Below, one piece after another: positions 1-64,000 of a stretch of DNA of 64,000 nt; position 1 is the first letter of the stretch; each line of letters opens with the position of its first letter. Origin of the DNA: Isosphaeraceae bacterium (lineage in GTDB: Bacteria; Planctomycetota; Planctomycetia; Isosphaerales; Isosphaeraceae). The notes under the pieces are model-generated. The model was given only the letters and a program-made list of their open reading frames with translations. It was not told where the DNA came from and did no database searches. The stretch lies in assembly GCA_025356475.1 (NCBI GenBank), contig JANXSX010000168.1, positions 1-64,000 of the forward strand, read 5' to 3'. The translations under genes were made by a program, and so were the position numbers.

Positions 1-39
1 CCCACGCCATGGGGGTCGTCACAACGGACTCGCTGGCGA

Positions 40-340
40 CCAAACGAAGCCATTGGCAAGATGTAGGGGTTATCACATGGACGATATTTTCAGGTGTGTG
101 GTCCTCGAAACGAACCCAGTGGTATGATGTGCCGATTATGAGGTTAAGAAATCGACGAGGGCAGGGAACGAAACGAACCCAATGGTATTTTGTGACAATT
201 GCAAGGCCAACACATCATCAACGCTCTGCGCTACGAAACGAACCCAGTGGTACTCTGTGACGATTGCAAGGCCAACACATCATCAACAATCTGCACTACG
301 AAACGAACCCAATGGTATGATGTGCGGATTATGCCGAGAA
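40..340. repeat. Degenerate tandem repeat, period 63-66 bp, about five units
   Basis: Four clear units begin with CGAAACGAACCCARTGGTA at 106, 169, 234 and 299, and a diverged unit starts at 40. Spacing is 66, 63, 65 and 65 bp. The middle two units also share GCAAGGCCAACACATCATCA. Only the first ~35 bp of each unit are well kept; the rest varies. Open frames run through it, but they only translate the repeat (a recurring KRTQWY peptide), so no gene is called. The block ends about 100 bp before the helix-hairpin-helix gene, and nothing else is recognised up to 441. Confidence 0.8.
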
Positions 341-441
341 TCGCGGGAGCCGGTCCCGGTCGACTATCCAGATAGAGCATTCATTCGCCCTTTGACGGTT
401 GAGCACTGGACGCGGCCTTGTCATTTGATTAATCTGTACGT

Positions 442-834
442 ATGACACGTAGTAAGGCCGAGCTGGCCCTCGATCACGACTGGTTCCGGTGGCGTAAGCC
501 AATCCGCATCCTCTTGATGGTGGTCGCCGGCATATGCTCGATCGGCTTATTGGCCTCTCTTGAGCCGACCACAGCCCAAAGGCCCTTCCCCAAGTTTGTG
601 CTCGACCCCAATACCGCACCTCCTGAAGCGCTCTTGGCCTTGCCAAAGCTTGGCCCTGCGATGGTTGCGCGGATTGTGGAGGCTCGGGAAGTCCGACCGT
701 TTCGCTCGCTTGAGGATCTCGATCAGCGTGTCCGAGGGATCGGTCCAGCGACGATCGCCTCGTTGCGGCCCTACCTGAAGATTACGAACCAACCCATCAA
801 CGACAGGCGGGCGGGGCCAGATAAGGTCCCGTGA
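442..834 (+). CDS. Membrane-anchored ComEA-like helix-hairpin-helix protein
   Basis: 130 residues. Residues 1-20 are polar, 21-40 form one hydrophobic segment, and 54-111 resemble a ComEA-type double helix-hairpin-helix: a LDPNTAPPEALLALPKLG stretch, then IGPATIASLRPYL. In the family this fold binds DNA backbone without sequence specificity, and ComEA is the periplasmic DNA receptor for transformation. The single N-terminal membrane segment with an exported C-terminus fits that role, but short planctomycete proteins of this type have not been assigned one. No ribosome-binding site is visible before the ATG. It ends 7 bp before uvrB, so the two are probably co-transcribed. Confidence 0.75.
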   Translation: MTRSKAELALDHDWFRWRKPIRILLMVVAGICSIGLLASLEPTTAQRPFPKFVLDPNTAPPEALLALPKLGPAMVARIVEAREVRPFRSLEDLDQRVRGIGPATIASLRPYLKITNQPINDRRAGPDKVP

Positions 835-841
835 ATCGACG

Positions 842-2911
842 ATGCCCGACTTTCAGCTTGTCGCACCTTATGAGCCTGCCGGCGATCAACCTGAAGCGAT
901 CGCAAAGCTGGTCCAAGGCCTGAAAGATGGTAAACAGAACCAAACTTTGCTCGGTGTGACGGGTTCGGGCAAGACATTCACCATGGCCAGTGTCATTGCC
1001 AAGATGGGTCGGCCGGCCCTGGTCATGTCGCACAATAAGACGCTCGCCGCCCAACTCTACGGGGAGTTCAAAGAGTTCTTCCCCCACAACGCAGTGCGTT
1101 TCTTCGTCAGCTATTACGACTACTACCAGCCCGAAGCGTACATCCCCCAGCGCGATATCTACATCGAGAAAGACGCCTCGATCAATGAAGAGATCGAGCG
1201 GCTCCGCCTCGCATGTACAAGTGCATTGGTGAGCCGCAACGATGTGATCGTGGTCGCGAGCGTCAGTTGTATCTATGGGTTGGGTTCGCCCGAAGACTAT
1301 CGCAAGATGATGGTCCATCTGAAGTTGGGCGATATCGTCGATCGTGACGAGGTCCTGCTCAAGTTCGTTGAGATCCAGTACGACCGCAACGATATCGCCT
1401 TCGAACGGGGCAAGTTTCGAGTCCGGGGCGACGTGATCGAGCTATGGCCCGCCTATGAAGAGATCGCCTTTCGGATCGAGTTGTTCGGTGATGAGATTGA
1501 GACCTTGGCGATCATTAACCCGATCTCGGGCCAGGTGATCGAAAAAATGATTGATATGTATGTCTATCCTGCCAAGCACTTCGTCCTGCCCGAGGCGCGG
1601 ATCGCTGGCGCTGTCGACGAGATCCGCGCAGAACTCGATCAACGTCTGGGGCAGATGAAGGAACAGGGAAAGCTGCTCGAAGCCCAGAGGCTCGCGGCGC
1701 GAACGCGTTATGATATTGAGATGTTACTGGAAGTCGGTTATTGCTCTGGTGTCGAGAACTATTCAAGGCATCTTGCGGGTCGACAGCCAGGCGAAACACC
1801 AAACACGCTGCTCGACTTCTTCCCGAAAGATAGCCTCCTATTCATGGATGAGTCCCACGCGACTGTGCCTCAAGTTCGAGGCATGTTCGCAGGCGATTTT
1901 AGCCGAAAGAGCACACTAGTCGAGCACGGATTTCGCCTCCCGAGCGCTCTGGACAATCGACCGCTTCGGTTTGATGAGTGGGAAAAGAAGCTTGGCATGC
2001 GAATCTATGTCTCGGCGACTCCGAGCGACTATGAGCTGACGATGTCGGAAGGCGAGATCGTCGAACAGGTCATTCGACCGACCGGGCTCATCGACCCCAT
2101 CGTTCGAATCGAGCCGGCGCGCGGACAAGTTCCAGCCCTCTTGATCGAGGCCAAGAAACGAGCTGCCAAGGGTGAGCGGGTCTTGATCACGACCCTCACT
2201 AAGCGGTTGGCGGAAGACTTGACCAGCTTCCTGAAAGAGAATGGCCTCCGATGCAAGTGGCTCCATTCTGAGCTTGATGCGATCGAGCGAGTGAGGATCC
2301 TCCGCGAACTTCGCGAGGGGGCGTTCGATGCGCTCGTTGGTGTCAATCTTCTTCGTGAGGGGCTCGACCTTCCGGAAGTCTCGATGGTCTGCATTCTCGA
2401 CGCCGATAAAGAAGGCTTTCTCCGCAGCGCGACCTCTCTGATTCAAACGATAGGTCGGTCGGCTCGGCATGTGAACGCAGAGGTTGTCCTTTATGCCGAT
2501 ACCGTTACCCAATCCATGAAGCGTGCGATTGATGAGACGGAGAGGCGTCGAACGCTCCAACTTGCGTATAATGTCGAACATGGAATTACTCCCGAATCGA
2601 TCGTCAAGTCGATCCGGCGTGGTATCGAAGAAGAGATGCAGGCCAAGGTCGAGGTTCGAAAAGCGGTCGGTCGCGACGAGGCGTCGGACGCCTCGGAGGA
2701 GTACCTTAACCAGCTCGAGGCGGAGATGCTCGCAGCGGCGGAGGGACTCGAATTTGAGCGGGCTGCGGCGCTTCGAGATCGGATCGTCCAACTCAAGAGT
2801 GCGCGCGACGGAGGCCCAGCGCGGCCTGGCGCAAGTCCCCAGGGGACGAGTGCCCGAGCCCAGGCCAAAGCAAGCGGCAAGAAGGCAGTACGACGTCCCA
2901 AGCCAAGCTGA
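842..2911 (+). CDS. uvrB: UvrABC system protein B (excinuclease helicase subunit)
   Basis: 689 residues, the usual UvrB length. Near the N-terminus is the Walker A motif GVTGSGKT, followed by the aromatic beta-hairpin region ([15 protein letters not shown]) that holds the DNA strand during damage checking. Further on come [18 protein letters not shown], the helicase motif [16 protein letters not shown] and QTIGRSARH. The C-terminus carries the UVR domain ([13 protein letters not shown]) that contacts UvrC. The protein receives damaged DNA from UvrA and recruits UvrC for dual incision. After the UVR domain there is a basic Ser/Ala/Lys-rich tail of about 30 residues. Pairing with an upstream HhH gene suggests a small DNA-handling operon, which is an inference. 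Confidence 0.98.
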
Positions 2912-2942
2912 GGCAGGCCCGACTCCCGAGGTCTTCACGCAG

Positions 2943-3839
2943 ATGAAACTCGACCGTTCACCGCCGCGATTCGGCCCAGCCGAAGTCCAGAACGCCAGGC
3001 AGTTGATCGAACTCGCGCTGGCTGAGGACCTTGGCCCTTCTGGCGATGTCACGTCCATCGCGACGATCTCTTCCCATGCTCGAGGTTCGGGGAAGATCGT
3101 CTCGCGAGTCGATGGAGTCCTCGCAGGCTCATATCTCATCCCGCTCTTGATCGAATCGATGCACGCCGATCTGCACTGGTCGCCAGGAGCCTCTGATGGT
3201 GAAGATCTCCAATCGGGCACGATCGTGGGCCAAGTTGAAGGTTCGATGCGCGACATGCTGGCCTTTGAACGGACCGCTCTCAACTTTCTCCAAAGGCTCA
3301 GCGGAATCGCCACCCTGACTTCGCGTTTCGTTAGCCAAGTTGAGGGGACTCGGGCCCAGATTCTCGATACTCGAAAGACCACGCCGGGTTGGAGAGCCCT
3401 TGAGAAGTACGCCGTCCGTTGTGGCGGGGGAGTCAACCATCGGATGAGTCTCTCCGACATGATCCTGATCAAGGATAATCACCTGGCTGCGGTCAGCGGC
3501 GATATCGCGTCGGCTGTGAACTTGGCGCGGACCTTGGCAGGCGACTCGTTGCTGGTCGAGCTTGAGGTCGATACGCTTGACCAGTTTGACCGAGCCCTGA
3601 TCGCCAGGCCGGACATCATCCTGGTCGATAACCTTGGACCGGACGCACTCCAAGAAGCGGTGAAGCGTCGCGATCGAGTCGCGCCGTCGATTCTGTTGGA
3701 AGCTTCGGGCGGGGTCACGCTTGGTACGGTTCGGGCTCTGGCTAAGACGGGGGTGGATCGAATTAGTGTGGGGGCGTTGACGCATTCTTCCCCTGCGTTG
3801 GATCTGGGGCTCGACTTCTCGCAGGGCACCAACGCGTGA
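2943..3839 (+). CDS. nadC: Nicotinate-nucleotide pyrophosphorylase (carboxylating)
   Basis: 298 residues. Converts quinolinate and PRPP to nicotinate mononucleotide in de novo NAD synthesis. The signature RKTTPGWRALEKYAVRCGG, then HRMSLSDMILIKDNH, carries the phosphate and quinolinate contacts. The C-terminus holds the beta-barrel elements ILLEASGGV and DRISVGALTHS. The frame is open far upstream across the uvrB 3' end, but the first ATG after uvrB, 31 bp past its stop, gives the family-typical N-terminus. The stop overlaps the next gene's GTG start (GTGA), indicating translational coupling with birA, so two cofactor genes share an operon. Confidence 0.96.
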   Translation: MKLDRSPPRFGPAEVQNARQLIELALAEDLGPSGDVTSIATISSHARGSGKIVSRVDGVLAGSYLIPLLIESMHADLHWSPGASDGEDLQSGTIVGQVEGSMRDMLAFERTALNFLQRLSGIATLTSRFVSQVEGTRAQILDTRKTTPGWRALEKYAVRCGGGVNHRMSLSDMILIKDNHLAAVSGDIASAVNLARTLAGDSLLVELEVDTLDQFDRALIARPDIILVDNLGPDALQEAVKRRDRVAPSILLEASGGVTLGTVRALAKTGVDRISVGALTHSSPALDLGLDFSQGTNA

Positions 3840-4822
3840 ATATTTCTCTGTTGTGTCAACTCCGTGAAGCGCAAGGTGAATTCACCATGTGGAGTGGTCT
3901 CGGACCCGAGATGTCGGTCGTTCGCGCCGACCTTGGCGAGCTGATCGCCTTTGGGTATGAAATCGAGGAACATCCGCTCCTGGGGGTGGCATATCGAGGG
4001 CCTGCGCATCGGCTCTGCCCAGATCAGATCGAACATGAACTGGCGACCAAAGTGATCGGTCGGAGGATCGCGGTCTGGGATCGGGTCGGATCGACCAATG
4101 ATCTCGCCTTGAGAGCGGCGGCCTCGCGGGCCAATGAGGGCCTGGTCGTTCTGGCCGAGTCGCAGACTCAGGGGCGTGGTCGGCGGGGCAGATCTTGGTC
4201 GGCACCGCATGGGACATCAATCTTGATGTCCATTCTGATCTTTCCTGCAGAACCCCTCACGCTTCTCGATCGTCTCACGGCCGTTGGGGCGGTTGCCGTC
4301 GCTGAGGTGGTTGAGGAATGGATCCGTGCCAAAGCCCAGATCAAGTGGCCCAATGATGTCCGAATTCACGGGAAAAAAGTCGCGGGGATTCTTGTTGAAG
4401 TCGATCGTACGGGCGGTGTTGTGATCGGTATCGGCTTGAACGTCAACGTCACCAGCACCGATTTACCAGAAGAGCTGCGAGACACAACGACCTCACTCCA
4501 AGACCTAACGGGGACCTTAGTTGACCGTTCTGAGGTCGCCCGAGCACTGATCCATCGGCTCGATTATTGGTATACGCAAGGGTTGCACCCGGACTCCGAC
4601 CAACTTGGCGAGGCGTGGAAGCTGCGAAGCGAGCATGTCGGGCATCTCGTGCGTGTCGAGCTCGAAGAGGGATCGATTTGCGGTCGGGTTGTCGACATCG
4701 ACCTGAAGGCTGGTCTCCTGCTTGAGGAAGAGGCCACCGGGGCGACTCGCCGAATTCCTTCGGTGATGATCCGCTCCCTCAGTCCGCAGAAACTGGTGGA
4801 AGTGGTCGATCCGGGTTGCTAA
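3836..4822 (+). CDS. birA: Biotin--[acetyl-CoA-carboxylase] ligase, BirA/BPL family
   Basis: 328 residues. Activates biotin as biotinyl-AMP and transfers it to the biotin carrier protein of acetyl-CoA carboxylase and related enzymes. Residues 1-60 look like a winged helix (LLCQLREAQGEF, then LGELIAFGYEIEEHPLLG), suggesting a bifunctional ligase/repressor like E. coli BirA, although DNA binding is only inferred. The catalytic core has GSTNDLA, the biotin-binding loop GRGRRGRSW and IKWPNDVRIHGKKVAGILVE. A C-terminal SH3-like domain follows. The GTG start overlaps the nadC stop by 4 bp. Confidence 0.93.
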   Translation: MNISLLCQLREAQGEFTMWSGLGPEMSVVRADLGELIAFGYEIEEHPLLGVAYRGPAHRLCPDQIEHELATKVIGRRIAVWDRVGSTNDLALRAAASRANEGLVVLAESQTQGRGRRGRSWSAPHGTSILMSILIFPAEPLTLLDRLTAVGAVAVAEVVEEWIRAKAQIKWPNDVRIHGKKVAGILVEVDRTGGVVIGIGLNVNVTSTDLPEELRDTTTSLQDLTGTLVDRSEVARALIHRLDYWYTQGLHPDSDQLGEAWKLRSEHVGHLVRVELEEGSICGRVVDIDLKAGLLLEEEATGATRRIPSVMIRSLSPQKLVEVVDPGC

Positions 4823-4936
4823 GCTAAGATTGATCTCCCACCCGTGAGCTGGGTCCTACCCAACGCATCCGCCCTCCGCGACCAGGCAACCTACCCCTTT
4901 GGTAGGATGAGGTCGATCCCCGAGGAGGCCTTGATC

Positions 4937-5740
4937 GTGCCGATTCTTCCTGGTTTGAGACGTCGATTGGACATCAGGTCCGCCCTCTTGTCGTCTGGCT
5001 TGATCTGCGTAAGTCTCTATGCTTCATCACATACGACCAAGTCCTTCGCGGCGCTCGACCGCTCCACCCGGAATGGGGTCCCCGGAATGAGCACATCGCA
5101 GTCCGGCTCGCTTCTTGTTGGATTTTACGAGCAATTCCTTCGCGACCACGATGTCGATCGCTTCCGCCAAGAGGTCTGCGCCCGGTATACCGAGGCGACG
5201 CTCGGGCGGCTGATCCAATCGACCGACATTAACGATCGGCGTGCCTCCGTACTCGCGCTCGGCTTAATCGGGAGCTTCGGTGCTAACGATGAAGTCGGGC
5301 GAGCGCTTCGTGATGCGGATCCCACGGTGCGCAACCTCGCCGAAAATGCACTTTGGGCGATCTGGTTTCGAGCGGGAACGCCCGAAAACAATGAACGATT
5401 GCAGAAGATTCAAGCTCTCATTGGGCAAGGCCAGTATACCCAGGCGCTCTCCCAGGCGACCAAGTTGATTGCCGACGCACCCAACTTTGCCGAGGCCTAC
5501 AATCAACGGGCAATTGCTTACTTTCATATGGATCGGTTCGAGCAGAGTGCCAACGATTGTAAGGCTGTTCTGCAAAGAAACCCGTTCCATTTCGGCGCGA
5601 TCGGTGGTCTGGGCCAGTGCCAGCTTCGTCTGGGATTGAAGGTCGAAGCACTCGAGACGTTTCGACTTGGCGTCAAGATCCAACCGTTCAATCGGTCGCT
5701 CAAGCAGGTCGTAGCTGAACTGGAATCCCTCGACAATTGA
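4937..5740 (+). CDS. HEAT-repeat / tetratricopeptide-repeat protein
   Basis: 267 residues from a GTG preceded by a strong GAGGAGG ribosome site; the frame is open back to 4844, but no good site lies there. The N-terminus (about residues 12-28) is hydrophobic and could be a signal or anchor. The middle has HEAT-like helices (DINDRRASVLALGLIGSFG, then DADPTVRNLAENALWAIW). From about residue 150 there are two or three TPR units (GQYTQALSQATKLIADAPN, AEAYNQRAIAYFHMDRFEQ). Such solenoids serve as protein-binding scaffolds. No partner is evident. It follows birA by about 110 bp and is the last gene before a 950 bp gap. Confidence 0.8.
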   Translation: MPILPGLRRRLDIRSALLSSGLICVSLYASSHTTKSFAALDRSTRNGVPGMSTSQSGSLLVGFYEQFLRDHDVDRFRQEVCARYTEATLGRLIQSTDINDRRASVLALGLIGSFGANDEVGRALRDADPTVRNLAENALWAIWFRAGTPENNERLQKIQALIGQGQYTQALSQATKLIADAPNFAEAYNQRAIAYFHMDRFEQSANDCKAVLQRNPFHFGAIGGLGQCQLRLGLKVEALETFRLGVKIQPFNRSLKQVVAELESLDN

Positions 5741-5758
5741 CGGTTGATCGGTTCTGAC

Positions 5759-5853
5759 CACGGGGCCTGCCGGCCCCGACTCGTAACACTTGGTTGCGTT
5801 TTCCCCCCGGAGACGCCGCCGATGTATACGAGTCGGGACCCACAGGCCCCGTG
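5759..5853. repeat. GC-rich inverted repeat, copy 1
   Basis: The ends are near-complementary: CACGGGGCCTG and GACTCGTA on the left, TACGAGTC and CAGGCCCCGTG on the right, so the element can fold into a ~95 nt hairpin. The loop side contains TGCGTTTTCCCCCCGGAGAC, shared with the second copy 42 bp further on. It starts 18 bp after the HEAT/TPR gene and could also work as its terminator, but it has no U-tract and is repeated, so a palindromic repeat element is the better description. Confidence 0.75.
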
Positions 5854-5894
5854 TTGTTTCCGAAGTTTGTGCCGTCAATCTCTCGACCAAGGTT

Positions 5895-5983
5895 GGGGCC
5901 GGTCGGTCCCAGCTCGTGACACTCGGCTGCGTTTTCCCCCCGGAGACGTAGCCGGTAAACACGAGCCAGGACCCACAGGCCCC
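5895..5983. repeat. GC-rich inverted repeat, copy 2
   Basis: Same plan and orientation as copy 1: a GGGGCCGGTCGGTCCCAGCTCGTG-type left arm, the shared core TGCGTTTTCCCCCCGGAGAC and a right arm ACGAGCCAGGACCCACAGGC ending in CCC. The arms pair less perfectly than in copy 1. Two adjacent copies point to local duplication or a repeat hotspot. Confidence 0.7.
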
Positions 5984-6690
5984 ATTCTGTTCTGAAATCC
6001 AATAGATGCGTCAGAGTTGTGCATTCGACGATTGGGGATTCCGTGCGATGCGAGGAATCTGTCGAGATGACGATTCACCCAGATCCGCAACGGATAGGAT
6101 TTTCTCGGAATCCGAAGCGCGCAGAAGAACTTCGGACCGCTGGGAGGATGGTCGACGACGCGATGTCGCCTGGCACAGCGTCACTCAGCAGCGAAGCAGC
6201 GAATTTCGGGTGAGAAAGAAGGTGGAGGGATTGGCGGGCGGGCAGAGCGCCGCCGCAAGGGACGACGTGTGAGTCGTCAGGGAGAGGTCGAACGAGAAGC
6301 AGAGATAGGCGAGGTCGAGTTCACTATCGTCCCACTCATCGTCGGATTCCGAAGGGGGTGTAACGAAGTCGTCCAGAGGAGACGAATGGCGGTCTGAATT
6401 GCTGGAAGGGCAGGAGTGGATCAGCGATGGCGAAACAACATGCCTGCATTCTTGAGTGGGCTGGTGCGTTTTTTTCGATGCGTGTGCAGCAGATTCATCC
6501 CCGACAGGGAATCCTGCTAGCAAGATGCAACAAAGAAAAAAGTTTGCAACCCTCATGGAACCTGAAAACCCTCATTGCCTTGCGATCGCGCATTGCTACC
6601 AACTAGAGTAACGGATTCAACGCCTATATCAAGACAGATCTGTTCGCAATTTCCTTTCGTTGTTTGAAATGCACCTCGCACTGGTAAGAA
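5984..6690. other. Intergenic region before hrpB
   Basis: Apart from the possible minus-strand small gene (6185-6556), no coding region, known RNA or repeat is supported here. A weak promoter-like pair, TTGCGA at 6580-6585 and TAGAGT at 6604-6609 (18 bp spacer), lies about 80 bp upstream of the hrpB ATG. Confidence 0.4.
6185..6556 (-). CDS. Possible small secreted protein, unrecognised
   Basis: 123-residue frame. The N-terminus looks like a signal peptide (MRVANFFLCCILLAGFPVG, cleavage perhaps after the AHA at residues 24-26). The rest is rich in Ser, Pro, Asp and Cys, with an acidic patch SESDDEWDDSELD near the middle, and has no recognised domain. A weak AGG precedes the ATG. Composition is less GC-biased than the neighbours. 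It sits alone in the gap, antisense to hrpB. Planctomycetes encode many short exported proteins of unknown role, but this could equally be a chance frame. Confidence 0.4.
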   Translation of the reverse strand: MRVANFFLCCILLAGFPVGDESAAHASKKTHQPTQECRHVVSPSLIHSCPSSNSDRHSSPLDDFVTPPSESDDEWDDSELDLAYLCFSFDLSLTTHTSSLAAALCPPANPSTFFLTRNSLLRC

Positions 6691-9243
6691 ATGAAATCGT
6701 TACCGATTGATCTGGCACTCCCTTCAATCCTTGATTCCTTGAGCACTAATCCTCGACTTGTCCTGGGTGCCCCTCCAGGTACAGGCAAAACGACGCGAGT
6801 CCCGGTGGCGCTCCTGAAGTCAGGTCTTCTGGACTCCGACTCATCGCAGATCCTTGTCTTACAGCCGAGGCGGGTGGCTGCCCGGTCCGTGGCCAGCCGG
6901 ATCGCCCAAGAACAAGGATGGTCACTGGGTGAAGAGGTCGGCTACCATATTCGATTCGAAAAACGGATCAGTGCTCGGACTCGACTGCAAGTCCTTACGG
7001 AAGGATTGCTGACTCGAAAGTTATTGAACGACCCCTTTCTCGAAGGAGTCGGGGCGGTCATTCTTGACGAGTTTCACGAACGAAGCCTCCACGCCGACCT
7101 AGCTCTGGCCCTCGTACGCGAAGTGGCCAACTCAGTACGTCCTGACTTGGCAATTATTGTCATGTCGGCCACACTTGATCCAGGACCAGTCGCGGACTTT
7201 CTTGGCAATTGTCCCATCATCATAGCGCAAGGACGAGCATTTCTTGTTGCGACCGAATATCGAGTTGTCTTACGAAACAATTGGCTTGAGGCGATGGTCG
7301 CGGAGCTCACTCGCGAGATCGAATCAGTCGATCCATCGGGTGACATCTTGGCATTTCTGCCTGGCGTTGATGAGATTCGTAGGGTCTCACGGCGACTTGA
7401 GGAGGTTGCCAAGCAGTGTGGGACAGACCTCTTACCTCTTCATGGAACCCTCCCCCCGGAGGAGCAAGATCGTGCTCTTCGTCCGTCGCAACGTCGGAAG
7501 GTGATCCTCGCGACCAACATCGCTGAGACCTCGTTGACGATCGACGGCGTAACGGTGGTGATCGATAGCGGTCTTGCCCGAGAAGCAAGTTTCGACCCAG
7601 CTCGGGGCCTGGATCGACTGGAATTGACACGCATCAGTAAGGCCTCGGCCGATCAGCGGGCGGGTCGGGCAGGTCGAACAGCCCCGGGCCATTGCATTCG
7701 CCTCTGGTCCGAGCGGGAACATCACGCACTCGCTGAGGCCGATACTCCGGAGATCCGCCGCGTTGATCTTACCTCGACCTTGCTGACCCTCCATTCCTGG
7801 GGGCAGAGCGACCCGAACCAGTTTGGTTGGTTTGAGTCCCCTACTCGAGAGACACTTCAAGGGGCGGAAAGGCTCTTGATCATGTTAGGAGCGCTTAGCC
7901 CCGGATCTGGTCGGATCACCGAGCTCGGTCAGAAGATGGCCTCGATTCCCGCGCATCCTCGCTTGGCTCGGCTCTTGATCGCAGCTTCGAATTGGGGCTG
8001 TCGCCACGATGGGGCGACGCTTGCGGCGATCCTGAGCGAGAAGGATATCGGCACAAGTTCACCATTTCAAGCGACCCAAGTTCGCGGGTCGTCTGATCTG
8101 TTTGATCGGCTCGATCGACTTGCGGAAGCAGAGCACGCTCGGTTCTCCCATGGGCTGCGGGATCGGGGAATTGATCCCATCGGTGCCCAACGAGTCGTTC
8201 AGCTTCGCGATGAGCTGATCCGTCTGGGACGCCGGTTAGGAAACGAGCTCTCGACAGCGGCAGACGAATCCACGCTGCTGCGATTAATTATGTTGGCATA
8301 TCCAGATCGAGTCGTCCGCCGCCGCACGCCTGGGTCAGAGACCGGTAGGATGGTAGGAGGGCGCGGAATCCGAATCGATCGCAGTTCTCAGGTTCGAGAG
8401 GCCGAGTTTTTTCTCGCCCTCGACCCTCGCGACGACCGCGGTTCCGCGTTGCCCGAAGCTCGAGTTCGAATGGCGAGCGCAATCGATCCTGCTTGGCTCG
8501 CGGAGGAATTCCCAAATGCGATTCGGACCGAGCGAGTCGTTGAATTCGAGCCGATCCTGGGCAAGGTCGTCGGTAGTCGGCGGACCTGGTATCACGACCT
8601 CTTGATCCGTGAGGATATCCACGAGGCCGTGGATGCCAGCGAGGCTTCACGCGTTTTGGCGGAAGCGCTTCGTCCTCAGGCGTTGGGCTTCATTCGAGAC
8701 CAAGAGGAGGCAGCGCGTTGGCTCGACCGGCTCGAACTGCTCCGAGAAGCGATGCCTGAGCTGGAATTCCCTCTCCTCAGTGACAATCAACTCGTCGATT
8801 GTCTGGAGGCGGCCTGTCAAGGAAAGCGCACCTTGGAGGATTTGAAAACAGTGAACATCTCTCAGTTTTTGAGAGGTCTGCTGAGCTATGAGCAAGCCCG
8901 AAGGCTCGACGAACTGGCACCCGACTTACTTCTGGTTCCGAGTGGGAATCGGATCAAGCTTACCTATGAGCATGGACGACCCCCCGTCTTGGCAGTTCGA
9001 CTCCAGGAACTCTTCGGATGCTCAGACACCCCACGAATCGCAGGTGGTAGAGTCGCGGTCTTGCTCCATCTCTTGGGACCAAATTACCGCCCCGTCCAGA
9101 TCACCGAGGACCTGAAGAACTTCTGGGCAACCACCTATTTCCAAGTCCGTAAGGATCTCCGAGCACGCTACCCCAAGCACTCCTGGCCCGATGATCCCCT
9201 CACAGCCAAAGCTGAGTCCCGGGGAGGGAGAAGATCGACCTGA
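6691..9243 (+). CDS. hrpB: ATP-dependent RNA helicase HrpB (DEAH/RHA family)
   Basis: 850 residues, close to the HrpB norm. Motif order: Walker A GAPPGTGKTTRVPVALL, motif II as DEFHERSLHADLALAL (DEFH rather than DEAH), SATLDPGPVADFL, LATNIAETSLTIDGV and QRAGRAGRTAPGHCIRLW. Then come the helicase-associated region and the HrpB C-terminal domain, including a YPDRVVRRR segment. The family unwinds RNA in vitro; its cellular role is poorly defined, with links to mRNA handling and surface-related phenotypes in some bacteria. It is a single gene with intergenic sequence on both sides. Confidence 0.95.
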   Translation: MKSLPIDLALPSILDSLSTNPRLVLGAPPGTGKTTRVPVALLKSGLLDSDSSQILVLQPRRVAARSVASRIAQEQGWSLGEEVGYHIRFEKRISARTRLQVLTEGLLTRKLLNDPFLEGVGAVILDEFHERSLHADLALALVREVANSVRPDLAIIVMSATLDPGPVADFLGNCPIIIAQGRAFLVATEYRVVLRNNWLEAMVAELTREIESVDPSGDILAFLPGVDEIRRVSRRLEEVAKQCGTDLLPLHGTLPPEEQDRALRPSQRRKVILATNIAETSLTIDGVTVVIDSGLAREASFDPARGLDRLELTRISKASADQRAGRAGRTAPGHCIRLWSEREHHALAEADTPEIRRVDLTSTLLTLHSWGQSDPNQFGWFESPTRETLQGAERLLIMLGALSPGSGRITELGQKMASIPAHPRLARLLIAASNWGCRHDGATLAAILSEKDIGTSSPFQATQVRGSSDLFDRLDRLAEAEHARFSHGLRDRGIDPIGAQRVVQLRDELIRLGRRLGNELSTAADESTLLRLIMLAYPDRVVRRRTPGSETGRMVGGRGIRIDRSSQVREAEFFLALDPRDDRGSALPEARVRMASAIDPAWLAEEFPNAIRTERVVEFEPILGKVVGSRRTWYHDLLIREDIHEAVDASEASRVLAEALRPQALGFIRDQEEAARWLDRLELLREAMPELEFPLLSDNQLVDCLEAACQGKRTLEDLKTVNISQFLRGLLSYEQARRLDELAPDLLLVPSGNRIKLTYEHGRPPVLAVRLQELFGCSDTPRIAGGRVAVLLHLLGPNYRPVQITEDLKNFWATTYFQVRKDLRARYPKHSWPDDPLTAKAESRGGRRST

Positions 9244-9308
9244 TGGCAACTTCGATTCGACAGGCAAGAATACCGATACAGAACTTCTAATTTTGAACGA
9301 TCTTGCGC

Positions 9309-9326
9309 GCGAGCAACCTTGCTCGC
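9309..9326 (+). terminator. Short perfect hairpin after hrpB
   Basis: GCGAGCAACCTTGCTCGC is a near-perfect palindrome 66 bp after the hrpB stop. No T-run follows, so an intrinsic terminator role is only possible. Confidence 0.35.
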
Positions 9327-9407
9327 GATCTTGCTCTATCCGGGTGGGCGACGCGTGTGTTATGAGTTCATGAGACGACAAATCTCGAACCGTCATGGAG
9401 GATGGGA

Positions 9408-10100
9408 ATGAAGGCTCCTCGAATTTCGCTGGCGACCGTTGGGTTCGTGATCTTGGTCTTGGCGATTAATTTCGCGCTGATTCGGGTTGCGTTACTTAGT
9501 TGGGAGCAAGGAGTTTGGGAGACTTTCGCCTTCCTCTTAATGCCGATGATCGACGTTCTTTTGATCGCCTGCTACCGCCTCCTGCGGGAGGAGCGGCGCA
9601 CGGCGGGGAACCTCGGGTTCGCGATTGCCGGCATGGTGGCCACCTGTTTTGTCTTCACCTTATGCCTTTACGCCCCTAACTCCGCGTTCGGTATGCTCGT
9701 CGCGTTCGCGATACCGCTCGCAATGGGGACGATCAACGCGGGGGCTAGGCTCTTCGGCAACGCTGTGATGCAGAGCAGTGCCATGCGATTCACGTGCGGA
9801 GTCGGCCTTGAGTTCCTTTTGCCTTTCGCGTTCTTCTCCCTCCCCCCCTTCATCGTGGCTTTCCTCGGTGGCCGACTCGCCCGGTATTTCGGAAAGTGTC
9901 AGACGATCGTGATCCAGGGGCTCGCGGAGAGCACGCTGGTTGAGGAATCAGCTAAGAGCAACTCGCTAACCTCAAGCACCGGCGGGTGGCACAGATGGCT
10001 ACGTTTGGGTGCCACTGGATCGTACTCGACTAGTGCACTTCGCTTCAACAGGACACTGGCCGAGTATGATCCAGTGGCACCCAGAAGTGATTACCAATGA
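9408..10100 (+). CDS. Polytopic membrane protein, unknown; C-terminus made by a repeat
   Basis: 230 residues from the ATG at 9408, with GGAGG ending 6 bp upstream (another ATG at 9402 is less well placed). Several hydrophobic segments: residues ~8-30, 42-60, 70-95, 97-115 and 125-155. No family is recognised. The last ~30 residues (LGATGSYSTSALRFNRTLAE onward) are encoded by a palindromic repeat whose second copy lies at 11097-11170, where it is not part of a gene. The repeat probably inserted into the 3' end and supplied a new stop. This is the first gene of the accessory island. Confidence 0.65.
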   Translation: MKAPRISLATVGFVILVLAINFALIRVALLSWEQGVWETFAFLLMPMIDVLLIACYRLLREERRTAGNLGFAIAGMVATCFVFTLCLYAPNSAFGMLVAFAIPLAMGTINAGARLFGNAVMQSSAMRFTCGVGLEFLLPFAFFSLPPFIVAFLGGRLARYFGKCQTIVIQGLAESTLVEESAKSNSLTSSTGGWHRWLRLGATGSYSTSALRFNRTLAEYDPVAPRSDYQ

Positions 10101-10110
10101 AATCTGTACG
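9991..10110. repeat. MITE-like palindromic element, copy 1
   Basis: Core 10007-10082 is an imperfect palindrome: GGGTGCCACTGGATCGTACT on the left against AGTATGATCCAGTGGCACCC on the right. Flanking sequence (AGATGGCTACGT before, CAGAAGTGATTACCAATGA after) is also conserved in copy 2, so the repeat unit is about 120 bp. It carries no gene and has no transposase beside it. It overlaps the 3' end of the membrane protein gene. Confidence 0.8.
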
Positions 10111-10120
10111 TAGTCGAAAT

Positions 10121-10173
10121 GTGACACTGATGCCTATATTTTACGGTAATGAATCGGACTCGACCCGTGCCAC
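10121..10173 (+). repeat. ~53 bp palindromic element, copy 1 of 5
   Basis: Begins GTGACACTGATGCCTATATT and ends GGACTCGACCCGTGCCAC. The outer ends can pair (GTGRCA with TGCCAC). In other copies an inner stem TGATGC/GCATCA is visible. All five copies are in the same orientation. It sits just upstream of the first PIN gene. Confidence 0.75.
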
Positions 10174-10295
10174 GTGCGTTCGGAATCGTCCGGAGTTGGT
10201 CAAGGCCTCCAGGACACCCCGAACTGCCAGTTCAGGCCGTAGATTGCCCTTCCAGCCAGCGATCTTTACCCAAATTCGCGCAGCAACTGCCGAAC

Positions 10296-10302
10296 GTTAG
10301 GC
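10296..10302 (+). other. attC-like half-site (R' box) before PIN toxin 1
   Basis: GTTAGGC matches the integron R' consensus GTTRRRY and is preceded by GCCGAAC. The toxin ATG begins only 4 bp later, the usual geometry of a cassette gene following a recombination site. No convincing left half is seen; copy 1 of the 53 bp palindrome lies where it would be expected. Confidence 0.5.
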
Positions 10303-10306
10303 AATT

Positions 10307-10780
10307 ATGGCTCAACGAGTGTACATCGAAACAACCGTCGTGAGCTACCTGACAGCACGGCCCAACCGCGACGTGGTGATTGCCGGGCATCAGCAGGTCA
10401 CCCATGAATGGTGGGACATGCGACGGCAGGACTACGAGCTCTGTGTCTCGCAACTGGTTCGTAAAGAGGCCGGGGCAGGGGATTCTCAAGCTGCTCAACA
10501 ACGGCTTGAAGTGTTGAAAACCATGACTCTACTGGAGACCTCGGACCAGGCCTTGGATTTGGCGAAGGAACTGATACTGTCAGGAGCGCTTCCCGCGAAG
10601 GCTGCAGCCGACGCATTGCATATTGCCGTCGCTGCCATGAACGGGATACCCTACCTGTTGACGTGGAACTGCCGCCACTTGGCAAATGCCACGATGCGAC
10701 CCATGATCGAGAACGTTTGTGCGCGGAAGGGTCTTGAGGCCCCGATGATCTGCACGCCTGAGGAACTCTTGGAGGCATAG
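10307..10780 (+). CDS. PIN-domain protein, VapC-like toxin of a toxin-antitoxin pair
   Basis: 157 residues. PIN-fold acidic positions are visible: YIETTVVSYL near the N-terminus, KEAG in the middle, AADALHIAVA, then TWNCRHLANA. VapC-type PIN proteins are Mg-dependent RNases that cut tRNA or rRNA when freed from the antitoxin. The start codon lies next to an attC-like half-site, with no ribosome site upstream. The small partner gene starts 3 bp after the stop (toxin first, antitoxin second). It is paralogous to the broken PIN gene at 11851-12336 with the same gene order. Confidence 0.82.
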   Translation: MAQRVYIETTVVSYLTARPNRDVVIAGHQQVTHEWWDMRRQDYELCVSQLVRKEAGAGDSQAAQQRLEVLKTMTLLETSDQALDLAKELILSGALPAKAAADALHIAVAAMNGIPYLLTWNCRHLANATMRPMIENVCARKGLEAPMICTPEELLEA

Positions 10781-10782
10781 TC

Positions 10783-11031
10783 ATGAACGATCCCATTGTG
10801 GATGAGGTTCGGCACATTCGCGAGGCCCACGCAGCGATGTTCAACTACGACCTTGATGCGATCTTCCGAGACATCAAGGAACAAGAGAAAATGAGCGGGC
10901 TAAAGTTCGTTTCTTATCCCCCGCGCAGGACAGAGCCGAACCAGGCGCTGCAGCCGACCGGGGCCGCTCTACCGGTTTCTCAGGATTCACAGTCGCCCGA
11001 AGCGGACCCAGCGGCTGACTTGTCACGTTAA
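10783..11031 (+). CDS. Probable antitoxin of PIN pair 1, tail encoded by attC
   Basis: 82 residues. The first ~45 (MNDPIVDEVRHIREAHAAMF and on to KEQEKMSGLKF) align with the partner of PIN pair 2 (MTHNPILEELYAIREQLLAD), so this is a real conserved small protein. From about residue 52 the sequence NQALQPTGAALPV is a translation of the attC-like site 10935-11033, and the stop lies within that site. Antitoxin function is inferred from position and size; no DNA-binding domain is recognised. Confidence 0.68.
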   Translation: MNDPIVDEVRHIREAHAAMFNYDLDAIFRDIKEQEKMSGLKFVSYPPRRTEPNQALQPTGAALPVSQDSQSPEADPAADLSR

Positions 11032-11033
11032 AC
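10935..11033 (+). other. attC-like recombination site A
   Basis: The left box is GCCGAAC (RYYYAAC with one mismatch) and the right box GTTAAAC (fits GTTRRRY). The inner arms pair: CAGCCGACCGGGGCCGCT against AGCGGACCCAGCGGCTG. Length is 99 bp. It follows PIN pair 1 and overlaps the antitoxin tail. Confidence 0.65.
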
Positions 11034-11080
11034 CGACCGTCCCCGAGCCTGGAGACTTGCGTCCACTTGAATGCGATCGC

Positions 11081-11200
11081 CATAGATGGATACGTCGGTG
11101 CCACTGGATCGTACTCGACTAGTGCACTTCGCCTCAGCAGAACACTGGTCGAGTACGACCCAGTGGCACCCAGAAGTGATTGCCAATGACACTTGTGCGG
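11081..11200. repeat. MITE-like palindromic element, copy 2
   Basis: Core 11097-11170: GGTGCCACTGGATCGTACTC against GAGTACGACCCAGTGGCACC, better paired than copy 1. Outer flanks AGATGGATACGTC and CAGAAGTGATTGCCAATGA match copy 1. It lies between attC-like site A and the IS110 remnant and contains no gene. Confidence 0.8.
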
Positions 11201-11298
11201 ATTCAATTGACTAGGCCAAGGGACAGCAGACCCAGTCCTGAGTTTCTTGTGCCTCAGCGTCCTTGGTTGGGCAGCTTGTCATCCGCCAACTTCCGCAA

Positions 11299-11352
11299 GT
11301 GGCACGGATGCCGATGTTTTTGCGATAATGCATTGGACTCGATCAATGCCAC
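11299..11352 (+). repeat. ~53 bp palindromic element, copy 2 of 5
   Basis: Starts GTGGCACGGATGCCGATGTT, contains AATGCATTGGACTCGATC and ends AATGCCAC. It has the same orientation as the other four copies. The remnant IS110 frame on the opposite strand runs into it. Confidence 0.75.
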
Positions 11353-11365
11353 CTGCCTGATGGAG

Positions 11366-11760
11366 TAGTGCCAAGGCCGCAGTTCTTGCCGGGCTTGATC
11401 AATCAACCGACGGATCTTCTCGACCTCGGGAGTGTCGTCGCGACGGATCGCCCGACGCTGCGCATTCTCGCGGTCGTGAACCTGGCGATCCACGAGTTTC
11501 CAACGCTCGAACTCGCGGAGAATGCAGTCGCGAAGTTCCGTCGCAACCGGCTTGCCGTCCCACTGGCGAAGTTCTTCAAGACGTTTCGGCAAATGTTCAT
11601 CAACGGAGATATCAAGACCGATATTCACAAGCAATCCTTTGATGCGATTGGAGTGTTCGGTGCGCTCGTTTTTCAAGGCCATGAGTTCGCGATGAAGCTG
11701 GCGGCGGTCCTCATCGTCGGGCGAGGGGACGTTGACGACGCTCCAAAAGTGGCAACAACA
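11366..11760 (-). pseudogene. IS110-family transposase fragment
   Basis: On the minus strand the frame reads WSVVNVPSPDDEDRRQLHRE, then ERTEHSNRIKGLLVNIGLDI, LEELRQWDGKPV, REFERWKLVDRQ and EKIRRLIDQ. This is the middle of an IS110-type transposase, between the RuvC-like DEDD part and the C-terminal Ser-containing domain. Both ends are missing: upstream the similarity fades near 11760, and downstream the frame runs into the 53 bp palindrome. With no catalytic domains left it is a dead relic of an insertion in the array. Confidence 0.75.
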
Positions 11761-11850
11761 AGGTCGCTGAAGAATTCCCCGGGCCGGAGAGGAATGTCAG
11801 GAACCGTGGATCGGGTTGAACTCCGCCGTTCATTGCGATAGATTCACGGC

Positions 11851-12336
11851 ATGGAAACCGTCTATATCGAAACCTCGGTTGTCAGCCACGCGACCGCTCG
11901 GCCGAGCACCGATCCCGCTGTGTTGGTGTTGCAGCAACAAGCCAAAGATTGGTGGGCGAGGGAACGCCCCAAATACTCTCTCGTCACCTCTCAATTGGTA
12001 CTGGACGAGGCTTCGCTCGGCGATCCCGCCGCTGCGGCCGAACGTTTGAAGTTGCTGACAGGGATCCCGTTGATCCCGACGGACTAACGGGTCGAAATGG
12101 TTGCTGAAGAATTGATTGCTCGCTCTTTGATCCCCGAGAAAGCACGGCTTGACGCACTGCATGTTGCCTCAGCCGCCGTTGGCTCCGTACAATTCTTGCT
12201 GACGCAAAATTGCCGACATATTGCCAACGCGCACACCCTGCCGCGCGTTTATCGCGAGTTGAACGACCTGGGCTACCCGGGACTCCTGATCTACACGCCG
12301 GCGGAATTCTTGGGGAGCATCGAAGATGACTCATAA
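11851..12336 (+). pseudogene. PIN-domain (VapC-like) toxin gene with in-frame stop
   Basis: Codons 1-78 give METVYIETSVVSHATARPST onward to LTGIPLIPTD, then TAA at 12085-12087. The same frame continues with RVEMVAEELIARSLIPEKAR, LDALHVASAAVG, LTQNCRHIANAH and a TPAEF tail. Across the stop the two halves align end to end with PIN toxin 1, so a single nonsense mutation splits one gene. The N-terminal half lacks the later PIN acidic residues, so the toxin should be inactive unless the stop is read through. The antitoxin-like gene overlaps its 3' end by 11 bp and is intact. Confidence 0.82.
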
Positions 12337-12544
12337 TCCGATCCTCGAAGAACTTTACGCAATTCGCGAACAACTGCTGGCCGACGCCGGTGGTGATATT
12401 CAAAAATATCTGAGTGGTGTTCGCGAACGCGAAGCGGCTTCCGGCCGCTTGCTGGTGCGGAGGGAGGAATCGGCTTTGAGACCGAATTCGGGCCAAACCA
12501 ACGGTTGCAGCGGACGGAGTACCACCGCTGAACCTGGTCGTTAG
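12326..12544 (+). CDS. Probable antitoxin of PIN pair 2
   Basis: 72 residues. MTHNPILEELYAIREQLLAD and the following GGDIQKYLSGVREREAASG resemble the partner of PIN pair 1, which supports a genuine antitoxin family. The last ~17 residues are translated from attC-like site B. The gene appears intact although its toxin carries a stop, a common state for decaying pairs since loss of the toxin is harmless. Antitoxin role inferred from context. Confidence 0.62.
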   Translation: MTHNPILEELYAIREQLLADAGGDIQKYLSGVREREAASGRLLVRREESALRPNSGQTNGCSGRSTTAEPGR

Positions 12545-12546
12545 GC
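12492..12546 (+). other. attC-like recombination site B
   Basis: 55 bp. Left box GCCAAAC, right box GTTAGGC (fits GTTRRRY). The left arm GGTTGCAGCGG pairs with the reverse complement of the right arm (GGTTCAGCGG), leaving one unpaired G, the extrahelical base typical of attC sites that directs integrase to one strand. One of the best sites in the array. Confidence 0.78.
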
Positions 12547-12733
12547 AGTAACGTGGCGAAGGCTTGATGCGGGTTGACAGGTCCGTTACCCTCGAGGACG
12601 CTGGGCGAGAACTTGCTCATCGGACGGACGCTTTGAGCGTGGGGAGATGGCCGGTGACGGTGGGGCCGGCTGTCGCGTTCTGCCTAACCATTCGGAGTTG
12701 AAGCAGATGAGTACATCCGCTTAACTCCTCATT
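12526..12733 (+). repeat. ORF-less cassette, copy 1 of a ~210 bp duplication
   Basis: Nearly identical to 14085-14296, apart from a 4 bp indel (TTGA, in copy 2 only) and a handful of substitutions. It runs from the right half of attC B through a unique ~135 bp body to attC E1, i.e. the extent of one gene cassette. No convincing ORF is shared by both copies. TTGACAGGTCCGTTACCCTC contains a good -35-like hexamer, but no -10 is evident. Confidence 0.85.
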
Positions 12734-12737
12734 CGGC
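12682..12737 (+). other. attC-like recombination site E1
   Basis: Left box GCCTAAC is a perfect RYYYAAC. The stem GGAGTTGAAGC pairs with GCTTAACTCC, leaving one extrahelical G. The right box ATTCGGC departs from consensus. It closes copy 1 of the ORF-less cassette. Confidence 0.75.
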
Positions 12738-12955
12738 GGCTCCCGTTCTCAACGTCCTTGGCCATATGCCGCGGCGTCAATCTCGCCTATCACCTCGGGA
12801 TTTCGCTTGCCTTCTGTCGCTGGTCGAGCCATTCTCAAATCTGTGATTGCGAAGCCGGTGGTGGCGGCGAAATTCGCCCCCTAACACCGTGATGCAGCGG
12901 ACCCCGCCCCGACGCGACGCTTGACCCGAGGCCGGAACCTCGATAAGGTTTGGTT
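12738..12955 (+). other. Cassette debris with attC-like left half
   Basis: No gene is supported. At 12879 CCCTAACACCGTGATGCAGC, then GGACCCC, matches the left arms of attC C and D, but no matching right arm or GTTRRRY box follows before the DUF433 gene. It reads as a degraded cassette boundary. Confidence 0.5.
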
Positions 12956-13177
12956 ATGGTGACTCTCCGCCGCAGCCCGGTCCGTTCCGACCCCGCCCTG
13001 ATGGGCGGGACGCTCGTTTTCCGCGCTAGCCGCGTGCCTGCCCAGACGCTGCTCGATTACCTTGATGATGGGTACGCCCTCGACGACTTCCTGGAGATGT
13101 TCCCCTCGGTGGATCGCGGGGACGCCGAGGAGTTCTTCCGACTGGCGCGGGGCGAGGCCGATGCTGATCGTCCTTGA
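12956..13177 (+). CDS. DUF433 antitoxin
   Basis: 73 residues. Fits the DUF433 winged-helix family (GGTLVFRASRVPAQTLLDYL, then a DDFLEMFPSV segment). DUF433 proteins are commonly the antitoxin of DUF5615 PIN-like toxins, and a DUF5615 gene overlaps it by 17 bp here. AAGG lies 9 bp before the ATG. Expected role: neutralise the toxin and repress the operon. Confidence 0.85.
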   Translation: MVTLRRSPVRSDPALMGGTLVFRASRVPAQTLLDYLDDGYALDDFLEMFPSVDRGDAEEFFRLARGEADADRP

Positions 13178-13511
13178 CGAGAACTTGCCCCGGCCGATGG
13201 CGCGATTCTTCGGCCCTGAGCATCAGGTGGTTACGGTCCAAGAACTCGGCCTCGCGGGAACGTTGAACGGCTCGCTCCTGTCCCGCTTGGAAGGCCATCA
13301 CGACGTCTTCGTCACGGCCGATAAGAACCTGCGGTATCAACAAAACCTCAAGGGTCGAAGCCTGGCCATCGTCGAACTGCCGACGAACCGGCTTCCGCTC
13401 CTCAAGATCATCGCGGCGCGGATCGAATCCGCCGTAACGTCAGCGACGCCTGGCGCGTACATCGAAGTCTCGATGCCTATACCACCGACGACCAACGGCA
13501 CCGCCCCCTAA
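13161..13511 (+). CDS. DUF5615 PIN-like toxin
   Basis: 116 residues. Begins MLIVLDENLPRPMARFF, the conserved LDENLP acidic start of the DUF5615 Mut7-C/PIN-like family. A second acidic motif VFVTADKNLRYQQNL is also typical. Proposed activity is ribonuclease held in check by the upstream DUF433 protein. The start overlaps the antitoxin gene, showing coupled translation. The C-terminal ~15 residues (SMPIPPTTNGTAP) run into attC C. Confidence 0.85.
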   Translation: MLIVLDENLPRPMARFFGPEHQVVTVQELGLAGTLNGSLLSRLEGHHDVFVTADKNLRYQQNLKGRSLAIVELPTNRLPLLKIIAARIESAVTSATPGAYIEVSMPIPPTTNGTAP

Positions 13512-13608
13512 CCCGGCGCTGCAGCGGACCCCGGCCACGGGCCTCGCTGACTTATGCTCTTATGCTCATTTGTCCGCGGTTCGGGTCCACTGAGCTTTAT
13601 TGTTAGGC
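13506..13608 (+). other. attC-like recombination site C
   Basis: 103 bp. Left CCCTAAC, right box GTTAGGC. The left arm GCTGCAGCGGACCC pairs with the reverse complement of the right arm (GCTCAGTGGACCC), leaving one extrahelical G. It follows the DUF433/DUF5615 pair and precedes the next gene by 17 bp. Confidence 0.78.
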
Positions 13609-13625
13609 ATCAAGGAGTCCTGGGC

Positions 13626-14009
13626 ATGGCAAAGGCGATGCGCCGTCTGTTGATCGTGACCTCGCTCGGCTGCCTCCTCCTCTGCGCGGGAATCCTCGCG
13701 CTCGGACTCGCGGCGTGGGCCGTCGTGGCTGCGGGGGCGGGCACTGCGGCGGAATACCTCGTCGCGGTGGGCCTGGCCGTCCTCCTCCCGACCTCCTTCA
13801 TCGTCGCGGGCGGGCTGGTGCCGGGGCCGCCCCGCCGCACATGGCCGGTCATCTCGTGCCCGCATTGTGGCGAGGTCTTCCCCGCCGGCGTTGGGCCGAT
13901 GCCCGACCGGGTGTGCATGACCCGGTCGTTCTCCGACAAGCCCCCCGTGATGGGCATGCACGGGAAGTCATCGTTGAAGAGCGGCCTGTGGGATGACGAA
14001 CTCGCCTAA
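13626..14009 (+). CDS. Small membrane protein with CxxC, cassette-borne
   Basis: 127 residues from an ATG with AAGGAG 8 bp upstream. Two adjacent hydrophobic segments (residues ~9-33 and 41-62) are followed by a cytosolic or exported part with ISCPHCGEVFPAGVG, a single zinc-ribbon-like CxxC. No named family is recognised. The gene lies entirely between attC C and attC D (its stop overlaps attC D), so it is the sole ORF of a cassette. Confidence 0.7.
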   Translation: MAKAMRRLLIVTSLGCLLLCAGILALGLAAWAVVAAGAGTAAEYLVAVGLAVLLPTSFIVAGGLVPGPPRRTWPVISCPHCGEVFPAGVGPMPDRVCMTRSFSDKPPVMGMHGKSSLKSGLWDDELA

Positions 14010-14105
14010 CCTCACGCTGCAGCGGACCCCGGCCACGGGCCGCGCTTTCCCCGCTCTCGTAGCTCACTGGTCCGTGGTCGGGTTCGCTGAACCTGGTCGT
14101 TCGGC
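14004..14105 (+). other. attC-like recombination site D
   Basis: 102 bp. Left box GCCTAAC (perfect). Left arm CTGCAGCGGACCCCGGCCAC faces a right arm whose reverse complement reads TTCAGCGAACCCGACCACGG, again with an unpaired G. The right box GTTCGGC has one mismatch to GTTRRRY. Left arms of sites C, D and the debris at 12879 are nearly identical, as expected for one array. Confidence 0.75.
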
Positions 14106-14296
14106 AGTAACGCGGCGAAGGCTTGATTGATGCGGGTTGACAGGTCCGTTACGCTCGAGGACACTGGGCGAAAACTTGCTCATCGGACGGACGCTTCGAG
14201 CGTGGGGAGATGGCCGGTGACGGTGGGGCCGGCTGTCGCGTTCTGCCTAACCATTCGGAGTTGAAGCAGATGAGTACATCCGCTTAACTCCTCATT
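14085..14296 (+). repeat. ORF-less cassette, copy 2 of a ~210 bp duplication
   Basis: Matches 12526-12733 over its full length; differences include one 4 bp insertion (GCTTGATTGATGCGG here against GCTTGATGCGG). It follows attC D and ends in attC E2. The two copies sit behind different cassettes, which fits cassette duplication rather than tandem slippage. Confidence 0.85.
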
Positions 14297-14300
14297 AGAC
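14245..14300 (+). other. attC-like recombination site E2
   Basis: 56 bp. Left box GCCTAAC, right box ATTAGAC (one mismatch to GTTRRRY). The stem GGAGTTGAAGC/GCTTAACTCC has one extrahelical G. Spacing and sequence resemble the ~60 bp attC sites of mobile integrons. Confidence 0.78.
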
Positions 14301-14335
14301 GACCAGAAATCCAAGCCAGATCGGAATCGTATTGA

Positions 14336-14842
14336 ATGGGGCCTTTCTTCATTTTGTTGAGCCACGCCGTAACGGTGCTCGGAATCGTTGCTCTTGGGTA
14401 CGGTGCGTACCTCGCAATTGTCACAACCAAATCCATTCCAGAGCGAATCGTCCGCGGCTTGGCGTTAACCGCCGGAACCTTCGCTTACTTGGCAGCGAAG
14501 GCCCTCGGGATCTCGCTGCCATCACTTATCGTTCAATCCGTCGAAGGAGGCAAATGGTACTCGCTTATTTTCCTCGGAGCAATCATCCCTTCGCTCGCCG
14601 GGTTTTTCTTGATTCGTTATGTTATGGCTTGCATGATGAAGCATGACGCAATTGCCATTCGAGTGATGCTTATGATCTCCGCACTGGTGCTTGTTATGTT
14701 CGGAGATGTCTATATTGTTGCCGCTGGCGAGGCGAAACTCGATGATATGCGCCCCTTACTTCCAAATGTCACATTCCTGTTGACCATGATGTGCTACATT
14801 GTTTTCGAATACCGTCCCAAAGATCCCGATTCGCTCGAATAA
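14336..14842 (+). CDS. Membrane protein of unknown function, last clear cassette ORF
   Basis: 168 residues with five probable membrane segments (about residues 4-27, 40-58, 75-95, 104-124 and 137-157), among them LSHAVTVLGIVALGYGAYLA and MLMISALVLVMFGDVYIVAA. No family recognised. It starts 35 bp after attC E2 and is followed not by an attC but, 25 bp on, by copy 3 of the 53 bp palindrome. Confidence 0.7.
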   Translation: MGPFFILLSHAVTVLGIVALGYGAYLAIVTTKSIPERIVRGLALTAGTFAYLAAKALGISLPSLIVQSVEGGKWYSLIFLGAIIPSLAGFFLIRYVMACMMKHDAIAIRVMLMISALVLVMFGDVYIVAAGEAKLDDMRPLLPNVTFLLTMMCYIVFEYRPKDPDSLE

Positions 14843-14867
14843 TGCATCGCATAGTTGGTACCGGCAG

Positions 14868-14920
14868 TTGGCACTGATGCCCTAGTTGTGCGACAAAGCA
14901 TCGGGCTCAATCAATGCCAC
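14868..14920 (+). repeat. ~53 bp palindromic element, copy 3 of 5
   Basis: TTGGCACTGATGCCCTAGTT to CTCAATCAATGCCAC. It separates the membrane protein gene from the RelE-type toxin-antitoxin pair. Confidence 0.75.
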
Positions 14921-15030
14921 CTGTTGAGCAAATCAGGGCTGGCTCGCCCGAAGCTGTCGCCTATCGTCGAACCCTCGCCCGTGCTAATATCACGAGGGTG
15001 AAATTTCCTCCAGAGGAGGTCTCTCGGGCG

Positions 15031-15255
15031 ATGAGTCAAACCCTGGAACAACTCGGGATCGACCGGCTGAGCGTCCCAGACCGCTTGGAGTTAATCGGTC
15101 AGATCTGGGACAGTATCGACGCGAGTGAAGGTGTCGTGCCGATCCCCAATTGGCACTCGCGTGAGTTGGAGCGGCGACGGGCTGCCGCCGAAGTCGATCC
15201 CAATGCGAGCATCCCTTGGGAGGTCGTCAAGGCACGCCTGGCCGACCGATCGTGA
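15031..15255 (+). CDS. Addiction-module antitoxin (Unstab_antitox family)
   Basis: 74 residues from the ATG at 15031, with GAGGAGGT 10 bp upstream. SVPDRLELIGQIWDSIDASE, then IPNWHSRELERRRAAAEVDP and IPWEVVKARL, are typical of the PF09720 antitoxin family, which pairs with RelE/ParE toxins. The stop overlaps the toxin's GTG start (GTGA). The longer frame from 14914 overlaps palindrome copy 3 and is rejected. Confidence 0.88.
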   Translation: MSQTLEQLGIDRLSVPDRLELIGQIWDSIDASEGVVPIPNWHSRELERRRAAAEVDPNASIPWEVVKARLADRS

Positions 15256-15554
15256 AAATGCCCGTTGTCCTCCGCTCGGAAGCTGCGATTGATCTTCTCG
15301 TGGCTCGTGATTGGTACGATCAACAAAGTGACGGTCTGGGCGACCTGTTTTCGGCCCAAGCCTCAGCCGTCTTCGATCGGGTGGGCGCGATGCCCGAGTT
15401 GTTTGCCTTGATTGCACGAGATATTCGCGCGTGCCGTCTGCAGAGGTTCCCGTACGTGGTTTACTATCGGGTGCTGGTCGATCGCGTGGAGGTATTGGCC
15501 GTTCTTCACGGAAGCCGTGATCCATCAGCCTGGCGGTCTCTCACCTCCCCGTAA
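15252..15554 (+). CDS. RelE/ParE-family toxin
   Basis: 100 residues, GTG start coupled to the antitoxin stop. LRSEAAIDLLVARDWYDQQS, then RACRLQRFPYVVYYRVLVDR and VLAVLHGSRDP, fit the RelE/ParE fold. RelE toxins cleave mRNA on the ribosome and ParE toxins poison gyrase; sequence alone does not decide which. The gene is bracketed by palindrome copies 3 and 4. Confidence 0.88.
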   Translation: MKMPVVLRSEAAIDLLVARDWYDQQSDGLGDLFSAQASAVFDRVGAMPELFALIARDIRACRLQRFPYVVYYRVLVDRVEVLAVLHGSRDPSAWRSLTSP

Positions 15555-15565
15555 ACTCTTTGGCA

Positions 15566-15620
15566 GGTGGCACTGATGCCTATGTTTTGCGAGAATGCAT
15601 TGGACTCAGCCCGTGCCACC
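15566..15620 (+). repeat. ~53 bp palindromic element, copy 4 of 5
   Basis: GGTGGCACTGATGCCTATGT to CTCAGCCCGTGCCACC, with the best outer stem of the set (GGTGGCAC/GTGCCACC). It starts 12 bp after the toxin stop and ends 15 bp before the next start codon. Confidence 0.8.
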
Positions 15621-15635
15621 CGCCGGGTGACGATC

Positions 15636-15980
15636 ATGCGACTACAGCGATTCCGAGTCCGCACCCTTATGCTGGCTGTGGCCGTAGTGGCCTTCCTCAT
15701 CTGGGGTGGAATGATGGGGGTGCGGTCATACGGCTACTATGGGTTGACGAGGATGTACGCCGAGCAGGAACGTAGCTGGCGGCAAATCGCCGACAGGCCG
15801 AACCAACCAGGGGGTCAGCAATTTCGTTTGCAGTGCGCCGAATATTTCGAGCAGTTGGCCGGGAAGTATCGCCGGGCCATGTGGCTCCCCTGGATGCCCG
15901 TCGCCCCCGATCCTCATGCACCTGGATATGATCTATGGCTAGAACAGGAGCGTCGGGCGAAAGAAGTCGCCGGCGAGTAG
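15636..15980 (+). CDS. Small single-pass membrane protein, planctomycete type
   Basis: 114 residues from the ATG at 15636. RLQRFRVRTLMLAVAVVAFL is the basic-then-hydrophobic start seen in many short planctomycete proteins. The rest is soluble and charged, with no recognised domain. The frame is open back to 15567 only because it runs through palindrome copy 4. The TAG stop (15978-15980) is the first bases of palindrome copy 5. Confidence 0.65.
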   Translation: MRLQRFRVRTLMLAVAVVAFLIWGGMMGVRSYGYYGLTRMYAEQERSWRQIADRPNQPGGQQFRLQCAEYFEQLAGKYRRAMWLPWMPVAPDPHAPGYDLWLEQERRAKEVAGE

Positions 15981-16030
15981 CACTGATGCTTATATTTTGT
16001 GACAAGGCATCAGACTCGAGCCGTGCGACT
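15978..16030 (+). repeat. ~53 bp palindromic element, copy 5 of 5
   Basis: GTAGCACTGATGCTTATATT to CTCGAGCCGTGCGAC. The inner stem is clearest here: CTGATGC against GCATCAG. It marks the right edge of the accessory island, just before the cysteine desulfurase 3' end. Confidence 0.75.
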
Positions 16031-16061
16031 TAGCGCCCTTCCTCGATCATCTCGCGGACGC

Positions 16062-17210
16062 TTAAATCACTCCGGCGGTGATCTCTGCTAATGCTCCGAT
16101 AAAGGCATCAATGTCTGCAACAGTTGTGAACGGGCTTGGGCTGAGGCGAAGGGTGCCATCGGGAAATGTGCCTAGCCGCTTATGGATGTAGGGCGAGCAG
16201 TGCAGGCCAGGACGGATCGCGATCCCGAAGCTGCTGTCGAGGATGCCACCCAACTCCTGCGGGGTCAAGGGCTCAGGAACGATCAGCGAGAGGGCTCCAA
16301 CGTGGGTGTCGGGATCCCACTTGCCGGCCACCGACCAGCCCTCGGTCGACTCAACCCACTCGACGACCTTGGCAAGAAGGGCTACCTCATGTCGCCGGAG
16401 ATTGTCCGGCCCTTGCGCGTTCACCCAGGCGAGTCCTGCGGCGAGACCGGCGATACCAAGTACGTTCGGGGTGCCCCCTTCGAGGAAGTAGGGATACTGA
16501 GTTGGCTGAGTCTCGCTCGAGGAGTCGCCTCCTGTGCCCCCTTCTCGCCAGGCTCTGAGCTTGGTCCGACGACCGACATAAAGGACCCCCGTGCCGGTGG
16601 GGCCATAGAGGGCTTTATGGCCAGGAAATGCAAGGAAGTCGATGGATGACGCCTTGAGGTCGATGGGGACCACTCCCACACTCTGCGCAGCATCGACCAG
16701 GAAGAGCGCGCCCGCCTCGCGGACAATCGTGCCGATGGCGTCGATCGGTTGGACCGTTCCGAGAACGTTCGAGGCATGGGTCAACGCCACAAGCTTCGTC
16801 TTGGGGGTGAGTGCCTTGCGGACATCTTCAGGGTCGAGGTAACCCCCGTGGGAGGCGATTCGCGTGAGCGTAATCGTTCCAGCCTTTTCGAGAGCACACA
16901 ATGGCCGACTCACCGAGTTATGCTCGAGGTCGGATGTGATCACGTGATCGCCTGGATTCACTGTCCCTTTGATCGCCATGTTCAGAGCGTCGGTGCAGTT
17001 GAGCGTGAAGATCCAGCGGTCCGGAGATTCTCCTCGGAAGAACTGGTTGAGGGTGTGGCGCGCGTCATCAATAGTTCGCTCGGCAGCGACAGCCATAGCG
17101 TGGCCAGCTCTGCCTGGGTTCGCCAGGCTGGTGCGAGCGAATTTATCGAGGGCTTGATAGACGGATTCGGGCTTGGGGAAGCTCGTTGCAGCATTATCGA
17201 GGTAGAGCAT
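16062..17210 (-). CDS. Cysteine desulfurase family protein (class V aminotransferase)
   Basis: 382 residues. PLP enzyme that takes sulfur from cysteine as a persulfide. N-terminal YLDNAATSFPKPESVYQAL, the cofactor lysine in FPGHKALYGPTGTGVLYVG, DAAQSVGVVP, and the catalytic cysteine in RPGLHCSPYIHKRLG near the C-terminus are all present. The form is SufS-like, in the subgroup often called cysteine desulfurase family protein. It lies downstream of a sulfur carrier and its E1-like activating enzyme, so donating sulfur to that system is a reasonable inference. A terminator separates it from them, so it probably has its own promoter. Confidence 0.92.
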   Translation of the reverse strand: MLYLDNAATSFPKPESVYQALDKFARTSLANPGRAGHAMAVAAERTIDDARHTLNQFFRGESPDRWIFTLNCTDALNMAIKGTVNPGDHVITSDLEHNSVSRPLCALEKAGTITLTRIASHGGYLDPEDVRKALTPKTKLVALTHASNVLGTVQPIDAIGTIVREAGALFLVDAAQSVGVVPIDLKASSIDFLAFPGHKALYGPTGTGVLYVGRRTKLRAWREGGTGGDSSSETQPTQYPYFLEGGTPNVLGIAGLAAGLAWVNAQGPDNLRRHEVALLAKVVEWVESTEGWSVAGKWDPDTHVGALSLIVPEPLTPQELGGILDSSFGIAIRPGLHCSPYIHKRLGTFPDGTLRLSPSPFTTVADIDAFIGALAEITAGVI

Positions 17211-17263
17211 CGGAACCCCTTGGACCAGGGTTGTGGTCCGGGAGGAGAGGAGAGGAAAAGGCG

Positions 17264-17287
17264 AAAAAGGGTGGCGTTCTCCACCCT
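17264..17287 (-). terminator. Intrinsic terminator of the thrC-sulfur carrier-E1 operon
   Basis: Read on the minus strand: AGGGTGG, a 6 nt loop, CCACCCT and then TTTTT. This is a compact stem with a U-tract, 48 bp after the E1 gene stop and 54 bp before the cysteine desulfurase start. Confidence 0.85.
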
Positions 17288-17334
17288 AGGTGAACGTCCG
17301 AATGAGCGGGCCAGAGCCGCCTTCGGGGGTCGAT

Positions 17335-18384
17335 CTAGTTGCCGACGAATTGGGCGTAGAGCGAGCGGGCCTTGGCGATATCATTGGTCCCTTTGATGAT
17401 CGCTCGACCGTCGGGAAATACGGTGAACTCGTGCCCATCGGTGGCGAATCGCAACATGTATGCGTTGTGGCGAACGTCACCAAGCGGCGAGAGTCGAATC
17501 GACATCTGTGCGAAATCGAGCTTGTCACTTCGGCGGGTCGCGACCTGGACCGCGTTACGACCACAGAGGGTCGTGGTGTGCGAGCCAAGGGCTCCGTCGA
17601 GCCACTCGAAGTTTTTGCGCTGACAACACGGGCAATCCACCTTGCCCAGAAGCCCAGCGATCTTGAGTCGACGGAACGACCAGTTCCAGAGATCGACCAT
17701 GATCAACTCATCATTGAGCGCTTTGATGTCTCCGCTCAGGAGCTTGATCGCCTCGACCGATTCAAACGAAGCGATCGTCGCAACAGCGGGGCCGAGCACG
17801 CCCGCAGTCTCGCAAGTCGGCGTCATTCCCGGAGGTGGGCTATCCTCAACAACACAGCGCAAGCAAGGAGTCACGCCCGGTCGGATCGTCATCGTCTGGC
17901 CTTCACTACCGATCACGCCACCAAAGATCCACGGCTTGCCCAGCTTCACCGCAGCGTCGTTGATCAGGTAGCGAGTCTCGAAATTGTCGGTGCCATCAAG
18001 GATGAGGTCGACGTCCGAAACCAAGTCGAGAATGTTCGTATGATCAATGTCAGTGACGACGGACTCAACCGTGATCTGGCTGTTGATCTTACGAAGCTTG
18101 CGGGCAGCAGCTTCGGCTTTGGGGAGGTTGTCGGCAACGTCGTCCTCATCGAAGAGGATCTGGCGCTGGAGGTTGTGGGTCTCGATAAAATCGCGATCGA
18201 CAATTCTCAGGAAACCAACCCCCGCGCGGGCCAAGTGGTTGGCCAGCACGGTCCCTAGGGCTCCGCAACCGCAGATGGTGACTCGCGAGGCCATGAGCTT
18301 GCGCTGGCCTGCTTCGCCGAGCGCGGGGAAACGGACCTGTCGGCTATAACGATCAATCGAATCAGAATCAACGGCGATGGACAT
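17335..18384 (-). CDS. moeB: ThiF/MoeB-type adenylyltransferase for a sulfur carrier protein
   Basis: 349 residues from the ATG at 18384; a TTG overlapping the upstream stop (18417) would add 11. Adenylates the C-terminal glycine of a MoaD/ThiS protein. Features: RYSRQVRFPALGEAGQRKL, the nucleotide loop GCGALGTVLANHLARAG, the ATP/Mg region DRDFIETHNLQRQILFDEDD, and two zinc pairs CLRC and CPCC. The region around CETAGVLGP is where the family carries its conserved cysteine. The last ~90 residues resemble neither rhodanese nor another known domain. Directly follows the carrier gene. Could serve molybdopterin, thiamine or cysteine/methionine thiocarboxylate chemistry; molybdopterin genes are absent from the window. 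Confidence 0.9.
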   Translation of the reverse strand: MSIAVDSDSIDRYSRQVRFPALGEAGQRKLMASRVTICGCGALGTVLANHLARAGVGFLRIVDRDFIETHNLQRQILFDEDDVADNLPKAEAAARKLRKINSQITVESVVTDIDHTNILDLVSDVDLILDGTDNFETRYLINDAAVKLGKPWIFGGVIGSEGQTMTIRPGVTPCLRCVVEDSPPPGMTPTCETAGVLGPAVATIASFESVEAIKLLSGDIKALNDELIMVDLWNWSFRRLKIAGLLGKVDCPCCQRKNFEWLDGALGSHTTTLCGRNAVQVATRRSDKLDFAQMSIRLSPLGDVRHNAYMLRFATDGHEFTVFPDGRAIIKGTNDIAKARSLYAQFVGN

Positions 18385-18413
18385 ATCCAGGTACTCGATG
18401 GGGCTGGGCGGGT

Positions 18414-18683
18414 TCAACCACCAGCCACGGCGGGAATGATGCTGACTTCATCTTTGTCGGCGACGACGGTCTCGAGATCTTCGAGATAACGAATGTCTTC
18501 ATTGTTCACGTAGACATTCACGAATCTGCGAAGATCGGTTCCATCAAAAATCCGTTCGTGGAGGGCAGGGTACTGCTTGCCGAGATCGGCGAGCAGAGCC
18601 CCCACCGTCGCGCCTTGGGCTTCGACGGTGTCATTACCACCGGTGTGGGGTCTGAGTGGGGTCGGGATTCGAATGATTGGCAT
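18414..18683 (-). CDS. MoaD/ThiS-family sulfur carrier protein
   Basis: 89 residues from the ATG at 18683, with AAGGA 9 bp upstream (a longer frame from 18776 overlaps thrC and is rejected). Beta-grasp protein ending in AVAGG, the diglycine that is adenylated and turned into a thiocarboxylate. VEAQGATVGALLADLGKQYP and LRRFVNVYVNNEDIRYLEDL match the family. Placement between threonine synthase and a MoeB-type E1 resembles CysO-like carriers of amino-acid sulfur assimilation, but no JAMM protease (Mec) gene is nearby. Confidence 0.92.
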   Translation of the reverse strand: MPIIRIPTPLRPHTGGNDTVEAQGATVGALLADLGKQYPALHERIFDGTDLRRFVNVYVNNEDIRYLEDLETVVADKDEVSIIPAVAGG

Positions 18684-18772
18684 CGAGAGAGATCCTTCGA
18701 AGAAAGCAATCGTGCGTCCTCGTCCTGAGTAAGACGAGGGACGTGGTTGATTCATCACAGAGTGGAGAATGA

Positions 18773-20032
18773 TCACGCACCAACGAGTTCGCCGGCTTCC
18801 GAGCCGACCAAGGCTTCGAACTCGGCCATATTCGGCTTGATCACAGGCGGTCTGCCGAGCTTACCGATGAGTGCTTCCTGCGTCTTGAGCCCATTCCCCG
18901 TGATACAAAGCACAGTGGAGCCGTCGCGGTCGATCCGCCCTTGGGCGATTAACTTTTGAGCCACAGCCAAGGTCACGCCACCTGCGGTCTCGGCAAAAAT
19001 CCCCTCAGTCTCAGCGAGCAATTTCATGGCGTCAACGATCGCATCGTCATCAACGTCTTCGCTCCAGCCGCCGCTATCCCGGATGAGCTGGGACGCGAAA
19101 TAGCCGTCAGCGGGGTCACCAATTGCCAGGCTCTTAGCAATCGTGTTGGGATTGCGGATCGGGCGAACCTTGAGGGCATCGGTCTTCACGGTATTCGAGA
19201 TCGGGTTGCAGCCTGTCGCTTGGGCCCCGAACATCTTGGTCGAAACCTTGGGAATGAAGCCCAGGGTCTCGAACTCCTTGAATGCCTTAAGGAGCTTGCC
19301 AATCAGGCTACCGCCCGCCATAGGAGCGACAACGTGATCGGGTGCTCGCCAGCCGAGATCTTCCGCGATCTCGAAGCCCATGGTCTTGGAACCTTCCGCA
19401 TAGAAAGGTCGGAGGTTGACGTTCACGAAGCCCCAACCGAACTTGAACGCAATTTGTGAGCAAAGTCGGTTCACGTGGTCATAGTTGCCTTCGACCGCGA
19501 TCACCTTGGCACCGTAGATCATCGCGCCGAGAACTTTCCCTTGTTCCAGGTTATCGGGGATCAGCACATAGGCTTCAAGGCCGGCAGCGGCGGCGTTCGC
19601 GGCGACACTTCCTGCGAGGTTGCCCGTCGATGCGCAACCGACGGTCCGGAACCCGAATTCGACCGCCTTCGAAAGAGCGACGGCCACCACGCGATCCTTG
19701 AACGAGAGTGTGGGGTGATTGACCGCGTCGTTCTTGATGTAAAGCTCAGCGATGCCGAGGGCCTTGGCCAGCCGATCCGCGCGGACAAGTGGAGTTCCGC
19801 CCACGTTGAGCCCGACAGTCGGCTCGCCGTCGATCGGCAGGAGTTCTCTGTAGCGCCACATATTGTGAGGGCGAGCGGTGATCGAGGCCTTCGTCAAGGT
19901 CGAGGCGACGGCTTCATAGTCGTAGACCACTTCGAGCGGCCCGAAGTCATCGGTGCAGAAGTTCAGCGGCGACTTCTCATAGATCTTGCCGCAGAGTCGA
20001 CACTTCAGACCACGAACGAGTTCCTCGGACAC
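18773..20032 (-). CDS. thrC: Threonine synthase (PLP-dependent)
   Basis: 419 residues from a GTG at 20032 with AAAGGGAG 8 bp upstream; an ATG at 20122 lies upstream of the leader hairpin and is unlikely. Converts O-phosphohomoserine to threonine. The N-terminus has a zinc-ribbon-like CRLCG and a later NFC; the PLP lysine is in NHPTLSFKDRVVAVALSKA, followed by ASTGNLAGSVAANAAAAG and MAGGSLIGKLLKAF. Long type with KTQEALIGKLG near the end. First gene of an operon with the sulfur carrier and E1 enzyme. This pairing could mean a paralogue acting on thiocarboxylate sulfur rather than canonical threonine synthesis, but the sequence looks like ordinary ThrC. Confidence 0.93.
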   Translation of the reverse strand: MSEELVRGLKCRLCGKIYEKSPLNFCTDDFGPLEVVYDYEAVASTLTKASITARPHNMWRYRELLPIDGEPTVGLNVGGTPLVRADRLAKALGIAELYIKNDAVNHPTLSFKDRVVAVALSKAVEFGFRTVGCASTGNLAGSVAANAAAAGLEAYVLIPDNLEQGKVLGAMIYGAKVIAVEGNYDHVNRLCSQIAFKFGWGFVNVNLRPFYAEGSKTMGFEIAEDLGWRAPDHVVAPMAGGSLIGKLLKAFKEFETLGFIPKVSTKMFGAQATGCNPISNTVKTDALKVRPIRNPNTIAKSLAIGDPADGYFASQLIRDSGGWSEDVDDDAIVDAMKLLAETEGIFAETAGGVTLAVAQKLIAQGRIDRDGSTVLCITGNGLKTQEALIGKLGRPPVIKPNMAEFEALVGSEAGELVGA

Positions 20033-20073
20033 CGGTATGCTCCCTTTGAGATCGTCACGATGCACCAACAACC

Positions 20074-20098
20074 TTATCCCCAGGACAAGAGGGGATAA
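20074..20098 (-). promoter_or_regulatory. Leader hairpin upstream of thrC
   Basis: TTATCCCC and GGGGATAA form a perfect 8 bp stem with a 9 nt loop, ending 42 bp before the GTG start and so inside any plausible 5' leader. No U-tract follows on the minus strand and no known riboswitch is recognised. Confidence 0.45.
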
Positions 20099-20560
20099 GC
20101 AAACGGTGCGCGACGATATCACACGCGAGGAACACGAGGGGCGGGCATGTATGTGCAGGCGGAAATGCCGATCTGTGGGGACAGACCGCTCATTGCCGTC
20201 TTATCTGTCCGAGCGAAGTCAGATTGAGAACAAAATGTTCCACAAATCTAATCGCAAGGAAGGAGTTAGCACCAGCATCTACCTAGATGGTAGACCGGTT
20301 GCTGTGGCGTCGTAGGGCCCGTCCCTCAGCCACTCTGGATAAGAGGCGCACCGAATTATGATTCACAAATCGTACACCGGGTGCGAACCGGCGTCAAGCA
20401 CCGGCCTTACCTTTCATGAAGCTGGCCTCGGAGAGTCCGACGGAAAAATGACGGGCAAGCGGCGTGATTTGCCAGTGGTCTCCTAGCCGAACATCTCGTC
20501 GCTCGGGTTATAATGCGGATGGATGATCCGCTCGCGCCTTAATGGCGTGGAGAATTGACA
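20099..20560. promoter_or_regulatory. Divergent intergenic region between thrC and putA
   Basis: No gene is supported. Visible features: a hairpin CCGGGTGC/GCACCGG at 20377-20404 and a perfect TATAAT at 20509-20514 with no good -35, the most likely promoter remnant for putA. GTGGAG at 20547-20552 is the putA ribosome site. Confidence 0.45.
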
Positions 20561-23500
20561 ATGACAACGATGCTCGCTCCGAAGACGACTGACCCGACGC
20601 ACAATCGTGTGCTCGCGCTAGGACGTGATCTTTTTGAGCGAATCGGTCGTGGCCCTTCCCCCTGGCAACGCGCCTGGTGGGACGACCGCCTGATGGCTCT
20701 GACCATGGACGATCCCATGGTCAAGATCCAGCTCTTCCGCTTCATCGACGCACTCCCCGCGTTACGCTCGTCCGACTCGGTCCGCCGCCATCTCGCCGAA
20801 TACCTCGGTGAGGCAGGGGACCGCGTACCCTGGTGGATGGATCTCGCGGTCAAACTCGCCCCTGAGGGGACGGTTCGCTCGGCTGCTCTCGCACGCGGGG
20901 CATTCTTCGGTGCCGAGCATATGGCCAGGCGGTTCATCGCCGGTTCCAATCCTGGCGAGGCACTTGGAACAGTACTGGCGCTTCGGGCGAAAGGACTCGG
21001 CTTCACTGCGGATTTGCTCGGCGAGGCTGTGATTAGTGAATCCGAAGCGGAAACCTATCAAGGGATCTGCCTGGACCTCCTCAAGGGACTGGCTCCGACT
21101 CTTGCTGAGGTCCCTGAAGTACCTAACCTCGACCTGGGCAATTTCGGCCAGGTGCCCCGGGTCAACCTATCACTCAAGTTGACTTCGTTGACTGCGCATT
21201 TTGACCCGATTCATGCGGAAGCAACGACGGTCCGCGTACTCGATAGGCTGCGACCGATCTTGCGGACAGCCCGCGACCTCGGGGCGTTCGTCAACATCGA
21301 TATGGAGCAATACGCGTTCAAGGACCTAACTTACGCGATTTTCCGGCAGGTCATGTCCGAACCAGAATTCCACGACTGGACAGACGTTGGGATCGTCTGC
21401 CAGGCCTATCTAAAAGAAGCTGAGGCGGACCTGCACTCGCTTGCCAAATACAGCCGAGAACGCGGAACCCCGATCACAATCCGGCTGGTGAAGGGAGCGT
21501 ACTGGGATTACGAGGTGATCCACGCTCGGCAGTCGGGGTGGCCGGTACCGGTCTATACCGAGAAGTGGCGGAGCGACGCCAGTTACGAGCGGTGTTCGAA
21601 GTACCTGGTCGAGAATTCCGACTGGCTTCACCCCGCATTCGCCAGCCACAACATTCGAAGCCTGGCCCACGCCATGGCTTACGCCGAGGAGCAGGGGGTT
21701 GACCCCCATGCCTACGAGGTCCAGGTGCTTCACGGAATGGGCGAGCCAATCGCTCGGGCGGTCGCCGCCATGGGTCGGCGAGTGCGTGTTTATACTCCTT
21801 ATGGAGCGATGTTGCCGGGCATGGCCTATCTGGTCCGCCGACTCCTCGAAAATACCTCCAATGAGTCGTTTCTGAAGGCGAGCTTCAACGATAAGGTCGC
21901 GATCGACCAGCTCTTACGTGACCCCGAGGAGACCGGTATCATGCTCGGCCTGAAACGTAAGCCCGCGCAGACTGAGGCCAAACCGGCCCCGACGCCATTC
22001 CGCAACGAACCGCTCACCGACTTCACCAGGCCCGAACCTCGCGTGAACATTCGTCTAGCGATCACCCAGGTCCGTAGTCAACTTGGGCGAACGTATCCGT
22101 TAATCATCAACGGGGTCGAGACGACGACGCAGGCGACTTTGGAATCAATCGACCCAGGCGATCGGTCAATCGTGGTCGGTCGGACCGCTCGCGCAACAGC
22201 CGAGCACGCTTCTTCAGCCGTTCAACACGCTCGCCAAGCTCAGCCCACTTGGGGTTCGACTCCCGCAGTGGAACGAGCCTCGGTGCTTCAGAAGGCCGCC
22301 GAGATTCTCCGCCGCCGCAAGTTTGAGCTCGCCGCCTGGGAGGTGGTCGAGTGCGCCAAGCCTTGGCGCGAAGCTGATGCCGATGTCGCAGAGGCGATCG
22401 ACTTCTGCGAGTTCTATGCCCGAGAGATGATCCGGCTCGACGAACCTTCCCACCGCGATGTCCCCGGCGAAACGAACCGGATGGAACATCTCCCCCGTGG
22501 AATCGTGGTCGTCATCCCTCCCTGGAACTTTCCGCTGGCAATCCCTATGGGGATGACGGTCGCCGCACTCGTCGCCGGGAATGCGGTGATCCTCAAGCCG
22601 GCGGAACAATCGCCCGTCATCGGCTGGCATCTCGTCCAGGTTCTCTACGAGGCTGGTTTGCCTCGCGAGATTCTCAGCTATCTGCCTGGGGTCGGCGAAG
22701 AGGTCGGCGAAGCCTTGGTCGCGAGCCCGGGAGTTGATCTGATTGCTTTCACAGGTTCACGAGCAGTTGGCTTGGAAATCAATCGCCGGGCAGCCGAGCA
22801 CCAGCCGGGTCAAGATCACGTCAAGCGTGTGATCGCAGAGATGGGAGGCAAAAACGCCCTGATTATCGATGCCGACGCCGACCTCGACGAAGCCGTTGTC
22901 GGCACGATCCAGAGTGCCTTCAGCTACAGCGGTCAGAAGTGTTCGGCCTGTTCCCGTGTCATCGTGCTTGACGAGGTCTACGACGCCTTCGTCGGCCGAC
23001 TCGCCGAGGCCGCACTGGCCATTCAAGTCGGACCGGCAGACGACCCTGAAACGACGGTCGGCCCGGTGATCGATGACGAGGCACGTGACCGAATCGCCCG
23101 GTTTGCCACCATCGCTAAGGCGGAAGGTCGGGTCATCGCCGAACTGAACGCGGGGCCATTGATCCTCAAGGGCTCGTATATCTCGCCCCTGATCGTCGCC
23201 GACGTCAATCCGTCGTCCGTGATTGCTCAAGAGGAAGTCTTCGGACCGATCCTTGCCGTGATCCGGGCCAAAGATCTGGATGACGCCCTCGAAATCGCCA
23301 ACGGAACCGCCTACGCCCTCACGGGGGGGCTCTACTCCCGCAGCCCCGTCCATATCGACAGAGTGAAGCGCGAACTGCGGGTGGGCAACATCTATATCAA
23401 TCGCCCGATCACCGGGGCTCTGGTTGACCGACAGCCGTTCGGTGGGTTCAAGCTTTCGGGGATTGGCACCAAGGCTGGAGGCAGCGATTACCTTCGTGAG

Positions 23501-23566
23501 TTCATGCTTTCGCGGACAGTCACAGAGAACACGCTTCGGAGAGGGTTCGCCCCGGATTCGGAGTGA
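20561..23566 (+). CDS. putA: Bifunctional proline dehydrogenase / glutamate-semialdehyde dehydrogenase (PutA, short form)
   Basis: 1001 residues from the ATG at 20561 (a TTG at 20555 is also in frame). The N-terminal half is the FAD-dependent proline dehydrogenase barrel: RLVKGAYWDYEVIHARQSGW, then YTPYGAMLPGMAYLVRRLLE. The C-terminal half is an aldehyde dehydrogenase: PWNFPLAIPMGM, EMGGKNALIIDADADLDEAV and the catalytic cysteine in SYSGQKCSACSRV. Together they oxidise proline to glutamate, passing electrons to quinone and NAD. Length is that of minimal PutA proteins, without the N-terminal ribbon-helix-helix repressor. Transcribed alone; YbaK-type gene is convergent. Confidence 0.96.
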   Translation: MTTMLAPKTTDPTHNRVLALGRDLFERIGRGPSPWQRAWWDDRLMALTMDDPMVKIQLFRFIDALPALRSSDSVRRHLAEYLGEAGDRVPWWMDLAVKLAPEGTVRSAALARGAFFGAEHMARRFIAGSNPGEALGTVLALRAKGLGFTADLLGEAVISESEAETYQGICLDLLKGLAPTLAEVPEVPNLDLGNFGQVPRVNLSLKLTSLTAHFDPIHAEATTVRVLDRLRPILRTARDLGAFVNIDMEQYAFKDLTYAIFRQVMSEPEFHDWTDVGIVCQAYLKEAEADLHSLAKYSRERGTPITIRLVKGAYWDYEVIHARQSGWPVPVYTEKWRSDASYERCSKYLVENSDWLHPAFASHNIRSLAHAMAYAEEQGVDPHAYEVQVLHGMGEPIARAVAAMGRRVRVYTPYGAMLPGMAYLVRRLLENTSNESFLKASFNDKVAIDQLLRDPEETGIMLGLKRKPAQTEAKPAPTPFRNEPLTDFTRPEPRVNIRLAITQVRSQLGRTYPLIINGVETTTQATLESIDPGDRSIVVGRTARATAEHASSAVQHARQAQPTWGSTPAVERASVLQKAAEILRRRKFELAAWEVVECAKPWREADADVAEAIDFCEFYAREMIRLDEPSHRDVPGETNRMEHLPRGIVVVIPPWNFPLAIPMGMTVAALVAGNAVILKPAEQSPVIGWHLVQVLYEAGLPREILSYLPGVGEEVGEALVASPGVDLIAFTGSRAVGLEINRRAAEHQPGQDHVKRVIAEMGGKNALIIDADADLDEAVVGTIQSAFSYSGQKCSACSRVIVLDEVYDAFVGRLAEAALAIQVGPADDPETTVGPVIDDEARDRIARFATIAKAEGRVIAELNAGPLILKGSYISPLIVADVNPSSVIAQEEVFGPILAVIRAKDLDDALEIANGTAYALTGGLYSRSPVHIDRVKRELRVGNIYINRPITGALVDRQPFGGFKLSGIGTKAGGSDYLREFMLSRTVTENTLRRGFAPDSE

Positions 23567-23575
23567 ACCTGGCGA

Positions 23576-24076
23576 TTAACCAGCTCTACGCTCGGAGCCT
23601 TTGCGTCGGCGCGGAGTGATGAATTCCGCAAACCGGGCGCTCTGGTGGGGTTCAACGCGTTCGTAATCCCCAAATTGCATCCTCAGCGACTCGTAGCGTG
23701 TGTTCGCTTCAAAAACGATGGATTCACAGTCCGCGAGGCTGGCGTCAACCATCGTCGTTAATCCGTAGATCGAGCCGAAGGGCGGCAGTGCGCCGGGCTC
23801 GCAGTCTAGGAATACAGCGGCAACTTCTTGCTCTGTCGCAATCCGCGTCAAGGCGGGAGGGTTCAAGACTGCGCCTAGCCTGGCAAGGTCCACGCAATGT
23901 GTCGCAGGTAAAACGCACAACACATACGACTGGCCAGCGCTGATGAGCACCGCTTTAGCGACCCCACGCCCCGGTACGTGGACCGATCGTGCCAACCGAG
24001 TCGCCGACGATGTTGGCGAGTGGAGCAGGATCTCAAAGGGGAACTGACGTTTCGCGAGATAATCTTGGATGGGCAT
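23576..24076 (-). CDS. YbaK/EbsC-type aminoacyl-tRNA deacylase
   Basis: 166 residues from the ATG at 24076 with GAGGAG 8 bp upstream. The family hydrolyses mischarged tRNAs such as Cys-tRNA(Pro) or Ala-tRNA(Pro). AKAVLISAGQSYVLCVLPAT carries the conserved lysine after the glycine-rich turn, and EPGALPPFGSIYGL fits the GxxxPFG substrate-loop signature. The C-terminal tail is basic (RRRKGSERR). Its stop lies 9 bp from the convergent putA stop. Confidence 0.88.
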   Translation of the reverse strand: MPIQDYLAKRQFPFEILLHSPTSSATRLARSVHVPGRGVAKAVLISAGQSYVLCVLPATHCVDLARLGAVLNPPALTRIATEQEVAAVFLDCEPGALPPFGSIYGLTTMVDASLADCESIVFEANTRYESLRMQFGDYERVEPHQSARFAEFITPRRRKGSERRAG

Positions 24077-24195
24077 CGGGGCGTCTCCTCTTCCAGACAA
24101 GGTCTTTCCATCACACTATATAACATTTAGGCGGTCTAGGTAATTTGTGATGCCGATTTTATTCAAAGGTTTATCAACGTTGCAGGACCCTTCCA

Positions 24196-24224
24196 TTGAG
24201 TTTCAATTGCGAAAAACCTATCAT
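24196..24224 (+). promoter_or_regulatory. rnpB promoter
   Basis: TTGAGT (24196-24201) and TATCAT (24219-24224) are separated by 17 bp. The predicted start, about 10 bp on, coincides with the first base of helix P1 of the RNA. Confidence 0.72.
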
Positions 24225-24234
24225 CATTGTGGGT

Positions 24235-24681
24235 GCATGATGGGCTGGATGGCCGCCGAAGTTTGGTGACATGTTTTGGAAGCAAAACTTGTGCCGGGTC
24301 TCGGAGGAAAGTCCGGACTCCATAGGGAACGGTGGTGGGTAACGCCCACCGCGCGAGCGATCGCGTAGGGAAAGTGCCACAGAAAATAAACCGCCGGTCG
24401 GGACGTAAGTCACGACGGGTAAGGGTGAAACGGCGAGGTAAGAGCTCACCGCAGGCTGGGTGACCAGACTGGCAAGGTAAACCCCACCGGGAGCAAGACC
24501 AAATAGGGGAGCAGTGGCTGGACGAGCTTTGGCTCGGGTCAGCCCGCGGGTCTTCCCGACTCGCCATCGACTCCCGGGTAGGTCGCTTGAGGCGTCGGGT
24601 AACTGGCGTCCCAGAGAAATGGCCATTACAAGGATTCGTTAAAGAATCCTTGACGGAATCCGGCTTACAGGCCCATCATGC
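24235..24681 (+). ncRNA. rnpB: RNase P RNA, bacterial class A
   Basis: Catalytic RNA that matures tRNA 5' ends. P1 is an exact pair, GCATGATGGGC with GCCCATCATGC, at the two ends. Conserved core elements in order: GGAGGAAAGTCCGGACTCC, GTGCCACAGAAAATAAACCG, AAGGGTGAAACGGCGAGGTA, GGCAAGGTAAACCCCACCGG then GAGCAAGACCAAATAGGGG, GTAGGTCGCTTGAGG, and GGAATCCGGCTTACAGGCC. About 447 nt, longer than the E. coli RNA (377). A perfect hairpin AAGGATTCGTTAAAGAATCC lies just before the 3' core strand and replaces the usual distal helix. Confidence 0.97.
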
Positions 24682-24795
24682 CATCCCATCCTATTCCGCC
24701 CCTACCAGCTTCGTTCCTCTCTGCGAATAATTCGAGCAATGCTCTTGCAATGTCTCTGCAAGCGAAATACGATGCATGCATGAGAGTGAGGATTC

Positions 24796-25104
24796 ATGGC
24801 TATACCGCAGGATGAAAAGGAGCAATGGGTCATGGGTGACATCGTCATAGTCCATGGCGCAATTGTGGACTCTTGGCTGGAGCTGCGTGGGCCGGCAGGC
24901 CGGGGACCACGGGTTGTGCTCCAGCTTACGACTCGCGAGCGCCCCAAGGACCTGCTCATTATTGAGGCCGAACCTTCGTTGGTTGAAGGGGGATGGCTTC
25001 AGGATCTCGGAGAGAATCTCTGCCACGGGAGCCCGGTGGCTGCGACTGGACACGTGCTTCACTCGGGGATGATCCAGGCAACCGCTTTGCAGTTCGCGCG
25101 TTAG
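24796..25104 (+). CDS. Conserved-looking small protein, unknown
   Basis: 102 residues from the ATG at 24796; an ATG at 24832 with AAGGAG 10 bp upstream is an alternative giving 90. Alternating hydrophobic strands (DIVIVHGAIVDSWLELRG, RVVLQLTTRERPKDLLIIEA, then PVAATGHVLHSGMIQATALQ) suggest a small beta-barrel, possibly OB-like, but no family is recognised. Lies between rnpB and the sdh promoter. Confidence 0.5.
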   Translation: MAIPQDEKEQWVMGDIVIVHGAIVDSWLELRGPAGRGPRVVLQLTTRERPKDLLIIEAEPSLVEGGWLQDLGENLCHGSPVAATGHVLHSGMIQATALQFAR

Positions 25105-25157
25105 GCGATCAATGAGACAATCGCCTTCGCTCGCTTGTGATTTAGAGGACTGGTTGC

Positions 25158-25187
25158 TTGACCCTTCTGGGCTAGCCGACTTACAAT
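25158..25187 (+). promoter_or_regulatory. sdh operon promoter
   Basis: TTGACC (25158-25163) and TACAAT (25182-25187) with an 18 bp spacer, about 120 bp upstream of sdhC. Confidence 0.6.
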
Positions 25188-25201
25188 CCCAATAGAGGTT
25201 T

Positions 25202-25240
25202 CCGGCGATCGAAGAACCTACGTATCTTCGCGATCACCGG
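25202..25240 (+). promoter_or_regulatory. Leader hairpin of the sdh operon
   Basis: CCGGCGATCGAAGA at the left faces TCTTCGCGATCACCGG at the right. The stem of about 13 pairs with one bulge is close to the predicted transcription start and 70 bp before sdhC. No U-tract follows, so mRNA stabilisation or regulation is more likely than termination. Confidence 0.55.
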
Positions 25241-25310
25241 GTGTTTGGCTGATGCCGACCGGCTCGTGAGGATGTCCGCCTGACCGCCGTCCTCCGGGAA
25301 ATTGGGGTTC

Positions 25311-25832
25311 ATGTCCACATCGACTTCTCGCCCTCCGCAGGTTTACCGCCGCGGCACTTGGGCTCGAATCACCGAAGGCTTACGCTACGGTGGTGGGATC
25401 GGCCAATGGTCATGGCTGCTCCACCGGGTCACAGGACTCGGAATTCTGGTGTTCTTGATAATCCACATCATCGACACCTTCTTGGTGGTGGCTTACCCCG
25501 AGCTTTACGACCACACCGTTGCCATCTATGGTGGCAGCATCACTGGGCTCCCGACTTCGTGGAGCATGAACGGCTATTATTGGCCATTACGGTGGGCATT
25601 CCGGATCGGTGAGCTCGGGCTTATCGCGTGCGTGCTGTTCCACTCGCTCAATGGCGTCCGGGTGGTGATGGTCGATTTCTGGCCGCGTGCTTCGCTCCAC
25701 CAGAGAGTGATGTTTAACTGGGTTCTCGGTATTTTTGTTGCGATCATGATCCCGGTCAGCATCTGGGTTCTGCTCCCCTTGCGACACGCTCCTGAAATGC
25801 ATTCCAGGGTTATTACATCGGCCAGCATGTAA
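25311..25832 (+). CDS. sdhC: Succinate dehydrogenase cytochrome b subunit
   Basis: 173 residues from the ATG at 25311. Three membrane segments: GIGQWSWLLHRVTGLGILVF, the stretch around WAFRIGELGLIACVLFHSLN, and a last helix FNWVLGIFVAIMIPVSIWVL. His in LLHRVTG and in FHSLNGVR are candidate heme ligands, typical of membrane anchors that bind heme b. First gene of sdhCDAB. Confidence 0.9.
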   Translation: MSTSTSRPPQVYRRGTWARITEGLRYGGGIGQWSWLLHRVTGLGILVFLIIHIIDTFLVVAYPELYDHTVAIYGGSITGLPTSWSMNGYYWPLRWAFRIGELGLIACVLFHSLNGVRVVMVDFWPRASLHQRVMFNWVLGIFVAIMIPVSIWVLLPLRHAPEMHSRVITSASM

Positions 25833-25885
25833 ATTCCCAGGTCTGGGATCGCTCGAATCTTACTCGACTTTGACGAGGAACGACC

Positions 25886-26350
25886 GTGGCTTACTCGGGG
25901 ATCGGTCGGAAAGTGAGGCCCAACGGGGGCTTTGAACTGGCGTGGTGGTTTTTCATGCGGATCAGTGGGCTGATGCTCGTGTTCCTGGCATTGGGACACC
26001 TGACAATCACTCACTTGATCAATAGCGTCGAGAACATCAACTATGCATTCGTCGCCAGTCGTTGGGCCGACCCACAATCGGGTTGGATCTGGCGATTGTG
26101 GGACCTGACGATGATCAACCTGGCCGTCCTGCACGGCTTCAACGGACTTCGCCAGATCCTTTGGGAACAAATCCTCTCGCCCAGCAAGCGAGTGATTGCT
26201 TCCACGATCATCTGGGGTTTGGCCGCAGTCCTGATCATTGGCGGAAGCTACTCGATCCTGCTCTTCCAAGAGAATCGTGAATATATCCAGAAGTGGAAGG
26301 CAGAGCGAGAAGCCGCTCGGTTCGCCCAGTCCGCTCGGCATATTCAGTGA
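25886..26350 (+). CDS. sdhD: Succinate dehydrogenase hydrophobic membrane anchor
   Basis: 154 residues from a GTG with GAGGAA 5 bp upstream. Three membrane helices (FELAWWFFMRISGLMLVFLA, LTMINLAVLHGFNGLRQILW, TIIWGLAAVLIIGGSYSILL). The LHGFNGLRQIL stretch parallels FHSLNGVR of sdhC and carries a likely heme ligand. With SdhC it forms the quinone site of complex II. Confidence 0.88.
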   Translation: MAYSGIGRKVRPNGGFELAWWFFMRISGLMLVFLALGHLTITHLINSVENINYAFVASRWADPQSGWIWRLWDLTMINLAVLHGFNGLRQILWEQILSPSKRVIASTIIWGLAAVLIIGGSYSILLFQENREYIQKWKAEREAARFAQSARHIQ

Positions 26351-26497
26351 TGGATTGATGTCTGGAAATCGACCGCGTTTTGATCGGGTGTACTCGCGAG
26401 CTGATGATTTGTTTCGAGGCAGTGAGTACACCCATTTTCTGATGTTGGCCCGGCCTTCCGCCCGAAGACGGGACGCGTCTGCGTCGCGAAGGGTACT

Positions 26498-28315
26498 ATG
26501 AACTATCATCGGTTCGACAGCATCATTGTCGGAGCAGGTGGCGCGGGCTTGATGGCCGCGCTCGAGTCGAGCAAGAGCGTCGGCACCGCCGTGGTGAGTA
26601 AGCTCTACCCCACTCGGTCACACACAGGCGCAGCTCAAGGCGGGATCGCCGCCGCCCTCTCAAATCTGGAAGAGGACTCTTGGGAAAATCACGCCTACGA
26701 CACGATCAAGGGGGGAGACTTCCTGGTCGACCAGACGGCGGCGGAGATCCTCTGTCGCGAAGCGATCGACGCGATCTACGACCTTGAACACATGGGGCTC
26801 CCTTTTGACCGCACAGCCGACGGACGGATTAGCCAGCGACGATTTGGGGGCCACACCAAACCGAGTCCAGATGGGAGCGGGAAGCGGGTTCCAGTGATGC
26901 GGGCCTGTCACGCCGCCGACCGCACCGGGCACATGATTCTCCAGACGCTCTACCAGCAGTGTATCAAGCAGGGCGTCACCTTTTTCGATGAGTTCCACAT
27001 GCTGGACCTCATCATGGAAGATGGGGAATGCCACGGAATCGTTGCGATCGAAATCGCGACTGGAGAGCTTCATACCTTCCATGCCAAGAGCGTCTTGCTC
27101 TCCACCGGCGGGTTCGGGCGGATCTTCAAGGTCTCATCGAACGCCTATGCCTTGACTGGCGACGGGCCGGCAATCGCCTGGCGTCACGGGGTCCCCTTGG
27201 AGGATATGGAATTCTTCCAGTTTCACCCGACCGGCATCTATCGGCTGGGGATCTTACTCTCCGAAGCCTGCCGAGGTGACGGTGGGATCATGTTCAATGG
27301 CAAGGGCGAGCGGTTCATGGAAACCTACGCCCCCAACATGAAAGATCTGGCGAGCCGCGACGTCTGCTCACGCGCAATCTATCAAGAGGTCCGAGCGGGG
27401 CGCGGGGTCGGCGGTAAGGATTACGTCTATCTCGACATTCGAGCGGAAACCATCAATAAGTATGGCACCAGCCCCACGGGCGGGACGGTCGATAGCCACT
27501 GGGTCGAGCATCGGTTGCCGGACATCATCGACTTCGCCAGGACTTACCTCGGCGTTGACCCGATCAAAGAGCCAATGCCGATCCAGCCCACAGCCCACTA
27601 CGCCATGGGGGGGGTGCCTACCAACATCGATACCGAGGTCATTCGCGATCCCAGCGGTACGGTCGTTCCGGGCCTCTACTCGGCGGGCGAAAGCGCGTGC
27701 GTCAGTGTCCACGGTGCGAATCGACTCGGGACCAATAGCCTGGTCGATCTGGTCGTCTTCGGCAAGCGAGCCGGTCGGGCGATGGCCGAGCACGCCAGGC
27801 AGACCAAGTTCTCCACCAAGCCGATCGATCCGGAAGCGCCCACGAAACAGCTCATCGAAGGGGTTTTGGCCAGACCTCGAACCGAGCCTTGGGTCAAGAT
27901 CCGGGACGAGATGCAACGCACGATGATGGATAACTGCGGTGTCTATCGAACTGGCGAAACCCTGACAACCGCCAAGAACGACATCGCTCAACTCCAGTCG
28001 CGTTACAAAAGCACCGGCGTTCAGGATAAGGGATCTGTCTTCAATACTGGTCTGCTCGAAGTCCTCGAACTCGGTTGCCTGCTGGATCTTGCTGAGGCCA
28101 CGGTCGCCAGCGCCCTCGCTCGCAAGGAGTCTCGTGGAGCTCACTCGCGTGAGGATTTCCCGGATCGCGATGACACCAACTTCTTCGGGCACACCCTGGT
28201 CTACCGCGTGGGCGAGGGTGAAACGAGCATCGCTTACAAAGATGTGGACGTGATCACGCTTGAGAAAGATGGACAGGTCACGACCAAATATCCGCTCGAG
28301 ATTCGCAAGTACTAA
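26498..28315 (+). CDS. sdhA: Succinate dehydrogenase flavoprotein subunit
   Basis: 605 residues. Oxidises succinate to fumarate with covalent FAD. The dinucleotide fold [19 protein letters not shown] is followed by the FAD-linking histidine region [20 protein letters not shown]. Later come [20 protein letters not shown], the active-site arginine region [25 protein letters not shown] and [20 protein letters not shown]. Begins about 150 bp after sdhD. Co-transcribed with sdhCD and sdhB. Confidence 0.97.
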
Positions 28316-28374
28316 CGAGAACTGCGACGCTTAATTCACCGCCCACACTCTAGAGCTCAGGATCGGACCCGATC

Positions 28375-29142
28375 ATGTCCACTGCCGCGCTCGCCTCTGA
28401 TATGCGGACCCTGAAGGTCAAGATCAAGCGTTATAACCCCGAACTGGATGAGGCTCCGCACTGGGAAGAATACACCACTGAAGCCGACCCGCTCGACCGT
28501 GTTCTCGACGTGATCCAGAAGGTCAAGTGGTATCAGGACGAGACGCTGGCACTGCGTCGGTCGTGTGCGCACGGCGTCTGCGGATCGGATGCCATGCGCA
28601 TTAATGGTGTCAATGCCTTGGCCTGTAAAATCTTGGTCAGAAACGTCAAGGGAGACACCTTGACTTTGGAGCCGATCCTCGGCCTTCCAGTGATCAAAGA
28701 CTTGATCGTCGATATGAAGCCGTTCTTTGATCACTACAAGAGCGTGATGCCGTTCTTGATTAACGACGAGCCGGCACCGACGACCGAACGCCTCCAGTCT
28801 CCAGCCGATCGTGCGCGGTTCGACGAAACGACCAAGTGCATTCTCTGCGCTTGCTGCACGACGGCCTGCCCACCGTTCTGGAGCGACAACAAGTACGTCG
28901 GTCCCGCCGCAATCGTCAACGCCCACCGATTCATCTTCGATAGTCGCGACCGAGGCGCTCAGGAACGGCTCGACATTCTCAACGATGCCGAAGGCGTCTG
29001 GCGCTGTCGAACCGTCTTCAACTGCACAAGTGCTTGCCCACGCGACATCAAGGTCACTCAGGCCATCAGCGAAGTGAAGCGAGCCCTGTTGGGCGGATCG
29101 ATCGAGATGGATCGCGACCCGCTCCAAATCATCGAAGCCTGA
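28375..29142 (+). CDS. sdhB: Succinate dehydrogenase iron-sulfur subunit
   Basis: 255 residues. Carries three clusters: [2Fe-2S] by RRSCAHGVCGSDAMRINGVN and ALAC, [4Fe-4S] by CILCACCTTACPPFW, and [3Fe-4S] by CRTVFNCTSACPRDIK. Relays electrons from SdhA to quinone. Last gene of the operon; a strong hairpin follows. Confidence 0.97.
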   Translation: MSTAALASDMRTLKVKIKRYNPELDEAPHWEEYTTEADPLDRVLDVIQKVKWYQDETLALRRSCAHGVCGSDAMRINGVNALACKILVRNVKGDTLTLEPILGLPVIKDLIVDMKPFFDHYKSVMPFLINDEPAPTTERLQSPADRARFDETTKCILCACCTTACPPFWSDNKYVGPAAIVNAHRFIFDSRDRGAQERLDILNDAEGVWRCRTVFNCTSACPRDIKVTQAISEVKRALLGGSIEMDRDPLQIIEA

Positions 29143-29164
29143 GATCGCTCCAACTTAAAGCCAG

Positions 29165-29213
29165 CAATCGCCCCCAGGACTTGCTCACCACGAGCAATTC
29201 TTGGTGGCGATTG
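29165..29213 (+). terminator. Terminator-like hairpin after sdhB
   Basis: The outer stem CAATCGCC/GGCGATTG and inner stem TTGCTC/GAGCAA with an ACCAC loop form a two-step hairpin 22 bp after the sdhB stop. ATCGTTTCC follows, only a weak U-tract. Confidence 0.6.
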
Positions 29214-29366
29214 ATCGTTTCCGAGATACGGCTGAGAATCGGATCGCGAGGTTGTAGGTCAGGCGGCGGTTCTGCTACGATCCGGCTTCATTCTGGTTGG
29301 CCACTCGGAAAAAGGCCATCCTCATCACCAGCGAGAGCCATGACGGCTCGTGGTCGGGAGGCAAGT

Positions 29367-30992
29367 ATGACCAAGGACCGATTCTGCGTTGCGATCCTCG
29401 CCGCTCTTGTCTTCGCGGCTCAAACACGAGCTGCGGATCCACTCCCAACCCGAGTTGAGTCTGTCCTGTCATTGCCCGGCTACAAGGATGCCCATTGGGG
29501 CCTCCTGGTCGTCGATGCCAAGACCGGTGAAACGGTCTACGAACGCAATGCCGACCAGATGTTCTGCCCTGCGTCGGTCACCAAAGTCTTTAGCTGCGCA
29601 GCGGCCATGAGTGAGCTCGGCCCCGATTTTCGATTCGAGACTCCTGTAGTTCGACGAGGAGAGATTGACTCTCAAGGAGTCCTCAAGGGGGACTTAATCC
29701 TGGTCGCCAAGGGAGACCTGAGCCTGGGTGGTCGAACCGGACCCGATGGCAAACTCCACTTCGAGGACAATGACCATAGCTACGCCGGTTCGGTCGGTAC
29801 CTCAAGTGCCACACTCGTACCGTTAGACCCGCTCGCGGGACTCGACCACCTCGCCCGCGAAGTCAAGGAGGCTGGGATCAAGTCGATCACAGGTGATGTG
29901 ATGATCGATGACCGAATCTTTGAGAATGCCCCGAGTTCAGGGAGCGGACCCGCGCACGTTTCTTCGATTGTGATCAACGACAACGTGATCGATGTGAAGG
30001 TCACTCCGGCAACCAAAGCAGGTGAGCCTGCGACCGTTGAGATTGTGCCCAAGACCGCGTTTATCTCGGTTGACGAACGGGTCGATACGGTCGAAGAGGG
30101 GGGGAAGCCCTCGATTAGCGTCCACTCGGTCGGCCCACGTCGGTTCACCGTCCGAGGCAAGATTCCCGTCGGCCACAAGCCGGTCGTCAAGATTTATGAG
30201 GTTGAGGAGCCTGCGGAGTTCGCCCGTTCCCTCTTTATTGAGGCACTCCGACGGCGGGGAGTGGGCGTCCCAGCCTCGCCGCTTTCGGGAAATCCGAGTG
30301 GGAGCTTGCCAGCCAGGTCTGAGGTCGCCAACCTCCCTAAGCTCGCGACTTACACCTCACCTCCGTTCCGGGAATACATCCGAATCATTCTCAAGGTGAG
30401 CCAGAATCTTCACGCCAGCACTTTGCCAATGCTTCTGGCTGCGAAACACAACGAAACCTCGCTAATCGCGGGCCTCAAGCGTGAGGGAGTTGCCCTTCGA
30501 GCACTTGGGGTCGATACGACTGCGGTTTCCTTTGGCGGGGGAGCGGGTGGGGCCAGGGCCGATCTCGTGACACCTCGGTCCACAGTCACGCTGCTCCGTG
30601 CGCTCAAGAAGCGAGCGGACTTCCCCACTTTCGAGGAAGCCTTACCCGTCCTTGGTCGGGATGGAACTTTGGCGAAGGCTGTGCCAGCCGACAGCCCAGC
30701 ACGTGGCCACGCTCGGGCCAAGACAGGGACATACTCGGTCGGCGATCCCTTGAACGGTCGGACGATCCTGACCAGCAAGGCTCTGGCGGGCTATCTCGAG
30801 ACAGCCTCGGGTCGTGATCTCGTTTTCACCTTCTTCCTGAACAATGTCCCGATGAAGGGGGGCGACGATACCTCGGCCGAGACGTTGGCGGCTGGACAAG
30901 TTCTTGGCAAGCTTTGTGAGGTCTTCTACCTCGACGACACCAACGAATCCGCCAAGCCTGCGGCTGGTGTTGCCCCCAAAGGCTCGAATTGA
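29367..30992 (+). CDS. dacB: D-alanyl-D-alanine carboxypeptidase/endopeptidase (PBP4 type)
   Basis: 541 residues from the ATG at 29367 with GGGAGG 5 bp upstream. Signal peptide (CVAILAALVFAAQTRA). Penicillin-binding catalytic motifs: SVTK in FCPASVTKVFS, SQN in KVSQNLHAST, and KTG in ARAKTGTYSV. The insertion with GDLILVAKGDLSLGG and ITGDVMIDDRIF is typical of class C low-molecular-weight PBPs. Trims peptidoglycan side chains or cross-links in the periplasm, which agrees with planctomycetes having a peptidoglycan wall. Single gene. Confidence 0.93.
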   Translation: MTKDRFCVAILAALVFAAQTRAADPLPTRVESVLSLPGYKDAHWGLLVVDAKTGETVYERNADQMFCPASVTKVFSCAAAMSELGPDFRFETPVVRRGEIDSQGVLKGDLILVAKGDLSLGGRTGPDGKLHFEDNDHSYAGSVGTSSATLVPLDPLAGLDHLAREVKEAGIKSITGDVMIDDRIFENAPSSGSGPAHVSSIVINDNVIDVKVTPATKAGEPATVEIVPKTAFISVDERVDTVEEGGKPSISVHSVGPRRFTVRGKIPVGHKPVVKIYEVEEPAEFARSLFIEALRRRGVGVPASPLSGNPSGSLPARSEVANLPKLATYTSPPFREYIRIILKVSQNLHASTLPMLLAAKHNETSLIAGLKREGVALRALGVDTTAVSFGGGAGGARADLVTPRSTVTLLRALKKRADFPTFEEALPVLGRDGTLAKAVPADSPARGHARAKTGTYSVGDPLNGRTILTSKALAGYLETASGRDLVFTFFLNNVPMKGGDDTSAETLAAGQVLGKLCEVFYLDDTNESAKPAAGVAPKGSN

Positions 30993-31221
30993 TTCCGGCG
31001 GGGCACCACTCGGATCTTGACCTGAAGTCTTCGCGCGCTAATATTTTATGATCAGTTTTCATCGACGCTGGGCCGGGACGGCAAGAGTCTCGGCTCTGCC
31101 TGCCGATCTTCGCATACGTTATTTTCTGAATTCGTCGGGACGCCCAAAGTGTCAGTCACCTGACAACTTGTGGTTTGCTCCCCATCCTTGAGCCTCTTCT
31201 TCTCCCGCCCCCGGTGCTAAG

Positions 31222-32553
31222 ATGTCCCATCTGCCCCGGCTTGGTCTGGCCCATGTGGCGCGTACAAGTCATCCATTGTCAGCAGTCCTTGGGTTGCTGG
31301 GTGGGCTCACCCGTCGCGGCATTCAAGTTCAGCACTTTGGATCAAGAGCCTGCCCCTGTCTAACCGACCGTGCCGGGCGTGTCACAGGTCTGCCCGGTCG
31401 ACACCTCGACCCTCTTCTGATGTCACCGGAGAAGTGTCGGGAAGTGCTCCGTCTAGGAAGCCGGCGGTGTCAGCTTTCCGTTATTGAGGGGCAGGGGATC
31501 GGCTCATGTGGCGTTCAGCGCTCCGCGCTCTGGGAATCCGGGTTCGGACTGGGCCACCTTGCCGAGTCGCTCGATCTTCCTGTGATCGCGATCGTCCCGT
31601 GTCGTGGCTGGGATGATCTCCACCTGGTGGAGTTGCCGGAACACTGCGACGCGATCTTGCTCGATGGCCTGGAGTTCGCGTCCGAATTCCTTGCGATCCA
31701 ACGGGCCTATAGGGTGATCACCAAGAAGCCCGTGATCGGTGCCATCGAAGCGCTTCCAATGATTCGGGCCGGGTTGCGACATCTGGCTGAGGACGAGCCC
31801 GTCCCCCCAAAATGGGTGGAGGCTCTTGGCTCCAGCTTCCTTCGATTTGCGGACCTTGGAACACTTCGCCGGCTTGCCGAGAGTCGCTCGCTGGAAGTTG
31901 CCTCCGACAAGGACACCTCGCCCCAGTTCACCCGTCGGATGCGAATCGCCTACGCCGATGACGATGCGTTCGGCCTTTACTTCCCGGACACGCTTGAGAC
32001 CTTGGAAGCGTTTGGAGCCGAGCTTGTCGAATGCTCGCCGCTCAGGCATGCCGACTTGCCGCCTGGCACCGACTTTGTCCTCCTCGGCTGCGGGCGTCCT
32101 GAATTCTTCATGGCTGAACTCAGCGCGAACATGAGTTTCACCTCGGCGCTTCAGGAGCATGTCTACCAGGGGGGACGCATCTTTGCCGAAGGGGGAGGGG
32201 CTGCCTACCTGGCGCGAACGGTCTGGGTGGATGGACACCCTTTCCGAGGGGCAGGAATCCTGCCGTTTTCGGCGATGCTGCAGTCGACCCAGCGATCCTC
32301 TCAACCCACCCGACTTCGGCTTGAACATTCCTCCTGGCTTGGATTGGCAGGAGACGAGGTTTGCGGTTACCCCTCGGGACGCTGGAAATTCTTCAACGAA
32401 GCCGACGAGCCTGCAAACTCGGGTAGGCTGACCGCAGGCGGCGACCTGGTCTACCACCGCCATGCGATCGGGAGCATGATCCATCTCCATCCGGCAGCGC
32501 TGCCGGACCTCGTCGGTAGCATCGCACGATCACACGAGTATGCTCTCTCGTGA
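31222..32553 (+). CDS. CobB/cobyrinate a,c-diamide synthase-like protein, catalytic motifs lost
   Basis: 443 residues. The overall plan follows CobB/CbiA: an N-terminal dethiobiotin-synthetase-like domain (LGLLGGLTRRGIQVQHFG, GRHLDPLLMS, SVIEGQGIG, LDLPVIAIV) and a C-terminal GATase-3 domain (RRMRIAYADDDAFGLYFPDT, YQGGRIFAEGGGAAYLARTV, HPFRGAGILPFSAML). The N-terminal P-loop is absent: where family members have GxxxxGKT this protein has RTSHPLSAV. The glutaminase nucleophile in the AECGG motif is Gly here (AEGGG). It should therefore not amidate corrin in the usual way; a binding or regulatory role, or a different reaction, is possible. The frame is intact. No cobalamin genes are nearby. Confidence 0.72.
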   Translation: MSHLPRLGLAHVARTSHPLSAVLGLLGGLTRRGIQVQHFGSRACPCLTDRAGRVTGLPGRHLDPLLMSPEKCREVLRLGSRRCQLSVIEGQGIGSCGVQRSALWESGFGLGHLAESLDLPVIAIVPCRGWDDLHLVELPEHCDAILLDGLEFASEFLAIQRAYRVITKKPVIGAIEALPMIRAGLRHLAEDEPVPPKWVEALGSSFLRFADLGTLRRLAESRSLEVASDKDTSPQFTRRMRIAYADDDAFGLYFPDTLETLEAFGAELVECSPLRHADLPPGTDFVLLGCGRPEFFMAELSANMSFTSALQEHVYQGGRIFAEGGGAAYLARTVWVDGHPFRGAGILPFSAMLQSTQRSSQPTRLRLEHSSWLGLAGDEVCGYPSGRWKFFNEADEPANSGRLTAGGDLVYHRHAIGSMIHLHPAALPDLVGSIARSHEYALS

Positions 32554-32566
32554 TCTTCCGCTCATG

Positions 32567-33436
32567 TCATTCGATGGGCAAGTCTGTGCGAACCCCCCAC
32601 TCGTTCCACGACCCATCGTAATTCGACAGTGATCCGAATCCCAGCCGATCGAGGTGAAAGAGGACGACGGTCGCGGCGACCCCGCCGTTGCAGTAGGCCA
32701 CGGTCGGTCGATCGGCATTGAGTCCTCGCTCGACCAACATCTCGCGGATCTCTTCGAGTGGCCGAAACAAGCCCCCTTCGGCAAAGAAGAGTTCGCGAGG
32801 CAGGTTGATCGCGCCCGGGATGTGACCCCCACGAGGTCCCCTTCGACGAGCTGCGGTGTATTGACCAACGTCGCGCGCGTCGATCAGTTGCAGGCCGGCT
32901 TCACCGAGCCGACCGAGCAACACATCTGCAGTCGTCCGCCACTGAGCTTGAAGGCGAGGGGTGAAAACGGCACGCTTAATCACTGAGGGCTCGTTGGTCG
33001 TCTCGTGCCCTTCGTCAACCCAGCGGTTCCAGCCTCCTTCAAGCAGACTAACATTGTCATGACCGTAGGTTTTGAGGGCCCACCATAATCGGGTTGCGAA
33101 CTGCCCTCCCATGTGATCGACGGCGATCACTTGAGTCTCGTCACCCATCCCTCGCTCGGACATTGCGGCCGCAAAGCGTTCGGGCGAAGCCAGTTGAACT
33201 GAAACAGGATCGTCGGGATCGATGATGTCGCTCGTCCAGTCGATGTAGATCGAGCCAGGAATATGGCTCGCCTGATATTCGGCCAGGGAGCCTCGGTAGG
33301 TGGCTTCCTCAACTCCGGGCTCCACTTGCTTGGTTGAGACGTAACCTCGCATGTCCACAACCCGGACTAAGGGATCATGGAGATGGTCTGCAAGCCATTC
33401 TGTGGTGACTAACGAGTCGGGTTTCGATTCAGACAT
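32567..33436 (-). CDS. Sulfurtransferase, tandem rhodanese domains
   Basis: 289 residues. Two rhodanese-like halves: the first contains HIPGSIYIDWTSDI and VIAVDHMGGQFATRLWWALK and lacks a catalytic cysteine; the second has the active loop AYCNGGVAATVVLFH with the persulfide cysteine. Thiosulfate or 3-mercaptopyruvate sulfurtransferase (SseA/TST type) is likely. The loop CNGGVA differs from CRxGx[RT] of thiosulfate enzymes, so the substrate is open. Divergent from the next gene with ~85 bp between, sharing a promoter region. Confidence 0.9.
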   Translation of the reverse strand: MSESKPDSLVTTEWLADHLHDPLVRVVDMRGYVSTKQVEPGVEEATYRGSLAEYQASHIPGSIYIDWTSDIIDPDDPVSVQLASPERFAAAMSERGMGDETQVIAVDHMGGQFATRLWWALKTYGHDNVSLLEGGWNRWVDEGHETTNEPSVIKRAVFTPRLQAQWRTTADVLLGRLGEAGLQLIDARDVGQYTAARRRGPRGGHIPGAINLPRELFFAEGGLFRPLEEIREMLVERGLNADRPTVAYCNGGVAATVVLFHLDRLGFGSLSNYDGSWNEWGVRTDLPIE

Positions 33437-33521
33437 GTCTGAAGTCCTGCGTGCCGATCGGAGAAGGGATCGTTATGATAGCCGAGAAGTCACAACGCTC
33501 CGACCCCGACCCAGGTGAACG

Positions 33522-34508
33522 ATGCGCGCTGCTGTCCTCGACCGATTGGGCGAACCTGCGGAAGTTCTGACCTGCCGAGAACTTCCCACCCCGGAACCTG
33601 GCCCCGGCCAGGTTAGGGTCAAGATGATCGCCAGCCCGATCAACCCCTCGGACATGATGACCATTCGAGGGGCGTACGTCAGCAAGCCCGACGTCCCATT
33701 TACCCCAGGTTATGAAGGGGTCGGAGTCGTCGATAAGGCTGGGCCAGGACTGCTTGGGAAATTCATGGTCGGTCGACGGGTTGCCGTCCTCAACCAGGCC
33801 GGAGGCAACTGGGCCGAGTTCGCCGTGGTTCCCGCCGTCCGGGTGATCCCCGTCCCCAAGGACCTTCCCGACGAGCAGGTCGCCTCATTCTTCGTCAACC
33901 CGGCGACCGTGTTGGCCATGGTTCGCCACGTCCATCAGGTTCCCCAGGGAGCATGGCTGCTCCAGTCGGCGGCTGGGTCGGCACTTGGACGGATGATCAT
34001 CAAACTTGGCAAGAACGACGGCTTCAAAACGATCAACGTCGTCCGCCGTCGTGAGGCAATCGACGAACTGAAGGCCCTCGGGGCCGACGTCGTCATTTCG
34101 TCGTCAGACGGACCGATCGCCGACCAAGTCCGAGCGATTGTTGGTCCCGAGGGAGTGAAATACGCAGTCGATCCGGTCGGTGGCAAGACGGGCGGCGAGA
34201 TTTTCGACTGCCTGTCCCTGGATGGCCGGATGCTAGTCTACGGAACGCTTTCAGGTGACCCGCTCCAAGTGAGCCAGCGAGCACTCATCGCCGGCAAACG
34301 TGTCGAAGGGTTTTACCTCGGCCACTTCATGATCGAACGCGGCATCCCAAGATCGATCCTCCTGTTCCGAGAGATCGCCAAGATGATCCGAGCAGGAGTG
34401 CTCGCGACCGAACCGGGTGAGCATTTTCCGCTCGATCAGGTCGCAAACGCGGCGAAGGCTGCCGAAGTTGTGGGTAAGAAGGGGAAGGTGTTGCTCAAAA
34501 TCTCCTGA
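33522..34508 (+). CDS. Zinc-free MDR oxidoreductase, enoyl reductase / quinone reductase-like
   Basis: 328 residues. Medium-chain dehydrogenase fold: catalytic-domain start VKMIASPINPSDMMTIRGAY, TPGYEGVGVVDKAGPG, and a Rossmann segment around WLLQSAAGSALGRMIIKLGK. The INPSD and NPATVLAM motifs and the absence of zinc cysteines match the MECR/ETR (mitochondrial trans-2-enoyl-CoA reductase) branch. The NADPH-linked substrate could be an enoyl thioester or a quinone. Divergent from the sulfurtransferase gene. Confidence 0.85.
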   Translation: MRAAVLDRLGEPAEVLTCRELPTPEPGPGQVRVKMIASPINPSDMMTIRGAYVSKPDVPFTPGYEGVGVVDKAGPGLLGKFMVGRRVAVLNQAGGNWAEFAVVPAVRVIPVPKDLPDEQVASFFVNPATVLAMVRHVHQVPQGAWLLQSAAGSALGRMIIKLGKNDGFKTINVVRRREAIDELKALGADVVISSSDGPIADQVRAIVGPEGVKYAVDPVGGKTGGEIFDCLSLDGRMLVYGTLSGDPLQVSQRALIAGKRVEGFYLGHFMIERGIPRSILLFREIAKMIRAGVLATEPGEHFPLDQVANAAKAAEVVGKKGKVLLKIS

Positions 34509-34946
34509 CGGTCAACACCCCGTCGACCTGGAATCTGCATTTTTCAGGAATTCGTTCGCCTTGGTTGGCCCCCGTCGATATCATTAGGAGGTCAGGGTGC
34601 CACCCGAGGCGCGGTCGGAGATAGCGACGGCGTCGATTGGGTTTGTTTTGTTGACCCCTCCCAGGCCTCCTTCCCCGCGATGGTCTTCGACCATTTCAGG
34701 GCAATCCGTTTCGGATCTCTTCGCCCCTTAGTGGTCGAGATCTCTCGTTCGAGTTGTCACGACCTGGTGAAGGTTCTACGATTCCTTGAGGTCGAGACGG
34801 CGTAGAGTTCCTCTACGATCGGATCGACCTGGGTGGTCTCCCGACAGGTGATTTCGTGGCCTCACACAAAGTCCCGGCTCATTGATCACTGGAGGGTTAG
34901 CCCAATTGGGGCCCCTCCGTTCCATGGGTGATCAGGCCGGGCGGGG
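34509..34946. other. Intergenic region without recognised gene
   Basis: No RNA or coding region is supported. A perfect small hairpin CGTAGAGTTCCTCTACG lies at 34801-34817; a T-rich stretch TTTGTTTTGTTGACCCC near 34640 might hold a -35. Confidence 0.35.
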
Positions 34947-35255
34947 ATGTCGTTGACGATGAGTATGAGCGAATCCGCAGGTGCCCAGGACTGGCGTGCC
35001 GTTGCCTGTCTAGCCCCTGGCGGGGAGCGTTTGCTTTGCCTCGGTGGCAGTTCGGCCCAAGTCCGTGCGGCCTACACCAACGCCTGGGGCGAAGTGATCC
35101 GTGATGAAGATCGTCCCACCGTACGTGCCATTTCCCTTCAGAGATGGGCGGGCCTTGCCTGGCAAGGTCAGTGGGAACACCAATCGTATCTGGCTGTTCC
35201 AGCCACCCGAGGGGGCAAGTCGGCCCCGAGTGATCCCGACGCACCGATCGACTGA
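34947..35255 (+). CDS. Small hypothetical protein
   Basis: 102 residues from the first of three in-frame ATGs (34947, 34959, 34965). Sequence such as DWRAVACLAPGGERLLCLGG and AISLQRWAGLAWQGQWEHQS looks like a folded soluble protein, with codon use like its neighbours. No family recognised. The convergent phosphoesterase gene ends 79 bp on. Confidence 0.55.
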   Translation: MSLTMSMSESAGAQDWRAVACLAPGGERLLCLGGSSAQVRAAYTNAWGEVIRDEDRPTVRAISLQRWAGLAWQGQWEHQSYLAVPATRGGKSAPSDPDAPID

Positions 35256-35333
35256 GATCGTCGTTCAGGTTTGTTGGAGACCGTCATCCAAGACAACATT
35301 CCCTCCTCCCCCGGCACCGTTCGGGGGTTATTG

Positions 35334-36215
35334 TTACGCCTCGGATCGAAAATAAGTTGGGTTGTGGTACAGCTCACGGATTGCCCAATGGTCAGTAATC
35401 CATGCATGATGGTTCACCAAGACACCACTTTGTGAGAGCTCGATCTCGAGAAACCCAGGCGAACGATGGCCTGTCAGATCCCGGAGTAATGGTGCCCCAG
35501 CATTGAGACAGAGTTGGTTCGGCAGCTCAAGAGGCTGGAAGGCCCATGCCGCGTGGACGTGTCCGCAACAGTAAATGTGAGGGGCAACGGACTTGAGTGC
35601 CTCAATCACAGCGGCGGCGTTCACCTGCCGTTTTCTCGACAACTCTCGGGCGTAATCGGGTGGCGCACTGAGAGGATAATGCGAGGCAATGATCAACCGG
35701 TCATCGGACCAGTTCGCCAGAATCCGTTTCATCGCTTCAATTTGCGCCGATGGCAATCGACCCCTTGCCGAAAGATGGGCCCGAGTCGGATCAAGCCCGA
35801 GGATAGCTGTCCGCTCGTCGAGTTGCCTGAGCCAAGGGTAGGCTGACGGTGGAGAATAGCCGCCAAAAAACCGCTCAAACGTTCGATCGCGAACCGAGCC
35901 CGACGTGTATCGGTCGTGATTACCAGGAAGGACCGTCGCCCGAGTCGTGTCGCGAAGAAGCGGCTCCAAGGCGCGCAATGCTTCGACGAATTCCGAAGGA
36001 TGAGCCGTCGTCGTCAAATCGCCTGTGATGAGAATATGGTCGGCGGCGAGCGATACGATGCGTGCAACCACATCATCGAGACGTTCGAGCCGGAACCGAG
36101 CCGCTCGTCCCGCCAACAAGTTAGCCATCCCGAGTGCCCGCTTGTTGAACAGTTGCAACGGATTGGCCACGTAGCGCCAGACGTGGACATCGGAGAGGTG
36201 GACAATCCGCACCAA
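35334..36215 (-). CDS. Calcineurin-like metallophosphoesterase
   Basis: 293 residues with a TTG start (36215) or 292 from the adjacent GTG. All metal-binding motifs of the family are present: VHLSDVHV (DxH), ITGDLTTT (GD), LPGNHDRY (GNHD), ASHYPL and CGHVHAAW (GHxH). Two-metal phosphodiesterase or phosphatase, cytosolic (no signal peptide); substrate unknown. Its start lies 18 bp after the CPBP protease stop on the same strand, so the two form a pair. Confidence 0.9.
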   Translation of the reverse strand: MVRIVHLSDVHVWRYVANPLQLFNKRALGMANLLAGRAARFRLERLDDVVARIVSLAADHILITGDLTTTAHPSEFVEALRALEPLLRDTTRATVLPGNHDRYTSGSVRDRTFERFFGGYSPPSAYPWLRQLDERTAILGLDPTRAHLSARGRLPSAQIEAMKRILANWSDDRLIIASHYPLSAPPDYARELSRKRQVNAAAVIEALKSVAPHIYCCGHVHAAWAFQPLELPNQLCLNAGAPLLRDLTGHRSPGFLEIELSQSGVLVNHHAWITDHWAIRELYHNPTYFRSEA

Positions 36216-36233
36216 TACAACCTCGGACCATGA

Positions 36234-37076
36234 CTACCAGTGCCAGCCGAAATGGCCCACCATCACATCGTAAGCGGCATGGGTTCCCACCGCGACAGCG
36301 AACCCTCTCGCCAGAAAGATCCAGGCGAAATAAACCCCAGCCGACCATCGGAAAATGAACGCAAACCAGGTAAATGCCTCGCCCGGTATTCCAATGTGAT
36401 GGGCAAGGGCAAACAAGATCGCTGAAGTCGTCACAGCCAGTGTGCCGGCCAACACGCCAGGAGTCTGGATCAGTCGCAAGGCCCAGAACACAAACGGGAT
36501 CAGAGCGAGCCGGAATAGGGCTTCTTCATAGATCCCCGCGCCGAGGTAACTCAGGAGAGCCGAGTTTGTCGAGGCTGAGGCTGAGGTTGAGGTTTCCAGG
36601 AGTGTCCCACCTTCAACATGCGTCAGTCCAACGTCAACCAGACGACTCAACCCAATCAGACCGAGCGCGAGTACCAAGCTCTCAAGCAGCATCCCCGCGA
36701 GATTCCAAGGCGAGAACCGCCAATCGTGGTTGTCACAGACCTGCCAGGCCAGCAGGCCGATCGCCAGAAGCAACGGCGGGAAAAGGTGATCGGTCAATCC
36801 GACGAGCCTCAACCCCTCCCGGGCCCAGGCATCCGCACCAGCACGCGCGACCCCGCCTTGTGCCCAGTACAAACCCAACTCATAGAGGACGAGCAGGGGA
36901 GCGACAAAGACTAAACACGGAAAAGGACGCCGGGTCGAGGCCCAATAGCCCGAATCTTCGCCAATATCGATCCGGGCTGACTCACGCCACCAACGGTGAT
37001 CGTAACCAAACCGCGACCGATGCCGACCTCGAGTCGGCTTATTTCGATCCAGAGTCTGTGCGAATTTTGGTTTCAC
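36234..37076 (-). CDS. CPBP-family intramembrane metalloprotease
   Basis: 280 residues, multi-pass. ABI/CPBP motifs: GIYEEALFRLALIPF (EExxxR), FALAHHIG (second His motif) and GTHAAYDVMVG (third His motif), all needed for catalysis. The N-terminal ~45 residues are basic and soluble. Family members process or modify membrane proteins and are often tied to bacteriocin immunity or prenyl-protein maturation; no target is suggested here. Confidence 0.88.
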   Translation of the reverse strand: MKPKFAQTLDRNKPTRGRHRSRFGYDHRWWRESARIDIGEDSGYWASTRRPFPCLVFVAPLLVLYELGLYWAQGGVARAGADAWAREGLRLVGLTDHLFPPLLLAIGLLAWQVCDNHDWRFSPWNLAGMLLESLVLALGLIGLSRLVDVGLTHVEGGTLLETSTSASASTNSALLSYLGAGIYEEALFRLALIPFVFWALRLIQTPGVLAGTLAVTTSAILFALAHHIGIPGEAFTWFAFIFRWSAGVYFAWIFLARGFAVAVGTHAAYDVMVGHFGWHW

Positions 37077-37191
37077 ACCCTAGCCATCGGCGATTGGACT
37101 TGTAAAATCCAAGTATTGCAATTCGGCTGTCTGCCGTTTCAGAAGTGTCTGAATTTTCACAAATTCCGAACAACATGAAATGTCAGCCGTC

Positions 37192-37220
37192 TTGTATGGA
37201 CTGGGTCAGGCCGATACGAT
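37192..37220 (+). promoter_or_regulatory. Possible promoter of the cytochrome c/oxidase cluster
   Basis: TTGTAT (37192-37197) and TACGAT (37215-37220) with a 17 bp spacer, about 160 bp before the cytochrome c start. This is the best match in the 310 bp divergent region; otherwise nothing is seen there. Confidence 0.35.
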
Positions 37221-37387
37221 AGCAATCCCGTGTTGGGCAGGGGCTTTCGTATTCCGAGATGGCCCCTCCGTCCCGACAGATCTTGTTGCTTCCGCTCTTT
37301 CCGCCATAAGTTGTGGTAGGGGCTCTGTGGTTTGATTCGGTCTCTGCCGAATCGGCGACTCGGACCCGCTTTGAGGAGGATTGGCGC

Positions 37388-38965
37388 GTGACTTCGCGGT
37401 TTCGCCTCGCTTTGTTCGCATGTTCGCTGGGCCTGGTCGGTTGCAGCGACAGTTTTAACGCGGGTCCGATTGCCTACACTGAGAGCGAACGGCTCGTTAA
37501 AGAACTGAGTGAGAAGCCGAACCTCCAGAAGGCGGTTCGGAGCAACTTGGCCGAACTCTTCGGCCCAGACCCTCAGCACATCAAAGTTCCAGCCGGTTCG
37601 GGGCTCTCGAACGGCGGGATTTACCTCGCGAACTTGAAGAGCGACGGTCAGGGCGAAGGGGCTAAGCCCCAACCCATCATGCTCGTCCGCACCGACAAGG
37701 GGACCGGCGCAGTCGTTCAGGAAACGCAGACGGGCGGCTACACCCTCTACCGCAAGCATTGTCTCCATTGCCATGGGATCGCGGGAGCAGGGGATGGCCC
37801 CACAGCTCAATACCTTTATCCCAAGCCCCGTGACTATCGAATGGGACTGTACAAGTTCACTTCAACGACCACTGGAGCGAAGCCGACACGCGACGACCTC
37901 CGCAAGACAATCCGCTACGGTCTCCATGGTTCCTCAATGCCTTCCTTCGAAGCCTTGATGACCGATATCGAGATGGAACAAGTCATTGATTACATGACGT
38001 TCCTCAGCATGCGTGGAGAAGTTGAGCGGGCATTGCTTGAAGAGGCCGTCGGCGCGGACGATAAGGATGCCGATACTGCGATTAGCAAGGACACCGTGGC
38101 AGAGATCGTCACCGGAGTCTTCGAGAAGTGGAAAAACGCGGAAACCCAGGTCGTCGCTCCTCCTGTTGCTCGGGTCGCTCCTAGCAAGGAGAGCATCCAC
38201 CGAGGTCGCGAACTCTTCCTTGGATTAAACAAGACAGGCAACAAGGTCGAATGTGCCGGCTGTCACGGGGCCAAGGCCAAGGGCAACGGTGCAAGCTTTA
38301 TTGATGAACAGGTCTTCCAGGACGTGGTGTTCCGTCAAAAGACGGTGGACCTGGCTCTGGCTCGCCTCTTCCGAGAGAAAGTGGAGGCGGAAGCCTTTAG
38401 TCATGGAGATGGGCACTCGGTCGAGCATAAGGAACCGATCGTATCGCCCCCGGCGGAGATCGGTAAATTCCTGGCCTCAAACGCCGATATCGCCACCCGA
38501 CTTCGCAAGGATCGCTCGTTCTACGAAGACCTGAAAGATAAAGACTTCCAAGCCCTGCTCGCCGATCCTTTGAAGGCGGAGGAGATCGGTCATAAGGCGG
38601 TCGCTCTGCTCCCTGAAGTTGCTGACCCGGCATTCCAGCCGTTCTGGCGCTCGAAATACGACCTTTGGGTCAAGGGGTCGCTCGACGATTGGGGTAACCC
38701 CATTCGTCCTGCCAACCTCAACCTGGGGGTCTATAAAGGGGGTCGGCGACCGATCGATATTTACTGGCGGCTCTCCAAGGGAATCAACGGCGCAAAGATG
38801 CCCTCACACGTTCCAACGCTTACTCCAGAGCAGATTTGGGATGTCGTGAACTTCATCTTGGCCCTGCCCTATGAGCCTGACCTGGTGAGAGATAAGGCAC
38901 CGGCGAGTGCCCCAACCCATGGCCCGGCGGTGGCCCAGTCCTCCTCCGGCACGTCAAAATCTTGA
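37388..38965 (+). CDS. Diheme cytochrome c lipoprotein
   Basis: 525 residues from a GTG with GAGGAGG 7 bp upstream. Lipoprotein signal LALFACSLGLVGC (lipobox LVGC, cysteine at about residue 19). Two CxxCH heme sites: KHCLHCHG and VECAGCHGAKAKG; each has a later methionine (SSMPSF, AKMPSH) as candidate axial ligand. Head gene of the cytochrome oxidase cluster, so it most likely feeds electrons from a quinol-oxidising complex to the CuA site. The long linker between domains (Lys/Glu-rich) is unusual; a role as subunit of an alternative complex is another possibility. Confidence 0.87.
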   Translation: MTSRFRLALFACSLGLVGCSDSFNAGPIAYTESERLVKELSEKPNLQKAVRSNLAELFGPDPQHIKVPAGSGLSNGGIYLANLKSDGQGEGAKPQPIMLVRTDKGTGAVVQETQTGGYTLYRKHCLHCHGIAGAGDGPTAQYLYPKPRDYRMGLYKFTSTTTGAKPTRDDLRKTIRYGLHGSSMPSFEALMTDIEMEQVIDYMTFLSMRGEVERALLEEAVGADDKDADTAISKDTVAEIVTGVFEKWKNAETQVVAPPVARVAPSKESIHRGRELFLGLNKTGNKVECAGCHGAKAKGNGASFIDEQVFQDVVFRQKTVDLALARLFREKVEAEAFSHGDGHSVEHKEPIVSPPAEIGKFLASNADIATRLRKDRSFYEDLKDKDFQALLADPLKAEEIGHKAVALLPEVADPAFQPFWRSKYDLWVKGSLDDWGNPIRPANLNLGVYKGGRRPIDIYWRLSKGINGAKMPSHVPTLTPEQIWDVVNFILALPYEPDLVRDKAPASAPTHGPAVAQSSSGTSKS

Positions 38966-39124
38966 TCTTCAGCCATCCTTAGATCGTCCGGCCCCACTTG
39001 GGTCGGGCGACATGGGTGTCGCTTCCAGTTGTCAATCCGCCCGTATTCGTCCCAATCACCTAGCAACCATCGCAACCGGGTCGCTGGAACTCTGACATTC
39101 GTGCCCGGCCCAGGGAGTGTTTCC

Positions 39125-39943
39125 GTGCGTTACTGGCATCTCGTGTTTGCCTTCGCAGCCGTTTTTGTGGTCGGAACGTCCGCGTACTCTCCGTTCGCAG
39201 CCGACTGGTGGCTTCCGGGCGGACCGGGTCCTGACTACACGCACTCGGTTTCGACCTTCGGCAAGAAGATCGACAGCCTCTACATTCTTATCCTGATCAT
39301 TACTGGCGTTGTCTTCATCGGTACTCAGATCGCGCTGGTTTGGGCAACCTATAAGTTTGCGGACACAGGCCCGAATCGCGTCGCCCAGTACTTCCACGGA
39401 AGCCAGCGGCTCGAAGTGATCTGGACCATCATTCCCGCCGCGATCCTGGTCTTCATCGCCCTTTACCAGATGGGGACTTGGTCCGACATCAAGTTCCGAA
39501 CTGCTGCCCCCCGGGTCCAACCGATCGCGGAAATCACCGCACGACAGTTTCAATGGGTTATGCGTTACGCAGGTGCCGACGGGAAGTTAAATACTCCTGA
39601 CGATGTGCAACTCGTCAATGATCTTCACTTCGTGAAAGATCGTCCGGCGCTAATCTACCTGAAGTCGGGTGATGTCCAGCACTCGTTCTTCCTTCCTCAG
39701 ATGCGAATCAAGCAAGACGCAGTCCCAGGCTTGACCATCCCGGTCTGGTTCGATGCTGATCGATCCGGTCACTACGAACTCGTGTGTGCCGAGCTTTGCG
39801 GCTGGGGCCACTATAAGATGCGTGGCAACGTCACCGTCCACGACACCCAAGTTCAGTATGACGATTGGATGACGTCCGAAATTCGCAAACAGAGTCAAGA
39901 CCAGCTCGTCTCGGCCCCCGCCACCGGGTCTTCAGGGAACTAA
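39125..39943 (+). CDS. coxB: Cytochrome c oxidase subunit II
   Basis: 272 residues from a GTG with AGGGAG upstream. Signal or first helix (WHLVFAFAAVFVVGTSAY), second helix (YILILIITGVVFIGTQIALV), EVIWTIIPAAILVFIALYQM, then the cupredoxin domain. The CuA ligands are intact in CAELCGWGHYKM, with an upstream His in DVQHSFFLPQ. Receives electrons from cytochrome c. No fused cytochrome c domain. Followed 8 bp later by coxA. Confidence 0.95.
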   Translation: MRYWHLVFAFAAVFVVGTSAYSPFAADWWLPGGPGPDYTHSVSTFGKKIDSLYILILIITGVVFIGTQIALVWATYKFADTGPNRVAQYFHGSQRLEVIWTIIPAAILVFIALYQMGTWSDIKFRTAAPRVQPIAEITARQFQWVMRYAGADGKLNTPDDVQLVNDLHFVKDRPALIYLKSGDVQHSFFLPQMRIKQDAVPGLTIPVWFDADRSGHYELVCAELCGWGHYKMRGNVTVHDTQVQYDDWMTSEIRKQSQDQLVSAPATGSSGN

Positions 39944-39950
39944 TGACGCC

Positions 39951-41786
39951 ATGAGCACCGAACACACCGCCAACGGGCATGGGAATGGTCATGGCCCGGT
40001 CGCTGCGGACCACGGACACGACGATCATATTCATCCAGCCCCCACAAACTTCCTGAAGAAGTATGTCTTCAGCGAAGATCACAAAGTCATTGGGATTCAG
40101 TTCCTCTTCTCGGGGCTGATCTTCTTCGTGGTCGGTGGACTCCTCGCCCTGGCGATCCGCTGGCAGCTCGCCTGGCCGTGGTCGCCGATTCCGATCCTCT
40201 CTCAGGCCCTCTGGTCTGAGCAGGGATATCGGATGCCTCCCGAGTTCTACAACAAGCTCTTCACCATGCACGGCTCGGTGATGATCTTCTTCGTGATCAT
40301 TCCGCTCCTCACCGGTGCGTTCGGGAACTACCTGATCCCGCTGATGATCGGTGCTCGCGACATGGCATTCCCCAAACTCAACATGTTCTCGTACTGGTTC
40401 ATGTGGCCTGCCTTTATCATGATGACCTACTCGTTCCAGGTAGGCGCGACCGACTTCGGTTGGACCGCGTATCCTTCGGGAACTGTATTTCATGAGGCAT
40501 CACCTGGTTCCCAAACGGGTCAAACCCTCTGGCTGGGTGGGCTACTGTTTGCGGGTATCTCCTCGTTGATGGGTTCGATCAACTACATCACGACGATCAT
40601 CATGCTCCGGGCTCCCGGAATGAAGATGTTCCGGATGCCCATGACAGTCTGGGCGATGTTCATCACCGCACTCCTACAAGCATTTGCCCTTCCCGTGCTC
40701 ACCTCTGCCCTGGCCATGCAGTTGCTCGACCGTACCGTGGGGACGAACTTCTTCGTCCCCGCGAACTGGAGCGTAGGCAACGGTCCTGTCCGGGTTGGTG
40801 GTGGCCAGACGCTTCTTTGGCAGCATCTTTTCTGGTTCTACTCTCACCCCGCCGTCTATATCATGATTCTCCCGGCGATGGGCGTGGTTTCGGACGTGAT
40901 CTCGACCTTCTCGCGCAAACCCCTTTTCGGCTACAAGCCGATGGTCTTTGCCATCGCGGCGATCGCCGGGCTGGGCTTTATCGTCTGGGGTCACCACATG
41001 TTCCAGTCGGGTATGAACCCCGCCTTGGGCGCGACGTTCATGCTCTCGACAATGATGATCGCCCTACCATCAGCCATCAAAGTCTTCAACTGGCTCGGGA
41101 CGATGTGGGGTGGCAAGATTCAATTCACTGCCGCCATGCTCAACGCAATGGCGTTTGTGTCCATGTTCATTATCGGTGGTCTCTCGGGCATCTTTATGGC
41201 CGCGACACCGGTTGATATGCACATTCATGACACGTATTTTATCGTGGCACATATTCACTATGTGCTCTTCGGTGGAAGTACGTTCGGGATCTTCGCCGCA
41301 ATCTATTACTGGTTCCCCAAGATGTTCGGCCGGATGATGGACGAACGGCTCGGCAAGATCCACTTCTTCTTCAGTTTTATCTTCTTCAACGGCACGTTCT
41401 TCCTGATGCACATCATCGGGATGCACGGTCATCCTCGCCGGATCGCCGACCCCACGGTCTACGAGTACTTGCGAACGACCGGCACGCTCGCCATGAACCA
41501 GTTCATGACGATCAACGCTCTTCTGCTCGGTGCCACCCAGTTAATCTTCGCGTTTAACTTCCTTTACAGCCTCGTCGCTGGCCCGAAGGCCCCGAACAAC
41601 CCCTGGAACGCGAACTCGCTGGAGTGGACGATCGAGTCACCCCCTCCGCACTACAATTTCGCGACCCTGCCGCATGTCTATCACGCAGCCTATGAGTTCA
41701 GCCTCCCGAACGCTGACAAGGATTTTCTTCCTCAAACTGAGCCTCGACCGCTTGAATCGGAACCGCTTGATCCTGTCATGGCGTGA
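39951..41786 (+). CDS. coxA: Cytochrome c oxidase subunit I, A2-type heme-copper oxidase
   Basis: 611 residues, ~12 membrane helices. Heme and CuB ligands are present: MHGSVMIFF (low-spin heme His), the WQHLFWFYSHPAVYIMILP segment, WGHHMFQSG, and HDTYFIVAHIHYVLFGG. In place of the D-channel glutamate of HPEVY there is YSHPAVY, the YS motif that defines type A2 oxidases. The His-rich N-terminal tail (HTANGHGNGHGPVAADHGHD) is extra and might bind copper. Reduces oxygen and pumps protons. Confidence 0.97.
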   Translation: MSTEHTANGHGNGHGPVAADHGHDDHIHPAPTNFLKKYVFSEDHKVIGIQFLFSGLIFFVVGGLLALAIRWQLAWPWSPIPILSQALWSEQGYRMPPEFYNKLFTMHGSVMIFFVIIPLLTGAFGNYLIPLMIGARDMAFPKLNMFSYWFMWPAFIMMTYSFQVGATDFGWTAYPSGTVFHEASPGSQTGQTLWLGGLLFAGISSLMGSINYITTIIMLRAPGMKMFRMPMTVWAMFITALLQAFALPVLTSALAMQLLDRTVGTNFFVPANWSVGNGPVRVGGGQTLLWQHLFWFYSHPAVYIMILPAMGVVSDVISTFSRKPLFGYKPMVFAIAAIAGLGFIVWGHHMFQSGMNPALGATFMLSTMMIALPSAIKVFNWLGTMWGGKIQFTAAMLNAMAFVSMFIIGGLSGIFMAATPVDMHIHDTYFIVAHIHYVLFGGSTFGIFAAIYYWFPKMFGRMMDERLGKIHFFFSFIFFNGTFFLMHIIGMHGHPRRIADPTVYEYLRTTGTLAMNQFMTINALLLGATQLIFAFNFLYSLVAGPKAPNNPWNANSLEWTIESPPPHYNFATLPHVYHAAYEFSLPNADKDFLPQTEPRPLESEPLDPVMA

Positions 41787-41806
41787 GCATTCGTTGACTT
41801 CATCCG

Positions 41807-41839
41807 ATCAGCCTCGGTGGATTTTCAACCGAGGCTGAT
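41807..41839 (+). promoter_or_regulatory. 12 bp perfect hairpin between coxA and ctaA
   Basis: ATCAGCCTCGGT, a 9 nt loop and ACCGAGGCTGAT. Placed 21 bp after the coxA stop and 36 bp before ctaA, with no T-run (TCCCC follows). It may be a partial terminator or RNA-stability element that keeps oxidase subunits expressed above assembly factors. Confidence 0.6.
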
Positions 41840-41874
41840 TCCCCTTCCCATCGATTGCGACTCCAACCAATCCC

Positions 41875-42828
41875 ATGACCAAGAGTCCTGTCTTCAACGT
41901 GGAAACATACCGGCCCGGCCCGCACTGGGTCGCGGTCGTTGCCGCGTTGTTCACTTGGCCTCTGCTGTTCGTTGGTGGCTTAGTGACGAGCTACAAGGTC
42001 GGGATGGCCGTGCCCGACTGGCCGACCACGTTCGGCATTAATATGTTTGTCTATGACTTCTTTAACTCACCCTGGGGTGTGTTCATTGAACATACTCACC
42101 GGCTCTATGGTGCTGCCGTCGGGCTGGCGACGATCATCCTGGTGATCTGGTTTAGCGTCTGCGAATCGTCGAATCGCCGGATGGTTGGGATCGCCTGGTT
42201 TGCGCTCCTCGCGGTCATCGTACAAGGGTTGTTAGGTGGCTTGCGGGTCAATTGGAACTCGACGATTTTGGCAGCGGTTCATGGTTGCAGCGGACAAGCC
42301 TTCTTCGGACTGATGGTCACGATCGCAGTCCTCACGAGTCACACCTATCGCGATCGACGTCTAACCCTAGAAGACGATTCTCGGCTCAGGGCTGCGACCC
42401 TCGGCTTGGTCGGCCTCATCTATGCACAGGAACTCGCTGGTGCCTGGGTCCGGCATTTCCCCTCTAGGCTCGCGCTGGTCGTCCACGGAGTCGCGGCTCT
42501 GGCAGTCGTTGGTCACGCGACCAGGGTGATTTGCAAGATTCTCCACCGACGCGACGAGCTGAAGTTGCTCATGACTTCCACACTTGCTTTGATTCTGACC
42601 CTCACTGGTCAAGTTGCACTTGGATTGATGGCCTGGTGGGTCCTGGAGATTCCTCGGCAGCAAAAGGATCTCTCCGCACTGATCCGAACTGGGCACCAGG
42701 CCAATGCCGCGCTGCTCTTGGGCTCCTCAGTCGCACTCGCCGTTCTCGCTCATCGATTCCTCCGACCGCTGGAAGTTTCCGAAATGGCCTCGTCGCTCAC
42801 CCACGCCGAGTTGGAGGCCATCGCATGA
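41875..42828 (+). CDS. ctaA: Heme A synthase (COX15/CtaA)
   Basis: 317 residues, about eight membrane helices. Oxidises the methyl group of heme O to give heme A for the oxidase. Conserved histidines: EHTHRLYGA, ILAAVHGCSGQAFFG, LVVHGVAALAVVGHATR and TGHQANAALLLGS. Tandem four-helix halves are visible. Stop overlaps the ctaB start (ATGA). Confidence 0.93.
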   Translation: MTKSPVFNVETYRPGPHWVAVVAALFTWPLLFVGGLVTSYKVGMAVPDWPTTFGINMFVYDFFNSPWGVFIEHTHRLYGAAVGLATIILVIWFSVCESSNRRMVGIAWFALLAVIVQGLLGGLRVNWNSTILAAVHGCSGQAFFGLMVTIAVLTSHTYRDRRLTLEDDSRLRAATLGLVGLIYAQELAGAWVRHFPSRLALVVHGVAALAVVGHATRVICKILHRRDELKLLMTSTLALILTLTGQVALGLMAWWVLEIPRQQKDLSALIRTGHQANAALLLGSSVALAVLAHRFLRPLEVSEMASSLTHAELEAIA

Positions 42829-43757
42829 AAGTGATGGTGACCCCACTCGTTCCTGGGATTCCCAAGGTTTCGGCCCCGCCGATGCTGGACCATGCTCGTG
42901 CCAGGCTGGCTGCGTTTATCGCTCTGACTAAGCCTCGTATTGCGTTCATGGTGTTGATTACGGTCGCGACAGGGTTCCTGTTAGGTGCTCGCAAGTCGTC
43001 GCATCCTGTCACTTTCGTTTGGACCTTGATTGGCACCGGGCTGGTCGCGGCTGGTGCGAGCGTTTGGAATCAGTACCTTGAACGAGATCGTGATGCTCGG
43101 ATGCGTCGGACGGGTTCCAGGCCTTTGCCGACCGGTCGAGTCAGCCCTACGGAAGCCGTCGTCTTCGGGTCGACACTCGCAATCGGTGGTGCGACGATCC
43201 TTGTTCTCGGTGCCAATGCCTTGGCCGCCTCGGTCGCGGCATTAACCTTCTTGCTTTATGTGTTCGTATATACACCACTAAAGCCGATCACGACCTTAAA
43301 CACGGCGATTGGTGCGATTCCAGGCGCGCTTCCCCCGGTCATCGGCTGGTCTGCGGCCACGGGCCATGTGGGCATTGAGGCGTTCTCCTTATTCCTGATC
43401 CTCTTTCTCTGGCAGTTTCCCCACTTCTTGGCCATCGCCTGGATCCATCGCGAAGACTATGCCAGAGGAGGCCACCGGATGCTCCCAGGCGCAGATCCTG
43501 GCGGATCGCTCACGGGCCGACAGGCTGCAACTTATGCCCTGGCATTGATCCCAGCCGGACTGCTTCCAAGCGTGATCGGTCTCGCGGGGGGAGTCTACTT
43601 CGCAGGGGCTCTCTTGCTTGGATTCTTCTACCTGGCGAGCGCACTTCGATTCTGGACTGACGTGAACGATGCCAACGCTCGCAAGTTATTGCGTGCCTCG
43701 ATCATATACTTACCTGCGATCCTCGGTCTGCTTCTGATCAACCCATTGCCGGTCTGA
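42825..43757 (+). CDS. ctaB: Heme O synthase (protoheme IX farnesyltransferase)
   Basis: 310 residues. UbiA-type prenyltransferase that attaches farnesyl to heme B. First Asp motif in NQYLERDRDARMRRTGSRPL, second in AIAWIHREDYARGGHRML. Nine hydrophobic helices. Starts within the ctaA stop, with GGAGG upstream. Makes the precursor used by CtaA. Confidence 0.95.
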   Translation: MKVMVTPLVPGIPKVSAPPMLDHARARLAAFIALTKPRIAFMVLITVATGFLLGARKSSHPVTFVWTLIGTGLVAAGASVWNQYLERDRDARMRRTGSRPLPTGRVSPTEAVVFGSTLAIGGATILVLGANALAASVAALTFLLYVFVYTPLKPITTLNTAIGAIPGALPPVIGWSAATGHVGIEAFSLFLILFLWQFPHFLAIAWIHREDYARGGHRMLPGADPGGSLTGRQAATYALALIPAGLLPSVIGLAGGVYFAGALLLGFFYLASALRFWTDVNDANARKLLRASIIYLPAILGLLLINPLPV

Positions 43758-43814
43758 CCGGTCACACTGGACCACACGACTGCGACCGCGTGACCCCTTC
43801 AAGGTGGAGCTGAG

Positions 43815-44546
43815 ATGGCATCGATTCCTTACCCGGTCGCAACGACGACTGCGACCCGAGCCAAACCAGTCACGGCGCCAATCACGCCTGGCAAGGTTGC
43901 AATGTGGCTCTTTCTGGCTACCGAAATCATGTTCTTCACCGGGCTGATCGGCTCGTACATCGTGCTTCGCGCAGGGAGCTCGCCGTTCTACTACAGCGAG
44001 ACTTACGCCCCCGGTACCCCTGTCTCCGAGATGGCCACTACGAACGGTGTCAAGTTCTTTAACTGGCCGGTTCCTTACGACAAAAAAGTGAACCCGCTCT
44101 CGATCGACCTGACCGCAGGGAACACGTTCATCCTCATCTGCTCCTCAGTTTCGATGGTCCTCGGCCTGGCCGCGATCCAGCGCGGTGATAAGAAGAAGCT
44201 CACGCTTTGGTTAGGTGCAACCGTTGTAATCGGCTCGATTTTTCTGGGTATCCAGGTGTACGAGTACTACTCACTGATGTTCGGCCACCATCAGCCAATC
44301 GGGATCTCGCGAACCGGGCACTTTACACCCGACGTCAGCTTGTTCGCATCATGTTTCTTCACAATGACCGGCTTCCATGGAGCACACGTCTTCGGTGGCG
44401 TGGTCATGCTTTTCTGCCTATTCGTTCAATCGCTCCGTGGTGCCTACACGCAGACGAATCATGCGGCCGTCGAACTGATCGGCCTCTATTGGCACTTCGT
44501 TGACCTTGTCTGGATCATTCTTTTCACGGTCGTTTACCTCGTCTAA
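43815..44546 (+). CDS. coxC: Cytochrome c oxidase subunit III
   Basis: 243 residues, seven expected membrane helices. MWLFLATEIMFFTGLIGSYI near the N-terminus and FTMTGFHGAHVFGGVVMLFC, NHAAVELIGLYWHFVDLVWI toward the end are signatures of subunit III. Supports oxidase stability and proton uptake. An insertion with MATTNGVKFFNWPVPYDKK sits between helices 1 and 2. Confidence 0.95.
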   Translation: MASIPYPVATTTATRAKPVTAPITPGKVAMWLFLATEIMFFTGLIGSYIVLRAGSSPFYYSETYAPGTPVSEMATTNGVKFFNWPVPYDKKVNPLSIDLTAGNTFILICSSVSMVLGLAAIQRGDKKKLTLWLGATVVIGSIFLGIQVYEYYSLMFGHHQPIGISRTGHFTPDVSLFASCFFTMTGFHGAHVFGGVVMLFCLFVQSLRGAYTQTNHAAVELIGLYWHFVDLVWIILFTVVYLV

Positions 44547-44591
44547 GTGAGCGGATCACGATCGTCGCCCGAAACTCAAGGAACCGTCACG

Positions 44592-45029
44592 ATGTCCGAT
44601 AGTCACGCGGTCACAGCCGATTCCGCCCCACACGAAAGTGCTGAGGAACATGAGTCGCACGTCGGCACCTATATCAAAGTGTTCATAGCGCTCGCGGTTC
44701 TGACGGCGGTTGAATATTTCTACGCGAGCATCTTCAAAGACTCCTTCGGTGTCCTGATTCTCGGCCTGATGGTCCTCGCTCTTGTGAAGGCGGGGATGGT
44801 TGGCCTCTACTTCATGCACCTGAAGTTCGAGGGCCGCTGGGTCTACGGCATGCTCGTCCCCGCATGCTGCCTGGCGATTATCCTGATTCTCGCACTCTAC
44901 CCGGACGTCACGCTCCATCCGGGAACCGATGCTCCCGAAGGCTCCGAGGAGGAGCCGGTCGCAGCTTCGACAGTCGAACCAACCAGAAGCCAAAGTCGCC
45001 TGGAATTCTCCCTTGATCTTGTAGGTTGA
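44592..45029 (+). CDS. Cytochrome c oxidase subunit IV family protein
   Basis: 145 residues from the ATG at 44592 with AAGGAA 7 bp upstream; a GTG at 44547 is less likely. Three hydrophobic segments: VFIALAVLTAVEYFYASIF, FGVLILGLMVLALVKAGMVG and GMLVPACCLAIILILALY, with YFMHLKFEGRWVYGML between, the bacterial CtaF/CoxD pattern. Long acidic C-terminal tail. Confidence 0.88.
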   Translation: MSDSHAVTADSAPHESAEEHESHVGTYIKVFIALAVLTAVEYFYASIFKDSFGVLILGLMVLALVKAGMVGLYFMHLKFEGRWVYGMLVPACCLAIILILALYPDVTLHPGTDAPEGSEEEPVAASTVEPTRSQSRLEFSLDLVG

Positions 45030-45060
45030 TCAAAATATCAAGTTGTTGAGAGGTCGTCAG

Positions 45061-46179
45061 TTGACCTCTCGACGACTTCTTCCCTTACCCGCCCCTTTAC
45101 GAGTTGTCCCCTTGGTTCGTTCATATCGGCTCGGCATCAGCATTGTTCTGGCGACGATCACGCTCTCAGCGGTGATCTCCGTCGTGATATTCGCCAAGCA
45201 GGCTTCACCCCCTGCGGGCGAGTCGCTCGGTGCGGCGGCTTACACACTCTCGGACTACGATCTGATCGAACGCTCTGGGCGAGCCATCAAGCCCGAGACG
45301 CTGGCGGACGACGTTTGGATCGCTGCATTCATCTTCACGCGTTGCCCTTCGTCCTGTCCCGTGATCAGTAGCACGATGAAGGGGCTCCAGGCCAAACTCG
45401 CTGGGACTCATGTTCGGCTCGTGAGTATTTCGGTAGACCCGGAATTCGACACGCCCGAGGTTCTCAGCGAGTACGCCAAAAAATATGCTGCTGATCCCGA
45501 ACGCTGGTGGTTCTTGACCGGCCAGAAGGATCGAATTTACCGGATGATCCTCGACCAGTTCCACATCAGCGTAGCCAGATCAAGCGACGAGGAACGTGCT
45601 GCCGGAGCAGAGCAGGTGGCCCATAGCAACAGGCTTGTCTTGGTCGCCCGGGGAAATCGCGTGGCGGGGACCTATGTCTCCAGCGACAGCTTGGCGGTGG
45701 ACCGGCTCTTGCGAGATGCCCACCTGCTCGAAAGTGAGGGGACTTGGCCTCGGCAACTCCCGGAAATCAACGCCGGCCTGAATGCAACATGTGCCGTGAT
45801 TCTAATATTTGCGTGGATCTGTATCCTCACAGGTCGTAGGCAAGCACACGCTCTCGGCATGATCAGTGCTATTGTGGTCTCGGCTCTGTTCCTGGCCTGC
45901 TACTTGGTCTATCATTACATGGTAGGGAGCATGCCGTTTCGAGGCTACGGCCCGATCCGCGTGGTCTACTTCACCATTTTGCTGTCCCACACAGCACTTG
46001 CCACATTGGGAGTTGTGCCGCTAGTCGCCCTGACCGTCTATCGGGCCTATCGGCAGGACTTCTCAGCTCATGTTCGGATTGCCAGGGTCACGTTTCCGAT
46101 CTGGTTCTACGTCTCGGTCACCGGGGTCGTGATCTACTGGATGCTCTACCGTCTCGACGTTTCGCCCGTCCTGGGTTAA
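45061..46179 (+). CDS. SCO1/SenC copper chaperone fused to a DUF420 membrane domain
   Basis: 372 residues from TTG 45061 with AGAGGT upstream (TTG 45043 also in frame). One N-terminal membrane helix, then a SCO thioredoxin-like domain with the copper CxxxC in FIFTRCPSSCPVI, VRLVSISVDPEFDTPEVLSE, and the third ligand histidine in QVAHSNRLVLVARG. From about residue 245 come four or five helices of DUF420 (VGSMPFRGYGPIRVVYFTIL, LSHTALATLGVVPLVALTVY). SCO1 inserts copper into the CuA site; DUF420 proteins occur in oxidase operons with unknown role. The fusion ties them physically. Confidence 0.9.
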   Translation: MTSRRLLPLPAPLRVVPLVRSYRLGISIVLATITLSAVISVVIFAKQASPPAGESLGAAAYTLSDYDLIERSGRAIKPETLADDVWIAAFIFTRCPSSCPVISSTMKGLQAKLAGTHVRLVSISVDPEFDTPEVLSEYAKKYAADPERWWFLTGQKDRIYRMILDQFHISVARSSDEERAAGAEQVAHSNRLVLVARGNRVAGTYVSSDSLAVDRLLRDAHLLESEGTWPRQLPEINAGLNATCAVILIFAWICILTGRRQAHALGMISAIVVSALFLACYLVYHYMVGSMPFRGYGPIRVVYFTILLSHTALATLGVVPLVALTVYRAYRQDFSAHVRIARVTFPIWFYVSVTGVVIYWMLYRLDVSPVLG

Positions 46180-46199
46180 GGCTTCGAGGGCCTATTTCC

Positions 46200-46445
46200 A
46201 TGCGAGATACACTGCGTCGTTGGTTCCCGCTCGTTGTTGTTGCTTTCGTGCTGATTGGCGTGGCCGAAGTCAAGGCTTGCCCTAATTGCAAGGAAGCGGT
46301 TGCCGAGCAGGAGAACTCAAAAGAGCTGAAATCCGGCTATTACTACAGCATTTTAATGATGATCGGCATGCCGATGACGCTCCTCGGCGTCGGCGCGACC
46401 ACCGTGGTGCGGCTCGCCAAGAACGGTTCGCTGCCCGAGATGTGA
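46200..46445 (+). CDS. Small membrane protein with CPNC motif
   Basis: 81 residues. Signal-like N-terminus ([18 protein letters not shown]), then [20 protein letters not shown], then a second helix ([20 protein letters not shown]). Last gene of the oxidase cluster. The exported CxxC could bind copper or serve in thiol chemistry for the oxidase, which is inference. Its stop (TGA) overlaps a GTG in the hisB frame. Confidence 0.7.
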
Positions 46446-46531
46446 GTGATCCCGAATCACGTTTCGATTCGGCTCCACAAAGCTGGGATCATGATCAAGC
46501 CTATCTCCCCTTTGTCAATCGAGTTCGCCCC

Positions 46532-47122
46532 GTGTCCCAGCGCACTGCGGAAATCGTCCGAACGACACGCGAGACCGACATCCGCCTGACGCTGAATGTC
46601 GACGGCACAGGCGTTTCGCAAGTGGCGACCGGCGTTGGCTTCCTTGATCATATGCTCGAACTCTTCGCCCGGCACGGTCTCTTCGATCTGACCGTCACCT
46701 GCAAAGGTGACACACATATCGATGATCACCACACAACCGAAGATATTGGCATTTGTCTCGGCCAAGCACTCGACAGAGCTCTGGGAGACAAGGCAGGGAT
46801 CAGTCGTTATGGGCATTGCGTTTTGCCGATGGACGAGTCGCTTGTGACGACCGCTGTTGATCTGGGCGGGCGAGCGTTCTGGGTCTGGAACGCCCCGATG
46901 CCAACCGCGAAGATTGGCACATTTGATAGCGAGCTTGTCGCCGACTTCTGGCAAGCCGTGGCCACCCAAGCCCGGATGAATTTGCACGTCCTGCTTCACT
47001 ACGGGCGCAACAGCCACCACATCAGTGAAGCCATCTTCAAGGGCTTGGCCCGATCGATGCGAGACGCGACTGAGATCGATCCGCGACGTATCGGAGTCGC
47101 CTCGACCAAGGGTGTGATTTAG
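46532..47122 (+). CDS. hisB: Imidazoleglycerol-phosphate dehydratase
   Basis: 196 residues from the GTG at 46532, which gives the standard N-terminus ([16 protein letters not shown]). A GTG at 46442 overlapping the previous stop would add 30 residues. Sixth step of histidine synthesis. Mn-binding histidine motifs: [26 protein letters not shown], and [20 protein letters not shown]. Single-function form with no HisN domain. Ends 9 bp from the convergent DUF1501 gene. Confidence 0.95.
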
Positions 47123-47131
47123 CCCTGCGGG

Positions 47132-48538
47132 TCAGGCTAGAATCTCGTGAACCACTTCCCCGAAGACGTCGGTGAGCCGCATGTCGCGACCACCGAATCG
47201 GTACGTTTGCTTCTTGTGGTCAACCCCGAGTGTATGCAACATTGTGGCGTGGAGATCGTGGATTTCGACTTTATTCTCAACCGCATGGTAGCCGTAGTCG
47301 TCGGTCGCTCCATGGATTGTGCCCCCCTTGATGCCGCCGCCGGCGAGCCACATCGTGAAGCCGTAGGGGTTATGGTCGCGCCCATCGGTGCCTTGGGCCA
47401 TCGGAGTTCGCCCAAATTCCCCTCCCCAGATCACTAAGGTCTCCTTGAGTAATCCACGCGCTTTCAGATCTTTGAGGAGCGCTGCAATCGGCTGATCGAC
47501 GGCTCTGGCATTGTCGGCATGGCCCTTGAGGAGGCCGGAATGCTGGTCCCATCGGTCTGCACCGACACTCGGGCAGAGCACCTCAATAAACCGGACCCCT
47601 CGCTCAACCAATCGTCGAGCGACCAGGCATTGGTGCGCAAAGATCTGGGTCGGTGGGTAACTTGCATCGAGTCCATACAAAGACTTGGTGGCCTGGCTCT
47701 CTCCGCCCAGATCCATCAAGTCCGGGACCGCCGTTTGCATTGCATAAGCGAGTTCATAGTTGGCGATCGCAGCTTCGACCGCGTCGTGTTTGCCGATCCG
47801 TCCAATCACTCCCTGATCGAGCTTCCGAAGGAGAGCTCGCTTGCGGTCCGTGGTTTCGGCGGCTTCTTGAGGAGGATCGAGGTTGGCCACTGCCTGAGCG
47901 CTCGGCTTGAAAACCGAGCCTTGATACGTCGCAGGCAGGAAACCGCTTCCAAAACAGTCGATCCCTCCAGGGGGAATCAAACCGCTATTGAGCACCACAA
48001 AGCCCGGCAGGTTATCGCAATCACTTCCCAGGCCATAAGTCGTCCAAGCGCCGTGGCTAGGCCTGCCTTGAAGGCTGGAACCTGTATGCATGAAGTAGTT
48101 GGCAGCCGTATGTTCCGAAGAATTCGAGACCATCGACCGGACAATCGCCAGATCATCGACGCATGTCGCGACATTGGGGAAGAGGTCGCTGACGGGGATA
48201 CCGCTCTGGCCGTAGTTCCTGAACTTCCAAGGCGACTTGAGCACGGACCCAACGTTATTAAACTGAGTGGGATGTGTTTTGACCTTGATCGGTTCACCAT
48301 GCTCGCGATCGAGTCGAGGCTTGGGGTCGAACGTATCCACCTGCGACGGCCCACCGTCCATGAACAGGAAGATCACGCTCTTGGCGGTCTCAGGATGATT
48401 CGTCTTGCCATGTAGGGCTTCGCCGAACGACTTCGTCCCCATCAGTCCCGCGAGCGCCAAAGCTCCAAAGCCGTTCGCGGAACGAAGAAGCATATCACGG
48501 CGTGTCAGGGGCTGATCGATGTATTGACCGCAGTGCAT
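47132..48538 (-). CDS. DUF1501 secreted sulfatase-like protein
   Basis: 468 residues from the ATG at 48538 (GAGGAA 7 bp upstream; the frame is open to 48616). Twin-arginine type signal: TRRDMLLRSANGFGALALAG. Body motifs KSVIFLFMDGGPSQVDTFDP, GRPSHGAWTTYGLGSD and WGGEFGRTPMAQ are typical of DUF1501, an alkaline-phosphatase/sulfatase-like fold found in large numbers in planctomycetes. Paired with the DUF1549/1553 gene upstream, the usual arrangement. Function unproven; polysaccharide or sulfated-substrate breakdown is a common suggestion. Confidence 0.93.
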   Translation of the reverse strand: MHCGQYIDQPLTRRDMLLRSANGFGALALAGLMGTKSFGEALHGKTNHPETAKSVIFLFMDGGPSQVDTFDPKPRLDREHGEPIKVKTHPTQFNNVGSVLKSPWKFRNYGQSGIPVSDLFPNVATCVDDLAIVRSMVSNSSEHTAANYFMHTGSSLQGRPSHGAWTTYGLGSDCDNLPGFVVLNSGLIPPGGIDCFGSGFLPATYQGSVFKPSAQAVANLDPPQEAAETTDRKRALLRKLDQGVIGRIGKHDAVEAAIANYELAYAMQTAVPDLMDLGGESQATKSLYGLDASYPPTQIFAHQCLVARRLVERGVRFIEVLCPSVGADRWDQHSGLLKGHADNARAVDQPIAALLKDLKARGLLKETLVIWGGEFGRTPMAQGTDGRDHNPYGFTMWLAGGGIKGGTIHGATDDYGYHAVENKVEIHDLHATMLHTLGVDHKKQTYRFGGRDMRLTDVFGEVVHEILA

Positions 48539-48616
48539 TGGTGATTCCTCATCATCTCTGTGAGCTGGACACATGAATTCCCGAGTTCGATGGCGTACTA
48601 AACTTGGTTTCGCCAA

Positions 48617-51600
48617 TCACTCGACGAAGATAAACGCTTTCGAATTCATCAGGACATGACAGAGGTCTCGCCAATCCTCCTTCGATCCTCCTGCTGTGCC
48701 TAGAAATCGGGTTGCTTCCTCAAGTTCCGCCCGAAGAGGATCGCGACTCAACGCCAACTGGTATAGCATCTTGATGCGGTCGTCGGGTTTATCTCGGCCA
48801 GCCATCACCCGGTCGGCGAGCCGTCCTGATTGCGCCAGCACGAAGGGGTCGTTCAGGAGACACAACGCCTGTGCTGGGACATTCGACACGTTCCGCCGAC
48901 CGATCGTCGTGTTGGGTTGGGGGGCATCGAAGGCTAGGAGGAACGGGCTGGGGAAGTTGCGACGGATCGCCAAGTAGATCGATCGGCGGCCGTTCCCATC
49001 GAGCGGTCCCGAGGTCGAAGGGCGGCCTCGACCTTCCATGAACGGTGTTAGATGCGTCGGCACACTCGGACCATACATGGTACGGTCGATCCGGCCACTG
49101 ACTTCCAGAATCGTGTCGCGAATCGCTTCAGCCTCAAGACGATGGACTCGCATCCGGTGCAGCAGTACATTGGTCGGGTCAACCTGCTCGGACTTAGGAT
49201 CAAGAGAACTCGACATCTGATACGCATGCGAGGCCAGTATCAATCGATGCATTGCTTTGATCGACCATCCGGATCGAATCAGTTGCTGGGCCAGGTGGTC
49301 GAGTAACTGGGGGTGGCTCGGGGTCTGACCCATTGCGCCAAAGTCGTCGGTACTGGGGACAAGACCCACGCCAAAGTGGTGTTTCCAGAGTCGGTTGACA
49401 ATCACACGGGCCGTTAAAGGATTGGTTGAACTTGCGATCGACTGGGCCAGTTGCAGGCGACCACTCCCGGAGTTGCCATGGGTCGCCAACATCCCCCCAA
49501 AAACTTCGAGAGGACGTCGCGGCACAACCTCACCTAGGGTGTGGGGGTTACCTCGAATCGAAAGCGGGGCGTCTTCCGGCGACCCTTCGGTCATCGTTAA
49601 GGCAAACGATGGGGAGGGGATTGTCCCCTCCACGTCGCGATAGGCCTTGATTCGTGGCATCAGCTCAGCGTCGCCCACAATCCAACCTTGGTCGATCAGC
49701 CACGCAAGCCATTCTGCGCGTTCGGGAGGGAGACAATCGCCGGTTCTCCAAGCGTATAAGGCCCCCTCGGCGACGCGCTCATACTTGGAAATTAACTCTG
49801 CTGAATTCTCGGTATCGAGTAAACCGGCCGCAATCCGGTCGGGACGGGTCGGGGCGTGAGCCGAGTCAGAGAAGCGGATCTCATCGACGGCAAGGTAGCC
49901 GTGACCTTGATGATATCCCACAGGTCCAACATCATAGAGAACGGTCCCCCCGTCGGACAGTTCCAAATAGGCGGACTGGCCAACCCACATCTGTACATCT
50001 TGAGTGATCCAGCCCGGAGTGGGCGAATCCACTTTCACGGCCAACTGACCATAAATCGGGTCGCGGATCTTCTCAAAACCATTCACAACCATATGAATCC
50101 GTCCCGATTTACCCCAAGCCCGATAATGGACGTATCGATGTTGGATCGGGAACGACTTCGACCTCAAGATTCCAGTCAGCTTATCAGAGACGAGACCACT
50201 GTGGGCGACCCCAGAACCGACTGGACTGAGTCCCTTTTCTCCAACGTGCAACGCGGCCAAGCCACTCGGGCCTTGCCCAAATGCAGTTCCGGACGCGTTC
50301 CAATCGACATAGGTTGCTTGATTAAAATCCTCGAACAAGACCGAGGTGTCGGGCCCGCTCGACTTCGCCTTCGTCTGAGCGTCAGCCCGGACCTTATCGA
50401 AATTCTCAGGATTTGCTCCACACACGCTCGCCCAGGCAAACAGAGGATGCCCTGGCTGAAGCATCGCCGGATCGGCCTTGGTCATCGTGGTGAGTCGATC
50501 GGCCAGCGTCACAGGTCGTGTAAAGCTCTTGAGGAGATCCGCCTGGCGGTCCTTTAAGTCTGCAACCTTGCCAGAGTACCGGTCAGGCGAGTCGATCACC
50601 GCATGGTCGAAGCGAGAACTCTTCATGAATCCACTCAAGGCATAATAGTCCGCCTGGCGAATCGGGTCGAACTTATGGTCATGGCAACGGGCGCAATTGA
50701 TTGTCAAACCCAGAAGACTTTTACCCATAACTTCCACTTGATTATCAATCCGTATCGCTTGATCGTCGCGAAGATCGACTGGAGAATGGGTCCCTTCACC
50801 AAGAAAGAAAAACCCTGTACCAACAACCGAAGCATTCGTACCATCCGCATTACGTCGTGGCTTTGCCAGCAGGTCGCCCGCGAGTTGCTCGAGAATAAAC
50901 TGGTCGTACGGCAAGTCGTCATTGAATGCTTTGATGACGTAGTCTCGGTACCGCCAGGCGTCGGGCGTCTCGTAATCGAACTCATGGCCGGCGGTCTCGG
51001 CATAACGGACCAGGTCGAGCCAATGTCGTCCCCAGCGCTCGCCGTAGCGGGGGCTTGAGAGCAGACGATTCACCAGCTTTGCATATGCGTCCGGAGATAG
51101 ATCGCTGACAAATGCATCGGCTTCTTCAGGCGTCGGCGGAAGGCCGATTAAGTCGAAGGTCACCCGACGGATCATGGTCCGGCGATCGGCATCAGGGTTG
51201 GGATTCAAACCAGCGGATTCGAGCTTCTCCAGCAGAAACGAATCAATCGCCCCCAAAGGCCACTGGCTCTCCTTGGTCTTCGGGACCGGAGGATCTCCGA
51301 TCGGCTGAAAGCTCCAGAACTTGGCTCGAGCAGCGAAGTCGAATGCCTTCTTATCCGACCTTGCGGCAGTCTCAACCGGCCAGGGGGCTCCTCGCTCGAC
51401 CCATCGTTTGAGAGTGGCGACTTCGGCCTCGGGTAATTTCGACTTGGGCGGCATCCGCAAATCGTCGTTGTAGCCGATCGCCTCAATGATCAAACTATCC
51501 TCAGGCTTGCCAGGTACAACGGCTGGACCAGTGTCCCCCCCCTTGAGCATGGTGCTCAACGCATCAAGGCGTAGTCCACCCTTTTGCTTGGCTTCGCCGT

Positions 51601-51733
51601 GGCAGCTCTGGCACCGGTTCACCAGAATTGGTCGAACTTGGCTCTCAAAAAATTCCAAGCCTTGCAGATCGTCGGCAGTGGCTGGCGTCGCCAACACGCC
51701 GAGAAAACCAAGCAGAAACCAGAATCGAGTCAT
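48617..51733 (-). CDS. PSCyt1/DUF1549/DUF1553 secreted protein
   Basis: 1038 residues from the ATG at 51733 with AAGGAG 9 bp upstream. Signal peptide (FWFLLGFLGVLATPATA), then a planctomycete cytochrome c-like domain with VNRCQSCHGEAKQKGGLRLD and MPPKSKLPEAEV. DUF1549 follows (AIDSFLLEKLESAGLNPNPD, RYGERWGRHWLDLVRYAE), with an extra TINCARCHDHKFDPI motif giving a second CxxCH, then DUF1553 (NPLTARVIVNRLWKHHFG, RRNVSNVPAQALCLLNDPF). Such proteins always sit next to DUF1501. A redox role at the cell surface is plausible but untested. Confidence 0.93.
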   Translation of the reverse strand: MTRFWFLLGFLGVLATPATADDLQGLEFFESQVRPILVNRCQSCHGEAKQKGGLRLDALSTMLKGGDTGPAVVPGKPEDSLIIEAIGYNDDLRMPPKSKLPEAEVATLKRWVERGAPWPVETAARSDKKAFDFAARAKFWSFQPIGDPPVPKTKESQWPLGAIDSFLLEKLESAGLNPNPDADRRTMIRRVTFDLIGLPPTPEEADAFVSDLSPDAYAKLVNRLLSSPRYGERWGRHWLDLVRYAETAGHEFDYETPDAWRYRDYVIKAFNDDLPYDQFILEQLAGDLLAKPRRNADGTNASVVGTGFFFLGEGTHSPVDLRDDQAIRIDNQVEVMGKSLLGLTINCARCHDHKFDPIRQADYYALSGFMKSSRFDHAVIDSPDRYSGKVADLKDRQADLLKSFTRPVTLADRLTTMTKADPAMLQPGHPLFAWASVCGANPENFDKVRADAQTKAKSSGPDTSVLFEDFNQATYVDWNASGTAFGQGPSGLAALHVGEKGLSPVGSGVAHSGLVSDKLTGILRSKSFPIQHRYVHYRAWGKSGRIHMVVNGFEKIRDPIYGQLAVKVDSPTPGWITQDVQMWVGQSAYLELSDGGTVLYDVGPVGYHQGHGYLAVDEIRFSDSAHAPTRPDRIAAGLLDTENSAELISKYERVAEGALYAWRTGDCLPPERAEWLAWLIDQGWIVGDAELMPRIKAYRDVEGTIPSPSFALTMTEGSPEDAPLSIRGNPHTLGEVVPRRPLEVFGGMLATHGNSGSGRLQLAQSIASSTNPLTARVIVNRLWKHHFGVGLVPSTDDFGAMGQTPSHPQLLDHLAQQLIRSGWSIKAMHRLILASHAYQMSSSLDPKSEQVDPTNVLLHRMRVHRLEAEAIRDTILEVSGRIDRTMYGPSVPTHLTPFMEGRGRPSTSGPLDGNGRRSIYLAIRRNFPSPFLLAFDAPQPNTTIGRRNVSNVPAQALCLLNDPFVLAQSGRLADRVMAGRDKPDDRIKMLYQLALSRDPLRAELEEATRFLGTAGGSKEDWRDLCHVLMNSKAFIFVE

Positions 51734-51917
51734 CGCCACGCACTCCTTGAGAATCGAGGGCGAAACCCTATCCTATCAGATTATCATAGGCTCCAACCCC
51801 TCACAACCAGGCTTGTTGAACAATTCTTATCCATTCACCACGAGCGTCTACCCATCCGGTGCCCGTTTGGCTACCTTCAGAAGGACCAAATTCCTTCGCT
51901 CTCAGGCGCACTCCGCG

Positions 51918-53324
51918 ATGCCCAAGCCGACCGACATCCGACCCATTGCTGCCGAACTCTATTTTCTGCCGATTCGGACAAGGATGCCCCTCAAGTTCGG
52001 GCCTGAGATCACCACTGAGGTCACCTGCGCACGAGTTCGATTGACCGTCGCCGATCGGATGGGAAACACGGCAGTCGGTTGGGGAGAAACCCCCTTGAGC
52101 GTTCAGTGGGTCTGGCCAAGCTCACTCTCCTACGCCGCTCGCCACGAAGTCCTCAAAGATTTCACCGTTCGGTTGGTTGATGCCTGGACAACCTTCGCTG
52201 AGTTCGGTCACCCGATCGAAGTGGGTCACGCATTTACTTCCAAGCAACTACCGATCGTACTGACGGAGACTCACCGAACACGTCAGGGCCAGGAGACGAT
52301 GCCCTGGCTGGCCGCGCTGGTCTGCTCTTCGGCCTTCGACCTCGCGCTTCATGATGCATTCGGTAAGCTTCATCAAACGCCAACATATGAGATGTACACA
52401 TCCCGGTTTTTAAGCCATGATTTGAGTTACTACCTTGAACCCGCCCAGGATGCGGACGTCTCGTTTGTAGGTAGGTATCCTGACGAATTCCTGGCCAATC
52501 CCGCGCCCAAGTCTCTCCCTGCCTGGCACTTGGTCGGCGGCAAAGATCCAATCTCATCCGAAGAGCTAACGGGGGCTGAGCCCGATGACGAGTATCCAGT
52601 CTTGCTCCGCGATTGGGTGCGTCGGGATGGTTTGAAATGCCTCAAGGTGAAGTTGCGCGGCGACGATTTCAGGTGGGATTACGATCGGTTGCTCGCAGTC
52701 GGCCAACTGGCAATCGAGGAGGGGGTGGACTGGCTCTCCGCCGACTTCAACTGCACAGTCTCGGACGTTGCGTATGTGAATGCGATCCTCGACCACTTGC
52801 TGAACGAACAACCCCGAATCTATGGAATGATCCTCTACGTCGAGCAGCCTTTCCCCTACGACCTGGAGGCTCATCCCATCGACGTTCACTCCGTTTCTGC
52901 ACGCAAGCCATTATTCATGGATGAGAGTGCTCATGACTGGGAATTGATCAAGCTTGGTCGATCCTTAGGATGGACCGGCGTCGCGCTCAAAACCTGTAAG
53001 ACTCAGACAGGGGCTCTACTCTCGCTTTGCTGGGCGAAGGCGCACGGGATGACGCTGATGGTCCAGGACCTGACGAATCCGATGTTGGCTCAGATCCCGC
53101 ACGTATTGCTCGCTGCCCACGCGGGGACGATCATGGGGGTCGAAACGAACAGCATGCAGTTCTATCCGGAAGCCTCCAACCTGGATCGAGCGATCCACCC
53201 CGGCCTGTATACTCGCCACGCCGGTAGGATCGACTTGACCACCCTTCATGGCCCCGGGTTCGGTGATCGCCTTGAAGAAATAGATCGACCTCTGCCCGAA
53301 CCCGCTGCGGTTGCGCGTCGATAA
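51918..53324 (+). CDS. Enolase-superfamily (mandelate racemase/muconate lactonizing-like) enzyme
   Basis: 468 residues from the ATG at 51918; the frame continues upstream across the divergent promoter. Catalytic plan intact: base pair LKCLKVKLRGDDF (KxK), metal ligands in SADFNC, YVEQPFPYD and FMDESAHD, and the opposing lysine in ALKTCKTQTGALL. The family abstracts a proton next to a carboxylate. At 468 residues it is longer than typical sugar acid dehydratases (~400); extra length lies around residues 150-230. No signal peptide. First gene of an operon of four; its stop overlaps an ATG of the next frame (TAATG). Confidence 0.88.
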   Translation: MPKPTDIRPIAAELYFLPIRTRMPLKFGPEITTEVTCARVRLTVADRMGNTAVGWGETPLSVQWVWPSSLSYAARHEVLKDFTVRLVDAWTTFAEFGHPIEVGHAFTSKQLPIVLTETHRTRQGQETMPWLAALVCSSAFDLALHDAFGKLHQTPTYEMYTSRFLSHDLSYYLEPAQDADVSFVGRYPDEFLANPAPKSLPAWHLVGGKDPISSEELTGAEPDDEYPVLLRDWVRRDGLKCLKVKLRGDDFRWDYDRLLAVGQLAIEEGVDWLSADFNCTVSDVAYVNAILDHLLNEQPRIYGMILYVEQPFPYDLEAHPIDVHSVSARKPLFMDESAHDWELIKLGRSLGWTGVALKTCKTQTGALLSLCWAKAHGMTLMVQDLTNPMLAQIPHVLLAAHAGTIMGVETNSMQFYPEASNLDRAIHPGLYTRHAGRIDLTTLHGPGFGDRLEEIDRPLPEPAAVARR

Positions 53325-53353
53325 TGATACTCACCTCGTCCGGAGTCTTGATC

Positions 53354-54823
53354 ATGCGACAACTTGTACTCTCCCTTATGTTCATCAGCACGGGATGGCT
53401 GGCCAACGCAGAACCGCCGAAATTGAAGGTCGTGTTGCTCTCGGGTTCTCAGGAGTACGACTCCGACACGTCACTGGCCAGGCTGAAGACTCATCTTGAG
53501 TCCCATTATGCCGTAAGCTGCACTCTGCTTAAGGCAGAGGGGACGTCCAAACTCGATGGGCTCGAAGCCCTGGGGAACTGCGACCTTACCCTCTTCTTCA
53601 CGCGGCGACTGACCCTTGATGATGCGTCGATTGCAAAAATCAAGGCCTATGTCAAGTCGGGCAAGCCGATCGTGGCGATCAGGACGGCCAGTCACGGATT
53701 CCAGAATTACTTGGAGTTCGACAAGGAGATCCTCGGCGATAATTACCAGGGACACCTCAAGAACGAATACTCCACCCGAGCCAAGCTTACTGCCGGGGCA
53801 GAAGCTCACCCCGTGCTGAAGGGGGTCCGTCAATTGGCGTCACTTGGCAGTCTCTACAAGACCTCGCCGCTTGCCTCTGACGTGATCCCACTGCTGATTG
53901 GTACTTCGCCCGAAGGGACCGAACCCGTGGCATGGGTCCGCGAAATCAAAGGTCAAAGGATCTTTTACACGTCACTGGGTGCTCAATCCGACTTTGAAAA
54001 CAGCACCTTTCTGCGACTGGTCACAAACGCGATTTTCTGGTCGGTAGGGCTGCAAAGCCCAGAACCCCCCAGCCCCGGACCACTCGCAGCTCGACCGAAG
54101 CAGGACGGCATGATCACGCTTGACTTACGCTCGGGATCGACCGCAAGTCGACGCGAAGTCCCAGCGAGCGAAGTCGCAATCGTCGTCTGCGATATGTGGG
54201 ACCGACACTGGTGTCGAGGAGCGACCCAACGCTGTGATGCGATTGCAGTGAAAATGAATGATGTGCTCAACAAAGCACGCAAGGCGGGCGTCCAGATCGT
54301 TCACGCCCCCAGCGAGTGCATGGATTTCTACGCAGATACCCCCGCGCGCTACCGAGTCATGACCTCTACCAGGATCGAGCCACCCAAGGTCGTTCCACCC
54401 ACGGATATCCCCGGCCTGCCGATCGATGACTCTGATGGGGGATGTGACACCGACGATAAAGTGTATCTGGCCTGGACCCGGCAGAGCCCCCGGATCACCA
54501 TCGGCGAGTTCGATGGGATCAGCGATAACGGGGTTGAGATCTACTCATTTCTGAAGGGACAGGGAATCAAGACGGTGATCGTGATGGGCGTTCACACGAA
54601 CATGTGCATTCTCAATCGGTCGTTCGCAATCAAGCAGATGACCGCCTGGGGTATGAATTGTATCCTGGCACGCGACCTGACCGACGCCATGTACGACCCC
54701 AAAGACAAGCCGTTTGTCGCCCACGAAGCGGGCACGAACCTCGTGATCGATCATATCGAAAAATACTGGTGTCCCAGTATCACTTCCGCCCAACTCATCG
54801 CGGGTCTGCCCGCAGTCCGTTAA
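53354..54823 (+). CDS. ThuA-like domain fused to isochorismatase-type hydrolase, secreted
   Basis: 489 residues from ATG 53354 with GGAG 9 bp upstream; ATG 53324, coupled to the previous stop, would add 10. Signal peptide (LVLSLMFISTGWLANA). First half (~20-240) resembles ThuA/trehalose utilisation, a class I glutamine-amidotransferase-like fold: KVVLLSGSQEYDSD, PIVAIRTASHGFQNYLEFDK, GQRIFYTSLGAQSDF. Second half is a cysteine hydrolase: AIVVCDMWDRHWCRG (Asp), VIVMGVHTNMCILNRSFAIK (catalytic Cys), LARDLTDAMYDP. An exported fusion of these two is unusual. Substrate unknown. Confidence 0.87.
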   Translation: MRQLVLSLMFISTGWLANAEPPKLKVVLLSGSQEYDSDTSLARLKTHLESHYAVSCTLLKAEGTSKLDGLEALGNCDLTLFFTRRLTLDDASIAKIKAYVKSGKPIVAIRTASHGFQNYLEFDKEILGDNYQGHLKNEYSTRAKLTAGAEAHPVLKGVRQLASLGSLYKTSPLASDVIPLLIGTSPEGTEPVAWVREIKGQRIFYTSLGAQSDFENSTFLRLVTNAIFWSVGLQSPEPPSPGPLAARPKQDGMITLDLRSGSTASRREVPASEVAIVVCDMWDRHWCRGATQRCDAIAVKMNDVLNKARKAGVQIVHAPSECMDFYADTPARYRVMTSTRIEPPKVVPPTDIPGLPIDDSDGGCDTDDKVYLAWTRQSPRITIGEFDGISDNGVEIYSFLKGQGIKTVIVMGVHTNMCILNRSFAIKQMTAWGMNCILARDLTDAMYDPKDKPFVAHEAGTNLVIDHIEKYWCPSITSAQLIAGLPAVR

Positions 54824-54857
54824 CATGTCGTCACACCCACATCAGGGAGCCTTCGGA

Positions 54858-56723
54858 ATGCGCGTTCGACCGATCTTCATCCTTCCGGCTCTTCTTCTCC
54901 TGACTTCGTCCGCACCAGGACAAGGCATTGAGGAGATCAAGGCCAACTACACCAAGCACGAATATCGCATTCCCATGCGTGACGGCGTAAAATTATTCAC
55001 ATCGGTGTACGTTCCGAAAGATACATCCAAGACGCATCCTATTATGATGAGTCGCACCCCATACACTGTGGCTCCTTACGGGGTCGATAAGTCCAGGCAC
55101 GACCTTGGCCCCTCAGCGCACTTCGGCAAGTCGGGCTACATCTTCGCGTACCAAGATGTACGCGGGCGCTGGATGTCGGAAGGGGAGTTTGTTCATATGA
55201 GGCCACACAACCCTTCCAAATCCGGTCCCAAGGAAATCGACGAGAGCACAGATACCTACGACACGATCGACTGGTTGGTCAAGAACGTGAAGGGGAACAA
55301 TGGGCGTGTCGGGATGTGGGGAATCTCTTATCCGGGCTTTTACACAGCCGCCGGGATGATCGACGCCCATCCTGCTCTCAAAGCATGTTCACCGCAGGCT
55401 CCCGTGACAGATTGGTTCGTTGGCGACGACTGGCACCATAACGGAGCGTTTCAGCTTCCGCATGCGTTCAATTTCCTGGCGAATTTCGGTCGGCCCCGGC
55501 CCATCCCAACCACAAAGGCACCCGCCCCATTTGAGCACGGAACCCCCGACGGTTACAAGTTTTTCTTAGAACTCGGGCCAATCGCAAATGCCGACTCGAA
55601 GTACCTCAAAGGGGATATCGCCTATTGGAGTGAACTGCTCCAACACGGGAGTTATGACGAATACTGGAAGGCGCGGAACATTCGTGCTCACTTGAACAAA
55701 ATTGCACCTGCCGTCATGACGGTCGGGGGTTGGTTCGACGCCGAGAACCTCTTCGGGGCACTTGAGTGCTACAAGAAAGTCGAAGCAAGTAGCCCAAACG
55801 CCAAGAACTCGATCGTGATGGGACCGTGGTTTCATGGTGGCTGGTCGCACGGTGATGGCCGGGCGCTCGGCGATGTGAGCTTTGACTCAAAAACCTCCGA
55901 GTTCTATCGAGAGAAGATCGAACTCCCGTTCTTCGAGTTCCACCTCAAAGGGCAGGGGACACCCGACCTTCCCGAAGCCTATGTCTTCGAGACCGGCACC
56001 AATCGTTGGGTAAAGCACGAGACCTGGCCCCCCAAGGACATCAAGAAAACGCCCTATTATCTGCACGCAAGTGGGAAGCTCGGACTTGAAGCGCCCACGG
56101 ATGCTTCCACAACCAGTCGCGATGAATACCTCAGCGACCCTCACAAGCCAGTCCCTTATCAAGCGGACATATCCATCGGAATGACCAAAGAATATATGGT
56201 CGGTGACCAACGGTTCGCCGCTCGTCGCCCGGACGTCCTCGTCTACGAGACCGAACCGCTGGAAACCGACGTTACGATTGCGGGTCCGATCCGTGCGAAC
56301 CTCAAGGTCAGCACTTCGGGGACCGACTCCGACTGGGTTATTAAAGTGATCGACGTTTACCCCGACGACTATCCCGACCATTCTCCGAACCCCAAAGGGC
56401 TGAAGATGGGGGGCTATCAGCAACTCGTGCGCGGGGACATTATGCGTGGGAAGTTCCGCAAAGATCTGAGCAAAGCCGAGCCGTTCACTCCCGACGAACC
56501 CACCGAAGTCGCCTTCACGATTCACGATAGCTATCACACGTTCCGGTCTGGACATCGGATCATGGTCCAAGTTCAGTCGAGCTGGTTCCCCCTGTTCGAC
56601 CGTAATCCGCAGACCTTTGTTGATATTTACAAAGCTACGGATTCCGACTTCGTCAAGGCGACCCAGCGTGTCTATCGGTCCAAGGATATGGCATCCCACC
56701 TCATCTTGCCGATCTTGCCATGA
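54858..56723 (+). CDS. Secreted CocE/NonD-family alpha/beta hydrolase
   Basis: 621 residues from ATG 54858 with AGGGAG upstream. Signal peptide (PIFILPALLLLTSSAPGQG). X-Pro dipeptidyl-peptidase S15 fold: nucleophile Ser in RVGMWGISYPGFYTAAGM, oxyanion neighbourhood in YIFAYQDVRGRWMSEGEF, histidine region WFHGGWSHGDGR, and a C-terminal jelly-roll (LETDVTIAGPIRANLKVSTS). Family members cleave proline peptides or act as acyl/ester hydrolases (cocaine esterase, cephalosporin acylase). Third gene of the operon; its stop overlaps the next start (ATGA). Confidence 0.92.
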   Translation: MRVRPIFILPALLLLTSSAPGQGIEEIKANYTKHEYRIPMRDGVKLFTSVYVPKDTSKTHPIMMSRTPYTVAPYGVDKSRHDLGPSAHFGKSGYIFAYQDVRGRWMSEGEFVHMRPHNPSKSGPKEIDESTDTYDTIDWLVKNVKGNNGRVGMWGISYPGFYTAAGMIDAHPALKACSPQAPVTDWFVGDDWHHNGAFQLPHAFNFLANFGRPRPIPTTKAPAPFEHGTPDGYKFFLELGPIANADSKYLKGDIAYWSELLQHGSYDEYWKARNIRAHLNKIAPAVMTVGGWFDAENLFGALECYKKVEASSPNAKNSIVMGPWFHGGWSHGDGRALGDVSFDSKTSEFYREKIELPFFEFHLKGQGTPDLPEAYVFETGTNRWVKHETWPPKDIKKTPYYLHASGKLGLEAPTDASTTSRDEYLSDPHKPVPYQADISIGMTKEYMVGDQRFAARRPDVLVYETEPLETDVTIAGPIRANLKVSTSGTDSDWVIKVIDVYPDDYPDHSPNPKGLKMGGYQQLVRGDIMRGKFRKDLSKAEPFTPDEPTEVAFTIHDSYHTFRSGHRIMVQVQSSWFPLFDRNPQTFVDIYKATDSDFVKATQRVYRSKDMASHLILPILP

Positions 56724-58240
56724 CCTGGATCTATTACGCACTCACAGCCCTTTCGCTCTCTGTGGGCTGGGGAATCCGGGGGAATTTTGGCCATGAGTAC
56801 GGCGCGATGCTCCCGGGTGCCTTGGCCGCGCTCTCGGTCGCTTGCCTGAGTGGACGCGACGACTGGGCCAAGCGAGCCTCGCAAATCGCCTTGTTTGGAG
56901 CCCTTGGTTGGTCGTTCGGTGGCAGCATTTCCTACATGCAGGTCATCGCTTACACCCACTCGGGGCATTCACCGTCGGTGCTCTATGGGTTTGCCTGCCT
57001 TTTCGTCATTGGTTTCCTGTGGGCCGCACCCGGCGGTGTGGGCACCGCTCTTGCGGCAACGCTCAATCGCACACGTCTGGATACCCTGTATCCACCAATG
57101 CTATTCGTGTTCGGAGCTTGGTGGCTTCAGGGACTCGTGCTTGGACCTTGGCTCCGATCTGACAACGTCGATCTCAACTGGTATGACACCGATTGGATCG
57201 CAGCCGGACTTGGCGTGCTTGTTGGCTTGGTGATGCTCGTAATCCGCCGAAGAGCGGACGAAGGGCTCTCCCTGCTCTTGCATATGGCGATCGGCTGGTG
57301 GGTAGGGTTCGTCGTTTTGGTTTTGATTCTCGGACTTCGAATGACTCCGCCTCGTGGTGATAATTGGGCAGGCTGTCTGGGGATGGTCTGCGGGATCTTT
57401 GTCTATTGTTGGCGATGGGATTTTGTTGCGGTGGGACTCGGTGGGCTCGTGACGGGGTTGATCGGGGGCATCAGCTTCTCGAGTGCTTCGATGATCAAGC
57501 TGGTCGGAATGACCTCAGACCTCGAAACCAACTGGCACAGTGTCCTCGAGCAGACGACAGGGCTAATCCATGGACTCGGTTTGGCGGTCGCGATGGCCCT
57601 GGTCGCTCGGCGAACTCCCCTTTTGACCGATCCTCCGCGAGATCGTCACTGGCGTGAGAACTTCGCTGTTTTCTTCGTGCTCATTGGCATCACTTATCTC
57701 AACCTGAGCAAGAATCCGCCCGAGTGGGTCAAACAAAAGGCCATGGCCGCGACCCTCTACGACCTCTCTCCCTCGACCTGGTTCAACTTAGGCTATCTGG
57801 CGATCTCAACAGCACTTTTGATCCTTCTGGCCCGTCATGCGCGGAATCCCCTGCTGTGTATACCGGCGTCGCCAGTCGGTCGTGGTCAACTTCTCTACCT
57901 GACATTGCTCTGGTGGATGGTCGCTGGCAACTTCGACCGCGCCCTCGTGGGCTTCTCCGAACAACGGCTGATCACCGAGGGGGTCATCCAGATCAATGCA
58001 ACGCTCTGCACCTTGGGCCTGCTCCTGGGCGTTCCCTCTCGCTCCCGGAGTATCCTCACCGTAACGACCATCACGCGTTCTTACCTTCAAAAAGTCGCGC
58101 TCGTTGGCGTGCTGGTCTCGAGCCTGGCAATCGTTGCGAACTGGGCGATCGTGCGAGGTCTTTACGGCGATCAACACGCGAAACACTCTGGCCTGAGTAT
58201 CCGGTTCGGGCCAAATGCGACGATCCTTCGTCCCCGATAG
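56720..58240 (+). CDS. Large polytopic membrane protein, unknown
   Basis: 506 residues with about twelve hydrophobic segments. The start (SVGWGIRGNFGHEYGAMLPG) is distinctive and may be a conserved loop. Other stretches: FGALGWSFGGSISYMQVIAY, GLVTGLIGGISFSSASMIKL. No transporter family is recognised. Translationally coupled to the CocE-like gene, so import of the product made by the secreted hydrolases, or sensing of it, is a possible role; this is inference only. Confidence 0.8.
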   Translation: MTWIYYALTALSLSVGWGIRGNFGHEYGAMLPGALAALSVACLSGRDDWAKRASQIALFGALGWSFGGSISYMQVIAYTHSGHSPSVLYGFACLFVIGFLWAAPGGVGTALAATLNRTRLDTLYPPMLFVFGAWWLQGLVLGPWLRSDNVDLNWYDTDWIAAGLGVLVGLVMLVIRRRADEGLSLLLHMAIGWWVGFVVLVLILGLRMTPPRGDNWAGCLGMVCGIFVYCWRWDFVAVGLGGLVTGLIGGISFSSASMIKLVGMTSDLETNWHSVLEQTTGLIHGLGLAVAMALVARRTPLLTDPPRDRHWRENFAVFFVLIGITYLNLSKNPPEWVKQKAMAATLYDLSPSTWFNLGYLAISTALLILLARHARNPLLCIPASPVGRGQLLYLTLLWWMVAGNFDRALVGFSEQRLITEGVIQINATLCTLGLLLGVPSRSRSILTVTTITRSYLQKVALVGVLVSSLAIVANWAIVRGLYGDQHAKHSGLSIRFGPNATILRPR

Positions 58241-58361
58241 CCGACCGAGTCCTGGCCTGAGACTGGCGCGGCAGGCCCCCCCGGGTTCGTGTTATGATGG
58301 GGGTCCGATTGTGAGTTGACCCTGTTTAGCCGCAGCTTTTGCGACACGTGACGAGAGAGAT

Positions 58362-59741
58362 ATGGCTTACGACTACGACATTGTGGTGATCGGTGGTGGT
58401 CCGGCAGGGTACGCAGGAGCGATCCGGGCGGCTCAACTCGGTAAGCGGGTCCTCTGCATCGAGCGCGACAAGCTCGGCGGCATCTGCCTGAACTGGGGCT
58501 GTATTCCGACCAAAGCCCTCCTGACCAACGCGCACCTGGTTGAAATGATCAACAACCATGGCAAAGCCTTCGGCTGGTCGGGCACCTCGAAGTGGGACTT
58601 CAGTCAGATGATCAATCGGAGCCGGACCGTGGCCGGCAACTTGAATAAGGGCATCGAAGGCCTGTTCAAGAAGTATAAGGTCGCCAGCAAGTTCGGGGTC
58701 GCGAAGGTCGTCGCCCCCAACACCGTCCAGATTGGCGACGAGAAGGTCACCGCCGAGAATATCGTCATCGCCACTGGCGTCCGAGCCCGAGCTCTGCCGG
58801 GTGCTGAGTTCGACGGCAAGACGATCATCACTTATAAAGAGGCGATGTCGTTAACCACCCAGCCGAAGTCGATGCTGATCATCGGCGGTGGACCGATCGG
58901 CCTGGAATTCGGCTACTTCTACAACGCGATCGGCACCAAGGTCACCGTGATCGAACTTCTGGATCGCATCCTCCCCGGTGAGGATGAAGATATCAGCGCA
59001 GCTCTCAAGAACAGCCTGACGAAGCGTGGCCTGGAGATTCTGACGGGCTCGAAGACGTCGAAGGTCGAGAAGACTTCGAACGGGATCAAAGCGACACTCG
59101 ACACGCCCGCAGGCCCCAAGGTGGTCGAAGCCGACATGATGCTGGTCTCGATCGGCGTTGTTGGCAATGTCGAGAACCTATTCGCCGACAGCGTCAAAGT
59201 GACCATCGAGAAGAATCATATCAAGGTTAATGATAAGTACGAGACCTCGGTGAAGGGAATTTACGCTGTCGGTGATGTCAATGGCCCACCATGGCTGGCC
59301 CACGTCGCTCATCATGAGGCCCTTTGCTGCATCGAACGGATCTGTGGCCACTCCGATCGAAAGGTCGATTATTCGATCATCCCGGGATGCACTTATACCG
59401 ATCCAGGCGTCGCCAGTGTCGGCCTGACCGAGAAACAGGCCAAAGAGAAGGGGCACACGGTCCGAATCGGCAAGTTTCCGTTCGTCGCCAGTGGTCGAGC
59501 CCAGGCCGCCGATGAGACCGAAGGCTTCGTCAAGCTCGTCTTCGATGCCCAGTACGGCGAGCTGCTAGGGGCCCACCTGATCGGGTCTCAGGCGACCGAA
59601 CTGATCGCCGAACTCGTCATGGCCAAACGGCTCGAAGCGACTGAGGAAGACATTATCCACGCCATGCACCCCCACCCGACCTTCTCCGAGGCCGTGATGG
59701 AAGCCGCAGCCCAAGGGATGGGGGAATCAGTCCACATCTAG
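58362..59741 (+). CDS. lpdA: Dihydrolipoyl dehydrogenase
   Basis: 459 residues. FAD-NAD oxidoreductase that reoxidises lipoamide in pyruvate and 2-oxoglutarate dehydrogenase complexes. IVVIGGGPAGYAGAIRAAQL, redox disulfide GGICLNWGCIPTKALL, NAD site MLIIGGGPIGLEFGYFYNAI, IYAVGDVNGPPWLAHVA, and the active His-Glu pair HPHPTFSEAV are all present. Single gene. TATGAT at 58293-58298 is a possible -10. Confidence 0.96.
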   Translation: MAYDYDIVVIGGGPAGYAGAIRAAQLGKRVLCIERDKLGGICLNWGCIPTKALLTNAHLVEMINNHGKAFGWSGTSKWDFSQMINRSRTVAGNLNKGIEGLFKKYKVASKFGVAKVVAPNTVQIGDEKVTAENIVIATGVRARALPGAEFDGKTIITYKEAMSLTTQPKSMLIIGGGPIGLEFGYFYNAIGTKVTVIELLDRILPGEDEDISAALKNSLTKRGLEILTGSKTSKVEKTSNGIKATLDTPAGPKVVEADMMLVSIGVVGNVENLFADSVKVTIEKNHIKVNDKYETSVKGIYAVGDVNGPPWLAHVAHHEALCCIERICGHSDRKVDYSIIPGCTYTDPGVASVGLTEKQAKEKGHTVRIGKFPFVASGRAQAADETEGFVKLVFDAQYGELLGAHLIGSQATELIAELVMAKRLEATEEDIIHAMHPHPTFSEAVMEAAAQGMGESVHI

Positions 59742-59934
59742 CCGTTCGCAGCGTGCGCTTCGCTTCGTTGTTGGACACCGTTGGTCTCAGGATTACTGGA
59801 CATATGGTCACGCAAGTGGCCACTTGCCCAAGGATGTGTGATGACCATAAGGCCGTGGAACGCTGACGAAACAACTTCCCGATTTCTCGCCCATTCACGA
59901 ATGACTCTGCCTTACGAATCACGCACCAAAACTC
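59742..59934. other. Intergenic region between lpdA and the intron
   Basis: No gene. Contains a perfect 16 bp palindrome GCAAGTGGCCACTTGC (59812-59827) flanked by TGGTCA and TGACCA, which could be a structured terminator of lpdA. Confidence 0.4.
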
Positions 59935-59975
59935 ATAGGGGTAGGGAGAAGAGCCTCGCGGCTCCCCCTCCCTCC

Positions 59976-60009
59976 AAACCGTGCAGGCGGATCTCCCGCA
60001 CACGGCTTT
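59976..60009 (-). ncRNA. Group II intron domain V
   Basis: 34 nt hairpin on the minus strand: AAAGCCGTGTGCGGGAGATC, then CGCCTGCACGGTTT, with the AGC-type catalytic triad position at its base (AGCCGT). It is the standard length for domain V. The next 40 nt form a DVI-like stem (GGGGGAGCC, GGCTCTTCTCCC). Confidence 0.78.
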
Positions 60010-60022
60010 CCCGTCAGTGGTT

Positions 60023-61353
60023 TTACCTCAAAGAGGATTGACACGCCAACGCATGGGCCGCTTCTAAGCTGTACAACCCATGCTCTGCAAAGAACGCATT
60101 CGGCCAGCGTTGATGATCGCTTCCACGGCCACATCCTTTCTTGCCCTGACGCCTGCGGAGGATGCTGCGAAGCCTCTTCCGTAGCCAGCCGTCCAAGCGG
60201 TCAAAGGTATAGCGATGGCTGTGCTTGAAGTACGCAAACCAGCCTCGCAGCTAGGGTTCGACTCTCGCAATGATCGTCCTCAAGCTCTTCCCGGAGTTCC
60301 GCTTCGTTTCCGTGCGAAGCGCGTCTTTGAATTTCGTCAGGCTCTTGGCTCGCGGGTAGCGTGTCCCCCGCTCGAACCGGTAACCCAGAAACTCGAAGCT
60401 CGCCTCGGTCGCATCCGCGATTGTCGTCTTGTCCGGATGCAGGTTCAGGCCGGCTTGGGCCGTCCATTCTTGCACCACGGCCAGGGCTTGCGCGGCTTCC
60501 TGGGAACTGCGACACATGATCACGAAGTCATCGGCGTAGCGCACCATCGCGAATCCTCGTGCGGCCATCAGATGGTCGAGTGGGTTCAGATAGACGTTAC
60601 TGAGCAGTGGGCTGATGCAACCGCCTTGCGGCGACCCCTCTTGGGGAGTCCACTCCCGCAAGCCGTCCAAGACGCCTTGCTTGAGGAACAACTCGATGAG
60701 GCTCAGCACACGCCCATCCGTACCTTCTGGGCCATGAGGTCCATCAGGCGGTCATGCGGGATCGTGTCGAAGTAGCTTTTCAGATCCGCGTCAACAATAT
60801 GGGTGTAGCCCGCCTTGAGCAACTCGTCCACTCGTCGCAACGCGTCTTTGCAGCCCCTGCCGGGACGAAAGCCGTAGCTGTGCTCCGCGAAGTCGCGCTC
60901 GTAGATCGGCTCCAGAACCATGCGCAGCGCAGTTTGAACGACCCGATCGCGAACGGTTGGTATTCCCAGCGGCCGAGTCTCGGTGCTCCCCGGTTTGGGG
61001 ATGTGATGTCGGCGAATCTGCTGGGGACGGTAACTCCCGATACGCAGATCCTCGCTGAGTCGCTTCAGTTCCTCGTCCTGGCGGTCCCCGAACATCGTGA
61101 TCGTCACATGATCCACTCCGGCGGCACCTTGATTGGCGGCGACTTGGAAGAACGCCGCTTCCAAGGTGCGTTGGGGATGGACTTTATCGATCAGGCTGAA
61201 CCATTTGCCTCCTTTGACCCCCTGTTCGAGGGCGGTCAACATCCGCTCTGTCCAAACCGTCGGTTCGACCCAGGGCCATCGGCCCAGGATTTCTCCAGAA
61301 CGTGTAGCCCCTACGGGCACTGCCTCTGGTGAGTTTTCCGGCGTCTTGGTCAT
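60023..61353 (-). pseudogene. Group II intron reverse transcriptase/maturase with frameshift and stop
   Basis: N-terminal part (61353-60703): RTLEAAFFQVAANQGAAGVD, IPKPGSTETRPLGIPTVRDR, SYGFRPGRGCKDALRRVDEL. At ~60707-60710 an extra TG (GTGTGC for GTGC) shifts the frame; the next frame continues LSLIELFLKQGVLDGLREW, EGSPQGGCISPLLSNVYL and the catalytic MVRYADDFVIMCRSS. A TAG at 60251-60253 then cuts off the maturase X domain, which continues in frame as LRGWFAYFKHSHRYTFDRLD to a final TAA at 60023-60025. No HNH endonuclease remains or was ever present. Two independent lesions make this a pseudogene. Confidence 0.85.
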
Positions 61354-61893
61354 TGCGTCTCCACCTTCCTACACCCCTTCGCTCCACCAGAGTTAGCCGG
61401 TTTCTTCGCTACTATGAGTGCTCTGACTCCTGGACCCCCGGCGCTTCGGTTCGTTCGAACGTGAACACCGGCTTTGGTGGAGTCCAGGTCTCCCTGCGTC
61501 ATGTCATCGAACCTTCCGATCATTCCGTCTCCAAGCACCTACTGTCGTCCCGACGTCGTTCTGGGGTTTCTTGCGTCGGGCTTACCGGACCACATTGCTG
61601 TGGACGCCCTTTCTGAGGGGCCATGCGTCTTGGGCTTCGCCTGTGGAACGGAGGCTCGCCACGACAATCGGCCGAATCGAGTTCACTTGCGTTACGGACT
61701 GATCGTTCACGTTCACCTCCGGTTGCTCTCCACCTCGCCTCGCGGCGACGCAGTTACCTTCAGTTACGAAGTGCCAGAACACTTCGGCAAGGACTTACAC
61801 CCTGCGGATTCGATGCACTTACAGGCGCACACTCCCACGGTCCTCCGTGGGAACGAGTCTCGTGAGCAGATCGGCTCAAAAGAGGGCGATTAT

Positions 61894-62098
61894 TCGAGAC
61901 TTCTCGCTGATCCCCACCACGATTTCGACGTAAGTCCCAATGGTAGAGCTAGTTGATTGCGGTTTTTGAAGTTCTCGACCGGGTTCCGGCGAACTCCAGG
62001 AGTTCGATCCCGTATCACTCTCATCCGGGCCTGAATTCCTCGGGAGATCGTCGAAAATATCCATTCGTACACTGGTGGGGATCAGCGAGGAGTCTCGA
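61894..62098. repeat. ~205 bp element with 26 bp inverted ends
   Basis: The left arm (61894-61919, TCGAGACTTCTCGCTGATCC, CCACCA) and right arm (62073-62098) match as inverted repeats at 25 of 26 positions. The interior has no ORF but includes the palindrome CGAACTCCAGGAGTTCG. It has MITE-like size and structure; no cognate transposase is seen. It lies 64 bp from the intron 5' end. Between 62107 and 62190 are two short related hairpins, each holding GCAGGATGAA and then TCCT. Confidence 0.6.
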
Positions 62099-62205
62099 TT
62101 ATTCCGTCAGCATTCCGCAGGATGAAATCCTCGCTCAACGACCCACTAATGGCTAGCTCTCCCGCAGGATGAACTCCTGCATCAGACTCCTCGACGTTAA
62201 GACGT

Positions 62206-62241
62206 ACACGTCTTGCCATTTCACAGTCGGACAAGACGTGT
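62206..62241 (-). terminator. Hairpin downstream of the NagB-family gene
   Basis: ACACGTCTTG and CAAGACGTGT form a perfect 10 bp stem with a 16 nt loop, 15 bp after the nagB stop on the minus strand. No U-tract. Confidence 0.45.
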
Positions 62242-62255
62242 CGAAACCAATACTG

Positions 62256-63038
62256 CTAAACCAGTAGCCTCGCCGATTCGCGGTCGAGATAGAGCTTGGC
62301 CCCCACGTGCTTGCGGAGGACACTGGCGGGGCAGGACTCGTCGATCGGTCCGCGAAGGGTGTCGTGGACGGCTTGGGCCTTGCGGGTGCCGGGAACTACG
62401 ATCGAGAGAACAGGCGCAGAGAGGAGCGCGGTGATCGTTAGGGTATAGGCATGGGTGGGGACATCGTCAATCGACTCGAAACACCCATCGTACACTTGCT
62501 GGAGCCGGCAGGCGTGATCAAGTCGGACAATCTTGATGTGAAGTGGGTCGAGGAAGTCGGCCACGGGGGGGTCATTGAAGGCGAGGTGGCCGTTCTCGCC
62601 AATTCCACCACAGACGAGGTCGGGCGGATGCAGGTTGAGGAGATCTTCATAACCAAGGCAAGTGCGAAGCGGTCGTGATGTCTCTTCGCCCGGAATGAGT
62701 TTCAGGTGTTCACCTGCCAAACCGACGCGATCGAAAAGATGCTCGTGCAAGTAGCGGCGGAAGCTGGCGGGATGATCGGGGGCGAGTCCAAAATACTCAT
62801 CCATATGTAAGCCGATGACCTTTGTCCAGTCGACGGACCTGTCCATTACTAGGTTCGCGAGGAACTCGTTCTGGCTGGGCGCGGCGGCGAAGATGATGTT
62901 CGCAACCCGGGCCGACTTCTGACGCTTGGCGATCGTTTGGGCAACGTCTCTCGCGGCGGCCTTGCCCATGGTCTCGCGGTCTTCGTAGACAAAGACCTGC
63001 AAACGATCGACTTGAAACTCACTGAATGGCGTTGGCAT
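62256..63038 (-). CDS. nagB: Glucosamine-6-phosphate deaminase / 6-phosphogluconolactonase family (NagB-like)
   Basis: 260 residues. Converts glucosamine-6-phosphate to fructose-6-phosphate and ammonia. NagB landmarks: IIFAAAPSQNEFLANLV, VIGLHMDEYFGLAPDHPASF (catalytic Asp), VCGGIGENGHLAFNDPPVAD (Asp-His-Glu cluster) and LTITALLSAPVLSIVVPGTR. The ring-opening EN-GHLAFNDP motif favours NagB over lactonase. Links amino-sugar breakdown or cell-wall recycling to glycolysis. N-acetylglucosamine deacetylase is not nearby. Confidence 0.88.
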   Translation of the reverse strand: MPTPFSEFQVDRLQVFVYEDRETMGKAAARDVAQTIAKRQKSARVANIIFAAAPSQNEFLANLVMDRSVDWTKVIGLHMDEYFGLAPDHPASFRRYLHEHLFDRVGLAGEHLKLIPGEETSRPLRTCLGYEDLLNLHPPDLVCGGIGENGHLAFNDPPVADFLDPLHIKIVRLDHACRLQQVYDGCFESIDDVPTHAYTLTITALLSAPVLSIVVPGTRKAQAVHDTLRGPIDESCPASVLRKHVGAKLYLDRESARLLV

Positions 63039-63110
63039 CGGTCACTTGGCTCCCTGGGTCGGTGGACCCAGAGCCTATCGACCCCCGCGTCTGCGATCAA
63101 GCCTTGCTCC

Positions 63111-63317
63111 TCAACGAACGAGCATCGCTTGAGTCTTACCGGGCTTGTGGCGGATCTGTTCACAGAGTTGGTGGCACTCGGAGAGGTCGGCCATCATTGC
63201 CTCTGTCAAGAAGGCCTCGGCGGGTCCATCAGCGGCCCATTGAAGCTGCTCCTGGCAGGTCGAGAGGTGCTCGATCAGGTCGCGCATCCAGAGTAGCGTT
63301 GACTGGCGATTTCGCAT
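63111..63317 (-). CDS. Small helical protein, unknown
   Basis: 68 residues from ATG 63317 with AAGGAT 9 bp upstream. Amphipathic helical sequence RDLIEHLSTCQEQLQWAADG, then LTEAMMADLSECHQLCEQIR, looks like a two-helix hairpin with three cysteines. No family recognised; such short proteins recur in planctomycetes. Lies upstream of the NagB gene on the same strand, 72 bp apart. Confidence 0.6.
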   Translation of the reverse strand: MRNRQSTLLWMRDLIEHLSTCQEQLQWAADGPAEAFLTEAMMADLSECHQLCEQIRHKPGKTQAMLVR

Positions 63318-63616
63318 CGGAAGTCGATCCTTCTCACAATCCGTTGATCTCTCCACTCACGACGCACTTGGTAAAGCAAGATGCGCGCCAAACCTCGGAT
63401 ATACGAGCGGTGGTTCGACCGAACTCTCGGACATGAGCAAACTTGAGGAAATCTTTCGGATTTCGGGAACTCGATTCCGTCATGTCGCTCTTGTAGGTTT
63501 TGCAACGGTGATCGACTGGAAGATCGCTTGGCTTCCTTTTCGACAACCGACCCTCTACCATAGAGTGAATCTCGACTCGGCCTCTGAACGAAGGATGCCA
63601 ACCGTTGACCGTGGCG
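63318..63616. other. Intergenic region upstream of the cytidylate-kinase-like gene
   Basis: No gene or RNA supported; frames on both strands here overlap the divergent start regions. No clear -35/-10 pair was found. Confidence 0.35.
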
Positions 63617-64000
63617 ATGCCCGAAACCCTGTTGCCAACCGAGCCGGAAAGTGGCGCAGAATCCTCGCCAGCGGTTGCGCCGCTCGGCTGGGCGGGATCG
63701 GTCGTTGGCTGGCTATTCGGCAAGGTCGCCAAGCGTCGTGAACCGACCAAGCCCACCGTTCCGGTCGCACGATTCCAGTGTCTGTGTATCAGCCGGGAAG
63801 CGGGTTCAGGCTCGAAGGCGATCGCGAGGATCGTGGGTGCCAGACTCGGTTGGAAGGTCTATGATGACGAGCTTCTCGAAGCGATCGCTGGTCGGATGGA
63901 AATCTCGGTCGACGAGGTCAAAGTCTTCGACGAACTCGCTCCGAGCATGGTCCAGGAGTGGATCTTGCCCCTCCGCGAAGAGTATTACGCTCCTCAGGAG
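63617..64000 (+). CDS. Cytidylate kinase-like protein, N-terminal part (cut by window edge)
   Basis: First 128 residues from ATG 63617; continues past the window. Residues 1-55 form a poorly conserved, possibly membrane-associating leader (LGWAGSVVGWLFGKVAKRRE). Then the cytidylate-kinase-like family start FQCLCISREAGSGSKAIARI, where the REAGSGSK loop takes the P-loop place, followed by LGWKVYDDELLEAIAGRM. Family members (PF13189) are of uncertain substrate. Full length and lid motifs cannot be seen. Confidence 0.8.
   Translation, partial: MPETLLPTEPESGAESSPAVAPLGWAGSVVGWLFGKVAKRREPTKPTVPVARFQCLCISREAGSGSKAIARIVGARLGWKVYDDELLEAIAGRMEISVDEVKVFDELAPSMVQEWILPLREEYYAPQE

Follow-up and report, generated by a model that had tools for sequence, protein, structure and literature searches.

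A conserved family of CobB-like proteins in planctomycetes that lacks the ATP loop and, in nearly all members, the glutaminase cysteine

The stretch of DNA analysed here (64,000 nucleotides from a member of the Isosphaeraceae; hereafter, the window) encodes a CobB-like protein of a separate clade, for which we coin the name CBL. We consider it very likely that CBL is conserved but has no CobB activity. Our best overall explanation, held with reasonable confidence, is that CBL is an old planctomycetal family of CobB paralogues that lost its sites and is now a non-catalytic sensor or regulator, although the role of sensor or regulator, taken by itself, is a tentative assignment. As judged from its sequence, CBL is probably an ATP- and glutamine-independent pseudo-amidoligase, which would act as a ligand-binding or thiol-based regulator. 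The features on which this account is based are as follows.

31222..32553, + strand: CBL gene (putative CobB-like pseudo-amidoligase, 443 aa); intact ORF, GATase_3 match, full-length CobB alignment; 71 distinct CBL sequences
31222..31917, + strand: N-terminal synthetase-type domain, residues 1-232; separate AF2 model with pLDDT 87.5; nearest PDB folds are dethiobiotin synthetases (SIMIBI)
31252..31278, + strand: residues 11-19 (HVARTSHPL), the former Walker A loop; CobB has GTHSGSGKT in these columns
31399..31416, + strand: RHLDxW motif, residues 60-65 (RHLDPL in the window), from CobB RNLDTW in the alignment
31435..31437, + strand: Cys72; Cys in 63/71 CBL and 10/35 CobB
31942..32370, + strand: GATase_3 domain match (Pfam), residues 241-383
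32089..32091, + strand: Cys290, aligned to the oxyanion-hole residue Gly60 of GatD; Cys in 62/71 CBL, Gly in 35/35 CobB
32191..32193, + strand: Gly324, at the GatD Cys94 position, where CobB has its nucleophile Cys (35/35); Gly in 63/71 CBL
32368..32385, + strand: Y383....W388 motif in place of CobB HEFHYS; Tyr383 in 71/71 CBL
32482..32484, + strand: His421, equivalent to the catalytic His189 of GatD; kept in 56/71 CBL

The open reading frame runs unbroken from ATG to TGA through 443 codons, and its GC content by codon position (0.685/0.495/0.662) is like that of the neighbouring genes. A CobB-like fold over the whole product, which the original prediction had proposed, was confirmed by both profile searches and structure models. 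The Pfam GATase_3 model matched the window protein with an E value of 7.7e-14 (52.2 bits, for a cut-off of 27) and also matched all 35 CBL proteins scanned, so that CBL still belongs, by fold, to the GATase_3 superfamily. The NCBIfam CobB model PRK01077 aligned to residues 22-423 with 133 bits, below its curated cut-off of 254, and TIGR00379 gave 106.5 bits, below a cut-off of 261.4. The Pfam CbiA ATPase model had no match in any of the 35 CBL or in the window protein, and the N-terminal half of the latter showed no Pfam match of any kind. In the AF2 model of the whole protein (pLDDT 83.8), the C-terminal half is GatD-like, with 9sq9_D as the best PDB fold match (E 1.3e-10), and the N-terminal half, from its separate model, is similar to dethiobiotin synthetases (1dbs, E 2e-6; BioD matches at TM 0.44-0.58). 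These two halves, together with the PRK01077 alignment, reproduce the two-domain architecture (CbiA plus GATase_3) of CobB/CbiA. Sequence searches of the PDB, with either the window protein or the CBL alignment as query, yielded chance matches only.

Alignment with 35 CobB sequences places H17-P18-L19 of the window protein in the Walker A columns G16-K17-T18 (numbering of CobB L060), bearing out the replacement of Walker A that had been predicted. The loop was substituted and not deleted, because between strand 6-11 and helix 19-31 it has the same length as in CobB. Neither Gly16 nor Lys17 occurs in any of the 71 CBL, and the pattern GK[ST], found in 32/32 CobB, is absent from every CBL; we therefore rejected the existence of a displaced P-loop. 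Likewise, K39, D43 and D46 of the KxGPDxxD substrate/Mg loop are each found in 0/71 CBL, and in the second acidic motif (E..MGLFDG) D95 persists in three of 71, with only the Glu being mostly kept (57/71).

Overall, 67 columns show the same residue in 94% or more of CobB. In 34 of them the CobB residue is found in 10% or less of CBL, and 18 others, mainly part of the scaffold in the GATase half, retain it in 80% or more. The losses comprise the G, K and T of the P-loop, the K and both D of KxGPDxxD, the M, G, L and D of GLFD, and the H and E of HEFHYS, as well as two asparagines, one preceding LD (replaced by His) and one at window position 148 (replaced by Asp). Much of the GATase core is retained, as are L-D in RNLD and the Glu-Gly that precedes GLFD, and Asp63 of RHLDxW is invariant in all CBL and CobB. 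In turn, CBL gained near-invariant residues of its own at Tyr383 (71/71), Trp388 (67/71), Pro362 (66/71), Cys290 (62/71) and D148 (62/71). The window protein carries the whole CBL signature (RHLDxW, Cys290, Gly324, Tyr383 and Trp388) save for Trp65, which is Leu.

In GatD from S. aureus, C94 and H189 are catalytic, R128 captures glutamine and G60/G95 form the oxyanion hole; mutants C94A, R128A and H189A have their glutaminase activity abolished (PMC5871853). HMM alignments map window residues 324, 421 and 290 to C94, H189 and G60, respectively, with a consistent spacing of 34 residues between 290 and 324 in the window protein and between 60 and 94 in GatD. The window protein thus has, in His421, the catalytic histidine expected of CobB/CbiA, and the basic residue at the R128 position, which is R or K in 33 of 35 CobB, is unconserved in CBL. 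The elbow ECGG of CobB reads EGGG at window residues 323-326, so the predicted replacement of the glutaminase nucleophile by glycine is correct, with the qualification that a different cysteine, Cys290, lies elsewhere in the pocket. No CobB has Cys at this position (0/35), and residues 290 and 324 show a reciprocal swap: the pair is (C,G) in 57/71 CBL, and all 35 CobB have (G,C). At the level of sequence, CBL lost a cysteine at the nucleophile elbow and gained another on the oxyanion strand, and its glutaminase region is therefore not thiol-free. Of the two displaced features sought in the alignments, then, there was no P-loop but there was a cysteine, and its presence in most CBL makes a moved thiol possible, rather than a simple loss of chemistry.

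The elbow Cys is absent from 68 of the 71 CBL. The three exceptions, L142 (G158), L146 (G185) and L235 (G662), belong to family f5 and show ECSG, ECGG and ECSA, respectively; all three are without P-loop and HEFHYS, and Cys290 is also present in L142 and L146, but not in L235. Their elbow Cys was either regained or retained, and these proteins are possibly intermediates. Five other CBL have Ser, Ala or Thr at the elbow, with the exceptions concentrated mostly in the fast-evolving family f5. Cysteines make up 2.8% of residues in CBL and 1.3% in CobB (means of 13 and 6 per protein), and because of this enrichment Cys290 may belong to a general trend. In the window protein, the cysteine-related residues are 44, 46, 72, 83, 96, 127, 142, 271, 290 and 381, although most Cys positions of CBL are lineage-specific. 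Only Cys72 and Cys290 are family-wide, which does not support a four-ligand metal site, and a cysteine cluster acting as metal site was thus rejected.

We found CBL in 67 of 398 sampled genomes from the class of the window organism and in 39 of 45 genomes from its family, the Isosphaeraceae. In whole-genome searches, orthologues with 41-47% identity appeared throughout this family, whose genera in the records are Singulisphaera, Aquisphaera, Paludisphaera and Tautonia, and more divergent CBL were present in further families of this class, Pirellulales among them. Search scores split in two groups, mostly above 430 bits for CBL and up to 300 bits for canonical CobB, and two strongly diverged proteins of family f5 lie in between (L241, 415 bits; L242, 316 bits). 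L242 (G650, positions 1501-2847) is a very degenerate CBL, with ETDA at the elbow and ICLD instead of RHLD, and constraint is perhaps failing in its lineage. The phylum-wide sample outside the class contained matches at canonical CobB scores only, and a motif search with two peptide patterns, run over 84,980 species of bacteria and archaea, retrieved planctomycete records only, as far as these patterns reach. A collection search with the single window protein retrieved no relatives, because its sequence is too divergent, but queries with alignments did. Separately, CBL was absent from every sampled genome of genus g5 of the Isosphaeraceae (G004, G022, G032, G311), a natural loss.

After removal of the trait columns, we built an unrooted tree from 71 CBL and 35 CobB sequences, some of the latter from Pseudomonadota, Deinococcota and Fusobacteriota and one from an archaeon. 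In it, a single branch with an SH-aLRT of 100 separated CBL from the sampled CobB, with one change of label. The losses, when followed across planctomycetes, are features of this class-wide CBL clade. Values of dN/dS were 0.04-0.06 for CBL pairs with 93-97% amino acid identity and 0.09-0.2 for wider pairs, overall no higher than for pairs of true CobB (0.12-0.16), which indicates that the family is maintained under strong purifying selection and agrees with the earlier view, based on an intact frame and ordinary codon use, of a maintained gene. The window copy departs from the near-invariant CBL residues W65, F271, D276 and R381, and these deviations suggest that its constraint may be weaker than in its relatives.

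A true CobB was also sought elsewhere, and turned out to be a distinct gene. Ten relatives, nine of them Isosphaeraceae, have a separate canonical CobB gene with GKT, GPDxxD, GLFD or GLYD, and ECGG. Within the Isosphaeraceae, CbiC (PF02570) is confined to those nine genomes and G021, which is 68% complete. CBL, unlike CobB/CbiA, does not follow CbiC: in this family, nine of ten CbiC-positive genomes have CBL, and so do 24 of the 27 CbiC-negative ones, the three lacking it being from genus g5. None of these 24 CbiC-negative CBL-bearing genomes, the window's included, had a canonical CobB match. In the window genome we found no CobB, CobQ or CbiC, and its other GATase_3 matches resemble, from their sequences, HisH, PurQ and a DJ-1-like protein; B12-binding domains are present, and the organism appears to use B12 without making the corrin ring. 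Since true CobB is a separate gene that tracks CbiC, and the window genome has neither, CBL acts outside corrin synthesis.

CBL can thus be compared with several known systems. It shares two-domain architecture and length with CobB/CbiA (cobyrinate/hydrogenobyrinate a,c-diamide synthase), but differs in the absence of Walker A, KxGPDxxD, GLFD, elbow Cys (in nearly all members) and HEFHYS, in scores below the curated cut-off, in forming a separate clade and in its independence from CbiC. Among relatives of the CobB fold acting on other substrates, DsrN is a CobB-type siroheme amidase, and CfbB (Ni-sirohydrochlorin a,c-diamide synthase), with a non-corrin substrate, has long-range similarity to CBL (98.9 bits with NF033195 for the window protein, for a cut-off of 560). 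CfbB uses ATP and glutamine (PMC7242693), whereas CBL appears to have a site for neither. GatD, the best PDB fold match and the source of our residue map (C94/H189/G60/R128), has glutaminase activity in its complex with MurT, the lipid II amidotransferase; CBL lacks the equivalents of C94 and R128, and its synthetase half is fused and of another type. The N-terminal domain has a fold in common with BioD and other SIMIBI NTPases, without their nucleotide-binding loop. DJ-1/ThiJ and other altered class I GATase-like members set a precedent for thiol-based functions of this fold other than that of a glutaminase, although DJ-1 keeps its Cys at the elbow, where CBL has Gly, the CBL Cys being on the oxyanion strand. 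The name 'cobyrinic acid ac-diamide synthase' is also given to ParA-type proteins. A Planctomycetes-specific insert is reported for a protein of this name, which may mean CobB, CBL or a ParA-type protein (PMC3444138). Our literature search, with most subscription papers outside its scope, retrieved neither a CobB pseudoenzyme nor an earlier description of CBL.

These data show that CBL, a CobB paralogue of planctomycetes, has both CobB domains and much of the scaffold but lost the ATP loop, KxGPDxxD, GLFD, the basic residue that captures glutamine and, in nearly all members, the glutaminase Cys, and that it is maintained whether or not the genome makes corrins. Such a protein would be unable to make amides from ATP and glutamine, both pockets might have acquired another ligand or partner, and CBL could be a non-catalytic cytoplasmic sensor or regulator, probably using thiols (Cys290, Cys72). 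The dichotomy initially proposed, pseudoenzyme or new function, therefore stands in that the losses are fixed in a monophyletic family under selection, with true CobB as a separate gene; it does not stand as a simple thiol loss, and the loss of the elbow Cys is not absolute. Several observations count against the sensor or regulator reading: His421 is kept in more CBL than a dead glutaminase needs, three members have an elbow Cys, the genomic context depends on the family, and the window copy deviates at the four sites mentioned above. An alternative is a relocated nucleophile, the glutaminase pocket having been rebuilt with Cys290, at the oxyanion-hole position, as the thiol and His421 or His423 as the base of an ATP-independent thiol hydrolase or transferase, or of a covalent or redox switch, a possibility that we regard as unlikely. 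It is favoured by the reciprocal swap, which falls at homologous GatD positions, and by the presence of His at 421 or 423 in 60 of 62 CBL with Cys290, for five of nine without it; additionally, DJ-1, from the same superfamily, is described as redox-dependent (PMC521177). Nevertheless, this suggestive association of raw counts is not significant in tree-aware pairs, nine members with Cys290 have no His421, the side chain on an oxyanion loop need not face the pocket, and Cys is enriched throughout CBL. That CBL is an ATP-independent enzyme or covalent switch of a single planctomycete class, its thiol moved from the elbow to the oxyanion strand (GatD C94 to G60), is likewise rather improbable.

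The survival of CobB RNLDxW, a putative substrate site, as RHLDxW with its invariant Asp could indicate a tetrapyrrole or corrinoid carrier or sensor that keeps the CobB substrate site without catalysis, for instance in B12 salvage, and the window genome has B12-binding domains and no CbiC. We nonetheless find this role improbable, because the KxGPDxxD loop and GLFD are lost, no B12-transport or B12-dependent genes were recognised among the recurrent neighbours, and CBL occurs both in genomes that make B12 and in those that do not. The co-occurrence of both genes in at least eight Isosphaeraceae genomes might point to a regulatory pseudo-subunit of a heterodimer with canonical CobB; this is contradicted by the distribution of CBL, given the 24 Isosphaeraceae genomes without CbiC or canonical CobB match and the CBL without detected CobB in other families, so that we hardly credit it. 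Equally implausible is a decaying gene, an assembly error or a mis-called frame: the window copy does sit on a long terminal branch (0.92) and deviates at four otherwise near-invariant sites, but for the family this is contradicted by frames that are intact in dozens of genomes, the low dN/dS and the same motif states, losses included, in independent assemblies.

Independently of its role, CBL fails the tests that define CobB, and the label cobyrinate a,c-diamide synthase should not be used for it. Genomes with CBL can be misread as having a cobyrinate amidase, with consequences for predictions of B12 producers in soils and peat. CBL is also a natural test of how an enzyme with two sites, for ATP and for glutamine, can be rebuilt, with both sites lost and the scaffold strongly selected, and, if the moved cysteine were functional, it would represent an unusual relocation of the nucleophile in the class I GATase fold.

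The gene neighbourhood of CBL differs between families and, consequently, names no pathway. No partner is conserved class-wide, the recurrent ones being an MscK-like pair in Isosphaeraceae and HtrA, RNase III, PdxJ or MgtE elsewhere, and we rejected an operon logic; the gap to the upstream gene, mostly larger than 100 bases, does not support an operon either. At most, the neighbours are a hint of a link to envelope physiology. In 13 of 18 Isosphaeraceae loci, CBL and a two-part mechanosensitive channel of the MscK-like type are divergently oriented, and beyond the channel lie a D-Ala-D-Ala carboxypeptidase (S13) and, at some loci, succinate dehydrogenase genes. In the Isosphaeraceae loci (L035-L054), this channel lies upstream of CBL, head-to-head with it, and consists of a coiled-coil ORF without Pfam match plus an MscS ORF, or of one fused ORF. 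The window has the order sdh-dacB-CBL, with the channel gene missing in between and one channel-domain gene elsewhere in the genome. In other families, 11 of 28 loci (L095, L096, L097, L098, L099, L133, L134, L135, L140, L145 and L152) have a gene for an HtrA-type serine protease upstream of CBL; there, RNase III is mostly divergent beyond HtrA, and PdxJ or MgtE is found downstream.
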